From contig NZ_LOJI01000001.1 in the NCBI RefSeq assembly GCF_001595965.1, positions 464,178 to 528,177 on the forward strand: 64,000 nucleotides of DNA, given 5' to 3'. This document shows, one piece after another, positions 1 to 64,000 of the stretch. Position 1 is the stretch's first letter; the number at the start of each line of letters is the position of its first letter. The position numbers and the translations under genes were made by a program. Source of the stretch: Polynucleobacter yangtzensis. GTDB taxonomy: Bacteria; Pseudomonadota; Gammaproteobacteria; Burkholderiales; Burkholderiaceae. The notes under the pieces were generated by a model. That model was given only the letters and a program-made list of their open reading frames with translations. It did no database searches and was not told the DNA's origin.

Positions 1-1
1 A

Positions 2-190
2 TCTTTCTATCCACCTAAACAAGATGAGTATTTAGCGATCGTGGCTCATTGGTTGCAGCACTTTGGTTTGAGTTCCAAAGAGATTGAAGCGGCTCGCTCT
101 GAAGCCTTGGTATGGGCATTAGAGCGTGGATCACGTTCAGGGCGCGTTGCTTGGCAATTTGCCAAACACTGGGCTGGCTCAAAAGCTTAG
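2..190 (+). CDS. C-terminal end of a DUF815-type AAA+ ATPase (partial)
   Basis: An open frame enters at the left edge and ends at a TAG at 188-190, giving 62 residues that start SFYPPKQDEYLAIV and end AKHWAGSKA. This tail (FYPP..DEYL..V..W, then ALERGSRSGRVAWQF) resembles the end of the DUF815 family of predicted P-loop ATPases, which commonly sit just upstream of mutT in Burkholderiales. The ATPase core lies outside the window, so the family call rests on the tail and the neighbourhood. The frame is too truncated to appear in the ORF track. Confidence 0.6.
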   Translation, partial: SFYPPKQDEYLAIVAHWLQHFGLSSKEIEAARSEALVWALERGSRSGRVAWQFAKHWAGSKA

Positions 191-203
191 ATGAATAATT
201 TTC

Positions 204-620
204 ATGATTGAAACCCAACGTTCAATTACCGAAGTCGCCGCAGGTATATTGCTTGATGCTGAGGGCCGCTATCTTTTGGGGCAGCGACCTGAAGGTAAGC
301 CATATGCTGGATATTGGGAAGTCCCGGGTGGAAAAATCGAAAAAGGAGAGTCCGTTTTCGAGGCGCTTAAGCGTGAACTTTGGGAAGAGCTTGGTATTGA
401 AATTGAATCAAGCGAAGAGCTTACCGTGCTAGAGCATGACTACCCACATGCCTATGTTCGTCTGCATGTCAGCATTATTCGTGATTGGAAAGGCACGCCC
501 AAGGGCTGTGAAAATCAATCCTTGTCTTGGGAATTATTGTCCGCAGAAAAACCCAGTGTTGAGCCTTTATTGCCTGCGGCCTGGCCTATGCTAGAAAGGC
601 TTAGAGCCCTTTTATCTTAG
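204..620 (+). CDS. mutT: NUDIX hydrolase MutT-like, 8-oxo-dGTP diphosphatase
   Basis: A 138-residue protein with a complete Nudix box at about residues 43-65 (GGKIEKGE, then RELWEELGI), which matches the G-x5-E-x7-RE-U-x-EE-x-G-U pattern. The family hydrolyses oxidised purine nucleoside triphosphates such as 8-oxo-dGTP and so removes mutagenic precursors in the cytoplasm. It starts 13 bases after the upstream ATPase stop, suggesting co-transcription. Its stop overlaps the stop of convergent zapD by 4 bases. Substrate is inferred from family and position; other Nudix substrates are possible. Confidence 0.88.
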   Translation: MIETQRSITEVAAGILLDAEGRYLLGQRPEGKPYAGYWEVPGGKIEKGESVFEALKRELWEELGIEIESSEELTVLEHDYPHAYVRLHVSIIRDWKGTPKGCENQSLSWELLSAEKPSVEPLLPAAWPMLERLRALLS

Positions 621-1369
621 AGCTGACAGAGGGTTAGCTTGAATGGCACATCTGCATTTACGAGCTGTGCTTTTTTATCGCGTTCCGACTTTAAGAAGCG
701 CACTGAGAGCAAATATTTATTCGCGCTGATCTCAGAAAATAAAGTGTCATCTTCAACTGCAATACGCATTAATTGATACACTTTGCCAGAAGGAGCTTGT
801 TGAAATGATCCGTTATGTGCAACCACATCCTTAGCTTCGCCCGACTGACGAAGCAGTCGCAAAAATAATTGACATGCTTCTTGCCAAGGCAGGAGTGGAC
901 TAATATATTTTTCAAGCAATTCTCGGCGCTCGGAGGTGGGGCTATTTTTCCAAGCATGATAGCTAGGCAAATCAATTGGACTTGTGCCGCCTGGAATATT
1001 TAGGCGGGTACGAATTGCATTTAACCATTCACTCTCGGTAATAGCGGAGTTAGGTCTGCCAGCAGATTGATTGATGCTAGCAGCAACAGCATCAATTTCA
1101 GAAAGAGTTTGCGTGAGTGCCTCTTGATCTACTTTTTGTGATGACTTCAATCCATTGAGCGCATATTTCTGGCGCTCAAACTCTTTGAGCAGCAATGACT
1201 TGATATCACCACGAGCGCCAATATCTCCAAGATCAAACAAGATAGAAATAGCGTTGTGGTGTAACTCAGGGTCATCCGAGCGGATAAAGTGATTGAAGCG
1301 GGCGAACAAATACTCCAGCCGAAGCATGCTTCGAACTAATTCATTGAAGGGGTATTCGTAGACAATCAC
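617..1369 (-). CDS. zapD: Cell division protein ZapD (DUF1342)
   Basis: A 250-residue protein beginning MIVYEYPFNELVRSMLRLEYLF, the typical ZapD start (YE.P..E..R..LRLE.L). ZapD binds the C-terminal tail of FtsZ and cross-links protofilaments at the division ring in the cytoplasm. It lies 11 bases downstream of coaE on the same strand, the usual coaE-zapD linkage. In many proteobacteria a small zinc protein gene, yacG, follows zapD. Here zapD runs directly into mutT with overlapping stop codons, so yacG is absent from this position. Confidence 0.93.
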   Translation of the reverse strand: MIVYEYPFNELVRSMLRLEYLFARFNHFIRSDDPELHHNAISILFDLGDIGARGDIKSLLLKEFERQKYALNGLKSSQKVDQEALTQTLSEIDAVAASINQSAGRPNSAITESEWLNAIRTRLNIPGGTSPIDLPSYHAWKNSPTSERRELLEKYISPLLPWQEACQLFLRLLRQSGEAKDVVAHNGSFQQAPSGKVYQLMRIAVEDDTLFSEISANKYLLSVRFLKSERDKKAQLVNADVPFKLTLCQL

Positions 1370-1380
1370 AAGCCCATATT

Positions 1381-2067
1381 CTATGACGAACTTGAGCGAT
1401 CTTTCTGAATCTGTAAGATTTTTTGGTGCAAGCTCAAGACTTCTGCTTTGAGTTGATTAAGGGTCCCCTGGTTTTCAATCACCAGATCGGCCAAAGCAAG
1501 TCGCTCTGCTCTGCTTGTTTGGGCTTTAAGGATTGCCTCAACCTCATTACGGGGTAATTTGCTGCGGTGCATCACTCGTTCAATTTGTGTCTCTTCCGGG
1601 CAGTCCACCACTACCAAGTAATCCAGCAGGGGCCTCCAGTTGCCTGACTCAATTAACAACGGGACCACAAAAACAAGATAAGGAGCCTTTCCCCCAATCA
1701 ATTTCTGAGCTTGTTTATTCGTTTCATGCCGAATTAAAGGGTGGGTAATCTCCTCTAGGGATTTCCTAGCCTGAGGGTCTGCAAAAACTAGGCTGCGCAT
1801 TTTGCTTCTATCTAGCGCTCCGCTAGGGTCAATAAATTCTGCACCAAACTGCTTTTGAATTAAAGGAATGGCCGCACCACCTGGGGCGGTAATCTGGTGG
1901 GCAATCAGATCGGTGTCTACTATGCCCGCTCCTAACTTAGCCAACTCATCACTAACTGCCGTTTTGCCCGAGCCAATGCCGCCTGTTAGGCCAACAAGGG
2001 GCAATCGCCCTTTTAACGCACCTAGGCTAGCTTGCTCAGCAGGAGTGTTTGTATAGTCTGAGGCCAT
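1381..2067 (-). CDS. coaE: Dephospho-CoA kinase
   Basis: A 228-residue protein catalysing ATP-dependent phosphorylation of dephospho-CoA, the last step of CoA synthesis. The P-loop GGIGSGKT sits at residues 29-36, and the rest matches CoaE (DTDLIAHQ, then ITHPLIR and VPLLIE). The ATG start gives a leader of about 23 residues before the P-loop strand and overlaps the end of pilD by 46 bases. A downstream TTG near the P-loop is possible but has no better ribosome site. It sits in the minus-strand run pilB-pilC-pilD-coaE-zapD. Confidence 0.95.
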
Positions 2068-2522
2068 AACAACTCAATGATGCCAGCAATGGCAAGAAAG
2101 GGGCCAAATGGAAAAGCCGCCCGATGATTTTGCTTATTCCACACCAGCCAAATAATCCCACCAATCAGTCCGGTCAAGGATGCCGTGAGAAGAATGCCGG
2201 GCAATGGCTGCCAGCCAAGCCAGCCCCCTAAGGCTGCCAAGAGTTTTGCATCTCCCATGCCTATGCCATTCTGTTTCTTGAGTGCACGATAGAGTGCATT
2301 TAATAACCAAAGACCTGTATAGCCAAGAATGGCGCCAATGATTGAATCTTGAAAAGAGGCAAAACCTTGGTTTGAAAGGCTATTGAATAAAAGACCCGCG
2401 AAGATGAGCGGCAGGGTGATGATGTCGGGTAGCCTGAAGGTGCGCAAATCAAAGTATGCCAAATACAGCAAGACCAATATTAGGAATATTTGGATCCACT
2501 CTGAAAAAACAAGATTGGCCAT
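2022..2522 (-). CDS. pilD: Prepilin peptidase, A24 family, peptidase domain only
   Basis: A 166-residue, very hydrophobic protein with the two aspartate sites of A24 prepilin peptidases: D25 in [13 protein letters not shown] and D91 in [18 protein letters not shown]. These enzymes cleave the leader of type IV prepilins at the inner membrane. Ordinary PilD is about 290 residues and has an N-terminal N-methyltransferase domain with a CxxC pair. That domain is absent here, and its ATG overlaps the pilC stop (TAATG), leaving no room upstream. Methylation of the mature pilin would need another enzyme or may not occur. Confidence 0.9.
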
Positions 2523-3568
2523 TAAACAATTTGTCCTAGGTTAAAGATGGGGAGATACAAGATGATGACTAGGCTTCCAATGATGAGTCCAACAACAATT
2601 ATCAATAAAGGCTCCAAACTATGGCTGAGAGTATTTAGGCGATTGCTTAATTGGTTGCTCAATACAGTTGCGCGCCTCTGTAGCATATCAGCGAGCGCGC
2701 CACTTTCTGAGGCAATTCTTAAGAGTTGCAGTGTCTCCAGGTCAAATAGTGAATGTCGAGGATCAGCCTTTACTATTGCATCCCCAAGCGACCAGCCGCG
2801 GGTCAAGTGCTTAAATATTTCAGCGCTGAAATCATGACTAAGCCAATGGTTTGATGATTGGGCAGTCACTCTGAGGGCATCAGGCAGTGGCAATCCAGAT
2901 TTCAGCAGATGGCCTAATGTGCGACACCAATAAGTCAGGGTAGCTAATCTGAGGAGCTGTCCAATTAGGGGTATGCAGAAGCTGAGTCGATCGCATTGCT
3001 TTTGTAGTTTAGGAAGCTTGATCCATGCAAAACTAAAGAGACTGACTAGGCTGACTAGAGTTATCACCATCTCAATATAAAAGGCCTCAAACCAGGCAGA
3101 TAACTCAATCAATGTCTTCGTTGGGGCTGGCAGCTCTGCTTGAAAATGAGCAAATACATCCTTAAAGACTGGCACAACCCAAATCATCATCACAATTACC
3201 AGTAGGCAGGAGCTTGTTAGGGTGATCATGGGATAGCTCATCGCCTGTTGAATTTTTCGTCGCAATTCTATTTGAGCCTCAAGTTGTGCGCAGATTGTTT
3301 TAAGTGCTAGATTAAAGTCCCCTGTACGTTCGCTAACCCGAATCAAGTTAATGAACTCCATAGAAAATAGATTTTGTTGGCTGCGCAGGCATTGAGAAAA
3401 GCTCTCTCCCTTTTTAAGTTGCGCATAGATGCCACCAATCCAGGGAAGCCAGGATTTGGGTGCGGTGGAGTAAATGAGTGCAATTACATTAAGAAGTGGC
3501 AAGCCGGACTCGAGAAGTGTTAGGAGTTGGTCGGCAAAATGCAATTGATCGTGCTTGCTCAGTGCCAT
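2522..3568 (-). CDS. pilC: Type IV pilus / type II secretion inner-membrane platform protein (GspF/PilC family)
   Basis: A 348-residue protein with the two repeated cytoplasmic T2SSF domains and three hydrophobic segments (around SSCLLVIVMMIWVVPVF, MVITLVSLVSLFSFAWI and LLIIVVGLIIGSLVIILYLP). PilC-type proteins form the membrane base on which the PilB ATPase acts during pilus assembly. It is shorter than the roughly 400 residues of canonical PilC, mainly at the N-terminus, and is closer in size to ComGB-like proteins. The gene overlaps pilB by 10 bases and couples to pilD through TAATG. Confidence 0.9.
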   Translation of the reverse strand: MALSKHDQLHFADQLLTLLESGLPLLNVIALIYSTAPKSWLPWIGGIYAQLKKGESFSQCLRSQQNLFSMEFINLIRVSERTGDFNLALKTICAQLEAQIELRRKIQQAMSYPMITLTSSCLLVIVMMIWVVPVFKDVFAHFQAELPAPTKTLIELSAWFEAFYIEMVITLVSLVSLFSFAWIKLPKLQKQCDRLSFCIPLIGQLLRLATLTYWCRTLGHLLKSGLPLPDALRVTAQSSNHWLSHDFSAEIFKHLTRGWSLGDAIVKADPRHSLFDLETLQLLRIASESGALADMLQRRATVLSNQLSNRLNTLSHSLEPLLIIVVGLIIGSLVIILYLPIFNLGQIV

Positions 3569-4638
3569 GCACCTACTTCTGATTCTAGGTCCGCTTGAGT
3601 AATTAATCCGACTTGTACATGAGCTAATCCAGCTGCTCGCATAGAGATGAATGAATGGGATGGATCAAAGAGTTCGGATTGACTAAGTACTTCATGAACC
3701 CCTATGCGACCAAAGTAACCGCTACCTCTGCAGCTTGTGCATTGATCTCGTTCATTCAGACCCCAATTAAGACATTGATGGCAAGTCATCCTGACTAAGC
3801 GCTGTGAACTGACAATCAATAGGCAGGACTCGAGAGATTCTCGATCAATCCCCAGATGCCGAAGTCTTGGTACAGCCCCGCATGCATTGCGAGTATGCAG
3901 GGTACTCAGAATGAGATGTCCTGTTTGTGCTGCCTGAATCGCTAAGTTCGCTGTGGCAGCATCGCGTATTTCACCAATCATGATGACATCAGGATCTTGC
4001 CGCAGTAGAGCGCGGATGATGGTTGGAAAGTCTAGCCCTGCCCGTGGATGATAGGCAACTTGATTGACTCCTGCCAGACGAATTTCAATCGGATCCTCTA
4101 TGGAGCAAAGATTGCGATGAGATTGGTTGAGATGCCTTAGGCAGCTATACAGAGTACGAGCCTTACCGCTGCCCGTTGGTCCGGTCACAATAATGAGCCC
4201 ATTCGGTTGGCTAAGTCCTTCTTGGAATATCTGTAATTGATCTGGAAGAAGTCCAATTTCCTTAAGATCAAGATCTTCAGTGCAGCTTGGCAGTATTCGA
4301 ATGACGCCTTTTTCTCCATGAAGAGTTGGCAGAATTGAGACGCGACAATCTCTATCGGGCTTGGAGAAATTGTGCCCAATACAAAGACGCCCATCTTGTG
4401 GAAGTCGTTTCTCTGCAAGATCTAAGCGAGCTAGAACTTTGACGCGTGCAATCAGACGTTCATGTAATTCAATGGGGTAGTGCGAGTGAACTCTTAACAA
4501 ACCATCTACTCGAAATCGAATGAGGGTTGCTTGGGCTCCAGCCTCAATATGAATATCACTCGCTCTAGCATCTAGGGCATGAGCGGCAATTTCATACCAA
4601 GTGCGAATGATTAGTGAGTCATCTTGAGCAACGCTCAA
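3559..4638 (-). CDS. pilB: GspE/PilB-family assembly ATPase, short form with altered Walker A
   Basis: A 359-residue secretion/pilus ATPase. It has ASDIHIE near residue 26, a Walker A-like GPTGSGKA at 153-160, the Asp-rich strand VIMIGEIRD around 218-226, and zinc-type cysteine pairs at C286/C289 and C300/C303. It lacks the N-terminal domain that makes normal PilB about 560 residues. The Walker A lysine is followed by Ala (AAG GCT) where the family has Thr or Ser that helps hold Mg2+. It overlaps pilC and the upstream CorC-like gene. It could be a low-activity or repurposed ATPase. Confidence 0.88.
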   Translation of the reverse strand: MSVAQDDSLIIRTWYEIAAHALDARASDIHIEAGAQATLIRFRVDGLLRVHSHYPIELHERLIARVKVLARLDLAEKRLPQDGRLCIGHNFSKPDRDCRVSILPTLHGEKGVIRILPSCTEDLDLKEIGLLPDQLQIFQEGLSQPNGLIIVTGPTGSGKARTLYSCLRHLNQSHRNLCSIEDPIEIRLAGVNQVAYHPRAGLDFPTIIRALLRQDPDVIMIGEIRDAATANLAIQAAQTGHLILSTLHTRNACGAVPRLRHLGIDRESLESCLLIVSSQRLVRMTCHQCLNWGLNERDQCTSCRGSGYFGRIGVHEVLSQSELFDPSHSFISMRAAGLAHVQVGLITQADLESEVGAWH

Positions 4639-5924
4639 TCTTGCTCTTGGGCTTGGAATGGGCGATAGAGCTTTACTGTTTTTACGCCATGTTCATCAAA
4701 TTGAATAATTTCCATGACTATGCCTGCAATACGAATGCTGACATCGTGATCTGGAATGGCTTCTAGCTTTTCAAGAATGAGGCCATTTAATGTGCGCGGT
4801 CCATCCAAAGGAAGGTTGAGATTCAGTAGGCGATTAAGGTCTCTCAGTGAGGCGCTACCGCTTGCTAGATAGGTTCCATCAGCAAGCCAATGGGGGTCAG
4901 TTGAAAGATTGGAGAAGGAAGTTGTGAACTCACCAATCAACTCCTCAACAATATCCTCAAAGGTAACTAGGCCCAGCACTTCGCCATACTCATTTACAAC
5001 CAAGCTTAAGCGCTGTTGGTTGTCTTGGAAAAACTGCATTTGCTGCAAGACTGGTGTGCCGCTCGGAATAAAGTAGGGCTCATTTAGTAGGACTCTAAAA
5101 TCCTCATGTTTTAGGTCTGTATCACCCAATAATGACAAGGCTTTTTTGACCGAGAGGATGCCGACAATTCGCTCAGAGTCTTGGTCACATACTGGTAATT
5201 TGTTGTGATAGCAGGTTTCTAGTTGTTGAACCACTTCATCAATGGGTCTTGATAGGTCTAAAACTTCAATCTTGGATCTAGGTGTCATCACATCATCAAC
5301 CGTGATGTTTTCTAGGTTAAACAAGTTGAGCAAAATATTGCGATGATGGTTGGAAACAAAGCGATTTGATTCCAACACTAGACTGCGTAACTCTTCCTTG
5401 CTCATGGCTCTGCTATCAGAGGATGATTGCAGGCCGGAGACTTTCATCAGGCCTGACACAAAGCTATTAATAAACCAGAGCAAAGGCTTCAGTAAAAATG
5501 TCAGCGGCAAAATAACCCAGCCAACATTGGATGCAATTTTTTCCGGAAATGCTGCCCCAATAACTTTGGGGGTGATTTCACTAAAAATAATAATCAGCAA
5601 TGCAACCACTAAGGTTGCGATCGAGAGCACGAGGCCACTGTCACCAAAAATATGTAGGGCAATTCCTGTTACTAGGATAGGTAAAACGGTATTAATGAGA
5701 TTGTTAGAGATCAGCAGAACGGATAGCAGTGAATCAATACGTTTCAGGAGTCTTTCAGCCAGTGCTGCTCCTGCATTACCGCTATTGGCCATTGCACGGA
5801 GACGATGACGATTGGAGGACAGCATGCTGGTCTCTGCCATCGAGAAGAAGCCAGAGAGTGCGAGTAAAAATAGGACTAGAGCAACTTGACCGTAAAACGG
5901 CCAATCGTCAAAAAAAGTGTCCAT
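4635..5924 (-). CDS. HlyC/CorC (CNNM-like) family membrane protein with CBS pair
   Basis: Starting at the ATG at 5922-5924 (MDTFFDDWPFYGQVAL) the product has 429 residues. The track's longer GTG start at 5990 adds 22 residues that do not look like the family. An N-terminal DUF21 membrane domain (LALSGFFSMAETSMLSSN, then SEITPKV) is followed by two CBS motifs (MTPRSKIEVLDL; VVNEYGEVLGLVTFEDIVEELIGE) and a C-terminal CorC/HlyC domain. The family is linked to Mg2+/Co2+ efflux or resistance. It overlaps pilB by 4 bases and is the first gene of the minus-strand run. Confidence 0.85.
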   Translation of the reverse strand: MDTFFDDWPFYGQVALVLFLLALSGFFSMAETSMLSSNRHRLRAMANSGNAGAALAERLLKRIDSLLSVLLISNNLINTVLPILVTGIALHIFGDSGLVLSIATLVVALLIIIFSEITPKVIGAAFPEKIASNVGWVILPLTFLLKPLLWFINSFVSGLMKVSGLQSSSDSRAMSKEELRSLVLESNRFVSNHHRNILLNLFNLENITVDDVMTPRSKIEVLDLSRPIDEVVQQLETCYHNKLPVCDQDSERIVGILSVKKALSLLGDTDLKHEDFRVLLNEPYFIPSGTPVLQQMQFFQDNQQRLSLVVNEYGEVLGLVTFEDIVEELIGEFTTSFSNLSTDPHWLADGTYLASGSASLRDLNRLLNLNLPLDGPRTLNGLILEKLEAIPDHDVSIRIAGIVMEIIQFDEHGVKTVKLYRPFQAQEQD

Positions 5925-6041
5925 GCGGTCTGCCCAAAAAAGTAAGGATGAGTCAATATAGCAAAGTGGCATATAGCAAGCTATAGCCACAGTGTAAAGA
6001 GTGGTCAGCTAACCTGTTTAATTATGTGAGAATGAATCCCT

Positions 6042-6554
6042 ATGACAGCCTCTCTAACGCCATTCACCGCCAATAGTCCAAGTTACTGTGTGATTGCAGC
6101 ACCTTTTGGCCGCCTGGGAATTTTGACTGAACTGGTGGAGGGAAGTTTAATGTTGTCAAAAATTGACTACTTACCAGCAGAAGAGGTTTTGATAGCACCA
6201 AAAAATGCACTAGCAAAAGAGGTGGCACGCCAGTGTAAGGCGTACTTTAAGGACCCTACCTGGCAATTTGATTTGCCTACAAAACCTGTAGGTACTGAAC
6301 ATCAGAAAAAGGTATGGGCCAGCATTCAAGATATACCGGCCGGCACAACAAAAACTTATGGTGAGGTAGCAAAGAAAATTAAGAGTGGTCCTCGGGCAGT
6401 GGGCACTGCATGTGGTGCAAATCCTTACCCCTTAATTGCACCTTGCCATAGAGTAGTTTCTGCTCAAGGAATTGGGGGGTTTATGAAAGAGAATTCCCCA
6501 GGTTTGTATCGCCAAATTAAGCTCTGGCTTTTAAAGCACGAGGGTGCTTTGTAA
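6042..6554 (+). CDS. ogt: Methylated-DNA--protein-cysteine methyltransferase
   Basis: A 170-residue suicide repair protein that transfers alkyl groups from O6-alkylguanine (and O4-alkylthymine) to its own cysteine. The active-site motif PCHRV places the acceptor at C135. The flanking helix-turn-helix region (IPAGTTKTYGEVA) and GGF after the active site fit Ogt/MGMT. Its stop lies 4 bases from the stop of the convergent squalene/phytoene-synthase-like gene. The symbol ogt is preferred over ada because no Ada regulatory domain is present. Confidence 0.92.
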   Translation: MTASLTPFTANSPSYCVIAAPFGRLGILTELVEGSLMLSKIDYLPAEEVLIAPKNALAKEVARQCKAYFKDPTWQFDLPTKPVGTEHQKKVWASIQDIPAGTTKTYGEVAKKIKSGPRAVGTACGANPYPLIAPCHRVVSAQGIGGFMKENSPGLYRQIKLWLLKHEGAL

Positions 6555-6558
6555 GTTT

Positions 6559-7533
6559 TTATTTAATTAAATATCTGCTATTCAGGTAGAAAAAAGCCTT
6601 CATTAGGACATCACTTTTAACGGCAATCTTGGTAAAGCCATAAAACTTCATAACAGCGCTTTTGGAAAGCTTTACTTCATCCTTGCTATCAAATTCTTTG
6701 CGCTGAGCAATTTTTGAAAGCGTCATAACTGCTAAGCCAAAAGCCAAAAAGCAAAAGCGCCTCATACCTTGCTCTTCCTTGGGAATCAGTAGGATATATT
6801 GCAGAGAGTCTTGTAGTTTTTGATAGGCAATCTTTAAAAGCTCTGCCTGACTTACATTCATTGGCTTCCATGAAACTCCGCGCGCCTTATCCTCCGGTGA
6901 GTCTTTAAGAATATTGGTCATTTGTAGCGCTTGACCAAATGCGATAGCTAGATTCTCATGCCCTACGAGTGCTCTTTCAAAAGCCCGGGAATGATTGCTG
7001 AATATGGTGGTAAGTAGCTCACCAACTACGCCAGCAACTACATAGCAATACTTTTCAAACTCTGCGAGGTCTTGAAGGCCAGCTTGATTCTGTTTGCCAT
7101 GAAAGAAGGACATCCCCTCTGACATGATGGAAACGCAGCGACTGACGGCCTGTTGGTCATTGCTGGAGCAAGTGTGCAGTATTCGTAAAACTGTTGGCGT
7201 ATTCGCAATCAAATCAATTTCATCTGGATTACTGTAATTTTTTAATGCCTCAAGACAGGGTTCAACAAAACTTTCAACTGGCTTCTTTTCAAGAACGGCA
7301 TCTAAAAAAAGCGCCGAGAGTGACTGCTTCGTCTGGGCGCTTAATTCTGCTGCATCTTCAATGGTGTCAATAATGCGGCAAAGCAAATAGGTGTTGCCAA
7401 CCACTTTCTCGATACTTGGTGGCAGGAGCGGTATGGTGAGGGCAAAAGTACGCGATACAGAGCTTAGGATGGCTTTTTGGTAGGCCAGATCAGCAGAGGG
7501 GTTGGGTGTTGGGGTTTGCTTAGGCGCTCTCAC
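6559..7533 (-). CDS. Squalene/phytoene synthase family protein
   Basis: A 324-residue protein of the trans-isoprenyl diphosphate head-to-head synthase family. The two Asp-rich substrate sites are DTIED at residues 56-60 and NILKDSPED at about 207-215, with SRTFALTIPLLP near the start. Such enzymes join two farnesyl or geranylgeranyl diphosphates at the membrane surface to make squalene or phytoene. It begins with GTG at 7531-7533 after a weak AAGAG. No other carotenoid or hopanoid genes lie nearby, so which product it makes cannot be read from context. Confidence 0.82.
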   Translation of the reverse strand: MRAPKQTPTPNPSADLAYQKAILSSVSRTFALTIPLLPPSIEKVVGNTYLLCRIIDTIEDAAELSAQTKQSLSALFLDAVLEKKPVESFVEPCLEALKNYSNPDEIDLIANTPTVLRILHTCSSNDQQAVSRCVSIMSEGMSFFHGKQNQAGLQDLAEFEKYCYVVAGVVGELLTTIFSNHSRAFERALVGHENLAIAFGQALQMTNILKDSPEDKARGVSWKPMNVSQAELLKIAYQKLQDSLQYILLIPKEEQGMRRFCFLAFGLAVMTLSKIAQRKEFDSKDEVKLSKSAVMKFYGFTKIAVKSDVLMKAFFYLNSRYLIK

Positions 7534-7603
7534 TCTTGAATTATGTCAGACCAGCGTCTTTCGTGGAGCACTCCAAATGGGCGCTTTTTGCTAACTGCTA
7601 AAA

Positions 7604-9067
7604 GTGACATGGCCATATAATTTCATCACATTTCAGAAGGAGCATTTAGGCGTGCTAATTTGGTTCGTCATTATTTACTGGGTAGTCTCAGTGGGAATTG
7701 GTTTGTGGGCTGCCCTGCGAGTCAAAAATACTGCTGACTTTGCTGCGGCTGGTCATAGCCTTCCTTTGCCGATCGTTACTGCAACGGTATTTGCTACCTG
7801 GTTTGGATCTGAAACTGTTCTAGGAATTCCCGCCACTTTTCTGAAAGAAGGTTTGGGGGGTGTAGTTTCTGATCCATTCGGTTCATCTCTTTGTTTAATT
7901 TTGGTCGGCCTCTTTTTTGCGCGACATCTCTATAACCGTCGCATGCTCACGATTGGTGATTTCTTTCGCGAAAAGTATGGGCGCACTGTAGAGGTTTTAG
8001 TAACTCTCTGTATCGTGGTTTCCTACTTAGGTTGGGTAGCCGCACAAATTAAAGCTTTGGGTCTCGTATTTAATGTCGTGTCTGAGGGCAGTATTTCTCA
8101 GACGGGTGGTATGTTGATCGGTGCTGGCAGTGTGTTGATTTACACCTTGTTTGGAGGTATGTGGTCAGTTGCCATTACGGACTTTATTCAAATGATCATC
8201 ATCGTGATTGGCATGCTCTATATCGGCGGTGAAATGACTTCTCAGACTGGTGGCATTGGCGTAGTCATTGAACATGCGGCCGCAGCTGGTCAATTCAGTA
8301 ACTTCTGGCCGGATATGAATTTGGCGTCCATCTTGGGTTTTGTCGCCGCTTTGTGCACGATGATGTTGGGCTCTATTCCACAACAAGACGTCTTCCAGCG
8401 GATTACCTCATCTAAGAATGTCAATATTGCTGTTCAAGCTGCTTTGCTGGGTGGCGTGTTGTATTTCATTTTTGCTTTTGTGCCGATGTACTTAGCTTAC
8501 TCAGCAACCTTAATTAGTCCGGATTTGGTGAAGCAATATTTAAATACCGATCCACAAATGATCTTGCCGAAACTGATTCTGAATCATGCGCCATTAATTG
8601 CGCAGGTAATGTTCTTTGGAGCGCTTTTATCGGCGATTAAGAGCTGCGCGAGTGCCACCTTATTGGCGCCATCAGTCACGTTTGCTGAAAACATTGTGCG
8701 AGGCTTTTTTAAGCATTTGTCAGACCAGGATTTACTGAAGGTCATGAGAATTACCGTGCTCTGTTTCGCGGTGGTAGTGACATTCTTCGCCATCAACTCA
8801 AATCTTTCGATCTTCAAAATGGTCGAGAACGCCTATAAGGTGACTTTGGTAGCTGCTTTTGTTCCCCTGGCGTTTGGTGTGTATTGGTCAAGGGCCAATT
8901 CTTTGGGTGGCTTGTTGGCGGTGGTTGGAGGCCTTACGGTCTGGATCAGCTGCGAAACCTTAGCGCCTGATGCCATCATGCCCCCTCAATTAGCTGGGTT
9001 GGTGGCGAGTATTGCAGGCATGCTTTTAGGTAGCCTAGTGCCTAGAGATCAATTAAAGGCTATTTAA
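7604..9067 (+). CDS. Sodium:solute symporter (SSS family)
   Basis: A 487-residue protein with about 13 hydrophobic segments and SSS-family landmarks: ADFAAAGHSLP, FATWFGSETVLGIPATF, GFVAALCTMMLGSIPQQDVFQRI and a helix SAIKSCASATLLAPS that matches the sodium-binding region. These inner-membrane carriers use the Na+ gradient to import sugars, amino acids, carboxylates or vitamins. It starts at GTG and is divergent from the squalene/phytoene-synthase-like gene with only 70 bases between. The substrate cannot be assigned from sequence. Confidence 0.88.
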   Translation: MTWPYNFITFQKEHLGVLIWFVIIYWVVSVGIGLWAALRVKNTADFAAAGHSLPLPIVTATVFATWFGSETVLGIPATFLKEGLGGVVSDPFGSSLCLILVGLFFARHLYNRRMLTIGDFFREKYGRTVEVLVTLCIVVSYLGWVAAQIKALGLVFNVVSEGSISQTGGMLIGAGSVLIYTLFGGMWSVAITDFIQMIIIVIGMLYIGGEMTSQTGGIGVVIEHAAAAGQFSNFWPDMNLASILGFVAALCTMMLGSIPQQDVFQRITSSKNVNIAVQAALLGGVLYFIFAFVPMYLAYSATLISPDLVKQYLNTDPQMILPKLILNHAPLIAQVMFFGALLSAIKSCASATLLAPSVTFAENIVRGFFKHLSDQDLLKVMRITVLCFAVVVTFFAINSNLSIFKMVENAYKVTLVAAFVPLAFGVYWSRANSLGGLLAVVGGLTVWISCETLAPDAIMPPQLAGLVASIAGMLLGSLVPRDQLKAI

Positions 9068-9167
9068 GTCAAAGGTTGCTTAAAAATTAGGCAACCTTAA
9101 TTGCTGCAGTGCAAAAATCCAATTAAAATAAACCCAATTCAAAATTTTTAGTTCTTATGGAGTTCCT

Positions 9168-10187
9168 ATGAAAATCTGTGTGATCGGTGGGGGTGGCGCT
9201 ATTGGCGGTTACCTGGCTGTCATGTTGGCGCGAGCAGGCAACGATGTCACTGTTGTTGCTCGTGGCGCAACTTTAGCGGCGATTAAAGAGCGTGGTCTTG
9301 CTCTGATTATGGATGACCAACCAGAGCCTTTGGTTGCCCAAGTAAAGGCTGTGGAAAAAATTCGTGATGCTGAAACTCCAGATGTAGTCATTCTGGCAGT
9401 GAAGGCGCATCAAGTGGAGCCGATCATTGATGACTTGGCTGCGATCATGGGTCCAGAAACCATTTTGATTCCAATGCAAAACGGAATTCCTTGGTGGTAT
9501 TTCCAGAAGCTTGGTGGCGACTATCAAGATCACTCCGTTGAAACGGTAGACGCTGGCGGCGTTGCTAAGAATGCGATTAATCCAAACAACATTATTGGTT
9601 GCGTAGTGTATCCAGCAACCTTTACTCAAGCGCCTGGCGTGATTCGTCACGTGGAAGGTAACCGCTTCCCGTTGGGCGAGCTGGATGGCAAGACTACAGA
9701 GCGCATTCAGAAGATGTCCGAGATGATGGGTGCGGCTGGATTTAAGTCACCCATCTTGGACGATATTCGTTCAGAGATCTGGCTCAAGCTTTGGGGCAAT
9801 ATGACTTTTAACCCAATCAGCTCTTTAACTCACGGCACCTTGGAAGGCATCTGCCAATACCCATTGACCAAAGAGTTGGCCCGTAACATGATGGCCGAAG
9901 CTCAGACTATTGCTGAGAAGTTGGGTGTTACTTTCCGTGTTGATATCGAGCGTCGTATTGCGGGCGCTGAAAAAGTTGGTAAACACAAAACTTCTATGTT
10001 GCAAGACTTAGAGGCTGGTCGTAGCTTGGAGATCGATGCTTTGTTAGGTTCAGTGATTGAGCTTGGCAAGATCACACAAACTCCAACCCCTTGCTTGAAT
10101 ACTGTTTTTGCTTTGACAAAGTATCTGGATGAAAACGTTCAAGCTACCAAAGGTAGCTTGGCGTTGCCTTCAGTATCAGGCTACTAA
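9168..10187 (+). CDS. panE: Ketopantoate reductase family protein (2-dehydropantoate 2-reductase)
   Basis: A 339-residue dehydrogenase starting with a Rossmann fold (MKICVIGGGGAIGGYLAVMLARAG) and containing the ApbA/PanE C-terminal domain (SEIWLKLWGNMTFNPIS, then HKTSMLQDLEAGRSLEIDALLGSVIELG). PanE reduces ketopantoate to pantoate with NADPH for CoA synthesis. A clear ribosome site (GGAG) precedes the ATG. It stands alone and ends at a strong bidirectional hairpin. Many bacteria carry PanE paralogues with other substrates, so the family is secure but the exact reaction less so. Confidence 0.82.
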   Translation: MKICVIGGGGAIGGYLAVMLARAGNDVTVVARGATLAAIKERGLALIMDDQPEPLVAQVKAVEKIRDAETPDVVILAVKAHQVEPIIDDLAAIMGPETILIPMQNGIPWWYFQKLGGDYQDHSVETVDAGGVAKNAINPNNIIGCVVYPATFTQAPGVIRHVEGNRFPLGELDGKTTERIQKMSEMMGAAGFKSPILDDIRSEIWLKLWGNMTFNPISSLTHGTLEGICQYPLTKELARNMMAEAQTIAEKLGVTFRVDIERRIAGAEKVGKHKTSMLQDLEAGRSLEIDALLGSVIELGKITQTPTPCLNTVFALTKYLDENVQATKGSLALPSVSGY

Positions 10188-10210
10188 AAAGTAAAGTTAC
10201 TTCAAATAAA

Positions 10211-10245
10211 AAACCCTTGCTACTCAACATAGCAAGGGTTTTTGC
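10211..10245. terminator. Bidirectional Rho-independent terminator between panE and the FAH-family gene
   Basis: The 12-base arms AAACCCTTGCTA (10211-10222) and TAGCAAGGGTTT (10230-10241) pair around a 7-base loop, with T on the right and A on the left. It lies between two convergent genes and can serve both strands. Confidence 0.9.
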
Positions 10246-10261
10246 TTTTCCAAGTCCTTAA

Positions 10262-11029
10262 TTACTCGAAGCGATTATCGAGTTGTCCTACGCCATCAAT
10301 GATGATGCTGACATTGCTACCAGGCTTCATTGAGCCGACGCCTACGGAAGTACCACAAGCAATGATGTCGCCCACTTCGAGCGGCACATCTTGTGAGATC
10401 AGACTGACCAATTTTGCAGGTGGGAAAATCATATCTGCAATTGGATAGTTTTGACGCTCTTGATCATTGAGGATCGTCTTGATGCTTAGCTTGCTTGGGT
10501 CTACATCAGTAGTGATGTAAGGGCCAAATACACCAAAGGTATTAAAGCTCTTTGCACGTGTCCACTGCGCATAACCAGGATCGCGATTCAGAATTTCAAT
10601 AGCTGTTACATCATTAATACAGGTGTAGCCAAAAATTGCTTTTGCAGCTTCTGCCTCATCCGCTTCATGGCAGCGCTTACCAATCACAATACCAAGCTCA
10701 CCCTCATAAACCACTTTTCCTGTGTAGGATTTGGGCGTGCGAATCACTTGGTTTGCGGCCAAGAATGAGTTATTCCCTTTGAGAAAGTACAAAGGCTCGG
10801 CTGGCACCGCATGTTCAAGTTTGGTGACTAAGGCATGAAAGTTATCCACCATAGCAACCATTTTTGAAGGGGTGCATGGGATGTCGATAGTGACATCAGA
10901 TAACTTGATGGTTTCACCGGTGGCCTTGGGTCCGTTGAATAAATCACCTTCGTACACGGCGATTTGGTCGCCCTGCACCTGCCCTAAACCACTTTTTCCT
11001 TGATGCTGAAATCTAAGCCACTGAGCCAT
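10262..11029 (-). CDS. Fumarylacetoacetate hydrolase (FAH) family protein
   Basis: A 255-residue protein with FAH-fold features: the metal-binding EGELGIVIGK and CINDVTA segments and ARSFNTF-like RAKSFNTFGVFGP. FAH-family members cleave or decarboxylate 2-oxo/1,3-diketo acids, for example in aromatic catabolism or as oxaloacetate decarboxylases, using Mg2+ or Mn2+. No aromatic-degradation cluster is nearby, so the substrate is unknown. It is transcribed away from the GrdB-like gene and converges on panE. Confidence 0.85.
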   Translation of the reverse strand: MAQWLRFQHQGKSGLGQVQGDQIAVYEGDLFNGPKATGETIKLSDVTIDIPCTPSKMVAMVDNFHALVTKLEHAVPAEPLYFLKGNNSFLAANQVIRTPKSYTGKVVYEGELGIVIGKRCHEADEAEAAKAIFGYTCINDVTAIEILNRDPGYAQWTRAKSFNTFGVFGPYITTDVDPSKLSIKTILNDQERQNYPIADMIFPPAKLVSLISQDVPLEVGDIIACGTSVGVGSMKPGSNVSIIIDGVGQLDNRFE

Positions 11030-11085
11030 AATAAGTTCCTATGAAGTTAAATATTTGATATGCAATATCTTACAGGGATGAATTG

Positions 11086-12021
11086 ATGTCTAAGACTTCT
11101 GAGCTTGAATTTGCACCAGAACAGGATCAGCCGGTTCGCTACATAGAGCGCACCCGAAGTTACTACTTGGGTTTGGGTTATGAAAATCCTTATGTTTGGG
11201 CTCACTACATTGATGTTCCATTTAGCCCCCTCAAAAAGCCGCTGACTCAATCAGTGCTGGGGCTCATTACTACGGCTGTCCCATATGACTCGGATAAGGG
11301 TCCGCAGGGTCAGGGCGCCCCTTACAACTCAACAGCTAAGTTTTATCAGCCGTACCAGCAATCCACCGAAGGGGAAGTTGATTTACGGATTGCTCATGTC
11401 GGCATTGATCGCAAGAATGCCAATATGGAAGATAGCAATTGCTGGTTTCCGCTAGAGGCTGCTAAAAGGGCATACGCAACGGGGGAGGTGGGTGCGCTTT
11501 CACCTAATTTTTATGGCTTGCCTACTAATCGCAGTCAGCGCCATACATTGGAAATAGATGCGCCACTTATTTTAGAAATGCTTCAAGCGGATGGCGTAGA
11601 TGTAGCAGTATTGATTCCGAATTGCCCGATCTGTCATCAGAGCCAAAGTTTATTGGCGCGGTATTTGGAGGCTGCGGGAATTTCAACTGTGGTGATGGGC
11701 GCTGCAAAGGATATTGTTGAGTATTGCGGCGTACCGCGATTGTTGTTTAGTGATTTTCCTTTGGGTAATGCTGCAGCAAAGCCGAATGACGTTGCTTCGC
11801 AGGATCTCAATTTTCAATTGGCTTTGCGGCTTTTGGAGTCTGCTCCTGCACCGCGCACAACTGTTCAGTCACCATTGAGATGGTCTGATGATCCTACTTG
11901 GAAAATGGATTACTCCAATCTAGATAGATTGTCTTTACAGGAAATTACACGCTTGCGTGAAGAGGCTGAGCGGGCACGAATTACAGCACGCGAGCTGAGA
12001 GTGAAGACCCTAGGAACTTAG
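11086..12021 (+). CDS. GrdB-like (glycine/sarcosine/betaine reductase selenoprotein B family) protein, Cys form
   Basis: A 311-residue protein, starting at the ATG at 11086 rather than the TTG before it. Segments such as YIDVPFSPLKKPL, LGLITTAVPYD, DLRIAHVGIDRKNAN, NCWFPLEAAKRA and VAVLIPNCPICHQSQSLLARYLEAAGI resemble the GrdB/PrdB-related family. Members from anaerobes use selenocysteine, while here the site is NCPIC (C180 and C183) with no in-frame TGA. No grdA/grdC or thioredoxin partner is nearby, so it is probably a stand-alone redox or cofactor protein of unknown role. Its stop overlaps that of ispB. Confidence 0.6.
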   Translation: MSKTSELEFAPEQDQPVRYIERTRSYYLGLGYENPYVWAHYIDVPFSPLKKPLTQSVLGLITTAVPYDSDKGPQGQGAPYNSTAKFYQPYQQSTEGEVDLRIAHVGIDRKNANMEDSNCWFPLEAAKRAYATGEVGALSPNFYGLPTNRSQRHTLEIDAPLILEMLQADGVDVAVLIPNCPICHQSQSLLARYLEAAGISTVVMGAAKDIVEYCGVPRLLFSDFPLGNAAAKPNDVASQDLNFQLALRLLESAPAPRTTVQSPLRWSDDPTWKMDYSNLDRLSLQEITRLREEAERARITARELRVKTLGT

Positions 12022-13022
12022 GTTTGTCTTGTAAGTGAATATGCGCAGAGTGCTTCTAGCGCCTGAGAAGCGGGGTTTGCAGGGAAGTCTTTGAGATAAG
12101 ACAGGGCTAGGTCTGCTTCACGTTTAGCCGCTGCTTGGGTGTAATCCAGTGCACCAGAGTTTTGTACGGCAGCCAGGATTTGTGCAAAAACATCATCCGG
12201 TAAATCTTGGTTTTGCTCAATTGCTGCACGCACTAAAAGTCGTTCTTCGTTAGTGCCGTTTTCTAATAAGTAAATGAGTGGCAAGGTTGGTTTGCCTTCA
12301 CGCAAATCATCACCAGCATTTTTTCCCATTTGTGCAGCATTGGCCGTGTAATCGAGAAGATCATCCATGAGCTGAAAAGCTGTGCCGATGTGACGGCCAA
12401 ATGCAGCAGCTTGTTCGCGTTGTGCATCAGTAGCGTTGGCAAGAATAGCGCCTAACTCGGTAGAAGCTTCAAATAATTTAGCTGTTTTATAGCGAATGAC
12501 TTGTAGGTAGCTAGCTTCATCAACTTCCGGATCATTCATGTTTAGCAGTTGCAAAACTTCGCCCTCAGCAATCGTATTGGTTGCATCCGACAGAATTTGC
12601 ATCACCCTTAAGTCGTTTGGACCCACCATCATTTGGAAAGCTCGGGAATATAGGAAATCGCCGACTAAAACGCTGGCAGCATTTCCAAAAGCAGCATTCG
12701 CAGTCTCGCGACCTCTTCTGAGGGTGGATTCGTCGACTACGTCATCATGAAGGAGGGTGGCTGTATGAATGAACTCAACTACAGCGGACATCTCCAGAAT
12801 ATGGGGGGTTTCTTTGCCGTTAGCCAGGGATTTGGCCACCAACATCAAAAGGGCGGGCCTTACCCGTTTGCCGCCCGCCTGGATGATATAGGTCGAAATT
12901 TGGTCAATTAAGGCCACTTTTGAGGCCAAACGCTGACGGATAACATCATCTAAGGCCTTGAAATCTAAGGCAATTGGGGCCAGGATTTGGCTTAAGTCAT
13001 TGGTTTTGACAGTGCTAGGCAT
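12018..13022 (-). CDS. ispB: Octaprenyl (polyprenyl) diphosphate synthase
   Basis: Start placed at the ATG at 13020-13022 (MPSTVKTNDL), giving 334 residues. The track's 396-residue version reads upstream through the rplU promoter region and has an unrelated N-terminus. Asp-rich motifs LLHDDVVDES and LMDDLLDY, with GGKRVRPAL before the first, mark a long-chain trans-prenyl diphosphate synthase. It makes the C40-type side chain of ubiquinone from FPP and IPP. It diverges from rplU across 75 bases, a standard proteobacterial arrangement. Confidence 0.94.
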   Translation of the reverse strand: MPSTVKTNDLSQILAPIALDFKALDDVIRQRLASKVALIDQISTYIIQAGGKRVRPALLMLVAKSLANGKETPHILEMSAVVEFIHTATLLHDDVVDESTLRRGRETANAAFGNAASVLVGDFLYSRAFQMMVGPNDLRVMQILSDATNTIAEGEVLQLLNMNDPEVDEASYLQVIRYKTAKLFEASTELGAILANATDAQREQAAAFGRHIGTAFQLMDDLLDYTANAAQMGKNAGDDLREGKPTLPLIYLLENGTNEERLLVRAAIEQNQDLPDDVFAQILAAVQNSGALDYTQAAAKREADLALSYLKDFPANPASQALEALCAYSLTRQT

Positions 13023-13097
13023 GCAAGATATAATAATGGGCTTAGCTGGTCCAGGGTGGATTAGCTTAAATGTAGATATTAATTGAGGTTTCAAACC

Positions 13098-13409
13098 ATG
13101 TACGCGGTCATAAAAACCGGTGGCAAACAGTATAAAGTTGCTGCAGGCGAAAAATTGAAAATAGAACAGATACCAGCGGAAATCGGCAGCGAAATCACTC
13201 TTGACCAAGTCCTCGCCGTTGGCGAAGGCGCTTCACTGAAATTAGGTGATCCATTGGTTAATGGTGCAGCTGTGATGGCCACTGTCGTCTCCCAGGGACG
13301 TCACGATAAAGTGACAATCTTTAAGATGCGCCGTCGCAAGCATTATCAAAAGCACCAAGGCCATCGTCAGAATTTCACTGAAATTTTGATCAACACGATT
13401 AAAGCCTAA
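13098..13409 (+). CDS. rplU: 50S ribosomal protein L21 (bL21)
   Basis: A 103-residue protein starting [15 protein letters not shown] at the ATG at 13098, with a GAGG ribosome site about 10 bases upstream. The track's earlier start adds five residues not found in the family. The end [22 protein letters not shown] is the typical L21 tail that binds 23S rRNA. It is followed after 18 bases by rpmA as a two-gene ribosomal operon. Confidence 0.97.
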
Positions 13410-13427
13410 TTCAGGTAGGAGAAAGAT

Positions 13428-13688
13428 ATGGCACAGAAAAAAGGCGGCGGCTCAACACGAAATGGTCGCGACTCAGAATCGAAACGCTTAGGCGTTAAGG
13501 TATTTGGCGGCGAGCATATTAATGCTGGCAGCATCATCATTCGTCAACGTGGTACACGTGTTCATCCAGGTGCAAACGTTGGTATTGGTAAAGATCACAC
13601 TTTGTTTGCCTTAATTGACGGACAAGTGGAATTCGGCGTTAAGGGTGCTTTGAAGAAGGCCCAAGTTTCAGTCCTGCCTCGTTCATAA
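13428..13688 (+). CDS. rpmA: 50S ribosomal protein L27 (bL27)
   Basis: An 86-residue protein starting [22 protein letters not shown] with the core [29 protein letters not shown]. The N-terminal tail reaches the peptidyl transferase centre. A GGAG ribosome site precedes the ATG. It is followed by a terminator before obgE. Confidence 0.97.
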
Positions 13689-13745
13689 GGCGCCTGACTG
13701 AGACTCGTTTGATTCAGATTTATTCCGAATTTAACTCTTAGGAAC

Positions 13746-13772
13746 AGGCCTCGCTAAGCGAGGCCTTTTTTA
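13746..13772 (+). terminator. Rho-independent terminator ending at the obgE start
   Basis: GC-rich arms AGGCCTCGC and GCGAGGCCT are followed by a run of six T (13766-13771). The T-run ends four bases before the obgE ATG at 13776. The hairpin would end rplU-rpmA transcripts. It also occupies the place where an obgE ribosome site would be expected. Confidence 0.85.
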
Positions 13773-13775
13773 TTC

Positions 13776-14864
13776 ATGAAATTTATAGACGAAGCACGTA
13801 TTGAAGTAATTGCCGGGCAAGGTGGTGCCGGAAGTGCCTCTATGCGCCGTGAAAAGTTCATTGAATTTGGCGGTCCTGATGGCGGTGACGGTGGCAAAGG
13901 CGGTAGCGTCTGGGCAACGGCAGATCGCAATATCAATACTTTGATCGATTACCGCTACGCAAAAACGCACACTGCAAAAAATGGTGAGCCTGGCCGCGGA
14001 GCTGATTGTTATGGTCGTGCTGGTGATGACATTGAGCTGCGCATGCCCGTTGGCACGATTATTTCTGATTATGAAACTGGCGAACCTATTGCCGACTTAA
14101 CTACGCATGGTGAGCGCCTTTGCTTAGCGCAGGGCGGTGTTGGTGGTTGGGGCAATATTCACTTTAAGAGCAGTACAAATAGAGCGCCGCGCCAAAAGAC
14201 AAACGGCAAACCTGGTGAGCGTCGTAAATTGAAATTAGAGCTTAAGGTATTGGCTGACGTTGGTTTGTTGGGCATGCCTAATGCGGGTAAATCAACATTG
14301 ATTACTGCCGTTTCGAATGCGCGTCCAAAGATTGCGGATTATCCATTTACAACCCTCCATCCAAATTTGGGTGTGGTGCGTGTGGGTGCTGAGCGAAGTT
14401 TTGTGATTGCCGATATTCCTGGTTTGATTGAGGGTGCGGCTGAAGGCGCTGGTTTGGGCCATCGCTTCTTGCGTCACTTGCAACGCACGGGTGTGCTGCT
14501 TCACTTGGTCGATATCGCTCCTTTTGATGCGAATGTTGATCCGGTAGATGATGCTGTGGCGATTGTGAATGAGTTGCGTAAGTATGACGAAGCCTTGGTT
14601 GAAAAACCACGTTGGTTAGTGCTTAACAAAGTCGACATGATTCCTGAAGAGGATCGCAAAAAGGTTGTTGCTGACTTTGTGAAAAAGTTTAAGTGGAAAG
14701 GTCCTGTATTTGAGATTTCCGCTCTGACCGGCATGGGCTGCGACAAGCTTTGCTACTCTTTGCAAGATTATTTAGACTCTGTACGCCGTGATCGTGATGA
14801 TGCTGATGAGCGTGCTCAAGATCCTCGCTATAAAGACCAGCTAGAAGATAAAAAACCAGATTAA
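13776..14864 (+). CDS. obgE: GTPase ObgE/CgtA, ribosome assembly factor
   Basis: A 362-residue protein starting [43 protein letters not shown], the glycine-rich Obg fold. A G domain follows (P-loop [23 protein letters not shown]). ObgE binds the 50S subunit and links late ribosome assembly to GTP and stress levels. The start is fixed by family homology, yet no Shine-Dalgarno sequence lies between the terminator T-run and the ATG. Expression therefore relies on read-through, a promoter inside or near the terminator, or leaderless initiation. The C-terminus lacks a long extra domain. Confidence 0.96.
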
Positions 14865-14885
14865 ATATTCCATTTGCTCTTTGCT

Positions 14886-15674
14886 ATGAATGCTAAAAAA
14901 ACTCAACGGATTGTTGTCAAAGTAGGCTCTAGTCTTGTCACCAATAATGGTGAAGGTTTAGATCATGCTGCGATTGCTATGTGGGCAGAGCAAATGGCAG
15001 GCCTATTAAAGGCTGGTCATGAAGTATTGATGGTGAGTTCAGGTGCAATTGCTGAGGGTATGCAACGCTTGGGATGGACCAAGCGTCCACAAGAAATTCA
15101 TCAGCTACAGGCAGCCGCTGCAGTTGGTCAGATGGGTTTGGTGCAGGTTTATGAGAGTTGTTTTGCGCGCTTCAATTTGCGTAGCGCTCAGATTTTGCTG
15201 ACGAATGCAGATTTAGCTGATGCGGAACGAAATGCCAATGCTAGAGCTACTCTGGACACGCTATTGAAGCTGGGTGTCGTTCCAATTATTAATGAGAATG
15301 ACACCGTAGTTACCGATGAAATTAAGTTTGGTGACAATGACAGTCTTGCTGCATTAGTAACCAATTTAATTCATGCAGATCTCTTGGTTATTTTGACCGA
15401 TCAAGGTGGTTTGTTTACTGCAGACCCACGTCAAAATCCTAATGCCATATTGTTAGCAGATGCTATTGCTGGCGATCCTACCTTAGAAAAAATGGCTGGT
15501 GGTGCAGCAAGCGAACTAAGCAAGGGTGGAATGCTCACGAAGGTATTGGCTGCCAAGATTGCTGTGAAGACTGGTGCAGCAACTGTAATTGCTTCTGGAC
15601 GCGAACCCAATGTCCTGACCCGTCTAATGGCTGGCGAGAAGATTGGTACCCGTTTAGCGCTGCTTTCTCAGTAA
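14886..15674 (+). CDS. proB: Glutamate 5-kinase without PUA domain
   Basis: A 262-residue amino-acid kinase that phosphorylates glutamate to start proline synthesis. Start is the ATG at 14886 ([20 protein letters not shown]); the TTG at 14874 is less likely. Kinase motifs include [32 protein letters not shown] and [14 protein letters not shown]. coli ProB has 367 residues and a C-terminal PUA domain. Here the gene stops right after the kinase fold ([10 protein letters not shown]), and the next gene ends 4 bases later, so the PUA domain is absent. Its partner proA is at 57 kb. Confidence 0.93.
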
Positions 15675-15677
15675 TTT

Positions 15678-16244
15678 TTAATAGATCACGCCAAATGAAT
15701 TGCTGGGCTTTGTACCGCCAGTGAATGATTTTGGATTGAGAGATTGAACGATATTTTTGATATCTTTTTCTTGGGCGTTGATATTACAAAAAGCCCCTTG
15801 AGCTAAAGCTGCTTGATATCGATTTGCAGTGCGTTGTTTCATGACTTTCCACTCTCCCAAAGGATTTTCTTTCCACTTCCCATTTTCAAGGCTTCCATAA
15901 AGGCGCCATTGAAACGAGTCGCATCTAATTCCCTCATATTGGGCTTGCTGCTCCCCACTTGGGTTGGTGATGACAACAATATAGCGAGTCACCCCATCGG
16001 CACCAATCAGTATGGAGCTGGTGTCGACCGCAAATTTAAAAATAGTTTCCTGTGACACATAAAAAGGCACTAAGGTCGCTTGGTTGGGTGGATTCAGTGG
16101 CATTGTAGTTGTGCCCTCTTTAAATACCATTGGCGCAAAAGGATCTACGCCGCTAATCAGGGGATCTCCAGCGCATGCGGACAAGGCGAGGCCAAAAATA
16201 GCGCTGCAGAAATAAGGTAAGGTGCGTTTGATGAGAATCTTCAT
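15678..16244 (-). CDS. CNP1-like family lipoprotein
   Basis: A 188-residue protein with a signal peptide and lipobox ending LALSAC (about residues 18-25), so it is probably exported and lipid-anchored. The central region ([41 protein letters not shown] and the CNIN stretch) resembles the CNP1 family, first named in Neisseria and common next to rppH in betaproteobacteria. No function is known. It overlaps rppH by 4 bases (ATGA), so the two are co-translated, and converges on proB. Confidence 0.72.
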
Positions 16245-16840
16245 TTGGATTGGTCTTTTGGGTTTTCATCTTTAGGGTGGTCATTGCGTTCACCGTAAAA
16301 GGACTGAATTAAATCGAGAGGAGATCCCCAGGCAAGCTGTTGCATACGCATTCCGCGTGATAGGTAGCGCGCCAATTCGGATAATGCAAGTTGATACACT
16401 TCGCGTTTGAAACCAATAACGGCATCTAATTGAATCCAAAATGGAACCCAGCGCCAAGCATCAAACTCAGGATGCTCTGAGGCGCGCAGTTGAATATCGC
16501 TGTCTAAACCTACTAGACGCAAGAGAAACCAGATTTGTTTTTGTCCGCGATAGGCGGCACGGTGGACGCGGGTGGAGTTTTGGCGGCGCAGGTACTCCTC
16601 AGGGACATCGTAGCGAAGCCAATCCCTGGTGCGTCCAATAATTTGGACATGCTCCGGCAGTAAGCCAACCTCCTCATGCAATTCGCGGTACATAGCCTGT
16701 TCAGGGCTTTCACCATGCTGAATCCCACCCTGTGGGAATTGCCACGAATGCTGCCCAACGCGTTTTCCCCAGAAAACCTCGTTACGGCTGTTGAGGAGGA
16801 CAATGCCGACATTCGGGCGATACCCTTCACGGTCAAGCAT
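16241..16840 (-). CDS. rppH: RNA pyrophosphohydrolase
   Basis: A 199-residue Nudix protein starting [27 protein letters not shown]. The box [23 protein letters not shown] follows WQFPQ, as in RppH. It removes pyrophosphate from 5' triphosphate mRNA and so starts RNase E-dependent decay. It diverges from proS with 48 bases between, a conserved pairing. The C-terminal extra 40 residues ([18 protein letters not shown]) are charged and variable. Confidence 0.95.
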
Positions 16841-16888
16841 GATCGTGCCTCAAATCCTTTAAAATCAACGATTTGATTATATCCATAC

Positions 16889-18631
16889 ATGAAAGCCTCA
16901 CAATCATTTCTCGCCACGCTAAAAGAAGCCCCCTCCGACGCTGAGGTGGTTTCGCACAAACTCATGGTGCGCGCAGGATTAATTCGCAAGCTCAGCGCAG
17001 GCGTCTATAACTATTTACCGCTAGGTTTAAAGGTGATTCGTAAGGTGGAAAACATCATTCGCGAAGAAATGAACCGTGCTGGCGCTATTGAATTGCTGAT
17101 GCCGATGATTCAACCCGCTGAATTATGGCAAGAGACTGGTCGCTGGGAAAAGATGGGTCCAGAGTTGCTCCGCATCAAAGATCGTCATGATCGTGATTTC
17201 TTAATTCAGCCAACTTCTGAAGAAGTGATTACGGATTTGGCTCGCAATGAGATTAAGAGTTACAAACAATTGCCGGTCAACTTTTATCAAATCCAAACTA
17301 AGTTCCGTGATGAGCGTCGCCCTCGTTTTGGCATCATGCGTGGTCGAGAGTTCAGCATGAAAGATGCTTACTCATTCGATCGTGATGTTGAGGGCCTCAA
17401 GAAGTCTTATCAAATCATGTTTGATGCATACACCCGCATCTTCAAGCGTATGGGTCTCCAGTTCCGTGCGGTAACTGCTGACAATGGCGCCATTGGCGGC
17501 TCTGGCAGTCAAGAGTTCCACGTGATTGCCGATACGGGTGAAGATGCGATCGTGTATTGCCCTAATTCTGATTATGCGGCTAATTTGGAAGCAGCGGAAT
17601 CATTGGCTTTGATAGCCAGTCGTGCTGCTGCTTCAGCGGCAATGAGCAAAGTTCCAACGCCTGATAAAACCAATTGCGCTGATGTAGCCAAGTTCTTAAA
17701 TGTTCCGCTTGAATCCACTGTGAAGTCCTTGTTGTTTGCAGCAGATCAAGAGAATGGTCCAACCAAACTCTTTATGTTGTTGGTGCGCGGTGACCATGAG
17801 CTCAATGAAGTAAAGGCCAGCAAGATTCCTGGCATGGCCGAATCTCGTTTTGCTACAGAAGTAGAAATTAAGCAAGCTTGTAATGCACCTGCGGGCTATT
17901 TGGGCCCTGTTGGTGTGAGTGCTGATGTGACCGTTGTTGCTGATCGCACTGTTGCCAATATGGCAGATTTTGTTTGTGGTGCGAATGATGCTGGCCATCA
18001 CTTAACCGGTGTGAACTGGGGTCGTGATTTACCTGAGCCTTTAGTTTTGGATATTCGTAATGCTGTCATTGGTGATCCTTCTCCAGATGGCAAAGGTGTT
18101 GTTGATATTTGCCGCGGCATTGAAGTGGGCCACGTATTCCAATTGGGCACGCGTTATTCAGAGGCGATGGGTTGCACTTACTTGGATCAACAGGGTAAAG
18201 CTCAGCCGATGGTGATGGGTTGTTACGGCATCGGTGTTACGCGTTTGCTTGGTGCTGCAATTGAGCAAGGGCATGATGAGAAGGGCATTATTTGGCCAAT
18301 CTCGATGGCTCCATTTGAAGTGGTGATCTGCCCAATGGGTTACGAAAAGTCAGAAGCAGTGAAAGCCGCGTGCGATCAATTGCATGATGACTTATTGGCC
18401 GCAGGCATTGATGTCATTTTGGATGACCGCAATGAACGTCCAGGTGCGATGTTTGCTGACTGGGAGTTAATCGGAGCGCCGTTCCGTGTAGTCATTGGTG
18501 ATCGTGGTTTGGCGGATTCTCAAGTGGAATTCAAAGGCCGGAATGATGCTGAATCCCAAAACATCCCGCTAGCCGCAATTAAGGCGAAAGTCATTGCTGC
18601 AGTTCAAGCTGCTAAGCAATCGATCGCTTAA
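16889..18631 (+). CDS. proS: Prolyl-tRNA synthetase
   Basis: A 580-residue class II synthetase of the bacterial type: [35 protein letters not shown] at the start, motif 2 around [23 protein letters not shown], an inserted YbaK-like editing domain in the middle (about residues 230-390, [15 protein letters not shown] to VADRTVANM), motif 3 around [18 protein letters not shown] and a C-terminal anticodon-binding domain ([26 protein letters not shown]). It charges tRNA-Pro in the cytoplasm and removes mischarged alanine. Confidence 0.97.
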
Positions 18632-18661
18632 GCCATCTCTTAAATTAGCTTTTAGATTTAG

Positions 18662-20044
18662 TTACTTTTTAAAGAGTCCGCCAATACCTTTGGCGGCTCC
18701 TTTTGCAGCCATGGTGGCCATGGTGCGCGCCATTTTCCCGCCCTTGAATTGCTTCATCATGGTTTGCATTTGCTCGAACTGTGCGAGCAGGCGATTGACT
18801 TCTTGAACTTCCACGCCAGAGCCCGCAGCAATACGACGCTTGCGACTGGCTTTCAGTAATTCAGGTTTTCTGCGCTCTTGAGGCGTCATGCTGTCAATAA
18901 TTCCACGCATGCGTGTGGTTTGTTTATCAGCATTACTTAAATTAGTTTTTGAGGCCGCTTGCGCCATTTGACTGGGCAACTTATCCATCAGGCTGGCCAT
19001 GCCACCCATCTTTTGCATCTGCATGAGTTGATCGCGGAAATCCTCAAGATCAAATCCACCTTTAGAAATCTTGCTGGCTAATTTTTCGGCTTTAGCAACA
19101 TCGACATGCTGCTGAGCTTGTTCAACTAAGGCAAGGATATCCCCCATGCCCAGAATACGGTTTGCCATGCGCTCAGCATCAAACGCTTCTAGGCCATCCA
19201 TCTTTTCGGCGACGCCGATAAATTTGAGTGGTACACCAGTAACTTGGCGAACTGAGAGGGCCGCACCACCACGGGAGTCACCGTCTAACTTTGTCAGAAT
19301 CACGCCAGTGAGTGGCAATGCCTCATGGAAAGCCTTGGCGGTATTCACGGCATCTTGGCCGAGCATCGCATCAACTACGAATAAGGTTTCAATTGGATTG
19401 AGGCTAGCATGCAGGGTTTTGATTTCTTGCATGAGCGCTTCATCAATACCAAGGCGACCTGCGGTATCAACGAGCACTACGTCAAAGTAGTGCCGACGAG
19501 CCCAATCTAGGGCGGCGAGCGCAATGTCATTTGGTTTTTGGCTAACATCACTTGGGAAAAATTCAGCACCAACTTGCTTGGTAACAGTTTCTAATTGCTC
19601 AATCGCCGCTGGACGATAGACGTCGCATGAAACGGTGAGAACTTTCTTTTTCTTTTTCTCTTGCAACCATTTTGCTAGTTTGCCAACAGAAGTGGTTTTA
19701 CCGGCACCTTGTAAACCAGCCATCAAGATTACTGCAGGTGGTTGAGTAGCTAAATTGAGTTCACCACTTTGATTGGTGTCGCCCATCATCACTTGGGCAA
19801 GTTCGCGTTGCACTACGCCAACAAGAGCTTGTCCTGGACTTAAGCTCCCAACCACTTCCTCGCCAAGGGCTTTAAATTTAATTTGCTCAAGCAAAGACTT
19901 CACTACTGGAAGCGCTACGTCAGCCTCTAATAGGGCTAAACGGATTTCCCGCAGCATTTCTGCGGTATTGGCTTCAGTAAGGCGGGCTTGGCCCCGCATT
20001 GTTTTAACAACGCGAGATAGGCGGTCGGTGAGGTTTTCTAGCAT
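18662..20044 (-). CDS. ffh: Signal recognition particle protein Ffh
   Basis: A 460-residue SRP54 homologue. The N domain starts MLENLTDRLSRVVKTMRGQARLTE. The G domain carries GLQGAGKTTSVGKLA, DTAGR and TKLDGDSRGGAAL. The C-terminal M domain is methionine-rich (DQLMQMQKMGGMASLMDKLPSQM) with RRKPELLKASRKRRIAAGSGVEVQEVN for 4.5S RNA binding. It targets membrane proteins co-translationally to FtsY and SecYEG. It converges on proS and diverges from the CcsA-like gene. Confidence 0.97.
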   Translation of the reverse strand: MLENLTDRLSRVVKTMRGQARLTEANTAEMLREIRLALLEADVALPVVKSLLEQIKFKALGEEVVGSLSPGQALVGVVQRELAQVMMGDTNQSGELNLATQPPAVILMAGLQGAGKTTSVGKLAKWLQEKKKKKVLTVSCDVYRPAAIEQLETVTKQVGAEFFPSDVSQKPNDIALAALDWARRHYFDVVLVDTAGRLGIDEALMQEIKTLHASLNPIETLFVVDAMLGQDAVNTAKAFHEALPLTGVILTKLDGDSRGGAALSVRQVTGVPLKFIGVAEKMDGLEAFDAERMANRILGMGDILALVEQAQQHVDVAKAEKLASKISKGGFDLEDFRDQLMQMQKMGGMASLMDKLPSQMAQAASKTNLSNADKQTTRMRGIIDSMTPQERRKPELLKASRKRRIAAGSGVEVQEVNRLLAQFEQMQTMMKQFKGGKMARTMATMAAKGAAKGIGGLFKK

Positions 20045-20064
20045 TTATCGATTAGACTTTCCAG

Positions 20065-20913
20065 ATGGATATTTTAGGTTACTCAAGTTACGGATGGCTT
20101 CCTTCCGCACTTTATTTAGTGCTTTTGCTGGTTTTAAGCTTCAAAGCCAAGAGCGGCGTGGAGTCTAGGTTCTCAACAGCCATGGTTCAGGTCGCTATTT
20201 TTGTAATTTTGGTGATTCATGGGATACAGCTTCACGACTCTGTCTTCACTCCGGAGGGCTTTGTATTCGGTTTTGCGCAAGATTTATCCTTAATTGCATG
20301 GGTTGGCCTAGCCTTTTATTGGTTCCAGTCTTGGTTTTTGCCCATCTCCAGTCTGCGTTGGATGGCTCTAATGTTTGCGCTGATTTGCGCATTCCTCCCA
20401 AGTCTATTCCCCGGGGTCTTAATTTCGCCTAAGGCAGTTTCAGATCCTTGGTTCAAAGGCCACTTTGTTGTGGCGACGGTTGCAGTGGGCTTATTGAGTT
20501 TGGCAGCTATGCACGCCATGCTCATGAGCGTGCAAGATCGTGCCTTGCATCGTCAGTTAGCCATTATTCCCAATGGAAGACTAGCTCATTGGTTGGAGGA
20601 TCTTCCACCCTTAATGACTATGGAGAGCCTCCTATTCAACTTGCTCTACGTTGGTTTTGCACTTCTAAGTTTGACGGTCTTCTCTGGTTTGCTCTTTTCT
20701 CAAACTCTGTTTGGTAAACCGTTGGTCTTTGATCACAAAACCATTTTTGCTTTGGTCTCATGGGTCTTGTTTGCAGGACTGCTTTTGGCTCGCTGGCGAG
20801 TAGGTTTGCGCGGTAGAGCTGCAATTCGTTGGGTATTAAGTGCTTACACAGCTTTACTGCTTGCTTATGTAGGCAGTCGCTTTGTGCTTGAAGTTATTTT
20901 GCAGAGAGTGTAA
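20065..20913 (+). CDS. CcsA/YpjD-type cytochrome c assembly family membrane protein
   Basis: A 282-residue protein with about eight hydrophobic segments. It resembles the inner membrane CcsA-like (YpjD/HemX-type) family that is commonly adjacent to ffh in betaproteobacteria. Conserved-looking histidines (VIHGIQLH; FKGHFVVATVAVGLLSLAAMHAMLM; FDHKTIFALVSWVLFAGLLLARW) fit haem-interacting segments. A full haem-lyase role is not supported, because no CcsB partner or WWD motif is visible. Its end overlaps the ribosome site of the next gene, so the two are probably co-translated. Confidence 0.78.
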   Translation: MDILGYSSYGWLPSALYLVLLLVLSFKAKSGVESRFSTAMVQVAIFVILVIHGIQLHDSVFTPEGFVFGFAQDLSLIAWVGLAFYWFQSWFLPISSLRWMALMFALICAFLPSLFPGVLISPKAVSDPWFKGHFVVATVAVGLLSLAAMHAMLMSVQDRALHRQLAIIPNGRLAHWLEDLPPLMTMESLLFNLLYVGFALLSLTVFSGLLFSQTLFGKPLVFDHKTIFALVSWVLFAGLLLARWRVGLRGRAAIRWVLSAYTALLLAYVGSRFVLEVILQRV

Positions 20914-20916
20914 TTC

Positions 20917-21735
20917 TTGTTTAAGTGGATTTTATTAATTGCAGGTGCTGGCCTTGTTTATCTTTGGATTAAAGGTAAAAAGCAGGCTAAGCTCAATGCT
21001 GAAAATCCCCCCAAACCCAGTAAAGATAAGTCTAAGAAGGCTACCGATCCTGAGGTCATGGTGCAGTGTCAATATTGCAAAGTGCATCTTCCGCAACCAG
21101 AAGCAATTGCTTATGACAATCGTTTCTACTGCTCAAAAGAGCATCTTCATGCTCTCGATTCTGAAGGCTGGATTGGTAATGCATATTGGCGCATTTCGCC
21201 TAACCAAGATATCAGACCTGAAAATATTCAGCCTGATCTTGCGGTAATTCATCACATTAGTCTGCCACCTGGCGAATTTAGAAAGCAGGATTCCAGCGGA
21301 TATATCGTGGATTTTTTTCAAAATAAGCTAGACCCAAATCAGCATCCCTATTTTGCGGAAATTGCCGATCAAAAAGTATCAAGCCATTTCTTGATAACAC
21401 GCTCTGGATCGCTGGTGCAGTTCGTATCTACTCGCAAGAAAGCTTGGCATGCTGGGGTTTCTGAGTTTCTTGGTAGAGAAAAGTGCAATGACTTTTCTAT
21501 TGGGATTGAGTTAGAGGGTGATGGTGACACACCATTTGAGGTCGCTCAATACCAAGCCTTAACAAACCTCATACAAAAATTGACAAGCTCATACCCTGAC
21601 TTGCAATTTGCTGGACACAGCGATATTGCTCCTGAGCGTAAAACAGATCCTGGAATAAATTTTGATTGGAAAAAGTTCCAAAAAGAGACAGGAATTTCTG
21701 ACAAAAAACTGCCTTTCGGTTTGGATTCTCGATAG
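20917..21735 (+). CDS. ampD: PP0621-type membrane module fused to AmpD N-acetylmuramyl-L-alanine amidase
   Basis: A 272-residue protein starting at TTG. Residues 4-18 form a membrane anchor followed by GKKQAK (positive, so the rest should be cytoplasmic). Residues 48-77 hold a Cys/His site (CQYCKVHLP, then FYCSKEH) like the small PP0621 family. From about residue 90 it is AmpD: VIHHISLPPGEF, WHAGVSEFLGREKCNDFSIGIELEG and AGHSDIAPERKTDPG, with zinc ligands expected at H112, H234 and D244. AmpD cleaves 1,6-anhydro-muropeptides in cell-wall recycling. Normal AmpD is soluble and about 180-190 residues, so this is a fusion. Confidence 0.88.
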   Translation: MFKWILLIAGAGLVYLWIKGKKQAKLNAENPPKPSKDKSKKATDPEVMVQCQYCKVHLPQPEAIAYDNRFYCSKEHLHALDSEGWIGNAYWRISPNQDIRPENIQPDLAVIHHISLPPGEFRKQDSSGYIVDFFQNKLDPNQHPYFAEIADQKVSSHFLITRSGSLVQFVSTRKKAWHAGVSEFLGREKCNDFSIGIELEGDGDTPFEVAQYQALTNLIQKLTSSYPDLQFAGHSDIAPERKTDPGINFDWKKFQKETGISDKKLPFGLDSR

Positions 21736-21869
21736 GTAAGTTTTGTATGTGAGCGTCCGCTTACTTTTACAGCCTTTGTCTAAAAAGGGCTAAAAAATCC
21801 GCACCAAAATGACCCCAAAATTAGTAGAAAACTTAGTAAAAATACTAATAAATATTTGTCATAAATAGC

Positions 21870-21898
21870 TTACCAAATACTAAATATTTCCCTATACT
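21870..21898 (+). promoter_or_regulatory. Likely sigma70 promoter of nrdAB
   Basis: TTACCA at 21870-21875 and TATACT at 21893-21898 are spaced by 17 bases and lie about 110 bases before the nrdA ATG. The -10 is inside the first NrdR box, consistent with repression by blocking RNA polymerase. Position and spacing are seen directly; activity is inferred. Confidence 0.6.
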
Positions 21899-21935
21899 TA
21901 GTGCCTAATGCACTTCAAGACACTAGATGTAGTGT
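21889..21935. promoter_or_regulatory. Pair of NrdR boxes upstream of nrdA
   Basis: Box 2 is ACACTAGATGTAGTGT at 21920-21935, which matches the NrdR consensus ACACTATATATAGTGT at nearly every position. Box 1, TCCCTATACTTAGTGC at 21889-21904, matches 11 of 16. The box starts are 31 bases apart, three helical turns, as known for NrdR operators. NrdR is the ATP/dATP-sensing repressor of ribonucleotide reductase genes. Its gene is not in this window. Confidence 0.82.
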
Positions 21936-22008
21936 TTGAATCCAGCAATACCCCATTGTTTTTTAACGATATTTTGTCCAAATAACTATATACAGACGCA
22001 GGAGCAAC

Positions 22009-24975
22009 ATGACATACGCTAATCCACAGACAGCAGACCAATCCGCTGGAGCGAATAACCCAGGAATGAGTCCTGCAGGGGCAATGAATCAAGCTCCTTC
22101 CGCCGGCTTTGTGGCTGGTGGTGTTGGTGGCACTCAGGCAACACAATTGTCTGATTACAAAATCATTCGCCGCAACGGTTCCGTTGTTGCTTTTGAACCA
22201 TCCAAAATTGCCATTGCTGTAACCAAAGCATTTTTAGCGGTTAATGGCGGTCAAGGCGCTGCATCTGCACGCGTACGTGAGCAAGTTGAGCAATTGACAC
22301 ATTCTGTTGTGCGCGCATTGTTGCGTAGCCGTCCAAACGGTGGCACTTTCCATATTGAAGATATTCAAGACCAGGTTGAGTTGGCTTTGATGCGCAGCGG
22401 CGAGCACAACGTTGCTCGTGCCTACGTTCTCTATCGTGAGAAGCGCAACCAAGAACGCGCTGCTCAGCAAGAAGTTTCACAAGAAGCACAAACCGCTAAT
22501 CAGGCTGGTGAGTCTGGTATCAAGGTGACGGATAACGGTGTTGAGAAGTGGCTTGATATGGCTGCTTTGCGCACAGTGATTGAGGCTGCTTGTGAAGGCT
22601 TGGGGACACATATTGATGCAACCCCAATCATCACTGAAACCATTAAGAATTTGTATGACGGCGTACCAATGGCACAGGTGTATGACTCCGCGATCTTGGC
22701 ATCCCGCACATTGATTGAAAAAGATCCTGCATACAGCCAAGTAACTGCGCGCATTTTGATGCACGTGATTCGCAAAGAAATCTTGGGCAAAGAAGTACTG
22801 CAAGGCGATATGCAGGCTGAGTACAGCACCTATTTTGCTAAGTACATCAACGAAGGCATTTCCGCTGAATTGTTAGACCCACGCATGCGTGAGTTTGATT
22901 TGCCACGCCTGGCTGCAGCCTTAAATGCTAGCCGCGATTTGCAATTTAACTACCTCGGTTTGCAGACTTTGTATGACCGCTATTTCTTGCACATTGAAGA
23001 CCGTCGCATTGAGATGCCACAGGCTTTCTTTATGCGCGTAGCAATGGGCTTGGCTCTGAATGAGTTGGATCGCGAGCGTCGTGCAATTGAGTTCTATGAA
23101 ATCCTTTCTACATTTGATTTCATGTCCAGCACACCAACATTGTTCAATTCAGCTACAACGCGTCCACAGCTCTCTAGCTGCTACTTGACTACTGTAGATG
23201 ATGACCTTGATGGCATTTACGAAGCATTGAAAGAAAACGCATTGTTGTCTAAGTTTGCCGGTGGTTTGGGCAACGACTGGACTAACGTTCGTGCGTTGGG
23301 AAGTCATATCAAAGGCACTAACGGTAAATCACAAGGTGTTGTGCCATTCTTGAAAGTGGTGAATGACACTGCTGTTGCTGTTAACCAAGGCGGTAAGCGT
23401 AAGGGTGCGGTTTGTGCCTACTTGGAAACATGGCACTTAGATATCGAAGAGTTCTTGGAGTTGCGCAAGAACACAGGTGACGATCGTCGTCGCACCCATG
23501 ACATGAATACCTCTAATTGGATTCCTGACTTGTTCATGAAGCGAGTTATGGAAGGTGGCGATTGGACTTTGTTCTCTCCATCTAATACCCCTGATTTGCA
23601 TGACAAGTTTGGCAAAGCTTTTGAAGAAGCTTATGTTGCTTATGAGCAAAAAGCTGATCGTGGTGAGTTGAAGCCATTCCGCCGCATTCCAGCGCAGCAA
23701 TTGTGGCGCAAGATGCTCGGTATGTTGTTTGAAACTGGCCACCCATGGATCACATTCAAAGATCCTTGCAATATCCGTAGCCCACAGCAGCACATTGGTG
23801 TAGTTCACTCATCTAACCTCTGTACTGAGATCACTCTCAATACAAACGAGACTGAGATTGCGGTTTGTAACTTGGGTTCTGTGAACTTAACCGCTCACAT
23901 GACAACTGATGCCAACGGCAAGATGATTTTGGATCACGAGAAGCTCCAAAGAACAGTTCGCACTGCAATGCGTATGTTGGACAACGTGATTGATATCAAC
24001 TACTACGCAGTAGCTAAAGCTCGCAACTCCAACTTGAAGCATCGCCCAGTTGGTATGGGCATCATGGGCTTCCAGGATTGCTTGCATATGCAACGTATTC
24101 CTTACGCGAGTGATGAAGCGGTGAAGTTTGCTGATTCTTCCATGGAAGCGGTTTGCTACTACGCTTATCAAGCATCCAATGAGTTGGCTGAAGAGCGTGG
24201 CGTTTACAGCACATACAAAGGTTCATTGTGGGATCGCGGTATCCTCCCGCAGGATTCAGTAGCAATGTTGGCAGCTGAGCGTGGCGGTTACGTAGAGGTA
24301 GACAACTCTTCCACTATGGACTGGAGTGGTTTGCGTGCACGTATTAAGCAACACGGCATGCGCAACTCAAACTGCGTAGCGATTGCGCCAACAGCAACGA
24401 TTTCCAACATTATTGGTGTTTCTGCTTGTATCGAGCCTACATTCCAGAACTTGTTCGTGAAATCCAACCTTTCTGGCGAATTCACAGTGGTAAACGAGTA
24501 CTTGGTGCGTGATTTGAAAGATCGCGGCCTCTGGGATGAAGTCATGATTGCTGATTTGAAGTACTTTGACGGTACTTTGTCTAAGATCGATCGCATTCCA
24601 CAAGATTTGCGTGATTTGTATGCAACAGCCTTTGAAGTTGAGCCAACCTGGTTGGTTGAGGCAGCTTCTCGTCGTCAAAAGTGGATTGACCAAGCGCAGT
24701 CATTGAATATCTATATGGCCGGCGCTTCTGGCAAGAAATTGGATGATACCTACAAGTTAGCTTGGTTACGCGGCTTGAAGACGACTTACTACCTCCGCAC
24801 AATGGCTGCTACTCACGTTGAGAAATCAACTGTTGCTAGCGGTCAGTTGAATGCAGTTTCAAGCGGTGGTGGCGTGAACGGTACAGATGCTGCAGCAGCA
24901 CAAGAGGCAGATGGTCCGGTTTGCACAATGCGCCCAGGCGATGCAGGATTTGAAGAATGTGAAGCATGCCAATAA
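22009..24975 (+). CDS. nrdA: Ribonucleoside-diphosphate reductase alpha subunit (class I)
   Basis: A 988-residue large subunit that reduces NDPs to dNDPs. After a Gly/Ala/Gln-rich leader of about 45 residues comes an ATP-cone (YKIIRRNGSVVAFEPSKIAIAVTKAF) that gives allosteric control, and possibly a second degenerate cone (about 155-250). The barrel shows the active-site segments SSCYLTT, NLCTEI and CNLGSVNL, and the C-terminus ends EECEACQ, the redox-relay cysteines. The length fits the Pseudomonas-type NrdA rather than the 761-residue E. coli form. It is preceded by NrdR boxes and followed by nrdB. Confidence 0.96.
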   Translation: MTYANPQTADQSAGANNPGMSPAGAMNQAPSAGFVAGGVGGTQATQLSDYKIIRRNGSVVAFEPSKIAIAVTKAFLAVNGGQGAASARVREQVEQLTHSVVRALLRSRPNGGTFHIEDIQDQVELALMRSGEHNVARAYVLYREKRNQERAAQQEVSQEAQTANQAGESGIKVTDNGVEKWLDMAALRTVIEAACEGLGTHIDATPIITETIKNLYDGVPMAQVYDSAILASRTLIEKDPAYSQVTARILMHVIRKEILGKEVLQGDMQAEYSTYFAKYINEGISAELLDPRMREFDLPRLAAALNASRDLQFNYLGLQTLYDRYFLHIEDRRIEMPQAFFMRVAMGLALNELDRERRAIEFYEILSTFDFMSSTPTLFNSATTRPQLSSCYLTTVDDDLDGIYEALKENALLSKFAGGLGNDWTNVRALGSHIKGTNGKSQGVVPFLKVVNDTAVAVNQGGKRKGAVCAYLETWHLDIEEFLELRKNTGDDRRRTHDMNTSNWIPDLFMKRVMEGGDWTLFSPSNTPDLHDKFGKAFEEAYVAYEQKADRGELKPFRRIPAQQLWRKMLGMLFETGHPWITFKDPCNIRSPQQHIGVVHSSNLCTEITLNTNETEIAVCNLGSVNLTAHMTTDANGKMILDHEKLQRTVRTAMRMLDNVIDINYYAVAKARNSNLKHRPVGMGIMGFQDCLHMQRIPYASDEAVKFADSSMEAVCYYAYQASNELAEERGVYSTYKGSLWDRGILPQDSVAMLAAERGGYVEVDNSSTMDWSGLRARIKQHGMRNSNCVAIAPTATISNIIGVSACIEPTFQNLFVKSNLSGEFTVVNEYLVRDLKDRGLWDEVMIADLKYFDGTLSKIDRIPQDLRDLYATAFEVEPTWLVEAASRRQKWIDQAQSLNIYMAGASGKKLDDTYKLAWLRGLKTTYYLRTMAATHVEKSTVASGQLNAVSSGGGVNGTDAAAAQEADGPVCTMRPGDAGFEECEACQ

Positions 24976-24991
24976 GCGATTCGCTTATTGG
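24969..24991 (+). repeat. Palindromic hairpin spanning the nrdA stop codon
   Basis: CCAATAAGCGA-T-TCGCTTATTGG is a perfect 11-base inverted repeat with one central base. It includes the nrdA TAA (24973-24975). As RNA it would form a stem of about 10 base pairs between nrdA and nrdB. No T-run follows, so it is not a normal terminator; a role in mRNA stability or in the A:B ratio is only inferred. Confidence 0.75.
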
Positions 24992-25019
24992 TGATAAATA
25001 GAAGAATTAGGAGAGAGTT

Positions 25020-26204
25020 ATGTTGAATTGGGAAGAGGAAGTTGCTCCAGCACTGGCGAAAGCTGGTCTTGCGCCGCAGCCGGTTGCAGTGGAGCCACAA
25101 CGTCCGCAGCCAGATCAAATGGCAATGGCGCCACAAGCTGCAGCACCTGCGTCAGTAGCGGCCGCTAATTTATCAGGTGGCGCAGCCATGCGTGTAAACG
25201 CCGCCGACAAGCGCGTGATTAATGCGAAGACTGACGTAAATCAGCTTGTGCCATTTAAGTACAAATGGGCTTGGGAGAAGTATTTGGCAGGTTGCGCAAA
25301 TCACTGGATGCCACAAGAGATCAATATGAACCGCGATATCGCGCTTTGGAAAGATCCAAATGGTCTGACAGAAGACGAGCGTCGCATTATTAAACGCAAT
25401 CTTGGTTTCTTCACAACAGCTGATTCTTTGGCTGCAAACAATATTGTTTTGGGTACTTATCGCCACATTACCGCTCCAGAATGCCGCCAATACCTATTGC
25501 GCCAGGCTTTTGAGGAGGCGATTCACACCCATGCGTACCAATATATTGTGGAATCTTTAGGCTTAGATCAGTCTGAAATCTTTAATGCGTATAACGAGAT
25601 TGAGTCAATTCGCGCTAAAGACCAGTTCTTAATTCCCTTTATCGACGTATTAACAGACCCAAATTTCAAGACTGGCACATTAGAAAACGATCAAAAGTTA
25701 CTTCGTTCGCTGATTGTTTTTGCTTGCGTGATGGAAGGTTTGTTCTTTTATGTTGGTTTTACGCAAATACTTGCAATGGGTCGTCAAAACAAAATGACGG
25801 GTGCTGCTGAGCAGTATCAATACATCCTTCGCGACGAGTCTATGCATTGCAATTTTGGTATCGATTTGATTAATCAAATCAAGCTGGAGAACCCGCAGTT
25901 ATGGACTTCCGCGTTCAAAGACGAGATCAAATCTATCTTCGAAAAAGCGGTCGAATTGGAGTACCGTTACGCTGAAGATACGATGCCTCGCGGAGTGCTC
26001 GGATTGAACGCTCCGATGTTCAAAGGGTACCTAAGATATATTTGTAATCGCAGATGTTTGCAAATAGGACTTGACGCGATGTTCCCAAATGAAGAGAATC
26101 CATTTCCATGGATGTCAGAAATGATTGATCTGAAAAAAGAACGAAACTTTTTTGAGACACGCGTTATTGAGTATCAAACCGGTGGTGCGCTTAGTTGGGA
26201 GTAG
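25020..26204 (+). CDS. nrdB: Ribonucleoside-diphosphate reductase beta subunit (class I)
   Basis: A 394-residue radical-bearing small subunit. The metal and radical site is in [21 protein letters not shown], with E-x2-H-x3-Y giving the iron ligands and the tyrosine. Later ligands are in [14 protein letters not shown] and [13 protein letters not shown]. The C-terminus ends [13 protein letters not shown], the tail that docks on NrdA. The first 55 residues are Ala/Pro/Gln-rich and probably disordered. A strong AGGAGAG ribosome site precedes the ATG, 44 bases after the nrdA stop and just beyond the intercistronic hairpin. Confidence 0.96.
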
Positions 26205-26536
26205 TAAGACTGAAGTAAAGCGCACAACTGGCTAAATAGGAGATTAGACGGTTGGATAGTTTTAGAAGTCAGCAAAACCAGACTCAAATCCGAAAACCCT
26301 TGCTCAAGGGTGCCTGGGCTATTCTCTCTATTTTTTCCAGCACATTTAAGAAGCCGTTGTCCTTCGGGGCCACGGCTTTTTTTCCAAGATTCATTAGCGT
26401 GCAGCACTTAGTATCAAGCCGCGCGCCGATGAATGGCTCGCTCGTCAGATCCAAAAGGTTGCAAAACCAGGCGGAAATGAGTGGTCGGGTCTTCTTAATG
26501 TAGTTTGTACTAATCCTCACGTGAAGGAGCATTACT
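26205..26536 (+). other. 332-base gap between nrdB and the histone-like gene
   Basis: The first half is the nrdB trailer and ends in the hairpin terminator at 26351-26383. The second half must hold the promoter of the histone-like gene; I see no convincing -35/-10 pair. A GAAGGAG ribosome site lies at 26523-26529. A track ORF (26252-26503, 83 aa) reads straight through the terminator hairpin and is judged spurious. Confidence 0.6.
26351..26383 (+). terminator. Rho-independent terminator of nrdAB
   Basis: AAGCCGT pairs with ACGGCTT around an inner stem closed by a TTCG tetraloop (TGTCC-TTCG-GGGCC), followed by a run of T to 26383. It lies about 150 bases after nrdB. Confidence 0.85.
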
Positions 26537-26848
26537 ATGGCAACTGCCAAGAAAAAACCTGCTGCAAAGAAACCAGCTGCGAAGAAAAAAGTAGCTGCTA
26601 AGAAGCCTGCTGCTAAAAAAGTAGCTAAAAAGCGTCCTGCTGCTAAAAAAGCTGCTGCTAAAAAGCCAGCTGCTAAAAAAGTAGCTAAAAAGAAGCCTGC
26701 TGCTAAAAAAGCTGCTGCTAAAAAGCCAGCTGCTAAAAAAGTAGCTAAAAAGAAGCCTGCTGCTAAGAAAAAAGCTGCTGCTAAGAAGCCTGCTGCTAAA
26801 AAAGCTGCAAAAAAGGTTGCTAAAAAGCGCGTAGCAAAAAAAAAGTAA
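26537..26848 (+). CDS. Lysine/alanine-rich histone H1-like DNA-binding protein (0-frame product)
   Basis: A 103-residue protein made almost only of Lys, Ala, Pro and Val in PAAKK/VAKK/AAAKK blocks, like the C-terminal tail of eukaryotic H1 and the HctB/AlgP-like proteins of beta- and gammaproteobacteria. Such proteins bind and compact DNA non-specifically. It contains a perfect 60-base tandem duplication. The 0-frame ends at TAA right after A9G, while the -1 frame continues for 42 more residues of the same composition. The true product may therefore be 145 residues long. It has a good GAAGGAG ribosome site and its own terminator. Confidence 0.85.
   Translation: MATAKKKPAAKKPAAKKKVAAKKPAAKKVAKKRPAAKKAAAKKPAAKKVAKKKPAAKKAAAKKPAAKKVAKKKPAAKKKAAAKKPAAKKAAKKVAKKRVAKKK
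26611..26760 (+). repeat. 60-base tandem repeat inside the histone-like gene
   Basis: Bases 26641-26700 and 26701-26760 are identical, coding for a 20-residue unit with AAKKAAAKKPAAKKVAKKKP. A preceding half unit at 26611-26640 differs by three bases. Copy number at such repeats changes easily by slippage or recombination. Confidence 0.95.
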
Positions 26849-26973
26849 GTAAGCCTGCTGCGAAGAAAGCGGGCTCCGCTGTAAAAAAGCCCGCGGCTAA
26901 GAAAGCTGCACCAGCGACTAGTGCGTTGAATCCTGCCGCTGCTTGGCCCTTCCCAACTGGCACACGTCCTTAA
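26836..26973 (+). other. A9G slip site and -1 frame continuation of the histone-like protein
   Basis: GC-AAAAAAAAA-G at 26836-26845 contains A_AAA_AAG in the 0-frame, directly followed by the TAA stop. In the -1 frame the sequence continues VSKPAAKKAGSAVKKPAAKK and ends AWPFPTGTRP at the TAA at 26971-26973, 42 codons. Adding one A (A10) would make the same open frame without slippage. Either ribosomal frameshifting, tract-length variation or a sequence error explains this. Confidence 0.85.
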
Positions 26974-26993
26974 ACAGACGGGTGTTACTAGAA

Positions 26994-27020
26994 GGGGTCT
27001 CTCACGAGATCCCTTTTTTT
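26994..27020 (+). terminator. Rho-independent terminator after the histone-like gene
   Basis: GGGGTCTC (26994-27001) pairs with GAGATCCC (27006-27013) around the loop TCAC, with one G-T pair, followed by seven T. It lies 21 bases after the stop of the -1 frame extension, not right after the 0-frame stop. That placement supports the longer reading frame as part of the gene. Confidence 0.92.
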
Positions 27021-27062
27021 ATTGCCAAAATTTGGGTGGCTGAAAGAAAAACCAAAGAATGC

Positions 27063-28022
27063 TTAGAAGCTAAAGCCAAACGCCGCTTTAAATTGGCTGG
27101 CAATCTGATCTTTGCTTAATTGGTGATTTTGTGGTCCTTGATGGGTAATTTTGATTGATCCCATGAGGCTTGCCAGGCGACCAGTAGCCTCCCAGTCCAT
27201 GCCATTTTCTAGGCCAAAGAGAAGACCGCCGCGGAATGCATCACCGCAACCGGTTGGGTCAACCACTTTTGCTGCTGGTACTGGCGGAATAGCAATACAT
27301 TTGCCATCAACATAGATATCGGCCCCTTCAGCACCTTTGGTAACAATCAGCGCCTTCACTCGCTCAGCGACTTTTGCCAAGCTCAATCCTGTTCTTTGCG
27401 AAAGCATTTCGCCTTCATAGTCATTTACCGCTAAGTAGCTGGCGATATCGACCAGTTCAAGCAACTCTGGGCCGTTGAACATCGGCAAGCCTTGGCCTGG
27501 ATCAAAGATAAATGGAATATTGGCATCGGCCAATTGGTGGCAGTGCTCCCACATGCCTTGACGACCATCGGGGGCAACAATTCCCAACTTCGCCGGGCCT
27601 TTAGCATTTTTATTGCGCTCCGCCACAACTGCAGAAACATGATTTAAGTGTGATTCGCCCATTGCGCCCGGATGAAAGGCGGTAATTTGATTATTCGCCT
27701 GATCAGTGGTGATCATGGCTTGGGCAGTAAACGCATTTTCGATTTGACGAATATGGCTCGCATCAATCTTGAGTTGCTCAAGGTGGTTCATGTACGGTAC
27801 CGCATCGCCACCAACGGTAGCCATGATGATGGGATCGCCACCCAAAAGATTAAGGTTGTAAGCAATATTGCCTGCACAACCACCAAATTCACGACGCATG
27901 GTTGGAACCAAAAAGGCTACGTTCAGGATATGAATCTGCTCAGGCAGGATTTGATCGGCAAATTTGCCTTCAAAATTCATGATGGTGTCGTAGGCGATAG
28001 AGCCGCAGATCAAGCTAGCCAT
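27063..28022 (-). CDS. PfkB-family carbohydrate/nucleoside kinase (adenosine-kinase-like)
   Basis: A 319-residue ribokinase-fold protein. It has the N-terminal substrate motif EFGGCAGNIAYNLNLLGGDPIIMATVGGDA and the catalytic anion-hole motif DPTGCGDAFRGGLLFGL, whose Asp is the general base. The overall pattern resembles bacterial adenosine-kinase-like PfkB members, but ribokinase or other sugar kinases are possible. It is the last gene of the aroQ-accB-accC-prmA run, 12 bases after prmA. Confidence 0.85.
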   Translation of the reverse strand: MASLICGSIAYDTIMNFEGKFADQILPEQIHILNVAFLVPTMRREFGGCAGNIAYNLNLLGGDPIIMATVGGDAVPYMNHLEQLKIDASHIRQIENAFTAQAMITTDQANNQITAFHPGAMGESHLNHVSAVVAERNKNAKGPAKLGIVAPDGRQGMWEHCHQLADANIPFIFDPGQGLPMFNGPELLELVDIASYLAVNDYEGEMLSQRTGLSLAKVAERVKALIVTKGAEGADIYVDGKCIAIPPVPAAKVVDPTGCGDAFRGGLLFGLENGMDWEATGRLASLMGSIKITHQGPQNHQLSKDQIASQFKAAFGFSF

Positions 28023-28034
28023 AAATTGCTTTCT

Positions 28035-29606
28035 TTATAAAAAATGAGGGGATAAATGTGATGTTGATGAATGGATTGAGGGGTAGAGCACCCGAACGCG
28101 ATAACCCGCGGCATTTGGTGGAAGTGAAATAGGTAGCTCAATCTGCAAAAGCTCGCCAGAAGGGACCCCCTTTTTTAAAAAATCAGGATGAGTCTCTTGC
28201 CAAGCTTTGGGAAGCCATTCTTGCGGGGTAAATTGCAGTGATTTGATTTCAGATTCTTCTGCATCAGTCAAAGTAATTTCTAAATTTGGCGGTAAAACGG
28301 TAATAGCAAGACGATTTTGTATCTCAACTTGCAACACAGATTGATTTGCGACGCTTTTAAGCCCTTCTCGCGCGTTTTCTGGTGAAAGTTTGGCTGAAGT
28401 TATTTTCCAGGCGGCAAAATCGCTTACAGCGCGATCTAGACATCCTAGTGCGCGACAAAGTTTTACATCTACACGCTGTAAAACAGAAAATGAATTCACA
28501 AAAAAAGAATTTGATGTGCCATCAACGCGTGGTGCAAGTGCTGGAAGCAATGAATTTCTTGAGAGATGCTCTCCAAAAACCAGCAAGAGCAGCAATAAGC
28601 CTGCGTAAAGGACTAATTTAAGACTTTTTTTTTGAGCAGATGGAGCAAAAGCAGCATTGGCAGCACTTTGCTTCTCTTGGTTGAGGGTGCCATGCAAACA
28701 AACCCAACCTTCGCTCTCTTTCCAGACTGAAAGCGATAGCCATTGACTGTAAGTGGCAATTACCTCTTCAGCTTGGCGTGCAAGTACGCCCGATAAAACA
28801 ATCCGACCGCCCAATTTCGTCTTATTTACCAGGGCAGGAGCAAGCACTTGCAGTGGGTTGGCCAAAATATTGGCCATAACGATGTCGTATTTGGTTTCTG
28901 CAGCTAACTCTGTGGCACCTTCATTTGGTAACACGAAAGTAATGGTGGTGTTATTGATTTCTGCATTACTGCGCGCTGCAACCATGGCTTGTGGGTCGAT
29001 ATCAGTGCCAATAACAGGATTGCAACCTAACTTAGCTGCAGCAATTGCCAAGATTCCTGAGCCACAACCGTAATCCAAAAGGCTCTGGTTCTGAAGATTA
29101 TTTTGTTGCTCAAGCCAAAGTAGGCATAAATGGGTGGTGGGATGACTGCCTGTACCAAAGGCAAGTCCTGGATCAACGGCTAGGCAAATCGCATTTGGAT
29201 CGGTTGGCGCATCGTGCCATGAAGGCACTACCCAAATGCGTTCACCAATTTGAATGGGTGCAAATTGACTTTGAGTTAGTCGAACCCAGTCTTGCTCTTC
29301 AACTGTTTTTTCTTGGGGAGGCGCTAAGTTAAAGCCGGCTTCTTTTAAGGAGGCAAGCAGCTCTGGGATAAATTCCGCGCTGCCAGAAGCGTCAATCTCA
29401 GGATTAAATAGGGCAGTTACTGCAGATCGATCCCAGGCTTGCACTTCTGGTGAAAGCCCTGGCTCTCCGTAGAGGGGATTTTCATCGTATCCACCAGCAG
29501 CATCATCCTCAACGGTGACTGATAGGGCGCCCAAGTCCAAAAGCGCATCACCTAAAGGCTCTGCGGTTTCGGCAGCTACCGTGAATACCAGTTCACGATA
29601 AGACAT
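28035..29606 (-). CDS. prmA: Ribosomal protein L11 methyltransferase PrmA fused to a membrane-anchored DUF3426 domain
   Basis: A 523-residue protein, against about 295 for PrmA alone. Residues 1-309 are Prm[11 protein letters not shown] start, [15 protein letters not shown], the AdoMet motif [19 protein letters not shown] (about 176-194) and MANILANPL. PrmA trimethylates L11. A linker leads to a membrane helix at about 329-345 ([16 protein letters not shown]). The following 170 residues ([50 protein letters not shown]) resemble DUF3426. In Burkholderiales a separate zinc-ribbon DUF3426 gene usually follows prmA; here its zinc finger is gone and the remainder is joined in frame. Confidence 0.85.
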
Positions 29607-29622
29607 GAGGCGCTCGCATTAA

Positions 29623-30987
29623 TTAGGATTTGCCGCGACTTGCAGCTTGCTCTTCTAAGCGATGCTCCAAGTAGTGAATGCTGGTTCCGCCTTCAATGAA
29701 GTTGGGGTCCAACATCAATTCACGATGCAGTGGCACATTAGTCGTGATGCCATCAATCACCATTTCGGAGAGCGCAATCTGCATACGGCGAATAGCTTGC
29801 TCACGGGTATTGCCGTAAGAAATCAATTTGCCAATCATGGAGTCATAGTTAGACGGCACTACGTAACCGCTATATGCATGTGAGTCGACACGAATACCAG
29901 GACCACCTGGCATATGGAATGAACCAATCTTGCCTGGGCTTGGAGTGAACTTGAATGGATCTTCGGCATTCAAGCGGCACTCAATGGCATGTCCACGGAA
30001 AACGATGTCTTTCTGGCGGTAGCTGAGTTTGAGGCCAGCAGCAATACGAATCTGTTCTTGAACAATATCCACGCCAGTAATCATTTCAGTAACTGGATGC
30101 TCTACCTGAACACGGGTGTTCATCTCAATAAAGAAAAATTCACCGTTTTCGTAAAGGAATTCAAATGTACCTGCGCCGCGGTAGCCAATCTTGCGACAAG
30201 CTTCTGCACAACGCTCGCCAATTTTGGCAATTAAACGACGGTCAATGCCAGGAGCTGGGGCTTCTTCAATCACTTTTTGGTGGCGACGCTGCATGGAGCA
30301 ATCACGCTCACCTAGCCAAATGGCATTGCCATGAGTATCAGCAAGAATCTGAATCTCTACGTGACGAGGTTTCTCTAAAAACTTCTCCATATAGACTTCT
30401 GGATTACCAAAAGCGCGACCAGCTTCCTCGCGAGTCATATTGACCGCATTGATGAGGGCCGCCTCAGTGTGAACTACGCGCATACCGCGACCACCACCAC
30501 CACCGGCGGCTTTAATGATGACGGGATAACCAACCTTTTTAGCGGTTGCAAGAATCTCTTTTGGATTATCGGGAAGAGCACCCTCGGAACCAGGAACGCA
30601 AGGCACGCCTGCTTTAATCATGGCGCGTTTAGCAGAAACCTTGTCACCCATTAAGCGAATAGATGCTGCTGTAGGTCCGATAAATGCAAAACCCGATTTT
30701 TCTACGCGCTCTGCGAAGTCAGCATTTTCAGAAAGGAATCCATAACCAGGATGGATCGCTTCTGCATCAGTCACTTCTGCCGCAGAAATAATCGCAGGCA
30801 TATTAAGGTAGCTCAGTGGAGATGGCGCCGGTCCGATGCATACCGCTTCATCGGCAAGCCTCACATACTTCGCTTCTTTATCTGCAGTGGAATACACCAC
30901 AACAGTTTTAATTCCCAACTCGCGGCATGCGCGTTGGATGCGGAGAGCAATTTCTCCCCGATTGGCAATCAGAATCTTATCGAACAT
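29623..30987 (-). CDS. accC: Acetyl-CoA carboxylase, biotin carboxylase subunit
   Basis: A 454-residue ATP-grasp enzyme that carboxylates biotin on AccB, the first half-reaction of fatty acid synthesis. Diagnostic stretches are [50 protein letters not shown] (glycine-rich ATP loop), [18 protein letters not shown] and [18 protein letters not shown]. It follows accB by 51 bases and precedes the prmA fusion by 16. Confidence 0.98.
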
Positions 30988-31038
30988 GTCGGCTCTGAGT
31001 TAAGTAACGGTGAATTGGAATGGATCTAAGTAGATCTA

Positions 31039-31503
31039 TTAGACGATGATGAAAAGAGGCTGGTCAAACTCAACACCCTGACCGTTTTCACAGAGGATTT
31101 CTTTAACTACACCAGCATGCTCAGATTCAATTTCGTTGAGTAGCTTCATCGCTTCAATGATGCAAAGAGTTTGGCCTACTTTGACGGTATCGCCGATATT
31201 GACGAAGTTTGGTGATTCTGGATTTGGTGCGCGGTAGAAAGTCCCAACCATAGGAGACTTCGCAACAAAACCAGTTTCAGCAGCAGGCGCTTCAACAGCT
31301 GCCGCTTGGGCAGGTGCGCTAGCAGCTGGCGCAGCTTGCATGGCTTGTACAGGCGTTGGATTGGCGTAAACCACCTGGCCAGCAGGAGCTGGAGACCCAG
31401 CGTTTACGATGCGAACGCGATCTTCGCCTTCATTTACTTCCAACTCAGAAATGCCTGACTCAGAGACTAAGTCGATCAAGGTTTTTAGTTTTCTCAGATC
31501 CAT
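31039..31503 (-). CDS. accB: Biotin carboxyl carrier protein of acetyl-CoA carboxylase
   Basis: A 154-residue protein with an N-terminal region MDLRKLKTLIDLVSESGISELEV, an Ala/Pro-rich linker (about 50-78) and a C-terminal biotinyl domain whose acceptor lysine is in EAMKLLNEIE. It carries the carboxybiotin between AccC and the AccAD transferase. It lies in the order aroQ-accB-accC typical of proteobacteria. Confidence 0.97.
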   Translation of the reverse strand: MDLRKLKTLIDLVSESGISELEVNEGEDRVRIVNAGSPAPAGQVVYANPTPVQAMQAAPAASAPAQAAAVEAPAAETGFVAKSPMVGTFYRAPNPESPNFVNIGDTVKVGQTLCIIEAMKLLNEIESEHAGVVKEILCENGQGVEFDQPLFIIV

Positions 31504-31539
31504 ACGAGTGCTTCCTCTCTTGTAATTCTTTAAATAGAT

Positions 31540-31989
31540 TTACTTCTTTAGACTTGTAATCGCTGCTTGCAGCGCTAATTCATAACCAATGGCACCAAGC
31601 CCACAAATAACTCCCGTCGCAATATCAGACAGGTAGGAGTGCTTGCGGAATTCTTCACGCTGGCGAATATTTGATAAATGAACTTCAGTGAATGGAATGG
31701 CTACACCAGCCAATACATCGCGCAGGGCAACGCTGGTATGAGTAAAGGCGCCTGGGTTGATGATGATGAAATCAACACCATCTTGTTTGGCCTTCTGAAT
31801 TCGGTCGATTAACTCGCCTTCATGATTGCTTTGAAAGGTGTTTAGATCAACAGATTGCGCTTTAGCTAGCTCACCTAGCTTTTGATGAATGTCTTCTAGG
31901 GTTGTTTTGCCGTAAACATCGGGTTCACGGGTGCCTAATAGATTTAGGTTTGGGCCTTGAATTACGAGAATTGAAGCTTTTTTCGACAT
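31540..31989 (-). CDS. aroQ: Type II 3-dehydroquinate dehydratase
   Basis: A 149-residue protein with the type II signature [29 protein letters not shown], the catalytic Tyr in DVYG and the catalytic His in [17 protein letters not shown]. It dehydrates 3-dehydroquinate to 3-dehydroshikimate. It is the first gene of the aroQ-accB-accC-prmA-kinase run. The 250 bases upstream are AT-rich and contain a good -10 (TATACT on the minus strand at 32087-32082) without a convincing -35. Confidence 0.96.
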
Positions 31990-32239
31990 AGATCCCTATT
32001 TTTAGAGGCAGTTAAGCGTTAATTGACGATTTGGGTTTTGTGCCCTACATACAACTTCATGCTTTATTGCTTATGAGGGAAAGTATACCTTTATAAGAGC
32101 GGTACAAGACCAAAAAGTTGCTTCAAAAATAGGAATTTTCGAAACTTTTAAGTGCAGATATTGAAAAATATTGAATTTATTGCCTGAAATTGAGTTGGAA
32201 TGGCAGCATGCTGGAAGCATTAAAACTTAATAAAAATAC

Positions 32240-32767
32240 TTATAAAGCGGATTTAATGGCATTTCTGAGCTCATCTTCGCTTATCTTGCCTAATTTGCTA
32301 TAGCTGGATTTCCCTTTGGCATTAATGATGATGGTGTAAGGGAGGGCGCCTTGGGAGTTTCCCATTTGCTTAGAAAGATTACTGCCCTGCAATCCGCCAA
32401 TCATGATCGGATAGCTAACCGGGGTTTTTGCGAGGAATTCACGAATATTAGAGGGTGAATCGATGCCGATACCGACAAATAAGACGTTTTGCTTTAAAAA
32501 CTCTTGTTGCAATTTATCTAAAGTAGGCATTTCTTCAACGCAAGGGGGGCACCAGGAGGCCCAAAAGTTCACAACCAGGACTTTCCCTTGCCATTCTTGG
32601 GTGTTGGCTGTTTTTCCATCCGGGGTTTGCCAAGGGTTTTCAAGAAATGCTTTTACGGCGGGGTCGCTAGCTAAACCAGTTTTGTAAATCCATTGCGAAG
32701 TCAGTACGCCTGAAACTAGTGCCAAAAGACTAATTACGACGATGATGATCCATTGTCTGCGGTTCAT
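32240..32767 (-). CDS. TlpA/ResA-like membrane-anchored thiol-disulfide oxidoreductase
   Basis: A 175-residue protein with an N-terminal membrane anchor (IIIVVISLLALVSGVL) and a periplasmic thioredoxin fold carrying the CxxC site in NFWASWCPPCVEEMPTL. Such proteins reduce disulfides in the periplasm, for example for cytochrome c or oxidase assembly. It diverges from mpl with 26 bases between the start codons. The exact partner is not visible. Confidence 0.88.
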   Translation of the reverse strand: MNRRQWIIIVVISLLALVSGVLTSQWIYKTGLASDPAVKAFLENPWQTPDGKTANTQEWQGKVLVVNFWASWCPPCVEEMPTLDKLQQEFLKQNVLFVGIGIDSPSNIREFLAKTPVSYPIMIGGLQGSNLSKQMGNSQGALPYTIIINAKGKSSYSKLGKISEDELRNAIKSAL

Positions 32768-32793
32768 TACAGCTCCTTCGCTAAAATTCGTAA

Positions 32794-34194
32794 ATGCATA
32801 TACATATCCTGGGCATTTGCGGTACTTTCATGGGCGGCATTGCCGCAATCGCTAGACAAGCTGGACACCGCGTTACTGGCTGCGATGCCAACGTGTATCC
32901 ACCAATGAGTACGCAGCTTGAAGCTCAAGGTATCAAACTGATTGAGGGATTTTCGCCCGATCAATTATCTCAGTTTGAGACCATGCCTGATTTATTTGTA
33001 ATTGGCAATGTGGTTTCTCGCGGCAATCCTTTAATGGAGGCGATTCTCAATCAAGACTTGCCCTATATTTCTGGTCCGCAATGGTTGGGCGAACAAGTTT
33101 TATACGGCAGACATGTTCTAGCGGTTGCTGGCACACATGGCAAAACAACTACCTCAGCTATGCTGACTTGGATTTTGGAATTCAACGGTTATAAACCCGG
33201 TTACCTGATTGGTGGGGTGCCTCTGAACTTCACAGTATCTGCGCGCTTGGGTGAGAGTAAATATTTTGTGATTGAAGCAGATGAATACGACACTGCATTT
33301 TTCGATAAGCGCAGTAAGTTTGTGCACTACCGACCTCGCACTGCTTTATTAAATAATTTGGAATTTGATCACGCCGATATCTTTGCGGATCTTGCTGCAA
33401 TTGAAACCCAGTTTCATCATCTTGTCCGTACCGTTCCGGGCGATGGTTTATTGGTGGTAAATGGCGAAGAGCCTGCTTTAGCGAGTGTCATTACGCGTGG
33501 TGCGTGGGCCCCTGTAGAGCGCTTTGGCCAAGATCTTGCAAATGAATGGTCATTAATCTCACAGGAGAATGACGGTTTTGTTGTGCGCAAAGCTGGTAAA
33601 GAAGTGGCAACAGTAAAGTGGTCAATGGATTCAGGTGTTATGGGTCGGCACAATCAACTAAATGCTCTTGCAGCGATTGCTTCTGCCAATCACATTGGAA
33701 TTTCTCCTGTAGATTCTGCGCGTGCGCTGGCAGAGTTCAAGAATGTGAAGCGTCGTTTAGAAACCATTGGTGTTGCAAATGACATTACGGTCTACGACGA
33801 TTTTGCACATCACCCAACTGCAATCACTACTACCGTTGATGGTTTGCGTCGTCGCGTTGGTAAATCGCGCATCTTGGCTGTACTGGAGCCACGTTCAAAC
33901 ACAATGAAGCTTGGCGTGATGAAGGCTCAACTTCCTGGAAGTCTTGAAGCAGCCGATAAAGTATTTGCATATGGCGCAAACTCAGGAAAAGAGTCATTGG
34001 GTTGGAACTTGACTGAGGTTTTATCTCCACTCAACACAAAAGAGCAGGGTAAAGCACAAGCTTTCGATGATCTTGAAGCTTTAGTTAAGGCAGTTGCACA
34101 TGAAGCCAAGCCTGGTGATCATATTTTGGTTATGAGTAATGGTGGGTTTGGTGGCGTGCATCAAAAACTATTGAAAGCCATTTCGGCAAAGTAA
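32794..34194 (+). CDS. mpl: UDP-N-acetylmuramate--L-alanyl-gamma-D-glutamyl-meso-diaminopimelate ligase
   Basis: A 466-residue Mur-ligase. It begins [25 protein letters not shown], carries the ATP loop [15 protein letters not shown], and shows the Mpl-type [11 protein letters not shown] and [12 protein letters not shown] near the end. It attaches recycled murein tripeptide to UDP-MurNAc in the cytoplasm, so it works downstream of AmpD, which is at 21 kb in this window. Confidence 0.96.
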
Positions 34195-34214
34195 CAAAAT
34201 ACAGAAAGCAAAAA

Positions 34215-34949
34215 ATGGGCGATAGATTAAAAGACAAAGTAGCCATCATCACCGGTGCCGCTAAGGGTATTGGTTTTGCTACTGCTCAGCGTTTTGCGCA
34301 AGAGGGTGCCAAGGTCATCATTACCGATATCAACCAAGAGGCAGTCAACACCGCTGCTGCACAAGTCTTGAATTCCGAAGGCTATGCCATGAATGTGACT
34401 GATCGCGCCAGCATTCAGTCGGTAGTTGACCAGGTGATGCAAAAGCATGGACGCATTGATATCTTGATTAATAACGCAGGCATTACTCAAGATGCGCGCT
34501 TGATTAAGATGACCGAAGCTCAGTTTGATACGGTGATTGATGTCAATTTGAGAGGTGTATTTAATTGCACCCAGTTGATTGTTCCGCATATGCTCGAGGC
34601 CGGCTCTGGTGCGGTAGTCAATGCATCTAGTGTTGTGGGTCTATACGGTAATTTTGGTCAAACCAATTACTCAGCTACAAAATTTGGCGTCATAGGCTTT
34701 ACTAAAACATGGGCGCGCGAGCTTGGTCCTAAGGGAATTCGAGTAAATGCGGTATGTCCAGGATTCATTGCTACAGAAATGGTTAAAGCCATACCAGAAA
34801 ATATTCTGCAAGATATTGAAAAGCGCAGTTGGCTTGGTCGCTTAGGTACTCCTACTGAAATGGCGAACGTTTATCTGTTCTTGGCTAGTGATGAAGCGAG
34901 CTATGTCAATGGAGTGGCATTAGAGGCCAGCGGCGGGATCTCGCTCTAA
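34215..34949 (+). CDS. SDR-family oxidoreductase, 3-oxoacyl-ACP reductase-like
   Basis: A 244-residue short-chain dehydrogenase with the NAD(P) motif [12 protein letters not shown], the NNAG motif ([17 protein letters not shown]), a catalytic Ser (NASSVVG) and YSATK (Y-x3-K). The sequence is close to FabG, including the Arg-rich [13 protein letters not shown]. It lies outside any fab cluster, between mpl and the RNB exonuclease. It may reduce 3-oxoacyl-ACP or 3-oxoacyl-CoA; the precise substrate is uncertain. Confidence 0.85.
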
Positions 34950-34951
34950 GC

Positions 34952-36997
34952 ATGAATCTTTTATATGAAGAAGGTGGCGATATCAAGATCGCCACAGTGC
35001 AGTCTGCATCAGGTGCTGGGGATGCTGAGTCATGGCAGGCAACCAGTCTTTCTGGAAAAAAGATCAGGCTCAAAGCTAAAGAGGTTTGGTTGCGCTTTGA
35101 AAAGCCAGAAGCTCAGGCCGCTATAGACGAAGCTGGAACTCTGACAGCCGATATTGATTTGCAGTTACTTTGGGATTGCGCACCAGATGAAGAATTTGGT
35201 TTGGTTGATGTGGCGCACGAGTACTTTGGATCACAAGCCAGCATTCCGCAACAAGTTGCACTAGCAATTGCTTTGCAGGGCGCCCCCGTTTTCTTTCGTC
35301 GCAAAGGACGTGGCCGCTTTCAGAGAGCGCCATTAGAACAGCTTCAGGCCGGGCTGGCCGCTTTAGAGCGAAAGCAAAAAGAGCTTGATCAGCAGTCTGT
35401 TTGGCAGCAAGAGTTAGTTAGCGGTACTTTCCCTGAAACACTCAAGTCTTCAGCCAAGCAATTACTTTTTTCTCCCGATAAAAATACTTCTGCGTACAAA
35501 GCGCTTATTGCTGCTTGTACCGAGACCGGTGAATCTCCAGCGCAGTTGATGATTCGTTGTGGCGCAATTGATTCGCCTTTAGCATATCACCAGGGACTGT
35601 TTCTAAAGGCGCATTTTCCGAATGGTGCGGATCACAGCCCAGCTATTGGGGTTGATCAAGCAGCATATGCAGCTGCTATTGCTGAGCTTCCAGTCGCCCA
35701 AGTGCAGGCATTCTCTATCGATGATTCCGGCACTACTGAGATTGATGATGCTCTATCGGTCACGCCAATTGAGGGCGGGCATCGAATAGGTATTCATATT
35801 GCTGCTCCAGGTTTGGCCATTGCAAAAGATGATCCCTTGGATCAAGTTGCGCGTAATCGTATGTCTACGGTGTACTTCCCTGGCGACAAAATTACGATGT
35901 TGCCTGATTCAGTCATTGAGCAATTCTCCTTAGATGAAGGCATGCCAAGACCTGCCTTATCGATCTATGTTGATATTGATTTGCAGGGGGTCGTCAATCG
36001 AGCGACTTTGCAGATGCGTGCAGAGATGGTGCCTATGGCAGCCAATTTACGCTTGGAAGATATTGAGCATCTTGTGAGTGAAGAGAGTTTGCTTGATGAG
36101 GGTGCTAACTATCCTTATCGCAAAGAGTTAGCCATTTTGTGGCAAGCCGCTAAACATCTTCATGCGGGTCGTCAAGAAAAGCGCGTAGCAAATGGCTTAC
36201 GTGCCGAGCAACTTGGGCTTGTGGATCCCAATCCCCTCGCAAGGGATTTCCACTTCCAGATTCAAGAGGTAGATGGGGTTCAGCGCGTTGATATCTTGCC
36301 GCGTCAGCGTGGCTCCATTTTGGACACCATTGTTGCGGAGTGGATGATCTTCTGCAACAGCGCCTCTGGTCAGCTTCTTGCCGACCATGGTCTTCCAGGA
36401 TTATTTAGAACTCAGAAGGGCTGGGGCCCACTGCGCACTCGCATGCAAACCACTCCAGGACCGCATGAAGGCTTGGGCTTGGACTATTACGCTTGGTGTA
36501 CCTCTCCCTTGCGTCGATATTCCGACCTGGTCAATCAATGGCAATTGATTGCGCTTGCAAAGCATGGCGTGACAGCCAAAATGGTTGCACCGTTTCCGCC
36601 ACGCGATGCTACGTTGATGGGTATTGCTGCTGACTTCGAGTCTTGCTATCAAGCGTATGGAGAGTTCCAAGACCGACTAGAAAAATATTGGTGCTTACGT
36701 TGGATCACGCAAGATGGTGAATCAAAGACTGTGTATGTCCGTCATTTGAAAGAAGGCATGTCTCGAGTGGAGCAAGTGCCATTGCACTTACCTATTCCTG
36801 AGTTGGCAACGCATCCTCGTATGACGCGTGCAGAAGTAGTGATAGCCGATGTAGATTTATTGCAACTTAGCGCAGGTGTTCGAGTTCTAGAAATTGAAGC
36901 AAAGTTGGAGGCTCCTGAAAAGGAATCAGCTGACCAAGCCGTAGAGTCGGAGCCAGAGCTATCAGACAAACCTGAAGAAGATGCTAGCCCAACTTAA
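34952..36997 (+). CDS. RNB-domain exoribonuclease (RNase II/R family)
   Basis: A 681-residue protein whose central RNB domain shows the catalytic acidic cluster AFSIDDSGTTEIDDALSV and the later YAWCTSPLRRYSDLVNQWQLIA. Such enzymes degrade RNA 3' to 5' processively. The N-terminal 250 residues do not show an obvious cold-shock fold and the C-terminus ends in an acidic tail (EKESADQAVESEPELSDKPEEDA). It starts 2 bases after the SDR stop and overlaps the next gene by 17 bases. RNase II-like is more probable than RNase R given the length. Confidence 0.88.
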   Translation: MNLLYEEGGDIKIATVQSASGAGDAESWQATSLSGKKIRLKAKEVWLRFEKPEAQAAIDEAGTLTADIDLQLLWDCAPDEEFGLVDVAHEYFGSQASIPQQVALAIALQGAPVFFRRKGRGRFQRAPLEQLQAGLAALERKQKELDQQSVWQQELVSGTFPETLKSSAKQLLFSPDKNTSAYKALIAACTETGESPAQLMIRCGAIDSPLAYHQGLFLKAHFPNGADHSPAIGVDQAAYAAAIAELPVAQVQAFSIDDSGTTEIDDALSVTPIEGGHRIGIHIAAPGLAIAKDDPLDQVARNRMSTVYFPGDKITMLPDSVIEQFSLDEGMPRPALSIYVDIDLQGVVNRATLQMRAEMVPMAANLRLEDIEHLVSEESLLDEGANYPYRKELAILWQAAKHLHAGRQEKRVANGLRAEQLGLVDPNPLARDFHFQIQEVDGVQRVDILPRQRGSILDTIVAEWMIFCNSASGQLLADHGLPGLFRTQKGWGPLRTRMQTTPGPHEGLGLDYYAWCTSPLRRYSDLVNQWQLIALAKHGVTAKMVAPFPPRDATLMGIAADFESCYQAYGEFQDRLEKYWCLRWITQDGESKTVYVRHLKEGMSRVEQVPLHLPIPELATHPRMTRAEVVIADVDLLQLSAGVRVLEIEAKLEAPEKESADQAVESEPELSDKPEEDASPT

Positions 36998-37868
36998 ATC
37001 TCTTGAGATTCCATGTCCTGAGGGACTTGGTAAGGCCTTGCATTATCTGCATCGCGCATGGAATCGTTATCCATTTCGCTTTGCCTTATGTGTCTCCATT
37101 CTGATTCATCTGGTGCTCTTGTCATTTCGCTGGGGTGTCGGGGAAATTCAAAATCGCCGACTCAATACTCCCTTGAGCGTGGTTTTGGTTAATGCCAGCA
37201 ATAAAACGCCACCTCAAAAAGCGAGCAAATTGGCTCAAGCCGATTTACAGGGTGGCGGTAAAACAGAGAATCAAGACACTACAGCTTTGCATCGTGCTAG
37301 ATTGGGGGCGGAAGCAAGACTTGAAGTTTTGGAGAAGCAGCAAAAGCAAATGCTCGCAAAGCTAGATGAGCAGCGCAATCGCTCTGGCGGTCGTAAAAGC
37401 GGCGATGAGCAAAAAATTACACCGCAACTCAATTCTTTAGAAGCTGAGTTAGCAAAGCGGCTCCAGTCTGATGGTAGAGAGCCAAGACGTAAGGTGCTGA
37501 CTGGCGCCAATACAAAAGCAGTGAGCTTTGCACACTATTACGATGCCATGCGCCAAAAAATTGAGGCTTATGGCAGCGCATTTTTCCCGAGGGCAAATGG
37601 GCGCCCTTTATACGGCAGCTTGGTGATTGTGGTGAGTGTAGATATCCAAGGAAGAATCACCACGAACGCCCAAGGTAAAGACGGGCTTTCTATTGGTCGC
37701 AGTTCTGGCAATCCCGAGTTGGATCGTCAGGCCCTTGCCATCGTTAGGGCTTCAGCCCCCTTTGGGCCCTTTCCTTCGGAAATGCGTAACCAAATTGATG
37801 TATTGGATTGGATCTCCACTTTCGAGTTCACACGCGATGGGGTGGATCGTCTAGAGCTACGTCGTTAA
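36981..37868 (+). CDS. TonB-like energy transducer
   Basis: A 295-residue protein with one N-terminal membrane helix (FALCVSILIHLVLLSFRW, with the His often seen in TonB), a charged Lys/Gln-rich coiled middle (EARLEVLEKQQKQMLAKLDEQRNR) and a C-terminal TonB fold (YGSLVIVVSVDIQGRITT, then SSGNPELDRQALAIVRASAPFGPFP). TonB proteins pass proton-motive energy to outer-membrane transporters. No exbBD genes are nearby. It overlaps the RNB gene and is followed by aroE after 44 bases, the usual Burkholderiales order. Confidence 0.8.
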   Translation: MLAQLKSLEIPCPEGLGKALHYLHRAWNRYPFRFALCVSILIHLVLLSFRWGVGEIQNRRLNTPLSVVLVNASNKTPPQKASKLAQADLQGGGKTENQDTTALHRARLGAEARLEVLEKQQKQMLAKLDEQRNRSGGRKSGDEQKITPQLNSLEAELAKRLQSDGREPRRKVLTGANTKAVSFAHYYDAMRQKIEAYGSAFFPRANGRPLYGSLVIVVSVDIQGRITTNAQGKDGLSIGRSSGNPELDRQALAIVRASAPFGPFPSEMRNQIDVLDWISTFEFTRDGVDRLELRR

Positions 37869-37912
37869 AGCTATTTAACTAACTTTATAAATTCGCTTAT
37901 TCTGTAGTCATT

Positions 37913-38818
37913 ATGAGTTCCACGAATACCACCCCTTTGCATACAGACCCAAGCCTCTTTGCTGGCGTGGATGTTTATGCTGTGGCTGGTAATCCGATTG
38001 CCCACAGCAAATCTCCGGCAATTCATCAACGTTTTGCGGAGCAAGCAAAGCAGCGTATGCACTATGGGCGTCTTCAGCCTGAGGTAGGTGCATTTGCGCA
38101 AGCAGCTAAAGCATTTTTTGCTGCAGGTGGCAAAGGTATGAATGTCACGGTACCCTTTAAGTTAGATGCCCAAAACCTGGCTGATGTATTAACGCCTCGC
38201 GCACAATTGGCGGGCGCCGTTAATACTTTGTGGAAAACAGAGGGCAAAATTTTTGGTGACAATACTGATGGCGCTGGTCTAGTGCGCGATCTTTTGGCGC
38301 AAGGTATTGATCTGCATAGCGCCCGCATTTTGTTGATTGGCGCTGGTGGAGCTGCGCGCGGCGTGATTGGTCCGCTACTGGAGCAAGCCCCCAAATCATT
38401 CATTATTGCTAATCGCTCCAGTGCTAAAGCAGATGAATTGGTCAAACTCTTTGCTGATCTAGCGGCCTCCAAAGAAGTTGCGCTAGAGTCTCGGACTTTA
38501 GCTGATCTTGAAGACCCTGCAAAAACGCAGTACCCATTTGATTTGGTAATCAATGCCACTGCTGCTGGTCTGACGGATGAATCACCTTTGAGTTCGCAGG
38601 CAGTGAGCAATATTTTTGTGCCCAGCTCTTTTGCTTATGACATGGTCTATGGCAAAACTACCGCTTTCATGCAGCAAGCCCTTCAACGGGGTGCACGGGT
38701 TAGTGATGGCCTTGGAATGTTGGTTGAGCAAGCAGCTGATGCATTCTTACTATGGCGTGGTGCACAGTTGACAAGTTCTATTGATCCTCGCGCAGTGTTG
38801 GCAGAGCTTCGTAGCTGA
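37913..38818 (+). CDS. aroE: Shikimate dehydrogenase
   Basis: A 301-residue NADP-dependent enzyme that reduces 3-dehydroshikimate to shikimate. It has VYAVAGNPIAHSKSPAIHQRFA (substrate Ser pair), GMNVTVPFKLDA with the catalytic Lys, GDNTDGAGLVRDL, and the dinucleotide loop ILLIGAGGAARGV followed by NRSSAKA for NADP. It acts one step after aroQ, which is elsewhere in the window. It is followed by mtgA after 9 bases. Confidence 0.96.
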   Translation: MSSTNTTPLHTDPSLFAGVDVYAVAGNPIAHSKSPAIHQRFAEQAKQRMHYGRLQPEVGAFAQAAKAFFAAGGKGMNVTVPFKLDAQNLADVLTPRAQLAGAVNTLWKTEGKIFGDNTDGAGLVRDLLAQGIDLHSARILLIGAGGAARGVIGPLLEQAPKSFIIANRSSAKADELVKLFADLAASKEVALESRTLADLEDPAKTQYPFDLVINATAAGLTDESPLSSQAVSNIFVPSSFAYDMVYGKTTAFMQQALQRGARVSDGLGMLVEQAADAFLLWRGAQLTSSIDPRAVLAELRS

Positions 38819-38827
38819 TTTGTTCTG

Positions 38828-39559
38828 ATGCGCTGGCTTTTCTATCCAGTGAAATGTTTGCTTGCAGGATTTGTGGCGATGCAAATATTTTTTGCCCTAC
38901 AGATTGCTTTATGGATCGGCTTGGATCCAAGTAGCACTGCTTTTCAAAGGGCAGAGCGTTGGCGCTTATGTTCATGGCACTGGAGTTGCTCCGTGCAATC
39001 TCGATGGGTGTCATACGACAAGATCTCCAATAATCTCAAGCGTGCAGTTCTGGTCAGTGAAGACGATATCTTCTTTCAGCACGGTGGCGTGCGGGTAGAG
39101 GATATGCAAAAAGCTTGGCAGAAAAATCAACAAAAAACTCAAGCAGGCAATAAATCAAAAACAGCTTTGCGAGGCGGTTCAACCATTACGCAGCAGTTAG
39201 CAAAAAATTTATTTCTTTCCTCGGAGCAAAATTATTTGCGCAAAGGGCAAGAGCTCATCATCACCGGGCTTTTGGAGTTAACCCTTTCAAAACAGAGAAT
39301 GTATGAGATTTATCTCAACTCGGTGGAGTGGGGCGAGGGTATTTTTGGAGTTGGTGCTGCATCCCAGCACTATTACGCTACAAGTCCAGCGGCGCTTGAC
39401 CGAAATCAGGCTGCTGCACTAGCTTCAGCATTACCTGCACCCAAGTGTTTTGATAAGCAGCAGTATTGCCGCCGTGGAAGTATTAATTATTCCGCTCGCC
39501 AAGAATTTATCTTGGAAGGCATGGATCGGGTTGCATTAGCGCCTTACCCAAAAAAGTAA
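38828..39559 (+). CDS. mtgA: Monofunctional biosynthetic peptidoglycan transglycosylase
   Basis: A 243-residue GT51 enzyme with an N-terminal anchor (CLLAGFVAMQIFFALQIALWIGL). Its motifs are VSEDDIFFQHGG (catalytic Glu), GGSTITQQLAKNLFLS, LTLSKQRMYEIYLNSVEWGEGIFGVGAAS and the transpeptidase-free end. It polymerises lipid II glycan strands outside the inner membrane. It follows aroE closely and converges on pyrF. Confidence 0.95.
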   Translation: MRWLFYPVKCLLAGFVAMQIFFALQIALWIGLDPSSTAFQRAERWRLCSWHWSCSVQSRWVSYDKISNNLKRAVLVSEDDIFFQHGGVRVEDMQKAWQKNQQKTQAGNKSKTALRGGSTITQQLAKNLFLSSEQNYLRKGQELIITGLLELTLSKQRMYEIYLNSVEWGEGIFGVGAASQHYYATSPAALDRNQAAALASALPAPKCFDKQQYCRRGSINYSARQEFILEGMDRVALAPYPKK

Positions 39560-39580
39560 GAGCGCTTAGCAATTTCTTAG

Positions 39581-40426
39581 TTATTTGTTTGTTGCAGCTC
39601 TGAGAGCATCACGCGTGCTCAGGGCAACCGCTCTAGCGGCTTCTGCAAAATCACTTCCGGAGCTGGCATACAGAATGGCTCTGGATGAGTTAATGATCAT
39701 CCCCGTTCCCGGCTTACCTGCGATTTTTCCGGCGCTGACGGTGGCATCAATGTCACCGCCTTGAGCACCAATACCCGGAATTAACAAAGGCATCTCACCA
39801 ACGATGGCTCGTACTTTGGCGATTTCTTCTGGGAAGGTTGCTCCAACGACTAGGCTAATCTGACCAGACTGGTTCCATTGCTGCGCAGCGAGTTTAGCTA
39901 AATGAAGATAGAGTGGCTCACCATTCTGGGCTACGTTTAGAAACTGCAAATCAGATCCACCGGGATTCGATGTACGGCACAAGACAATGACGCCTTTACC
40001 TGCATGCTTGAGGTAGGGCTCAATCGTGTCAAAGCCCATATAGGGGTTCACAGTTACCGCATCGGCGCCATAGCGATCGAAGGCCTCTAGAGCGTAATGG
40101 TCCGATGTACTGCCAATATCCCCGCGCTTGGAATCGAGAATCACGGGGATATGGGGGTATTTATCTTTGAGATGCTGAATCAGTTTTTCTAGTTGAGCCT
40201 CGGCTCTTTGGGAGGCAAAGTAGGCAAACTGAGGCTTGAAGGCGCAGACCAAATCCGCAGTCGCATCAGCGATTTCGCGACAGAACTCATAGATGCCCTC
40301 TGGTTTCCCTTGTAGAGATGGGGGTAAGCGCTTTGGGTCTGGGTCAAAACCAACGCACAGCATGCTGCCTTGGGAAGCCCATGCGGACTGGAGTTGCTGG
40401 TTAAAGGTATTTGAGCGAGAGTTCAT
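39581..40426 (-). CDS. pyrF: Orotidine 5'-phosphate decarboxylase (type 2)
   Basis: A 281-residue protein of the longer PyrF subfamily. It has [13 protein letters not shown], the catalytic Lys/Asp cluster [22 protein letters not shown] and the phosphate loop [12 protein letters not shown]. It makes UMP from OMP in pyrimidine synthesis. It is divergent from corA with 73 bases between. Confidence 0.96.
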
Positions 40427-40499
40427 TGGATTTGGCTTATTTTAGTGAAACTGTCATGTTCTATAGGATAAACTAGCGCACATTCCTTAGGAGTTCACC

Positions 40500-41465
40500 A
40501 TGATCAACTTGTTCGTCCTGCAAAATGGCCGCCTCTCTCAAGAGCAAGTCGAAGATCGCAATGAATTGTTGCAATATGCCAATCCTATCTGGATTGACGT
40601 GGTTGATCCAGAAGAAGAGGAATTAATCTGGATTAAAGAGGCATTTGGCGTACTCTTGCCTGAGTTAGATGACTTGGGTGACTTGGAAGCTTCTGCGCGT
40701 TACTTTGAAGCTGATGATGGCCACCTCCATATTCGTACCGATTTCTTATTGGATGAAGAAGAAACTTCTCGTAACGTTCGAGTCGCTTTCGTTCTTACCA
40801 AACAAGTACTGTTCTCGATTCATGACGAAGATTTGCCAGTGTTCCGTTTGGTGCGCTTGCGCGCGCGTTTGCGTCCAGGATCAGTAAGTAATGCAAAAGA
40901 CGTATTACTAGATTTGTATTCAACCGATGCTGAGTACTCTGCGGATGCTTTGGAAGAGGTTTATGAAAATCTAGAGCAAGCGGGTAAACGAGTCTTGCAG
41001 GATGATATTAATGATGCGGATGCAGAGCAAGTTCTCGAGACCATTGCAAAAGAAGAAGATACCAACGGACGTATTCGTCGCAATGTGATGGATACCCGCA
41101 GAGCCTTATCTTTCCTGATGCGCAGCAAGTTACTCTCTGATGAACAGCAAGAGGAAGCGCGTCAAATTTTGCGCGACATTGACTCACTCGAAAACCATAC
41201 CGCTTTTTTATTCGACAAGATTAACTTCTTGATGGATGCTACCGTCGGTTTCATTAATTTGAACCAATCTAAAATTATCAAGATCTTCTCGGTGGTATCC
41301 GTAGCTTTAATGCCACCAACCTTGCTTGCCAGTATCTGGGGTATGAACTACAAGCACATGCCGGAATTAGACGCGACTTGGGGTTATCCAATGGCAATTG
41401 GTGCGATGTTAGTCTCAGCAATCATCCCTCTGTGGTACTTCCATAGTAAAGGCTGGATGAAGTAA
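40500..41465 (+). CDS. corA: Magnesium/cobalt transporter CorA
   Basis: A 321-residue protein with a large acidic N-terminal cytoplasmic domain, a long coiled helix (about 150-250) and two C-terminal membrane helices. The selectivity-loop motif GMN is in IWGMNYKHMPELDATWGYP. It imports Mg2+ through a pentameric channel in the inner membrane. A TTAGGAG ribosome site precedes the ATG. Confidence 0.96.
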   Translation: MINLFVLQNGRLSQEQVEDRNELLQYANPIWIDVVDPEEEELIWIKEAFGVLLPELDDLGDLEASARYFEADDGHLHIRTDFLLDEEETSRNVRVAFVLTKQVLFSIHDEDLPVFRLVRLRARLRPGSVSNAKDVLLDLYSTDAEYSADALEEVYENLEQAGKRVLQDDINDADAEQVLETIAKEEDTNGRIRRNVMDTRRALSFLMRSKLLSDEQQEEARQILRDIDSLENHTAFLFDKINFLMDATVGFINLNQSKIIKIFSVVSVALMPPTLLASIWGMNYKHMPELDATWGYPMAIGAMLVSAIIPLWYFHSKGWMK

Positions 41466-41485
41466 TCGGCGGTTGATTATTTCTT

Positions 41486-41965
41486 TTAGCTTCTAAGTAG
41501 AGCAATTAGCTCGGTAAGTGCGAACTCGGTTGCTTGCTCTCTCACCTTTTGACGATCGCCGTCAAAGCACATGGTTTTGGTCAATGTTTGATTTGCAGTA
41601 GCCCAGCCAAACCAAACAGTTCCAACCGGTTTTTCAGACGTGCCACCAGATGGCCCTGCCACCCCAGTGATTGAAATAGACACATTGCTTCCCGAATTGA
41701 TCCTAGCGCCCTCGGCCATGGCCTTGGCTACGGCCTCACTGACTGCCCCATGGTCCTCGATGACCTCTGCTGGCACCCCAAGGCATTCAGTTTTGGCTTC
41801 GTTGCTATAGGTAATGTAGCCACGTTCAAACCATTCGCTTGATCCTGACAGCTCAGTTAAGGTCGCGCAGACCAAGCCACCAGTACAGGACTCGGCTAGC
41901 GATACCGTCCAATTTCTGGAAAGCAAAATCTCAGCCAATGTTTTAGTGAGGTCCGCTGTATTCAT
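41486..41965 (-). CDS. pncC: CinA C-terminal family protein, nicotinamide-nucleotide amidase
   Basis: A 159-residue stand-alone CinA C-terminal domain with SLAESCTGGLVCATLTELSGSSEWFERGYITYSNEAK and SISITGVAGPSGGTSEKPVGTVWFGW. The family deamidates NMN to nicotinic acid mononucleotide in NAD recycling. It sits 9 bases downstream of pgpA in the order thiL-pgpA-pncC, common in betaproteobacteria. Confidence 0.93.
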   Translation of the reverse strand: MNTADLTKTLAEILLSRNWTVSLAESCTGGLVCATLTELSGSSEWFERGYITYSNEAKTECLGVPAEVIEDHGAVSEAVAKAMAEGARINSGSNVSISITGVAGPSGGTSEKPVGTVWFGWATANQTLTKTMCFDGDRQKVREQATEFALTELIALLRS

Positions 41966-41974
41966 TGATGTTCG

Positions 41975-42535
41975 TTATTTAATCAGAAACTGCAACAAGG
42001 CAATTACCAGAAGCGTGCAAAAGGCGGCTGCAAGATCATCAATCACAATGCCAAAACCGCGCCAAATAATTTGTAATAAAGAAGAGCGCTTGGAATGATC
42101 GGTTGCCATATCTTTAAAGTGGCGGTCAATTATTCCAATTGGACCTGGCTTCATTGCATCAAAATAACGGAACAGCCCGAATGCAATTGCTTGCATCCAA
42201 ATATTGGTTGGCATGATGAAGATCAGAACTAACCAAAAGGCAACAATTTCATCCCAAACAATTCCACCAAAATCTTTTTTGCCAAGCTCTTCGCTGACCT
42301 GACCACAGATCCAGCAGCCAAGCAATATGCCGCCACCAATAATCCAGAGAAAATCTTCGGTACTAAGAAAATATTCGCCAACCAGAAAAGCTGCCCAGGC
42401 CCAGAGCGTGCCGGCAGTGCCTGGTGCTACGGGGCTAAGGCCGCTACCAAAGCCAAATGCAATGGTCCGACTAGCAGTTTGAAATACCCACTTAAAAGTT
42501 GGCTTCACTTCTACAGAATTCTGGGGATTCGTCAT
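41975..42535 (-). CDS. pgpA: Phosphatidylglycerophosphatase A
   Basis: A 186-residue membrane protein with FGFGSGLSPVAPGTAGTLWAW at the start, DFGGIVWDEIVAFWLV (catalytic acidic site) and FRYFDAMKPGPIGIIDRHF. It dephosphorylates phosphatidylglycerophosphate to phosphatidylglycerol. It overlaps thiL by 4 bases (ATGA). Confidence 0.95.
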   Translation of the reverse strand: MTNPQNSVEVKPTFKWVFQTASRTIAFGFGSGLSPVAPGTAGTLWAWAAFLVGEYFLSTEDFLWIIGGGILLGCWICGQVSEELGKKDFGGIVWDEIVAFWLVLIFIMPTNIWMQAIAFGLFRYFDAMKPGPIGIIDRHFKDMATDHSKRSSLLQIIWRGFGIVIDDLAAAFCTLLVIALLQFLIK

Positions 42536-43557
42536 GATGCAAAGTGATCAAATGATTTTAAAAACGGGGCAGCTTCTGCATCACTCAAAAGAGCGCCAGA
42601 TTCGTGCAGTAAATATACTTTTACTGCATCATCCTTTTTTGGAACTGTTTTGCCAATGATGGTTAGTGGTAATCCGATAGATTTACTAATGGCTTGGATG
42701 TTGTCGCGTTGACTTGCGGAGGCAGTAAAGCAAATCTCATAGTCATCTCCACCGCAGGCTGCAAATTGATTTTGAATTTGTAGATCTTGCTTTTGCAGCG
42801 TGTCAGTTTTTGGCAGCTTGTCTAACTGAATTTCAGCATCGACTTGTGACTGTTTCAAAATGTGACTTAAGTCGCCAAGAAGACCATCGGATACATCTAA
42901 GGCGGAGCTCGCAATATTTCTAAGTTGCATACCCAGTTCAATTCTCGGTGTGGGGTTGTGCATACGATGTTCTATCTGTTGTAAATCCTCGGTAGATAGC
43001 GTTATTTCATGACGCAGTGCAGCAAGAGCAAGTCTTGCGTCGCCAACGGTTCCAGAAACCCAGATGTCATCCTCCGGCTTTGCCCCTGATCTACGAATGG
43101 CCTCTCCTTTGGGTAAAGCACCAAAAGCAGTGATTGAAATCGTCAGCGGTCCAGCCGTGGTGTCGCCTCCTATGAGGGGGCATGAATACTCTTCCGCCAT
43201 GGCAAAAAGGCCCTTAGAAAATGCCTCTAACCATGTGTTTTCTGCTGTTGGTAGGGCAATTGCTAGCGTAAATCCGAGGGGTCTTGCACCCATCGCGGCT
43301 AAGTCTGAAAGGTTGACTGCTAGGGCTTTGCGGCCTAATCGCTCGGGATTGGCGCCTGCAAAAAAATGCCTGCCCTCAACCAGCATGTCGCTGGTAATGG
43401 CAACCTCTTCATCTGCCCTAGGTTTGATTAGAGCGCAATCATCACCAATTCCAAGGGTAATCGCCTGATCTGCATTGGTGCGCAAAGAATTAGCGGCCGT
43501 TTTAAAAAAACGTTCGATCAGGTCAAATTCCCCAAAGGGTTTGGAATGAGAAGACAT
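42532..43557 (-). CDS. thiL: Thiamine-monophosphate kinase
   Basis: A 341-residue AIR-synthase-fold enzyme. It has LGIGDDCALIKP near the start, AITSDMLVEGRHF, NLSDLAAMGARPLGFTLAIALP and LIGGDTTAGPL for Mg-ATP, and DVSDGLLGDLSHI. It phosphorylates thiamine monophosphate to the diphosphate cofactor. It leads the thiL-pgpA-pncC run and diverges from maeB. Confidence 0.95.
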   Translation of the reverse strand: MSSHSKPFGEFDLIERFFKTAANSLRTNADQAITLGIGDDCALIKPRADEEVAITSDMLVEGRHFFAGANPERLGRKALAVNLSDLAAMGARPLGFTLAIALPTAENTWLEAFSKGLFAMAEEYSCPLIGGDTTAGPLTISITAFGALPKGEAIRRSGAKPEDDIWVSGTVGDARLALAALRHEITLSTEDLQQIEHRMHNPTPRIELGMQLRNIASSALDVSDGLLGDLSHILKQSQVDAEIQLDKLPKTDTLQKQDLQIQNQFAACGGDDYEICFTASASQRDNIQAISKSIGLPLTIIGKTVPKKDDAVKVYLLHESGALLSDAEAAPFLKSFDHFAS

Positions 43558-43663
43558 GCCTCATTTTATGGTGGTTATGTAACGAACGCCCGAGAGGAAT
43601 AGAATTAAGCTCTTAACAGTCTTAGATGAAATAAAGATAAGACGAAATTTAGCGAGCTAGTGA

Positions 43664-45985
43664 ATGAGCAAAGAAAACAATAAAGAACAACAAATTGCAG
43701 CCTTGAGAGAGGCGGCCCTTCAGTACCACGAGTTTCCTACTCCGGGCAAAATTGAAATTGCCCCGACAAAACAACTAACTAATCAGCGAGATCTAGCCCT
43801 AGCGTACACGCCTGGTGTTGCTGCTCCTTGCGAAGAAATTGTTAAAGATCCTGCGAATGCTTTTAAGTACACGGCACGTGGAAATTTAGTTGGTGTTATC
43901 ACAAACGGTACTGCCGTTTTAGGTTTGGGAAATATTGGACCATTGGCAAGTAAGCCGGTGATGGAAGGTAAAGCGGTTCTCTTTAAGAAATTTGCTGGCA
44001 TTGATGTTTTCGATATCGAAGTTAATGAAAACGATCCAGATAAGTTGGTAGAAATTATTGCGGCATTAGAGCCAACATTCGGTGGCATTAATTTAGAAGA
44101 TATTAAAGCGCCTGATTGTTTTGTGGTTGAGCGTAAGTTACAAGCGCGTATGAAGATTCCGGTCTTCCATGACGACCAGCACGGTACTGCTATTGTGGTT
44201 GCAGCCGCCATCCTCAATGGTTTGAAGGTGGTTGGCAAAAAAGTTGAAGAGGTAAAGCTGGTTACTTCTGGAGCGGGTGCTGCTGCATTAGCTTGTTTAG
44301 ATCTGTTGGTTGATCTTGGCATTCAGCGCAAAAATATTTGGGTAACAGACTTAGCTGGTGTTGCTTACAAAGGTCGTAAAGAGTTGATGGATCCAGAGAA
44401 GGAGCCATTCTGCCAAGACACAGATTTACGCACGCTCGATCAAGCAATTGAAGGCGCAGATATTTTCTTAGGCCTTTCTGCTGGTGGCGTTCTTAAGCAA
44501 GATATGGTGAAGAAGATGGCGCCCAAGCCATTGGTTTATGCATTGGCAAATCCAACCCCAGAAATCTTGCCTGAGGAAGTGAAAGCAGTTCGTCCAGACG
44601 CAGTGATGGCAACTGGCCGTACTGACTATCCTAACCAAGTCAATAACGTTTTGTGTTTCCCATTCATCTTCCGTGGCGCATTGGATGTGGGCGCAACCAC
44701 CATTACTCGTGGCATGGAAGTCGCAGCAGTCAAGGCTGTGGCGGAGTTGGCTCAAGCGGAGCAGAGTGAAGTAGTAGCGTCGGTTTACGGTATTGAAAAC
44801 CTTTCCTTTGGTCCGGAGTATTTAATTCCAAAGCCATTTGATCCGCGTTTGATTACTGTGATTGCTCCAGCCGTTGCTAAAGCTGCAATGGATGATGGCG
44901 TTGCTTCACGCCCGATTAAAGATTTCGATGCATACCGCAATCAGTTGCAGCAATTTGTGTACCACTCCGGTACTTTGATGAAGCCACTCTTTAGTATTGC
45001 TAAGCGCGTGCCTGCAAATCAAAAACGCATTGTGTTTGCTGAAGGTGAAGACGAGCGCGTATTGCGCGCAGTACAAATCATCATTGATGAGCATTTGGCT
45101 ACGCCAATTCTGATTGGTCGCCCAGCCGTAATAGAGCATCGCATTGTGAAGTTCGGTCTTCGTATGAAGGCGGGTGATGACTTTGAAGTTGTTAACCCAG
45201 AGAATGACCCGCGCTACCGTGACTTCTGGCAAACCTATCTCGGCCTTACAGAACGCAAGGGTGTGACCGAGTCGTTTGCTAAGTTAGAGATGCGCCGCCG
45301 TAATAGTTTGATCGGCTCCATCATGATTATCAAAGGCATGGCCGATGGCATGATTTGTGGAACTGTAGGTAATTCTGCAACTCATCTCAAGTATGTCGAT
45401 GAGGTAGTTGGTCGGGAAGCTGGCGCCAATGTTTACGGTGCAATGTCTGGTTTGATTTTGCCGGGCCGCCAAGTATTTTTGGTTGATACGCACATCAATA
45501 TCGATCCAACCGCTTGCGAATTAGCGGAGTTGACTTTGATGGCTGCAAGTGAAATGCGTAAGTTAGGTCTCGTACCTAAAGTGGCGCTGCTTTCACATTC
45601 CAACTTTGGTTCAAGTAATGCGCCATCTGCTATCAAAATGCGCGAAGTGTTGGCATTGATTCAGAAGGCGGATCCAACCTTAGAAGTGGATGGAGAAATG
45701 CATGGCGATAGCGCTTTGGATGAAACCATTCGTGCGGGCGCGGTAACGTCTTCCCCATTAAAAGGTGATGCCAACCTCTTAGTTTTGCCAAATATTGATG
45801 CAGCAAACATTTCTTACAACTTGCTAAAAACTGCAGCGGGTAACGGCATTGCAATTGGCCCATTGTTGTTGGGTGTTGCTAAGCCAATCCATATCCTGAC
45901 CCCAGCAGCAACTGTTCGCCGCATTGTGAATGTGACAACTTTGGCAGTTGTGGAGGCCGCAAGCAACGCAAGAGGCATTTCTTAA
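43664..45985 (+). CDS. maeB: NADP-dependent malic enzyme with C-terminal phosphotransacetylase-like domain
   Basis: A 773-residue hybrid. The N-terminal malic enzyme (about 1-420) has LALAYTPGVAAPCEEIV, FDDQHGTA-like FHDDQHGTAIVVAAA, the Rossmann loop LVTSGAGAAALACL and ALANPTPEILPEE. The C-terminal part (about 435-765, VPANQKRIVFAEGEDERVLRAVQ onward) is related to phosphotransacetylase and usually regulates the enzyme by acetyl-CoA. It converts malate to pyruvate and NADPH. An unusual inverted repeat lies just downstream. Confidence 0.97.
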   Translation: MSKENNKEQQIAALREAALQYHEFPTPGKIEIAPTKQLTNQRDLALAYTPGVAAPCEEIVKDPANAFKYTARGNLVGVITNGTAVLGLGNIGPLASKPVMEGKAVLFKKFAGIDVFDIEVNENDPDKLVEIIAALEPTFGGINLEDIKAPDCFVVERKLQARMKIPVFHDDQHGTAIVVAAAILNGLKVVGKKVEEVKLVTSGAGAAALACLDLLVDLGIQRKNIWVTDLAGVAYKGRKELMDPEKEPFCQDTDLRTLDQAIEGADIFLGLSAGGVLKQDMVKKMAPKPLVYALANPTPEILPEEVKAVRPDAVMATGRTDYPNQVNNVLCFPFIFRGALDVGATTITRGMEVAAVKAVAELAQAEQSEVVASVYGIENLSFGPEYLIPKPFDPRLITVIAPAVAKAAMDDGVASRPIKDFDAYRNQLQQFVYHSGTLMKPLFSIAKRVPANQKRIVFAEGEDERVLRAVQIIIDEHLATPILIGRPAVIEHRIVKFGLRMKAGDDFEVVNPENDPRYRDFWQTYLGLTERKGVTESFAKLEMRRRNSLIGSIMIIKGMADGMICGTVGNSATHLKYVDEVVGREAGANVYGAMSGLILPGRQVFLVDTHINIDPTACELAELTLMAASEMRKLGLVPKVALLSHSNFGSSNAPSAIKMREVLALIQKADPTLEVDGEMHGDSALDETIRAGAVTSSPLKGDANLLVLPNIDAANISYNLLKTAAGNGIAIGPLLLGVAKPIHILTPAATVRRIVNVTTLAVVEAASNARGIS

Positions 45986-45993
45986 GACCCTAT

Positions 45994-46025
45994 AATTATG
46001 TAAGTTAGTGATAACTTACATAATT
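45994..46025. repeat. 14-base perfect inverted repeat between maeB and the barstar-like gene
   Basis: AATTATGTAAGTTA and TAACTTACATAATT flank a GTGA loop. It starts 8 bases after the maeB stop and is AT-rich with no strong T-run, so it could be a weak terminator, an mRNA-stabilising hairpin or an operator for the next gene. Confidence 0.85.
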
Positions 46026-46112
46026 TATTTCTATATAAATCAGTGTGTTACATAAAATGCACTGTATTTGGGCTTGATTTGATGGCGTGTTACGGGTAAC
46101 CTAGCACCCATC

Positions 46113-46733
46113 ATGAATAATCGCTCTGAAAACAGCAATACAGCCAGCTTCGAAGAACATAGCCGCGCTGAAAGTTGGGATAGCAATGATCGACTTGAAA
46201 CTGAGTCATCCGCTGCCAATATTTATGCTGAAGGCGGTTTATCTCGTTTACAAACCTATGCAGCAAATCAAGTTTCGGGGAAAAAAGTGACAGCTTCTTG
46301 GCGTGCCGCTTTGGCCGTTCGCGATGCCGGACCGCCGGCAATGTTGCGCAGTGTGCGCCCTAATATCGTGCAATCGATTCGTGCTTTCCGCACTCCTGAC
46401 TTACAGGAAGCGGCTACAGAGTTAGGTCAACACTTCATTTATGCCAATTGCGCCAATGCAATGACTAAGGGTGAGGTTTTGGAATCTATTGCGATTGCTT
46501 ATACGTTTACTAAGCAGCAGGCAAAAAACTACGATCCTTTGTTGGATGCTTTGACTACTACGGTTGATAAGTCTGGCCCACAGCCAGGCTTTGTTGTAGT
46601 CCTTGAAGGCTTGCCTTGCACTCAGAAATTCGACAAAGAAGCGCGTGAAACTCTTTTGGATGTTTTCCGTGATGCAGTTGATTTCTGGGCTGAGCGCCGC
46701 ACTCCATACCGCGTCTTCTATTCTTTCGCTTAG
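46113..46733 (+). CDS. Barstar-family (barnase inhibitor-like) protein
   Basis: A 206-residue protein. The first 80 residues are polar, acidic and low in complexity. From about residue 85 (VQSIRAFRTPDLQEAATELGQHFIYANC) to the end it resembles barstar. The segment KNYDPLLDALTT at about 138-149 aligns with barstar ENLDALWDCLTG, keeping the two Asp (D141, D145) equivalent to the barnase-contacting D35 and D39. The end VFRDAVDFWAERRTPYRVFYSF is family-typical. No barnase-like RNase is visible nearby. A barstar-family gene next to maeB and rsmE is common in Burkholderiales, and its role is unknown. Confidence 0.8.
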   Translation: MNNRSENSNTASFEEHSRAESWDSNDRLETESSAANIYAEGGLSRLQTYAANQVSGKKVTASWRAALAVRDAGPPAMLRSVRPNIVQSIRAFRTPDLQEAATELGQHFIYANCANAMTKGEVLESIAIAYTFTKQQAKNYDPLLDALTTTVDKSGPQPGFVVVLEGLPCTQKFDKEARETLLDVFRDAVDFWAERRTPYRVFYSFA

Positions 46734-46757
46734 TAGCAAAAGTCTTGGAAGTTATAT

Positions 46758-46785
46758 AAATCGCCTCTACTTGAGGCGATTTTGC
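46758..46785. terminator. Hairpin terminator overlapping the 3' end of rsmE
   Basis: AAATCGCCTC (46758-46767) and GAGGCGATTT (46773-46782) flank TACTT. The right arm and loop include the last codons and the stop of rsmE on the minus strand. It separates the convergent barstar-like gene and rsmE and can serve both. Confidence 0.75.
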
Positions 46786-47528
46786 ATTTCAGGGTTCCAC
46801 ACGCTATGGACGGCTGTAATGGCCACTACACCAGCCGTTTCTGTTCTCAGTACGCGCTCACCCAAGGAAACCAATTGATAGCCCGCAGCCTCTGCCCGAG
46901 CTTCTTCTTCGGGAGAGTGACCACCCTCAGGACCAATCATTAGCACAACATCCTGAGGTTCATTCTCTATGAGTACTGAATACAAGCTTTTGGTGGCATC
47001 TGGACTTAACAGTAGCTTGAGAGCTGGTTTTGGAGTTGCCTTTAAATAGCCCTCAAAAGTTTGAATGGGCTCCAGGCTGGCCAAGACAGTGCGATCACAT
47101 TGTTCACAGGCTGCTTGAATAATGCCTTCCCAGTGAGCAAGCCGTTTTTGGGCGCGCTCAGCATCACTTGAACGAGTCAGTTTGAGAATAGAGCGCTCAC
47201 ATTGCATCGGGGCAATAATTTGGGCGCCAGTCTCAACCGCTTTTTCGACAATCCAGTCCATTTTGTCGCCGCCAGCTAGTCCCTGGGCCAGGGTAATGGC
47301 GTAAGGAGTCTCGCGATGGGTATCTTTGCAGATGTCAGTTAGCTGAACTTGACCTGTTTTTCCGCTCAAAGAGAGGAGCTCCCCCTTGGCAACCTGGCCT
47401 TTTCCATCAAATACTGGGAAGAATTCCCCGGTCTGAATGCGTCGAACACGCAAATGGTGGGCAACCTCGGGTGTGAGGGTCGTTGGCTTTTGGGATTCCC
47501 ATGGTCCGGGAAGATAAAATTGAGGCAT
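46767..47528 (-). CDS. rsmE: 16S rRNA (uracil-1498-N3)-methyltransferase
   Basis: A 253-residue SPOUT-type methyltransferase. It starts [35 protein letters not shown], has [35 protein letters not shown], and the AdoMet knot [40 protein letters not shown]. It methylates U1498 in the 30S decoding site. It diverges from tkt with 44 bases between. Confidence 0.96.
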
Positions 47529-47572
47529 TACTGAAATATAGCCAATTTATTTTCCTAGAGACCACTTTTACG

Positions 47573-49564
47573 ATGTCAAACCTTCAAATTCGCATGGCCA
47601 ATGCCATTCGCGCTTTATCCATGGATGCAGTTCAGCAGGCAAATTCAGGTCACCCTGGTATGCCGATGGGTATGGCAGATATAGCTGTAGGTCTTTGGAA
47701 CGAACATTTAAAACACAATCCAACCGATCCGCATTGGATTGATCGCGATCGTTTTGTTTTATCGAATGGTCACGGTTCCATGTTGTTGTATTCACTCTTG
47801 CATCTTTCTGGTTACGACTTACCAATTGAAGAGTTGAAAAATTTCCGTCAACTACATAGCAAGACTCCGGGGCATCCTGAATATGGAATTACTCCTGGAG
47901 TAGAAACAACTACCGGACCATTGGGCCAGGGAATTTCGAATGCGGTTGGTATGGCATTGGCAGAGAAATTGCTTGCTGAAGAATTTAATCGTCCTGGTCA
48001 CAACATTGTTGATCACTACACCTATGTATTTTTAGGTGACGGTTGTTTGATGGAAGGTATTAGCCATGAAGTTTGTTCTTTGGCTGGCACTCTCAAGCTG
48101 AATAAGTTAATTGCATTGTGGGATGACAACGGCATCTCTATCGATGGCAAAGTAGTTTCTTGGTTTAACGAAGATACGCCTAAGCGCTTTGAGGCTTACG
48201 GTTGGAATGTCATTCGATCTGTTGATGGACATGATGCGGAAGCAGTATCTGCGGCTATTGCTAAGGCTAAAAAGAGCGACAAACCAACACTCATTTGCTG
48301 CAAGACTGCCATTGGTCAAGGCTCACCAAATATGGCTGGCAGCGATAAAGTGCACGGCTCACCATTAGGTGCCGCTGAAATTGCAGCTACTCGCGTTGCT
48401 TTGAACTGGCCTTATGCTCCGTTTGAAATTCCGAAAGATATTTATGCGGCATGGGATTTTAAAAAGCGTGGTCAAGCAGCTGAGCATGAGTGGAATAAAG
48501 AATTTCAGAAATATAAAAATAAATTTCCAGAACTTGCTTCTGAATTACAGCGCCGCATGGAAGGTGAATTGTCAAAAGACTTTTCATCTACCTTAAATGC
48601 GTATTTAAAAACTTGCCAATCTAAAGCTGAGACCATTGCTACTCGTAAAGCAAGTCAAAATGCGATTGAAGCTTTGGCGCCAGCATTGCCAGAATTTATG
48701 GGCGGCTCTGCTGACTTAACAGGTTCTAACTTAACCAATTGGTCTACATGCAAACCTGTGCGTGGTGATCAGTGGGGTAACCACATTAATTACGGTGTGC
48801 GCGAATTTGGTATGAGCGCCATCATGAACGGTATCGCTCTGCATGGTGGCTATATTCCATTTGGTGGCACCTTCTTAACCTTCTCTGATTACAGCCGCAA
48901 TGCCTTGCGTATGGCTGCGTTGATGAAGCTGCGCAGTATTTTTGTCTTTACACATGACTCGATCGGTTTGGGCGAAGACGGCCCAACTCATCAGTCTGTA
49001 GAGCATGTTGCCAGCTTGCGCCTCATTCCAAATCTGATGGTTTGGCGTCCTTGTGACACCACTGAGAGTGCCGTAGCCTGGGGCTCAGCTATTGAGCGCA
49101 AGCATGGCCCTAGCGCCTTGATCTTTAGTCGTCAGAATTGTCCATTTGTATCTCGTACTCCTGCGCAAATCAAAGAGATTGCTCGCGGTGGTTATGTATT
49201 GCGTGATCCATCTGGCAAGATTGATGCAGTGATTATGGCTACTGGCTCTGAAATTGCACTCGCTTTACAAACAGCACAGCAATTAGAAAAAGAGGGCTTA
49301 GGCATTCGCGTTGTTTCGATACCTTCAACCACCGTCTTTGATCAACAAGGCACTGCATATAAAGCAAAAGTATTGCCGGCCAATATTCCACGCATTGCAG
49401 TTGAAGCAGGCGTAAGTGATTTCTGGTGGAAGTATGGATGTGCAGCAGTGCATGGTGTTGATACCTTTGGTGAATCAGCACCTGCGCCGCAACTTTATGA
49501 GTACTTTGGTCTGACAGCTGATCAGATTGCAAAGACGGTTAAACAATGCATCGCAAAGAAGTAA
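47573..49564 (+). CDS. tkt: Transketolase
   Basis: A 663-residue TPP enzyme, starting at the ATG at 47573 ([38 protein letters not shown]). The track's start 90 bases upstream lies inside rsmE and is unlikely. Motifs are [32 protein letters not shown] for TPP/Mg, and [19 protein letters not shown]. It transfers two-carbon units in the pentose phosphate pathway. Followed by gapA after 41 bases, a carbon-metabolism pair. Confidence 0.97.
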
Positions 49565-49605
49565 TTTAAATACGAAATATATTCAATATTAGTAAGGGGA
49601 AATAA

Positions 49606-50634
49606 ATGACAATTCGTGTCGCAATTAATGGTTATGGGCGTATCGGCCGCATGGTATTGCGTGCCCTATATGAAGATCAAGTAAACGGCAAACCACGCCG
49701 TGATATCAAGATTGTTGCGATTAATGCGATGGGCGATATTGCCATTAATGCTCACTTGACTCAATACGATTCAGCGCACGGCCGCTTCCCCGCTGAGGTC
49801 TCGGTAGATGGTGATTGCATGGTGGTAAATGGCGATCGCATCAAGATGTTCTGTACGCGTAATCCTGCAGAAACTCCTTGGGGTGAATTGGGTGTGGATT
49901 TGGTTTTAGAGTGCACAGGTAAGTTCACTTCTAAAGAAAAAGCGATGATTCATATTGAGCAGGGCGCGAAGAAAGTATTGATTTCTGCTCCTGGTGAAAA
50001 AGATGTGGATGCAACGATTGTGTATGGCGTGAACCAAAACGTACTTAAGCCAAGCGATGTAGTTGTATCCAATGCTAGCTGCACAACAAACTGTTTGGCT
50101 CCACTGGTGAAGCCACTTTTAGAAAAGATTGGCATTGAATCTGGCTTGATGACAACGATTCATGCATTTACAAATGATCAAGTGTTGACTGATGTGTATC
50201 ACAAGGATATGCGTCGTGCGCGCTCTGCTGTAACAAGCATGATCCCAACCAAGACTGGTGCTGCTAAGGCGGTAGGATTGGTTCTGCCAGCATTAGCAGG
50301 TCGCTTTGATGGTTTTGCAATGCGTGTGCCAGTGATTAACGTTTCAGTAGTTGACCTTACGTTTGCTGCAAGTCGCGCTACTAGCGTGGATGAAGTAAAT
50401 TCCATTCTCAAGGCTGCTAGCGAAGGCGAGCTCAAAGGTATTTTGGGCTTCAACACCTTGCCATTGGTTTCAATCGACTTTAACCATGATCCACGTCCAA
50501 GTATTTACGACGCTTCCCAAACTCGCGTTTCTGCAGATGGTAAGTTGGTTAAGGTATTGGCTTGGTATGACAACGAGTGGGGTTATTCAGTCCAAATGCT
50601 CAATGCCGCAGAAGCATTAATGGCTGTAAAGTAA
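49606..50634 (+). CDS. gapA: Glyceraldehyde-3-phosphate dehydrogenase (type I)
   Basis: A 342-residue protein starting [23 protein letters not shown] with the NAD fold, the catalytic Cys in [13 protein letters not shown], and [23 protein letters not shown]. The end [18 protein letters not shown] is standard. It works in glycolysis or gluconeogenesis. A GGGG ribosome site lies before the ATG, and a strong terminator follows. The symbol gap is also used. Confidence 0.97.
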
Positions 50635-50714
50635 GGAAAAATAAATAAGATTAGCTAACAGTAGCTAAAAGTTGTTAAAAAACGCTTAAATCTTCTTTTT
50701 AAGCTTAATTATGT

Positions 50715-50743
50715 AAAAAAGACCTCATTTTGAGGTCTTTTTT
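50715..50743. terminator. Bidirectional Rho-independent terminator between gapA and fur
   Basis: AAAAAAGACCTCA and TGAGGTCTTTTTT pair around TTT. A-run and T-run on the two sides allow termination from both gapA (+) and fur (-). Confidence 0.92.
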
Positions 50744-50767
50744 GTTTCTAAGTAGCTTAAAAACAGC

Positions 50768-51220
50768 CTATTTTGCTTGTTTATTGCGGCAATTTTTCTT
50801 CTGGCATTGGCCATACATGGCTAAAGAATGCTCTTGGAGCTTAAATCCGAGGTTTTTAGCGATATCACGCTGCCTTTTTTCAATGGCTTCGTCTACGAAT
50901 TCCTCAACATGGCCGCAATCAATGCAGACCAAATGGTCATGGTGCTGCCCCTCATTGAGCTCATAGATAGCCCTGCTATCACCCTTGCTGGACTCAAAAT
51001 GGCTGCGTAGGAGCAGGCCGGCTTGTTCAAATTGGGTAAGAACCCGATAAACGGTGGCTAAACCGATCTCTTTATCCTCTTTGGCTAAAGCCATAAAAAC
51101 GTCTTCAGCGCTAAAGTGCGTGCCGCCGTTTTGATGGAAAAAATCCAGAATTTTCATCCGTGGTCCGGTCGCCTTCAGGCCAATATCACGTAAATTTTCA
51201 GGGGTAGGGATTTGGGTCAT
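50768..51220 (-). CDS. fur: Ferric uptake regulator Fur
   Basis: A 150-residue repressor starting at the ATG at 51218-51220 (MTQIPTPENLRDIGLKATGPRMKILDFF). The track's 167-residue start is less likely. The DNA-binding winged helix (SAEDVFMALAKEDKEIGLATVYRVLTQFEQAGLLLRSHF) is followed by metal sites HHDHLVCIDCGHVEEF, and a Cys-rich end CQKKNC. It represses iron uptake genes when loaded with Fe2+. It diverges from bamE in the classic fur-bamE pairing. Confidence 0.96.
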   Translation of the reverse strand: MTQIPTPENLRDIGLKATGPRMKILDFFHQNGGTHFSAEDVFMALAKEDKEIGLATVYRVLTQFEQAGLLLRSHFESSKGDSRAIYELNEGQHHDHLVCIDCGHVEEFVDEAIEKRQRDIAKNLGFKLQEHSLAMYGQCQKKNCRNKQAK

Positions 51221-51269
51221 ATATATGGCATTGGGAGCTAAAATCAATGTCTTAATGATACGGCCAGCC

Positions 51270-51989
51270 ATGCAAAATTGCCTTGAACTTTTTATCCACT
51301 TTTTGAACCCAGTTTTAAAGGGTGCTTATTCCCCTGTTCGACTGGGAGTTGTGGCTCTCACCCTATTTGGGCTCATGGGAGTGGTTGGCTGCACTTCCGC
51401 AGTTGATGATACGCAACGCGCTTGGGTTAACAAAATTTTTAGACCTTATGTTCCCGATGTCGTGCAAGGCAACTTTATTTCTAGTGAGCAATATGCAAAG
51501 CTGCAACTTGGCATGAGTCGCGAGCAGGTACGTCAAATTTTAGGCACACCATTGTTGGCGAGTTACTTCCATGCTAATCGCTGGGATTACATTTTTGAAT
51601 TTAAGCGCTCTGGGCAACCTATTGGCAAAGAGCGTCATGTCACCGTATTTTTTGATGGCGACAAAGTGGTGAAGTTTGAAGGTGACGCATTGCCTACTGA
51701 GGTCGAGTTGGTTGCGGAGATTGATAACTACGCCAAAACAAAACGCTCTTTCTGGGATGTTGTTACTGGATCTAATAAGCCCCCAGTTACCCCACCATTG
51801 CAGAGTCCGGAATTATTGGTTCCAAGCAAGACGGATAACTTGGCTGCCGGTGCAGCTATTCCTCCTGCACCAAGCAGTAGTTCATTCTGGGACTTCTTTG
51901 GCTCTTCAAAGAATGACCCAGCTGCACAGGCTCCGCAGTTGGGGCCTGGCACTTTAAATGATGTGCCAAAGGCAGCAGATTCTAAATAA
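51270..51989 (+). CDS. bamE: Outer membrane protein assembly factor BamE (SmpA/OmlA)
   Basis: A lipoprotein of about 239 residues if it starts at the ATG at 51270. The signal peptide ends at a lipobox near LMGVVGC. The BamE core follows: YVPDVVQGNFISSEQYAKLQLGMSREQVRQILGTPLLASYFHANRWDYIFEFKRSG, then HVTVFFDGDKVVKFEGDALPTE. The C-terminal 75 residues are Pro/Ala/Ser-rich and longer than in E. coli (113 residues). It helps the BAM complex insert beta-barrels. The precise start is uncertain; upstream ATG codons are possible. Confidence 0.92.
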   Translation: MQNCLELFIHFLNPVLKGAYSPVRLGVVALTLFGLMGVVGCTSAVDDTQRAWVNKIFRPYVPDVVQGNFISSEQYAKLQLGMSREQVRQILGTPLLASYFHANRWDYIFEFKRSGQPIGKERHVTVFFDGDKVVKFEGDALPTEVELVAEIDNYAKTKRSFWDVVTGSNKPPVTPPLQSPELLVPSKTDNLAAGAAIPPAPSSSSFWDFFGSSKNDPAAQAPQLGPGTLNDVPKAADSK

Positions 51990-52058
51990 TAGAAATCAAT
52001 TTTGTACTGATGCCAAGATTACCTTTTTGGCTCACTTGAATAAGAAGCGAAGAAACAC

Positions 52059-52862
52059 ATGATGAAGATTGCAATTGCAGGCGCGACGGGTCGTATGGGT
52101 AAGATGTTGATTGAGGCTGTCCTCAACATAACAGATGCGCATTTGGTTGGTGCACTTGAACATACCTCATGCCCACAACTGGGCGAAGATGCTGGCGCAT
52201 TCTTGGGCAAAAAGACAGGTGTGCTGATTTCTGCTGATGTGGCTCAGGTATTGGCTGATGCGCAGTTCTTGATCGACTTCACTAGACCGGAAGGCACCAT
52301 GGCCCATTTAGCCGTTGCCGAAAAGACCGGCACCAAAATGATTATTGGTACTACTGGCCTAACTGCCGATCAAATTGCAAGCTTGAAAAAAGCCTCGTCA
52401 AAATTAGCAATTGTGTTTGCACCAAATATGAGTGTGGGCGTTAATGCCACTTTTAAGCTCCTCGAGATCGCAGCCAAGATGCTTAATCAGGGTTATGACA
52501 TTGAAATTATTGAAGCTCATCATAAGCATAAAGTAGATGCCCCTTCTGGCACGGCGCTCAAAATGGGTGAAGTGATCGCGGATGCATTGGGCGAGAAATT
52601 AGATGACGTTGCAGTCTATGCGCGTGAAGGCCATACCGGCGAACGTAAGGAAGGTTCGATTGGTTTTGCGACTATTCGCGGTGGCGATATCGTAGGTGAC
52701 CATACTGTGTTATTTGCTGGTGATGGTGAGCGTATTGAAATTAGTCACAAGTCTTCAAGCCGTCAGTCTTACGCGCAAGGATCATTACGCGCTGCCCGTT
52801 TCTTGCAAGACCAAAGCAATGGTTTGTTTGATATGCAAGATGTTCTAGGCTTGCGCAAATAA
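52059..52862 (+). CDS. dapB: 4-hydroxy-tetrahydrodipicolinate reductase
   Basis: A 267-residue enzyme with [21 protein letters not shown] (NAD(P) loop), the central [17 protein letters not shown] and [23 protein letters not shown] (catalytic His/Lys). It acts in the lysine and diaminopimelate pathway, feeding peptidoglycan. It lies between bamE and leuS. Confidence 0.97.
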
Positions 52863-55577
<2,715 letters not shown>

Positions 55578-55592
55578 ATAGAAGATAAAGAC

Positions 55593-56120
55593 ATGAGCGT
55601 AAACTCTCTGCGCCGCACAATGCTAGGTTTGATTGCTGCCGCCCCCTTGAGCGGGCTGATTGCTTGTGGCTATCGTTTGCGCGGCATGGTAGATTTACCT
55701 TTCAAGGTCATTGCCATTACTGGAAACCCTTCGCCACCATTGCGGGCAGATTTGCAGACTGCGATTTTGACGGGGACTGATGCCAAGGTTGCCCTCAATC
55801 CCAAGGATGCAGACCTTATCTTAGAAATTACCAACGATGTGAATGGGCGTGAGATCTTGGCATATAACTCCAATGGTCAAGTGTCAGCATATCGCCTCAA
55901 TATTCGTGTTGGCTTTAGAGCATTTGATATGGCAGGTGCTGAAGTAGTTCCAGAGGCAGAGATTTATATGACTCGGGATATGGACTTTAGTGTTTCAACA
56001 GTCTTGGCAACCGATGTTCAAATTCAGCAATTTTTGTCGCTCATGCGTCGAGATTTGGCAATTCAGATTTTGCGACGCGTGGCTGCCGCTGCTAAATCAC
56101 CGAGAGCAAGAGCGTTTTAA
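55593..56120 (+). CDS. lptE: LPS-assembly lipoprotein LptE
   Basis: A 175-residue lipoprotein with a signal peptide ending LSGLIACGYRLRG, so the lipid-anchored Cys is followed by the GY.LRG characteristic of LptE. It supports LptD in placing LPS on the outer membrane surface. It follows leuS by 15 bases and precedes holA by 15, the conserved leuS-lptE-holA order. Confidence 0.93.
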   Translation: MSVNSLRRTMLGLIAAAPLSGLIACGYRLRGMVDLPFKVIAITGNPSPPLRADLQTAILTGTDAKVALNPKDADLILEITNDVNGREILAYNSNGQVSAYRLNIRVGFRAFDMAGAEVVPEAEIYMTRDMDFSVSTVLATDVQIQQFLSLMRRDLAIQILRRVAAAAKSPRARAF

Positions 56121-56135
56121 TCAGACGTAGCGCGC

Positions 56136-57197
56136 ATGATTAAAGTTGATTCCCTTCACGCGCATCTCAAGTCCTTGAGCTCGGGCGCTGCTATGTCACC
56201 GCTATATGTCTTTAGTGGTGATGAGCCTTTGCTGATGATGGAGGCGATGGACCAACTGAGGTCTGCGGCAAAGAAACAGAACTTTACTGAGCGTGAGGTG
56301 TTGCTCCAGGAACGTGGATTTGATTGGAGCGCCCTGTTAAGTGCAGGTCAGACTATGTCCTTGTTTGGCGATAAGCGATGGGTAGAGTTACGTATCCCGA
56401 CTGGCAAGCCTGGGCGCGATGGAGCAGACGCTCTCAAACAGTTTGCAGCTCAAATTGCTACGCAGCCAGTGGGTTCCGAAGGTCCCGACACCGTAGTTTG
56501 TATCGTTTTGCCTCGCTTGGACGGCAAGACTAAAACCTCAGCATGGTTCAGTGCTTTGGATGATGCAGGTATGGCAATTCAGATTGATTCATTGGATCGC
56601 AGTCACTTGCCTCAGTGGATTGCAGGACGTCTTAAGCGACAAGATCAAGAAGTTGAGGCAGGCCTAGAAGGTCAGCGAGCGCTTCAGTTTATTGCTGATC
56701 AGGTGGAGGGTAATTTAATTGCTGCCCATCAAGAAATTCTGAAATTAGGTTTGCTGTATCCCACTGGGAAATTGACTGAAGAGCAAATTCGCTCTTCTAT
56801 TCTGAAGGTGGCACGTTATAACGTTTTTGAGTTAACCGAAGCTATGCTCGCTGGGGATTTGGCAAGGCTGAATCGTATGTTGGATGGTCTCAAAGGTGAG
56901 GGCGAGCCGTTGGTATTGATTCTGTGGAGCGTAACCGAAGAGCTTCGGATACTATCTAAACTGAAGGCGGCGAGTGATGCAGGGGAGTCTGTACAGAATC
57001 TCATGCGCGCCAACCGAATTTGGGGAAACAAAGAGCGTTTATATCCGGCGGCATTGAGTAGAGTGCAGCCTCTAAAGCTGAGAAGAGCGATGCAGGTTGC
57101 CGCAGGATTGGATCGTCAGGTAAAGGGTCTACATGCTGCTGATTTGCCGGCAGACCCTTGGGATGGCTTACGCTTAGTAGGTAATTTATTGCGTTAA
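56136..57197 (+). CDS. holA: DNA polymerase III delta subunit
   Basis: A 353-residue clamp-loader subunit starting MIKVDSLHAHLKSL with YVFSGDEPLLMMEAMDQLRSAAKK, typical of HolA, and a C-terminal collar domain ending DPWDGLRLVGNLLR. It opens the beta clamp as part of the replisome. A possible Walker-like loop is degenerate, as expected for delta. Confidence 0.94.
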   Translation: MIKVDSLHAHLKSLSSGAAMSPLYVFSGDEPLLMMEAMDQLRSAAKKQNFTEREVLLQERGFDWSALLSAGQTMSLFGDKRWVELRIPTGKPGRDGADALKQFAAQIATQPVGSEGPDTVVCIVLPRLDGKTKTSAWFSALDDAGMAIQIDSLDRSHLPQWIAGRLKRQDQEVEAGLEGQRALQFIADQVEGNLIAAHQEILKLGLLYPTGKLTEEQIRSSILKVARYNVFELTEAMLAGDLARLNRMLDGLKGEGEPLVLILWSVTEELRILSKLKAASDAGESVQNLMRANRIWGNKERLYPAALSRVQPLKLRRAMQVAAGLDRQVKGLHAADLPADPWDGLRLVGNLLR

Positions 57198-57219
57198 GAA
57201 GTGAGCAAAGAGCTAGTGA

Positions 57220-57250
57220 AGAGTAATCAGAGAGTAATCAGAGAGTAAAA
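57220..57250 (+). repeat. 11-base tandem repeat in front of proA
   Basis: AGAGTAATCAG is repeated twice (57220-57230, 57231-57241), then AGAGTAAAA abuts the proA ATG. Each unit carries a short purine run, and the last one may serve as a weak ribosome site. Copy-number change would alter the leader length. Confidence 0.8.
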
Positions 57251-58528
57251 ATGAGTTCAGCTATCAAAGAAATGATGCAAGACATTGGCATGCGAGCACG
57301 AGTCGCATCGCGTGCAATGGCGCGCGCATCGAGCGAGCAAAAAAATCAGGCTTTATTACATATTGCAAAGGTGGTTCGTCAAAAGTCAGCTGAGATTCAG
57401 AAGGTTAATCAGGTGGATGTTGATCGTGCTAAGGCTAATGGCCAAGATGCAGCGTTTGTTGATCGCTTAACTATGACTCCAAAAACAATCGAAACAATGG
57501 CATTGGGTTTGGAGCAAATTGTTTCCTTGGATGATCCGATTGGCAAAATTACTCCGCTACAAAAGCAGGCATCTGGGATTGAACTGGGTCAGATGCGTGT
57601 GCCGCTTGGAGTGATAGGCATTATCTATGAGTCTCGTCCTAATGTAACCATTGATGCCGCTGCATTGTGCTTAAAGTCGGGTAATGCTGTGATTTTGCGT
57701 GGCGGCTCAGAGGCAATTGATTCCAATACTTTGTTGGCTCAGATTATTCAAGAGGGACTATCTGCCGCAGGCTTACCTAAAGATGCAGTGCAGGTGGTGA
57801 CAACGACGGATCGCAGTGCTGTCGGTGAAATGATTACGATGACTCAATATATCGATGTCATAGTGCCACGAGGTGGAAAGAGTTTAATTGCGCGCTTGAT
57901 GGCTGAGGCACGTGTTCCAATGATCAAGCACTTAGATGGTATTTGTCACACCTATATTGATGCAGATGCTGATGTAGCAATGGCTGTAAAGGTGTGTGAT
58001 AACGCTAAGACCCAACGTTATGCACCCTGTAATGCAATGGAAACTTTGCTCGTAAATCAAGAGATTGCTAACGCAGTATTGCCAACGCTGTGCAAGATTT
58101 ATCAAGATAAAGGCGTAGAGCTGAGAGTTGATTCATTGACTCGTAAAACACTTGAGGCCAATGGTTTTCAGAATTTAATCGATGCCAAGGAAGAAGATTG
58201 GCAAACCGAATACTTAGCCCCAATTCTGTCAATTAAGACGGTGGCTAATATTGATGAGGCCATGAATCATATTGAGCAATATGGCAGCAAGCACACTGAT
58301 GCCATTATTACGAATAATAAAGCGCAAGCAGATCGCTTCTTGCGCGAGGTAGACAGTGCCAGTGTAATGGTGAACGCCAGTACTCGTTTTGCCGATGGCT
58401 TTGAGTATGGCTTGGGCGCTGAGATCGGTATTTCGAATGACAAGCTGCATGCCCGCGGCCCAGTTGGTCTTGATGGACTGACCTCCTTAAAGTATGTAGT
58501 CATGGGCCATGGCGAAATTCGCACCTAA
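57251..58528 (+). CDS. proA: Gamma-glutamyl phosphate reductase
   Basis: A 425-residue aldehyde-dehydrogenase-fold enzyme with [41 protein letters not shown], the catalytic Cys in [19 protein letters not shown], and [24 protein letters not shown]. It reduces glutamyl phosphate made by ProB to the semialdehyde for proline. It is far from proB (14.9 kb) in this window, so the two are not an operon. Confidence 0.97.
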
Positions 58529-58557
58529 TTTAATAGCGCAAAGTAAATACACTACAT

Positions 58558-58983
58558 ATGAGTAATTCCTACCTTTGGGTTAAAACTTTTCACATCGTAT
58601 TTATAACTTCGTGGTTTGCTGGCTTGTTTTATCTGCCCAGAATCTATGTGAATTTGGCTGAAGAGAAAAACGCTGAGGCTTATGCTCGCCTGCTAGGTAT
58701 GGCTGACCGCTTATTTCGGTTCATGACTATCCTGGCGGTCCCGGCAGTCTTATTGGGCATAACGCTGTGGCTTCACTTTGGTATTGGTCGTGGCGATATA
58801 TGGATGCATGCCAAATTATTTTTTGTGATTCTGGTGATTGGTTATCACCACGCTTGTTTGAGCTTGCTCAAGAAGTTTCGTGCTGGAGTTAATAAGCGAT
58901 CCGGTGTTTGGTTCCGTTGGTTTAATGAAGTTCCAGTGATTTTGTTAGTCATTATTGTTGCCTTAGTATTGTTTAAGCCTTGA
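58558..58983 (+). CDS. hemJ: HemJ-family protoporphyrinogen IX oxidase (UPF0093/CopD-like)
   Basis: A 141-residue membrane protein with four hydrophobic segments. It starts MSNSYLWVKTFHIVFITSWFAGLFYLPRIYV, with the His and Arg typical of HemJ, and has GIGRGDIWMHAKLFFVILVIGYHHACL with a Lys/His pair. HemJ oxidises protoporphyrinogen IX in haem synthesis and is common in proteobacteria without HemG or HemY. It lies in the same window as hemL. Confidence 0.85.
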   Translation: MSNSYLWVKTFHIVFITSWFAGLFYLPRIYVNLAEEKNAEAYARLLGMADRLFRFMTILAVPAVLLGITLWLHFGIGRGDIWMHAKLFFVILVIGYHHACLSLLKKFRAGVNKRSGVWFRWFNEVPVILLVIIVALVLFKP

Positions 58984-59042
58984 GACCAGCTGATAAGTTC
59001 CATTTAATTTTTTAATATTCCCATTTATAGATTGTTAGCCCC

Positions 59043-60485
59043 ATGAGATTTTTTGTTGTATGCCCAGGCGGTCTAGAGGTGCCGCTTGCCCAGGAGCTAG
59101 CAGAGATTGCTGGACGCCCTGAATGTAAGGCTTTAGGCACCTGGGTAATTGACCCAACGCCGACCAGCCCAACTGGTGGCGTAGGTCTGGCGGGACCAAT
59201 ATCTGCAGCAATGGCCCTGAATTTGCATTCTCGTATTGGGAGTCGAGTTTTATTGCAAATGGCGCAAGCTCCTTATAGGCAAGAAGAAGATTTATATAAG
59301 TTGGCTAGTGGTTTGGCTTGGGAAGAATGGTTTACGTCTAAGCAAACATTGCGCGTTGATGTCACTGCTCATCGCTCCCCACTCAAGAGTTTGAATTTTG
59401 CTACCCTCAAAATTAAAGATGCGATTGTCGATCGCTTACGTGATGTAACTGGAGATCGACCGAGTATTGATACCGCCTTTCCAGATGTGCGCGTGCAGGC
59501 GCATTTAACAGCAACCCAAGTCACTATTTACTTGGATACTTCTGGTGAGGCGTTATTTAAGCGTGGTTGGCGTGATGAAAAAGGGGATGCACCCCTCAAA
59601 GAAAATCTGGCTGCCGGAATTTTGTCGTTCACTGCCTGGAAACCTGGTCAAACTTTATTTGATCCGATGTGCGGTAGTGGCACATTTTTGATTGAAGCTG
59701 CTCAGATGGCCTTATCCATTCCACCTGGTGCTATTCGTGCGGGTATGTATGGCGATGATGCTAAGCCAAGCAGACTAGCTTATCGTCCGTTGGTTACTTC
59801 GGCGCATGGTTTTGGTTTTCAGCGACTCAAACCCTTTAAAGAAGCTGCTGAGCAAAAGCGTTGGGTTGATTTAAAGGAAGTTGCTCTTGCGAAAATGCTA
59901 GAAATGCGTAAGCACTACCCTAGTGTTGATGCCTTAAAAATCACTGGCGGTGATATTAATGAAAAGTTAGTTTCCATGTTTAAGGGTAACTGGCAGAGAG
60001 CGCAATTGCCGGACCAGCCTGTAGTGCGTCAAATTGATGCCTTAGCTGCTAAGCCGCCAGGAAGTGTTCATGAGGGTGTGATGTTATTGAACCCTCCTTA
60101 CGGTGAGCGATTGGTAATCAAGGGCGGCCGCGGTCAGGATCGGGTATCTGATCGTGATGCGCAGGATACCCATGCAGATGAACCGGATAACCGTTTTGAG
60201 CTGAACCTAGAGACGGGTCGTCAAAGTGCCAAGCGTTCTAGTCGTGAATCATTGAAAAAGCTACAGGCTCAGGAAGAGCAAGACCCTAAATTTGTGGAGT
60301 TTTTGCGTCAGTTTGGCCAGCATCTAAAAGATGACTTTGGTGGATGGAATATATTTGTGCTGACTGCAGATATGGCGCTTCCAGGCCAGCTGCGTATTAA
60401 AGAATCTAAGCGCACCCCGTTGTTTAATGGTCCACTTGAGTGTCGTTTATTCAAGTTTGAGATGCATGCGAAGCGTCCAGCTTAA
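59043..60485 (+). CDS. THUMP-domain class I SAM-dependent 23S rRNA methyltransferase
   Basis: A 480-residue protein. The N-terminal THUMP region (MRFFVVCPGGLEVPLAQELAEI, FSRIGSRVLLQM-like stretch and LRVDVTAHRSPLKSLNFATLKIKDAIVDRL) is followed by a methyltransferase domain with FDPMCGSGTFLIEAA (AdoMet) and the catalytic LLNPPYGERL. It resembles the m2G2445 half of RlmL (E. coli RlmKL is 702 residues and bifunctional); the RlmK half is not present. A charged region (about 360-415) interrupts the domain after NPPYGER. Confidence 0.86.
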   Translation: MRFFVVCPGGLEVPLAQELAEIAGRPECKALGTWVIDPTPTSPTGGVGLAGPISAAMALNLHSRIGSRVLLQMAQAPYRQEEDLYKLASGLAWEEWFTSKQTLRVDVTAHRSPLKSLNFATLKIKDAIVDRLRDVTGDRPSIDTAFPDVRVQAHLTATQVTIYLDTSGEALFKRGWRDEKGDAPLKENLAAGILSFTAWKPGQTLFDPMCGSGTFLIEAAQMALSIPPGAIRAGMYGDDAKPSRLAYRPLVTSAHGFGFQRLKPFKEAAEQKRWVDLKEVALAKMLEMRKHYPSVDALKITGGDINEKLVSMFKGNWQRAQLPDQPVVRQIDALAAKPPGSVHEGVMLLNPPYGERLVIKGGRGQDRVSDRDAQDTHADEPDNRFELNLETGRQSAKRSSRESLKKLQAQEEQDPKFVEFLRQFGQHLKDDFGGWNIFVLTADMALPGQLRIKESKRTPLFNGPLECRLFKFEMHAKRPA

Positions 60486-60562
60486 GCAGCTATAAAACCT
60501 TAAAATAAGACAAGAAGCATAGTAAACAAAAGATATACCAAAGAACATCAGAGAGCAAAGCA

Positions 60563-60733
60563 ATGGAATTTAAAACATATATGTGTTTAATTTGCGGTTG
60601 GGTTTACGACGAAGCCGCTGGTTTACCGGAGGAAGGTATTGCGCCAGGAACACTTTGGAAAGATGTGCCAATGAACTGGACTTGTCCAGAGTGTGGCGCT
60701 CGCAAAGAAGACTTTGAAATGATGGCAATTTAA
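60563..60733 (+). CDS. Rubredoxin
   Basis: A 56-residue protein not in the ORF track. It is MEFKTYMCLICGWVYDEAAG onward, with paired CLIC (C8, C11) and CPEC (C41, C44), the four Cys that hold a single iron. GIAPGT and WTCPECG are classic rubredoxin. It is a soluble electron carrier. It begins 78 bases after the THUMP gene with AGAG near the ATG and is followed by hemL after 12 bases, a common Burkholderiales neighbour pair. Confidence 0.96.
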   Translation: MEFKTYMCLICGWVYDEAAGLPEEGIAPGTLWKDVPMNWTCPECGARKEDFEMMAI

Positions 60734-60745
60734 TTAGAAATAACC

Positions 60746-62047
60746 ATGGCAAACGTAGACCAAAACGAAGCGCTATTTGAGCGTGCACAAAAAACTATTC
60801 CTGGAGGAGTAAATTCCCCAGTGAGGGCTTTCCGTCAAGTTGGCGGAACACCCCGTTTTGTTGCGAAAGCCAAAGGCCCTTACTTTTGGGATGCCAACGA
60901 TAAGCGCTATATCGATTTAATTATGTCTTGGGGCCCGATGATCGTGGGCCACGCAAATCCCGAAGTGGTAGCTGCAGTTCAGAAAGCTGCTGAAACCAGT
61001 TTTAGCTATGGCGCACCTACCGAAGGTGAAATTGAATTGGCAGAACGCATTTGCGCCTTAATGCCAAGCGTTGAGCAGGTGCGCATGGTGTCTAGTGGCA
61101 CAGAAGCGACGATGAGTGCCCTGCGCTTAGCTCGTGGCTACACTGGCCGTGATTTGATTATCAAGTTTGAAGGTTGCTATCACGGTCATGCTGATAGTCT
61201 TTTGGTAAAGGCTGGTTCCGGTCTATTGACCTTTGCTGACTCTACACAAAATGCACCATCTTCTGGCGGTGTGCCACAGGATTTGGTGAAACATACTTTA
61301 GTGTTGCCATACAATGATGTCGCTGCGATTGAGGAAGTATTTAAAAAGCAGGGCGATCAAATTGCTGCGGTCATCATCGAGCCAATCGCAGGCAATATGA
61401 ATTTAATCAAGCCTTCTAAGGAATTTTTAACGGCGATTCGGAGTTTGACTAGTAAGTATGGCGCTGTATTAATTTATGACGAGGTCATGACTGGCTTTAG
61501 GGTGGCTTTGGGCGGTGCTCAGTCTTTGCAAGGCGTCACCCCAGATCTCACGTGCCTAGGCAAGGTCATGGGCGGCGGCATGCCGATGGCAGCTTTTGGC
61601 GGTAAGAAAGAAATCATGTCCAAGCTTGCACCTTTAGGTAATGTGTATCAGGCTGGCACTCTCTCTGGCAACCCGGTTGCAGTCGCTGCAGGTCTAAAGA
61701 CTCTCGAGATTATTTCGCGAGAAGGTTTCTATGAGTGCTTGACAGGCCAGACAGAAAAATTAATGGCCGGTTTAAAAGCAGCTGCCGATAGGAACAATAT
61801 CCCCTTTGCTGTAGATAGCGAGGGCGGGATGTTTGGCTTTTACTTTACCAATGAAGTTCCCACCTCATTTGAGGCAGTGACTAAATCTAATATTGATGCC
61901 TTTAAGAAATTCTTCCACTTGATGTTAGATGAAGGGGTGTACTTAGCACCATCTGCATACGAGGCAGGTTTCACATCCATTGCACATGACAATGCTGTGC
62001 TCGATGAAATTATTGCTGCAGCTGAGAATTCATTTAAAAAGCTTTAA
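60746..62047 (+). CDS. hemL: Glutamate-1-semialdehyde 2,1-aminomutase
   Basis: A 433-residue PLP enzyme that makes 5-aminolevulinate for haem. It has [77 protein letters not shown] and the PLP lysine in [18 protein letters not shown]. It follows the rubredoxin gene closely. Confidence 0.97.
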
Positions 62048-62075
62048 GCCTTTAAAAATTTATCTTTGCAATGAT

Positions 62076-62915
62076 TTACATCCTGAGTGGGTGGTCATAG
62101 CCACCCACTTGAATGATGTCTAATTTCGGGTTGTCTTGATTGGAATCTGCAATTTCCAGTGCGGTGAGTTTTCCGCCCCAGACGCAGCCGGTATCTAGAC
62201 CAATGACATTATGTTTACGCATTAAGCCTAGTGTGGACCAATGCCCAAAGTAAATTAAGGTGTTAGCAGTCTTTCTCTTGGGCGCCATGAACCAAGGTGT
62301 GTAGCCTTTTGGTCCATCCTCTAAACCTTCTTTACTTTCAAACTCCATTTGACCGGTAGGGCTACAAAATCGCATGCGGGTTAAGGCATTAGTGATGGCT
62401 CGCAAGCGTTCATACCCTTTTAGGGAGTTGCTCCATTTGGTGGGGGTGTTACCGTACATATTGGCCAAAAAGGTTTTGTAAGACTTGCCACGCAAGGCCT
62501 TTTCTACCTCTTGGGCGCATTCAATGGTTTGTTGTAAGTCCCATTGGGGTAGCACTCCTGCATGAACAGTGAGGACTTTGCCATTACTCAATGCCATGGG
62601 GCGATTTCGTATCCAGTCAATGAGCTCTACCCGATCAGGGGCATGCAAAATGGGCTCAACAGTATCTAGCCCTTTCGTTTTACGAAGGCCAGCATCAATT
62701 GCAAGTAGGTGCAAATCATGATTACCCAAGATACACTCAGCACGACCAGATTCTTGTAAGGTTTTCAAATGTCGCAATGCACCCAATGAATCAGGCCCGC
62801 GATTAACTAAATCCCCCAGAAAAATCATTTTAGATTTTGGAGGAAGCTTTTTGACTAAGGCTTTTAACGAAGGTGCGCAGCCTTGGACATCACCTACGGC
62901 ATAGATCTTGCTCAT
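62076..62915 (-). CDS. apaH: Symmetrical bis(5'-nucleosyl)-tetraphosphatase
   Basis: A 279-residue calcineurin-like phosphoesterase starting IYAVGDVQGCAPSLKALV, with the metal motifs GDLVNRGPDSLGALR, LGNHDLHLLAI and VHAGVLPQWDL, and YFGHWSTLGL near the end. It cleaves Ap4A to two ADP. It sits next to the photolyase gene, 39 bases downstream. Confidence 0.95.
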   Translation of the reverse strand: MSKIYAVGDVQGCAPSLKALVKKLPPKSKMIFLGDLVNRGPDSLGALRHLKTLQESGRAECILGNHDLHLLAIDAGLRKTKGLDTVEPILHAPDRVELIDWIRNRPMALSNGKVLTVHAGVLPQWDLQQTIECAQEVEKALRGKSYKTFLANMYGNTPTKWSNSLKGYERLRAITNALTRMRFCSPTGQMEFESKEGLEDGPKGYTPWFMAPKRKTANTLIYFGHWSTLGLMRKHNVIGLDTGCVWGGKLTALEIADSNQDNPKLDIIQVGGYDHPLRM

Positions 62916-62954
62916 ACCTAATCTTAAAGCGGAAATGAGGGCTTATGGATTTTG

Positions 62955-64000
62955 TTAAGTGATTTTTTTCACAACACTGTAGCGCACTAAAGTCTTCTTG
63001 CGCGCTTCATCATGATCTACAACCGGCAATGGGTAATCTCTTCCCAGGCTGATGCCTGCCGCCTCTAGCTCGATATGGCCAGCCTTCCACGGGGCGTGAA
63101 TCGACTTCTTGGAGAGTATTTCTAATTGCGGTAGATAGCGTTTGATGAACTTGCCCTCTGGATCAAACTTTTCTGATTGGGTAATAGGATTAAAGATTCG
63201 GAAATACGGCTGGGCATCGCAGCCTGACGAAGAAGCCCATTGCCAGCCACCATTATTAGAGGAGAGTTCAAAGTCATTGAGATGTTCAGCAAAATAAGCC
63301 TCACCCCAGCGCCAATCTATTCCCAAATCTTTCGTTAGAAAGCTGGCCACCACCATCCGTAAGCGGTTATGCATATAGCCACTTTGATTCAGTTGATGCA
63401 TGGCTGCATCAACAAGTGGGTAACCAGTTTTACCTTCACACCAAGCGGTAAATAATTTCTTAGCAGTGGCACCACTCTCCCACGCAATATTATCGTAGTC
63501 GGGTTTAAAAGATGCGCCCTTAGCAAGGCGAGGATGATTAGCCAGAATCATGAAGTAAAAATCACGCCATATTAATTCGCTTAACCAAATAGTGGCACCC
63601 ATGCTTCCCGCTAGCATGCGTCGATGAGCTTCGCGCACTAAACCTCGAATGGATAACATGCCAAAACGTAAGTGGGTGGAGAGATAACTCACGCCCTTGA
63701 TCGCGGGAAAGTCTCTGCCAACCTGGTATTGATCTATGCGATGAAGAAAGTCTTCTAAAAAGGCTTGGCCACCTTCAGAGCCAGGCGGCAGGTAGCTTTC
63801 AACGCCGGTGGGGCAAAAACCCATAGACTCTAAGGAAGGAAATGGTGCGGATAATTTCTTGGGAATCTCTGCAAGCTGCCCTGGTTTCGGATTGCATTCA
63901 TAAGCAGAGAGATCTTTTTCTTGAAGTGTCTTGAGCCAATTATTTTTATATGGCGTAAAAATAGAAAAGACGGTATTCGAATTGGTCAAAATTTCTTTTT
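62955..64000 (-). CDS. phrB: Cryptochrome/deoxyribodipyrimidine photolyase family protein (5' end outside window)
   Basis: The frame stays open to the right edge; the track start (TTG at 63989) is not a real start because upstream codons KEIL continue in frame. The visible 344 residues are the linker and FAD domain: VFSIFTPYKNNWLKTL, GMLSIRGLVREA, IWLSELIWRDFYFMIL, WCEGKTGYPLVDAAMHQLNQSGYMHNRLRMVVASFLTKDLGIDWRWGEAYFAEHLNDFELSSNNGGWQWASSSGCDAQPYFRIFNP. This is class I photolyase, which repairs cyclobutane dimers with blue light and FAD. The N-terminal antenna domain lies beyond 64000. Confidence 0.92.
   Translation of the reverse strand, partial: KEILTNSNTVFSIFTPYKNNWLKTLQEKDLSAYECNPKPGQLAEIPKKLSAPFPSLESMGFCPTGVESYLPPGSEGGQAFLEDFLHRIDQYQVGRDFPAIKGVSYLSTHLRFGMLSIRGLVREAHRRMLAGSMGATIWLSELIWRDFYFMILANHPRLAKGASFKPDYDNIAWESGATAKKLFTAWCEGKTGYPLVDAAMHQLNQSGYMHNRLRMVVASFLTKDLGIDWRWGEAYFAEHLNDFELSSNNGGWQWASSSGCDAQPYFRIFNPITQSEKFDPEGKFIKRYLPQLEILSKKSIHAPWKAGHIELEAAGISLGRDYPLPVVDHDEARKKTLVRYSVVKKIT

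What the first reader, a model, noticed from the sequence alone, without database searches (positions are those of the whole stretch)
20917..21735. AmpD amidase fused to a PP0621-type membrane and Cys/His module
AmpD is normally soluble. Here it carries a membrane helix with positive charges on its cytoplasmic side and a CxxC...C...H metal-like site, giving a membrane-tethered wall-recycling amidase. The small PP0621 protein has no known role, so its fusion to AmpD hints at a link to muropeptide recycling or sensing. mpl, which acts later in the pathway, is 11 kb away.
Basis: partly seen in the sequence, partly recalled or inferred. Interest (0 to 1): 0.58.

Follow-up and report, generated by a model that had tools for sequence, protein, structure and literature searches.

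The report
Membrane-anchored AmpD wall-recycling amidase
In the freshwater bacterial genus Polynucleobacter the cell-wall recycling enzyme AmpD is permanently fused to a small membrane-anchor and zinc-finger-like protein (PP0621) that close relatives encode as a separate gene next to it, which suggests that the uncharacterised PP0621 family serves wall recycling by holding AmpD at the membrane.

Summary
ORF 20917-21735 (+, TTG start, 272 aa) is one open frame. It holds a complete PP0621 protein (NF041023, residues 3-77, 65.7 bits, cut-off 45) and a complete AmpD (NF008758, residues 78-262, 257 bits, cut-off 143). The genome is a Polynucleobacter. The fusion is genus-wide (118 of 121 genomes have both domains, nearly all in one frame) and arose once (clade support 99/84). 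The only split frame not due to contig ends is a 1-base shift beside an A run. Outside the genus the genes are separate but tightly linked: in all 88 family genomes holding both they lie within 5 kb, 62 within 250 bp, often with a 4-nt stop/start overlap. No conserved restart codon frees AmpD. Anchor and finger are under purifying selection about as strong as the catalytic domain; the linker is free. AmpD active-site residues are intact. AmpG, NagZ and Mpl are encoded; AmpE is not. Best reading: the sole AmpD, tethered by an N-out/C-in helix to the cytoplasmic face of the inner membrane, with a Cys3His finger against the catalytic domain. Zinc binding, membrane location and sensing are untested. 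New variant of a known enzyme; moderate interest, mainly as a clue to PP0621's role.

The parts
20065..20913 (+). Upstream neighbour: CcsA/CcsB-like cytochrome c assembly protein; its TAA ends 3 nt before the TTG start of the fusion, so translation is probably coupled
   Evidence: PF01578 89 bits; sequence; similar upstream gene in relatives with split genes
20903..20908 (+). AGAGAG, Shine-Dalgarno-like, 8 nt before the TTG
   Evidence: read from sequence; purine-rich stretch at the same place in many relatives
20917..21735 (+). PP0621-AmpD fusion gene, 272 aa, TTG start
20920..20970 (+). Membrane helix, residues ~2-18 (FKWILLIAGAGLVYLWI)
   Evidence: hydropathy 1.85 over 17 residues; helix 2-29 in model; pN/pS 0.24
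20971..20991 (+). Basic stretch KGKKQAK, residues 19-25, predicting N-out/C-in topology
   Evidence: net charge between helix and finger +1 to +8, mean +4.2, in 73 distinct fusions
20995..21054 (+). Low-conservation flexible linker, residues 27-46
   Evidence: conservation 0.46, pN/pS 0.67, pLDDT below 50 at 34-41
21055..21147 (+). Cys3His treble-clef-like finger, residues 47-77, putative ligands C51, C54, C72, H76
   Evidence: invariant in 42 fusions; beta-hairpin plus helix, pLDDT ~90; weak Foldseek resemblance to FCS/TRASH fingers
21148..21171 (+). Junction, residues 78-85; H76 to the AmpD GW motif is 8 residues in all 73 distinct fusions
21148..21702 (+). AmpD domain, residues 78-262; H112, H234, D244 (zinc), E198, K242 (catalysis) match C. 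freundii AmpD H34, H154, D164, E116, K162
32794..34194 (+). mpl, murein peptide ligase (same pathway, not part of the transcription unit)
   Evidence: TIGR01081 683.9 bits

Best explanation
The gene makes a single inner-membrane-anchored AmpD. An N-out/C-in helix from PP0621 places a Cys3His zinc-finger-like module and, 8 residues later, a complete AmpD amidase on the cytoplasmic face of the inner membrane, where AmpG delivers anhydro-muropeptides. AmpD then cuts the anhMurNAc-L-Ala bond and Mpl re-uses the peptide. In other Burkholderiales PP0621 is a separate, tightly linked and often translationally coupled protein that probably recruits or positions AmpD at the membrane. In Polynucleobacter the pair became one chain once, at the base of the genus, most likely by loss of the stop/start between them in a shrinking genome. 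Shown: fusion, single origin, linkage, conserved catalytic and finger residues, selection on anchor and finger. Inferred: membrane location, zinc binding, partnership of PP0621 and AmpD, proximity to AmpG.
For: Both models pass cut-offs. The fusion is in one frame in essentially all Polynucleobacter genomes and forms one clade, 99/84, in 100% of bootstrap trees. The genes are linked within 5 kb in 88 of 88 family genomes that hold both, with a 4-nt overlap in many. No conserved restart codon. pN/pS: anchor 0.24, finger 0.19, AmpD 0.19, linker 0.67. Positive charge after the helix in 73 of 73 distinct fusions. It is the only AmpD in the genome. AmpG and NagZ present, Mpl present, AmpE absent. 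Active-site residues kept and AmpD fold recovered, 2y28 TM-score 0.82 by target length. Precedent for a membrane partner of AmpD: AmpE is described as an inner-membrane modulator of AmpD in P. aeruginosa (PMC2654508).
Against: No experiment. A few genomes keep AmpD without PP0621 (4 of 96) or PP0621 without AmpD (4 of 96), so neither strictly needs the other. In some relatives PP0621 is separated from ampD by a PilS-like kinase and a sigma-54 response regulator, so the linkage could be to the operon rather than to AmpD. The TTG start is weak, and an in-frame ATG at residue 48 could give a soluble finger-AmpD form. Foldseek matches of the finger are not significant.
Confidence: 0.6

Rival explanations
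1. Passive streamlining: two neighbouring genes merged because the short gap or overlap was lost; PP0621 keeps an unrelated membrane job and AmpD is merely carried along, with no gain from tethering.
For: Polynucleobacter genomes are streamlined (PMC3308952). A second neighbour fusion, PrmA-DUF3426, lies 6.3 kb away and recurs in the genus. Overlapping or near-overlapping gene pairs are common in relatives. The two genes are dissociable in a few genomes.
Against: Linkage to ampD is older than the fusion and holds across the family. The junction spacing is fixed at 8 residues in all 73 distinct fusions, and only one genome shows a broken frame. This does not exclude independent selection on each half.
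Confidence: 0.3
2. Two products: besides the full-length protein, restart at M48 or proteolysis releases a soluble finger-AmpD or AmpD, so the fusion behaves as two proteins.
For: ATG at the residue-48 position in 55 of 83 fused loci; the long linker is poorly conserved and probably flexible.
Against: M at that position is equally common in unfused PP0621 (35 of 45), so it is a family residue; only 7 of 55 have a Shine-Dalgarno-like tetramer before it. No restart codon between finger and AmpD core in the window and none conserved in the genus.
Confidence: 0.08
3. The N-terminal helix exports the enzyme, giving a periplasmic, membrane-bound wall amidase like AmiD or AmpDh2.
For: N-terminal hydrophobic helix; periplasmic relatives of the same fold exist (and general knowledge).
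Against: Basic residues follow the helix (+4.2 on average), predicting a cytoplasmic enzyme; no lipobox; the domain is the cytosolic AmpD equivalog, not AmiD/AmpDh; it is the only AmpD in a genome with AmpG, NagZ and Mpl.
Confidence: 0.02

Closest known systems
AmpD, cytosolic 1,6-anhydro-N-acetylmuramyl-L-alanine amidase (Citrobacter freundii 1J3G, 2Y28; NF008758)
   Same: Full domain, ~50% identity, all zinc and catalytic residues, same fold
   Different: Carries an N-terminal membrane helix, linker and Cys3His finger; residue 35 is His (H113) instead of Asn, though this residue also varies in unfused AmpDs
PP0621 family protein (NF041023), no characterised function found
   Same: Full-length match; helix, basic stretch and finger conserved
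   Different: Normally a free ~75-100 aa protein encoded near ampD; here it is the N-terminus of AmpD
AmpDE (AmpE, inner-membrane modulator of AmpD in gammaproteobacteria; PMC2654508)
   Same: Pairs AmpD with an inner-membrane protein encoded beside it
   Different: AmpE (PF17113) is a larger, unrelated membrane protein; the only weak hit in this genome is a CobD/CbiB protein
AmiD, AmpDh2, AmpDh3
   Same: Amidase_2 fold; AmiD and AmpDh2 are membrane-associated (general knowledge)
   Different: Exported enzymes acting on the wall side; no PP0621 part, opposite side of the inner membrane

Membership tests
AmpD equivalog (NF008758) | Score above curated cut-off over the full model | tested here: met
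   257 bits against 143, profile 4-186 of 190
AmpD equivalog (NF008758) | Zinc ligands His34/His154/Asp164 and catalytic Glu116/Lys162 | tested here: met
   H112, H234, D244, E198, K242 aligned to 1J3G/2Y28, invariant in 42 fusions
AmpD equivalog (NF008758) | Specific cleavage of anhMurNAc-L-Ala | not testable with these tools
   needs an enzyme assay
AmpD equivalog (NF008758) | Soluble cytosolic protein (usual property, not part of the sequence definition) | tested here: inconclusive
   prediction only: conserved membrane helix with positive charges after it; cytoplasmic side is still predicted, so the domain is an AmpD but its solubility is probably lost
PP0621 family (NF041023) | Score above curated cut-off over the full model | tested here: met
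   65.7 bits against 45, profile 2-71 of 71
PP0621 family (NF041023) | N-terminal helix, basic linker, CxxC...Cx3H site | tested here: met
   alignment with separate PP0621 proteins
Treble-clef zinc finger (LIM/FCS/TRASH-like) | Zinc knuckle, hairpin, helix carrying the last ligands | tested here: inconclusive
   predicted secondary structure fits; best Foldseek hits FCS 2w0t and TRASH 2das at E 0.26-0.27, not significant; LIM 11.1 bits, below cut-off
AmpE (PF17113) | Score above cut-off, gene beside ampD | tested here: not met
   the weak hit elsewhere in the genome is a CobD/CbiB protein
AmiD / AmpDh exported amidases | Lipoprotein or secretion signal, wall-side location | tested here: not met
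   no lipobox cysteine after the helix, basic residues after the helix; prediction only

The most novel reading that the evidence does not exclude
PP0621 is a dedicated membrane subunit of AmpD throughout Burkholderiales, a counterpart of AmpE, and its Cys3His finger tunes or positions the amidase next to AmpG so that imported muropeptides are cleaved at the membrane; Polynucleobacter has fixed this complex as one chain.
Probability: 0.3. Interest if true: 0.6.

Novelty: new variant of a known kind. Interest (0 to 1): 0.4.

Why it matters
PP0621 is a family of unknown function found in most Burkholderiales-order genomes sampled (124 of 150). A fusion fixed across a genus, plus tight linkage with a 4-nt overlap elsewhere, points to a role with AmpD. 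That makes the role testable in tractable relatives and would add a membrane-organised step to muropeptide recycling, a pathway that also controls beta-lactamase induction in many Gram-negatives.

Tried and rejected
Literature: 'PP0621' occurs in one held paper, only as a transposon insertion site called hypothetical; no held paper was found on AmpD in Polynucleobacter or on an AmpD fusion of this kind. The search with 'Asn35' found nothing. N35H was considered as a fusion-linked change and dropped, since unfused AmpDs also have A, S, G or H there. AmpE as a missing partner: weak hits are CobD/CbiB. Class-level candidates for other fusions (G429, G262, G417, G430) were plain AmpD with chance sequence upstream. 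Second PP0621-like sites in G484 and G602 belong to other membrane proteins, not AmpD. The split frame in G117 is one extra base next to an A run, probably a sequence error or recent lesion. The first tree labels counted 12 fused rows as split; corrected. One search was an uninformative placeholder query. The promoter/terminator scan gave nothing above chance.

Full report
What is there. The frame 20917-21735 (+) encodes 272 residues without interruption. It starts with TTG 3 nt after the stop of a CcsA-like gene (PF01578), with AGAGAG 8 nt before it. NCBIfam finds a full PP0621 protein (residues 3-77, 65.7 bits, cut-off 45) followed directly by a full AmpD (78-262, 257 bits, cut-off 143). The genome holds only this AmpD and only this PP0621. 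The closest loci in named genomes are Polynucleobacter.

Is it fixed? In 121 genomes of the genus, 118 have both models (all 96 that are at least 90% complete and at most 5% contaminated), in a shared open frame of about 264-326 codons except where contigs end and in G117. In G117 the two halves are out of frame because of one extra base next to an A run. In a tree of the AmpD domain (154 sequences) the fused rows plus G117 form one clade with 99/84 support, present in every bootstrap tree. So there was one fusion, before the deepest sampled Polynucleobacter split.

Where it came from. Of 96 family genomes outside the genus with either gene, 88 have both, always on one contig within 5 kb: 62 within 250 bp, 9 at 1-2 kb, 17 at 3-5 kb; 4 have PP0621 only and 4 AmpD only. 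In eleven of the loci read closely the PP0621 stop and the AmpD ATG overlap by 4 nt. Where the gap is about 3.7 kb, the one locus scanned has a PilS-like kinase and a sigma-54 response regulator between the two genes, and others have ORFs of the same size and appearance there, so an order ccsA-PP0621-kinase-regulator-ampD may be ancestral (inference). The order survey found PP0621 in 124 of 150 genomes, and no fusion to AmpD was found outside the genus. Losing the two-component genes and then the gap or overlap gives the fusion. Polynucleobacter is known for genome streamlining and few signal-transduction genes (PMC3308952).

Is it one protein? The window has no ATG, GTG or TTG between the finger and the AmpD core. 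In the genus 31 of 73 distinct fusions have one just after the finger, mostly leucine TTG codons at shifting places. An ATG at residue 48 is frequent, but equally so in unfused PP0621, and seldom has a ribosome-site-like tetramer before it. The start before the helix is TTG, GTG or ATG in all 73.

Anatomy. Helix 2-18 (hydropathy 1.85) is followed by KGKKQAK; net charge between helix and finger is positive in all 73, predicting N-out/C-in. The linker 27-46 is free to vary. The finger C51-x2-C54-x17-C72-x3-H76 is invariant, and the model shows knuckle, hairpin and a helix that carries the last ligand, a treble-clef-like plan; structural matches to FCS, TRASH and LIM fingers are suggestive but not significant. 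H76 to the AmpD GW motif is 8 residues in every one of 73 distinct fusions. pN/pS is 0.24 (helix and basic stretch), 0.67 (linker), 0.19 (finger), 0.19 (AmpD). The anchor and finger are thus maintained as protein. AmpD zinc ligands and catalytic residues match C. freundii AmpD; the overall model is moderate (pLDDT 74) but finds AmpD structures first.

How it most likely works. The pathway is present: AmpG, NagZ, Mpl. AmpE, the inner-membrane protein reported to modulate AmpD in P. aeruginosa (PMC2654508), is absent. The fusion would hold the only AmpD at the cytoplasmic face of the inner membrane, where AmpG releases its substrate. Shown here: fusion, origin, linkage, conservation. Inferred: membrane location, metal binding, recruitment role of PP0621, closeness to AmpG. 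The main rival is passive fusion by streamlining, supported by a second neighbour fusion (PrmA-DUF3426) in the same window. That rival explains the event but not the older linkage across the family.

Verdict. A real, genus-wide, single-origin variant of a known enzyme. Not a new kind of system; its value is as a clue to the role of PP0621. Genomes in the surveys other than those named are unnamed, so names for their genera are not given.

Noticed in passing
window 28035-29606 (-): PrmA (ribosomal protein L11 methyltransferase) is fused in one frame to a DUF3426 membrane domain; the same long match appears in the other Polynucleobacter genomes sampled, while other genera match over PrmA alone.
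   Followed up: partly
L082 1185-4883 (-), and similar ORFs in L080, L170: A PilS-like histidine kinase and a sigma-54 response regulator lie between PP0621 and ampD in some relatives; the fused genus has neither there.
   Followed up: partly
L064 ~1195-1206 (G117): One extra base next to an A run splits the fusion frame in an otherwise complete genome; sequence error or recent lesion.
   Followed up: partly
L174, L175 (G484, G602): A second PP0621-like Cys/His site sits in 336-361 codon frames of membrane proteins of one genus, unrelated to AmpD.
   Followed up: no
G121, G196, G220, G228: PP0621 present but no AmpD above cut-off.
   Followed up: no

Follow-up and report, generated by a model that had tools for sequence, protein, structure and literature searches.

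A prmA-DUF3426 fusion gene of Polynucleobacter with a conserved A9 run predicted to give soluble and membrane-tethered forms of the L11 methyltransferase

Ordinary PrmA is a soluble protein that ends at about 300 amino acids, as it does in the other genera that we sampled across the order. DUF3426 is found in proteins with a zinc ribbon and a transmembrane (TM) helix, such as Caulobacter ZitP and the neighbors of prmA in Burkholderia, which combine a cytoplasmic N-terminal part, one helix, and a periplasmic DUF3426 domain. For ZitP itself, the periplasmic DUF3426 domain is described as needed for pilus biogenesis via the polar recruitment of CpaM (PMC5182063). A further system of relevance is dnaX of Thermus thermophilus, in which a run of nine A's lies within one long frame and slipped transcripts give rise to a shorter protein (PMC1088944, PMC5009743). 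Here, we describe a gene of Polynucleobacter yangtzensis that shares features with each of these systems. Judged by title and abstract, papers that deal with both Polynucleobacter and slippage contain nothing on this gene. It lies in a stretch of 64,000 nucleotides (the window), and its features are collected in Table 1.

A preliminary description of the window had read the gene as full PrmA joined through a linker and a membrane helix to a DUF3426-like domain in one frame of 523 codons, and the open reading frame, the Pfam and TIGR00406 matches, and an AlphaFold model all bear this out. The PrmA part matches PF06325 at residues 3 to 307 with 283.9 bits, covering positions 2 to 294 of the 296 in the profile, and exceeds the cutoff of TIGR00406, the NCBIfam prmA equivalog (228.6 versus 183.15 bits); among PDB entries it matches the L11 methyltransferases 3grz and 1ufk/2nxc. 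It comprises an L11-recognition domain and an S-adenosylmethionine (SAM) methyltransferase with the motif DYGCGSG at residues 178 to 184, and two segments of 14 and 12 residues are invariant through the group. In its full-length domain, SAM motif, conserved segments, and operon position after accB-accC, the protein is like other PrmA proteins, from which it differs by the C-terminal addition of linker, membrane helix, and DUF3426. The latter domain was matched by PF11906 at residues 335 to 506 with 56.2 bits (gathering cutoff, 27.7), which removes the earlier reservation that a domain search might not find it. Also in line with the preliminary description, Pfam gave no zinc-ribbon match in the 523-residue protein. 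Unlike in ZitP-type proteins, PrmA replaces the zinc ribbon as the cytoplasmic part.

The AlphaFold model, for which 34 related fused proteins served as input, consists of the methyltransferase, a linker with little order, a single long helix (residues 327 to 357), and then a beta sandwich, with a pLDDT of 84 for the DUF3426 part. This beta sandwich is predicted to be periplasmic. Lysine and arginine residues directly ahead of the helix indicate an N-in topology, and the proposed orientation with PrmA in the cytoplasm and DUF3426 outside is likely. Fold comparison of DUF3426 gave only weak Ig-like matches (Wzt carbohydrate-binding domain; TM-score below 0.4 by query length), which were set aside. 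The analogy with Caulobacter ZitP suggests a recruiting role for DUF3426 in the envelope.

Table 1. Features of the fused gene and of the neighboring histone-H1-like gene (positions in the window)
Feature	Position	Strand	Remarks
PrmA-DUF3426 fusion gene	28035..29606	-	Single frame of 523 codons, ATG to TAA; 523 residues predicted with A9
PrmA domain, residues 1-309	28680..29606	-	Pfam PF06325, TIGR00406, PDB matches
Linker, residues 310-328	28623..28679	-	13-48 aa across the genus, sequence variable too
A9 homopolymer, C-AAAAAAAAA-G, codons Q325 K326 K327	28625..28633	-	Candidate transcriptional slippage site; conserved, silent-site freeze
TAA stop after +1 A (A10)	28618..28620	-	Predicted product of 329 aa ending ...AQKKKS
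TAG stop after A8 or A11	28613..28615	-	Predicted products of 330 aa (A8) or 331 aa (A11) ending ...VLN
Transmembrane helix, about residues 329-346	28569..28622	-	AlphaFold helix 327-357, hydropathy
DUF3426 domain, residues 347-523	28038..28568	-	Pfam PF11906, AlphaFold
Second stretch with suppressed synonymous change, DUF3426 residues about 383-450	28257..28460	-	Ratio 0.34-0.71
Histone-H1-like Lys/Ala/Pro-rich ORF	26537..26848	+	
Second conserved A9, end of H1-like ORF	26836..26844	+	
C-terminal extension of H1-like protein, 42 residues	26845..26973	+	In frame only after +1 A; VSKPAAKK...LNPAAAWPFPTGTRP, stop

The fusion belongs to Polynucleobacter, a very abundant freshwater genus. A whole-protein search found the fused frame in most of 186 Polynucleobacter genomes, and at least 136 distinct open reading frames among the fetched loci carry PrmA and DUF3426 in one frame, so that the fusion extends across the genus. 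Its carriers, where named, are Polynucleobacter species, next to metagenome bins, and many of the genomes are closed. Outside the genus, no fusion was found in a sample of 120 genomes of the order or in one of 250 genomes of the family; in the other genera of these samples, the PrmA match ends at about residue 305 to 340 and DUF3426, where seen, occupies a separate frame. An indel at the junction, raised as a concern in the preliminary description, is excluded by the single frame in 136 distinct loci and many closed genomes. Homopolymers are error-prone, but the recurrence of this frame, together with purifying selection on both PrmA and DUF3426 within it (dN/dS, 0.037 versus 0.135 for the faster-evolving DUF3426), leaves a sequencing or assembly error that joined two genes with a negligible chance of being the explanation. 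None of the 136 genes contains an in-frame ATG with a Shine-Dalgarno-like 4-mer from which a separate DUF3426 protein could start.

The preliminary description held that relatives carry two adjacent genes, the second with an N-terminal zinc finger. This is correct for Burkholderia-type relatives, where the long gene after prmA encodes a zinc ribbon (found in L161, L162, and L171), a proline/alanine-rich stretch, a helix, and DUF3426, but not for the nearest unfused relatives. In these large-genome Polynucleobacter strains (L144 to L155), the second gene is short, encodes helix and DUF3426 without a zinc ribbon, and overlaps the end of prmA or sits close behind it. The loss of the ribbon therefore preceded the fusion, and the history is a stepwise one, from a zinc-ribbon/TM/DUF3426 gene beside prmA, through a TM-DUF3426 gene without the ribbon, to the fusion of prmA with this neighbor. 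Since each stage is represented among the genomes (two genes with the ribbon, two genes lacking it, and one fused gene), the origin of this fusion can be followed clearly. In a tree of PrmA plus AccC, most fused genes fall into two clades next to the unfused large-genome one; as the branching order of the three is not firm, the genes may have fused once or twice. Three split genomes (G112, G023, and G030; loci L141 to L143) are nested inside a fused clade, and hence their split is secondary. A separate start and stop in relatives, which might have argued against the fusion, is thus restricted to other genera, the unfused large-genome Polynucleobacter, and this one nested clade. Broken copies were seen in L130, L131, and L132 (G032, G033, and G031), genomes that presumably resemble those of reduced symbionts; DUF3426 is disrupted in all three, and the PrmA frame is intact in two of them.

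In most species, a run of nine consecutive A's is conserved at the fusion joint, just ahead of the helix. The preliminary description made no mention of it. Exactly nine A's are present in 112 of the 136 fused genes and ten in one more, although the linker that contains the run is otherwise variable. In the shuffle set, 112 genes have at least nine A's; their runs begin in codon phase 1 (101 genes), phase 2 (6 genes), or phase 0 (5 genes) and encode QKK, VKKN, LKKK, or KKKW. Since A9 is kept across three codon phases and different residues, it is the bases that are conserved and not the amino acids. Pattern searches of the source genome (2.05 Mb) yielded five runs of exactly A9 and no longer A runs, and the neighboring accC gene contains no A or T run of eight or more in 105 genomes.

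Could the run simply be a by-product of a plain fusion that makes only the full-length tethered protein, arising from pre-helix lysines and AT-leaning codon use? Lysine and arginine ahead of a membrane helix are expected from the positive-inside rule, the fused frame is open everywhere, and early branches are fused without A9, all of which would fit. However, synonymous shuffling predicts that 24 +/- 4 genes would have at least nine A's in a row, as against the 112 observed, a contrast that overstates significance because related genomes are not independent. Counts based on the tree are safer. On the gene tree, the run codons Q, K1, and K2 underwent 0, 0, and 3 silent third-base changes, whereas in accC, conserved K and Q codons have a median of 13. 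CAG is never used at the run codons and AAG is confined to the G-following clade, while the serine codon after the run is AGY in 75 of 75 cases, versus 38% in the PrmA part. Likewise, silent change, scanned along the fusion gene with a correction for length, drops sharply at residues 323 to 331 (ratio, 0.36). Together with the survival of the run through changes of residues and codon phase, and with the enrichment of shifted-frame stops described below, these data make a plain fusion an unlikely explanation.

Slippage is not a requirement for the fusion, given that several early-branching lineages (L045, L168, and L172 to L176) are fused and have no usable run. In all, 23 of the 136 fused genes have no run of nine or more, which counts against slippage; five of these have A AAA AAG, three others have A7, and several early branches have none. 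Within a single clade, two loci (L182 and L183) have A9 in another codon phase (KKKW) and their relatives L169 and L178 to L180 have A6, which suggests an independent gain of the run. Silent change is also suppressed in a second block within DUF3426, with a minimum at residues 412 to 421 (ratio, 0.34), and such blocks in the fusion gene are therefore not all due to slippage. In this block, no Rfam element was matched and no clear promoter was found. An overlapping gene on the reverse strand was rejected as its cause, as no frame is consistently stop-free.

Directly downstream of the run, both shifted frames close. Stops precede mid-helix in both of these frames in 105 of 113 A9/A10 genes, and a stop is met within 12 codons in 96% and 96% of cases in the two frames, compared with 73% and 40% after synonymous shuffling. 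The gene thus shows three sequence hallmarks of programmed dnaX-type slippage, namely, a homopolymer of at least nine in the coding frame, stops in the shifted frames, and conservation at the nucleotide level. As its A9 in a long frame with close stops in both other frames matches the layout of Thermus dnaX, we infer two products, a soluble PrmA of 329 to 331 residues and a membrane-tethered PrmA-DUF3426. It differs from Thermus dnaX in that the second product would lose a membrane anchor and not a replisome domain, and in that slippage is here predicted from sequence.

RNA polymerase probably slips on the A9 run. The full protein, with cytoplasmic PrmA, one helix, and periplasmic DUF3426, would then be encoded by transcripts with 9 or 9+3n A's, whereas those with 8, 10, or 11 A's would reach a stop codon shortly after the run and yield soluble PrmA of about 330 residues. 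A sizeable share of the transcripts is predicted to encode this form without the anchor, and the two forms of the enzyme would be made at a fixed ratio, as for Thermus dnaX. We consider it probable that the fused gene gives rise to soluble and tethered PrmA by polymerase slippage in this way. The preliminary description had envisaged L11 methylation tethered to the inner membrane. The helix and topology support a tether, but with a conserved A9 and stops in the other two frames, which predict soluble PrmA as well, tethering alone is probably an incomplete picture. The tethered form would supply DUF3426 to the envelope and may bring part of the PrmA to ribosomes bound to the membrane, a role that is the weakest step of this model. 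A further point against slippage here is that, for E. coli RNA polymerase, A runs are less slippery than T runs (PMC6260861).

The same two products would result if ribosomes shifted frame or slid on AAA AAA during translation. The run includes an in-frame A AAA AAA heptamer, A AAA AAG occurs in five genes of one clade (L066 to L068, L122, and L128), and ribosomes are reported to slide on poly-A (PMC4363877). Yet for such a shift the heptamer would be enough, while 112 genes have retained nine A's and few carry A AAA AAG. Moreover, folding of six sampled genes showed no obvious common stem-loop, and nine A's is the length at which polymerase slippage is documented. The strict run length of nine thus favors the polymerase, and we regard a ribosomal mechanism as quite improbable. 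In the clade with A AAA AAG, the linker A9 became A7 followed by G. This is the heptamer of E. coli dnaX-type ribosomal frameshifting, and a switch of mechanism in these lineages is possible.

Natural variants of the run bear on a third alternative, in which replication slippage at A9 would toggle the membrane part between cells. The fused gene of L133 has A10 and belongs to the sister clade of L141 to L143, which have A9, and one broken copy (L131) has A8 and encodes only the short PrmA. However, a phase-variable locus should show many off states, and nearly all genomes stand at exactly nine, with out-of-frame copies limited to one nested clade and the broken copies; this alternative is therefore very unlikely. 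In the nested clade (L141 to L143), A9 terminates PrmA at once (QLKKKLLN, stop) and DUF3426 lies one base out of frame. This DUF3426 is under purifying selection (dN, 0.09; dS, 0.46; dN/dS, about 0.2 for L142 versus L143). Because its frame has no upstream ATG start, only a TTG inside prmA, slippage is the likely means by which DUF3426 is made in these genomes, with initiation at the TTG as the alternative. In mxiE-type slippage of Shigella, it is the long form that requires slippage. The layout of L141 to L143 is of this type, as is that of the histone-H1-like gene discussed below; these are different genes from mxiE, however, and in the fusion gene of the window it is the transcript without slippage that encodes the long form.

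Slippage in Polynucleobacter is also supported by a second A9, about 1.8 kb from that of the fusion gene, at the end of the histone-H1-like gene. The open reading frame ends GCA AAA AAA AAG TAA, and its run, which is A9 in 92 of 114 distinct loci, precedes GTAAGTAA. Of 125 genomes, 114 have the conserved ending in a frame other than that of the main open reading frame, and the remaining 11 have the two continuous. In the former, only a frameshift gives access to the ending, which makes this site the stronger of the two cases and, judged by its sequence, a strong candidate for programmed slippage in its own right. Whether slippage serves as a built-in ratio setter for the forms of the L11 methyltransferase, reused in the adjacent nucleoid-protein gene as a regular tool of the genus, is in our view an evenly balanced proposition. 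If slippage occurs as proposed, the fusion gene would join the few known cellular genes that owe two proteins from a single frame to a conserved homopolymer; in this instance, only one of the two would have a membrane anchor, and a nucleoid protein provides the second conserved candidate in the same genus. Gene callers would then describe just one of two likely products. As the run can be broken silently so that one form alone is made, the gene would also allow a direct test of whether methylation of a ribosomal protein is needed at the membrane. The H1-like site is also A8 in L066 to L068 and L122, where the downstream region was covered.
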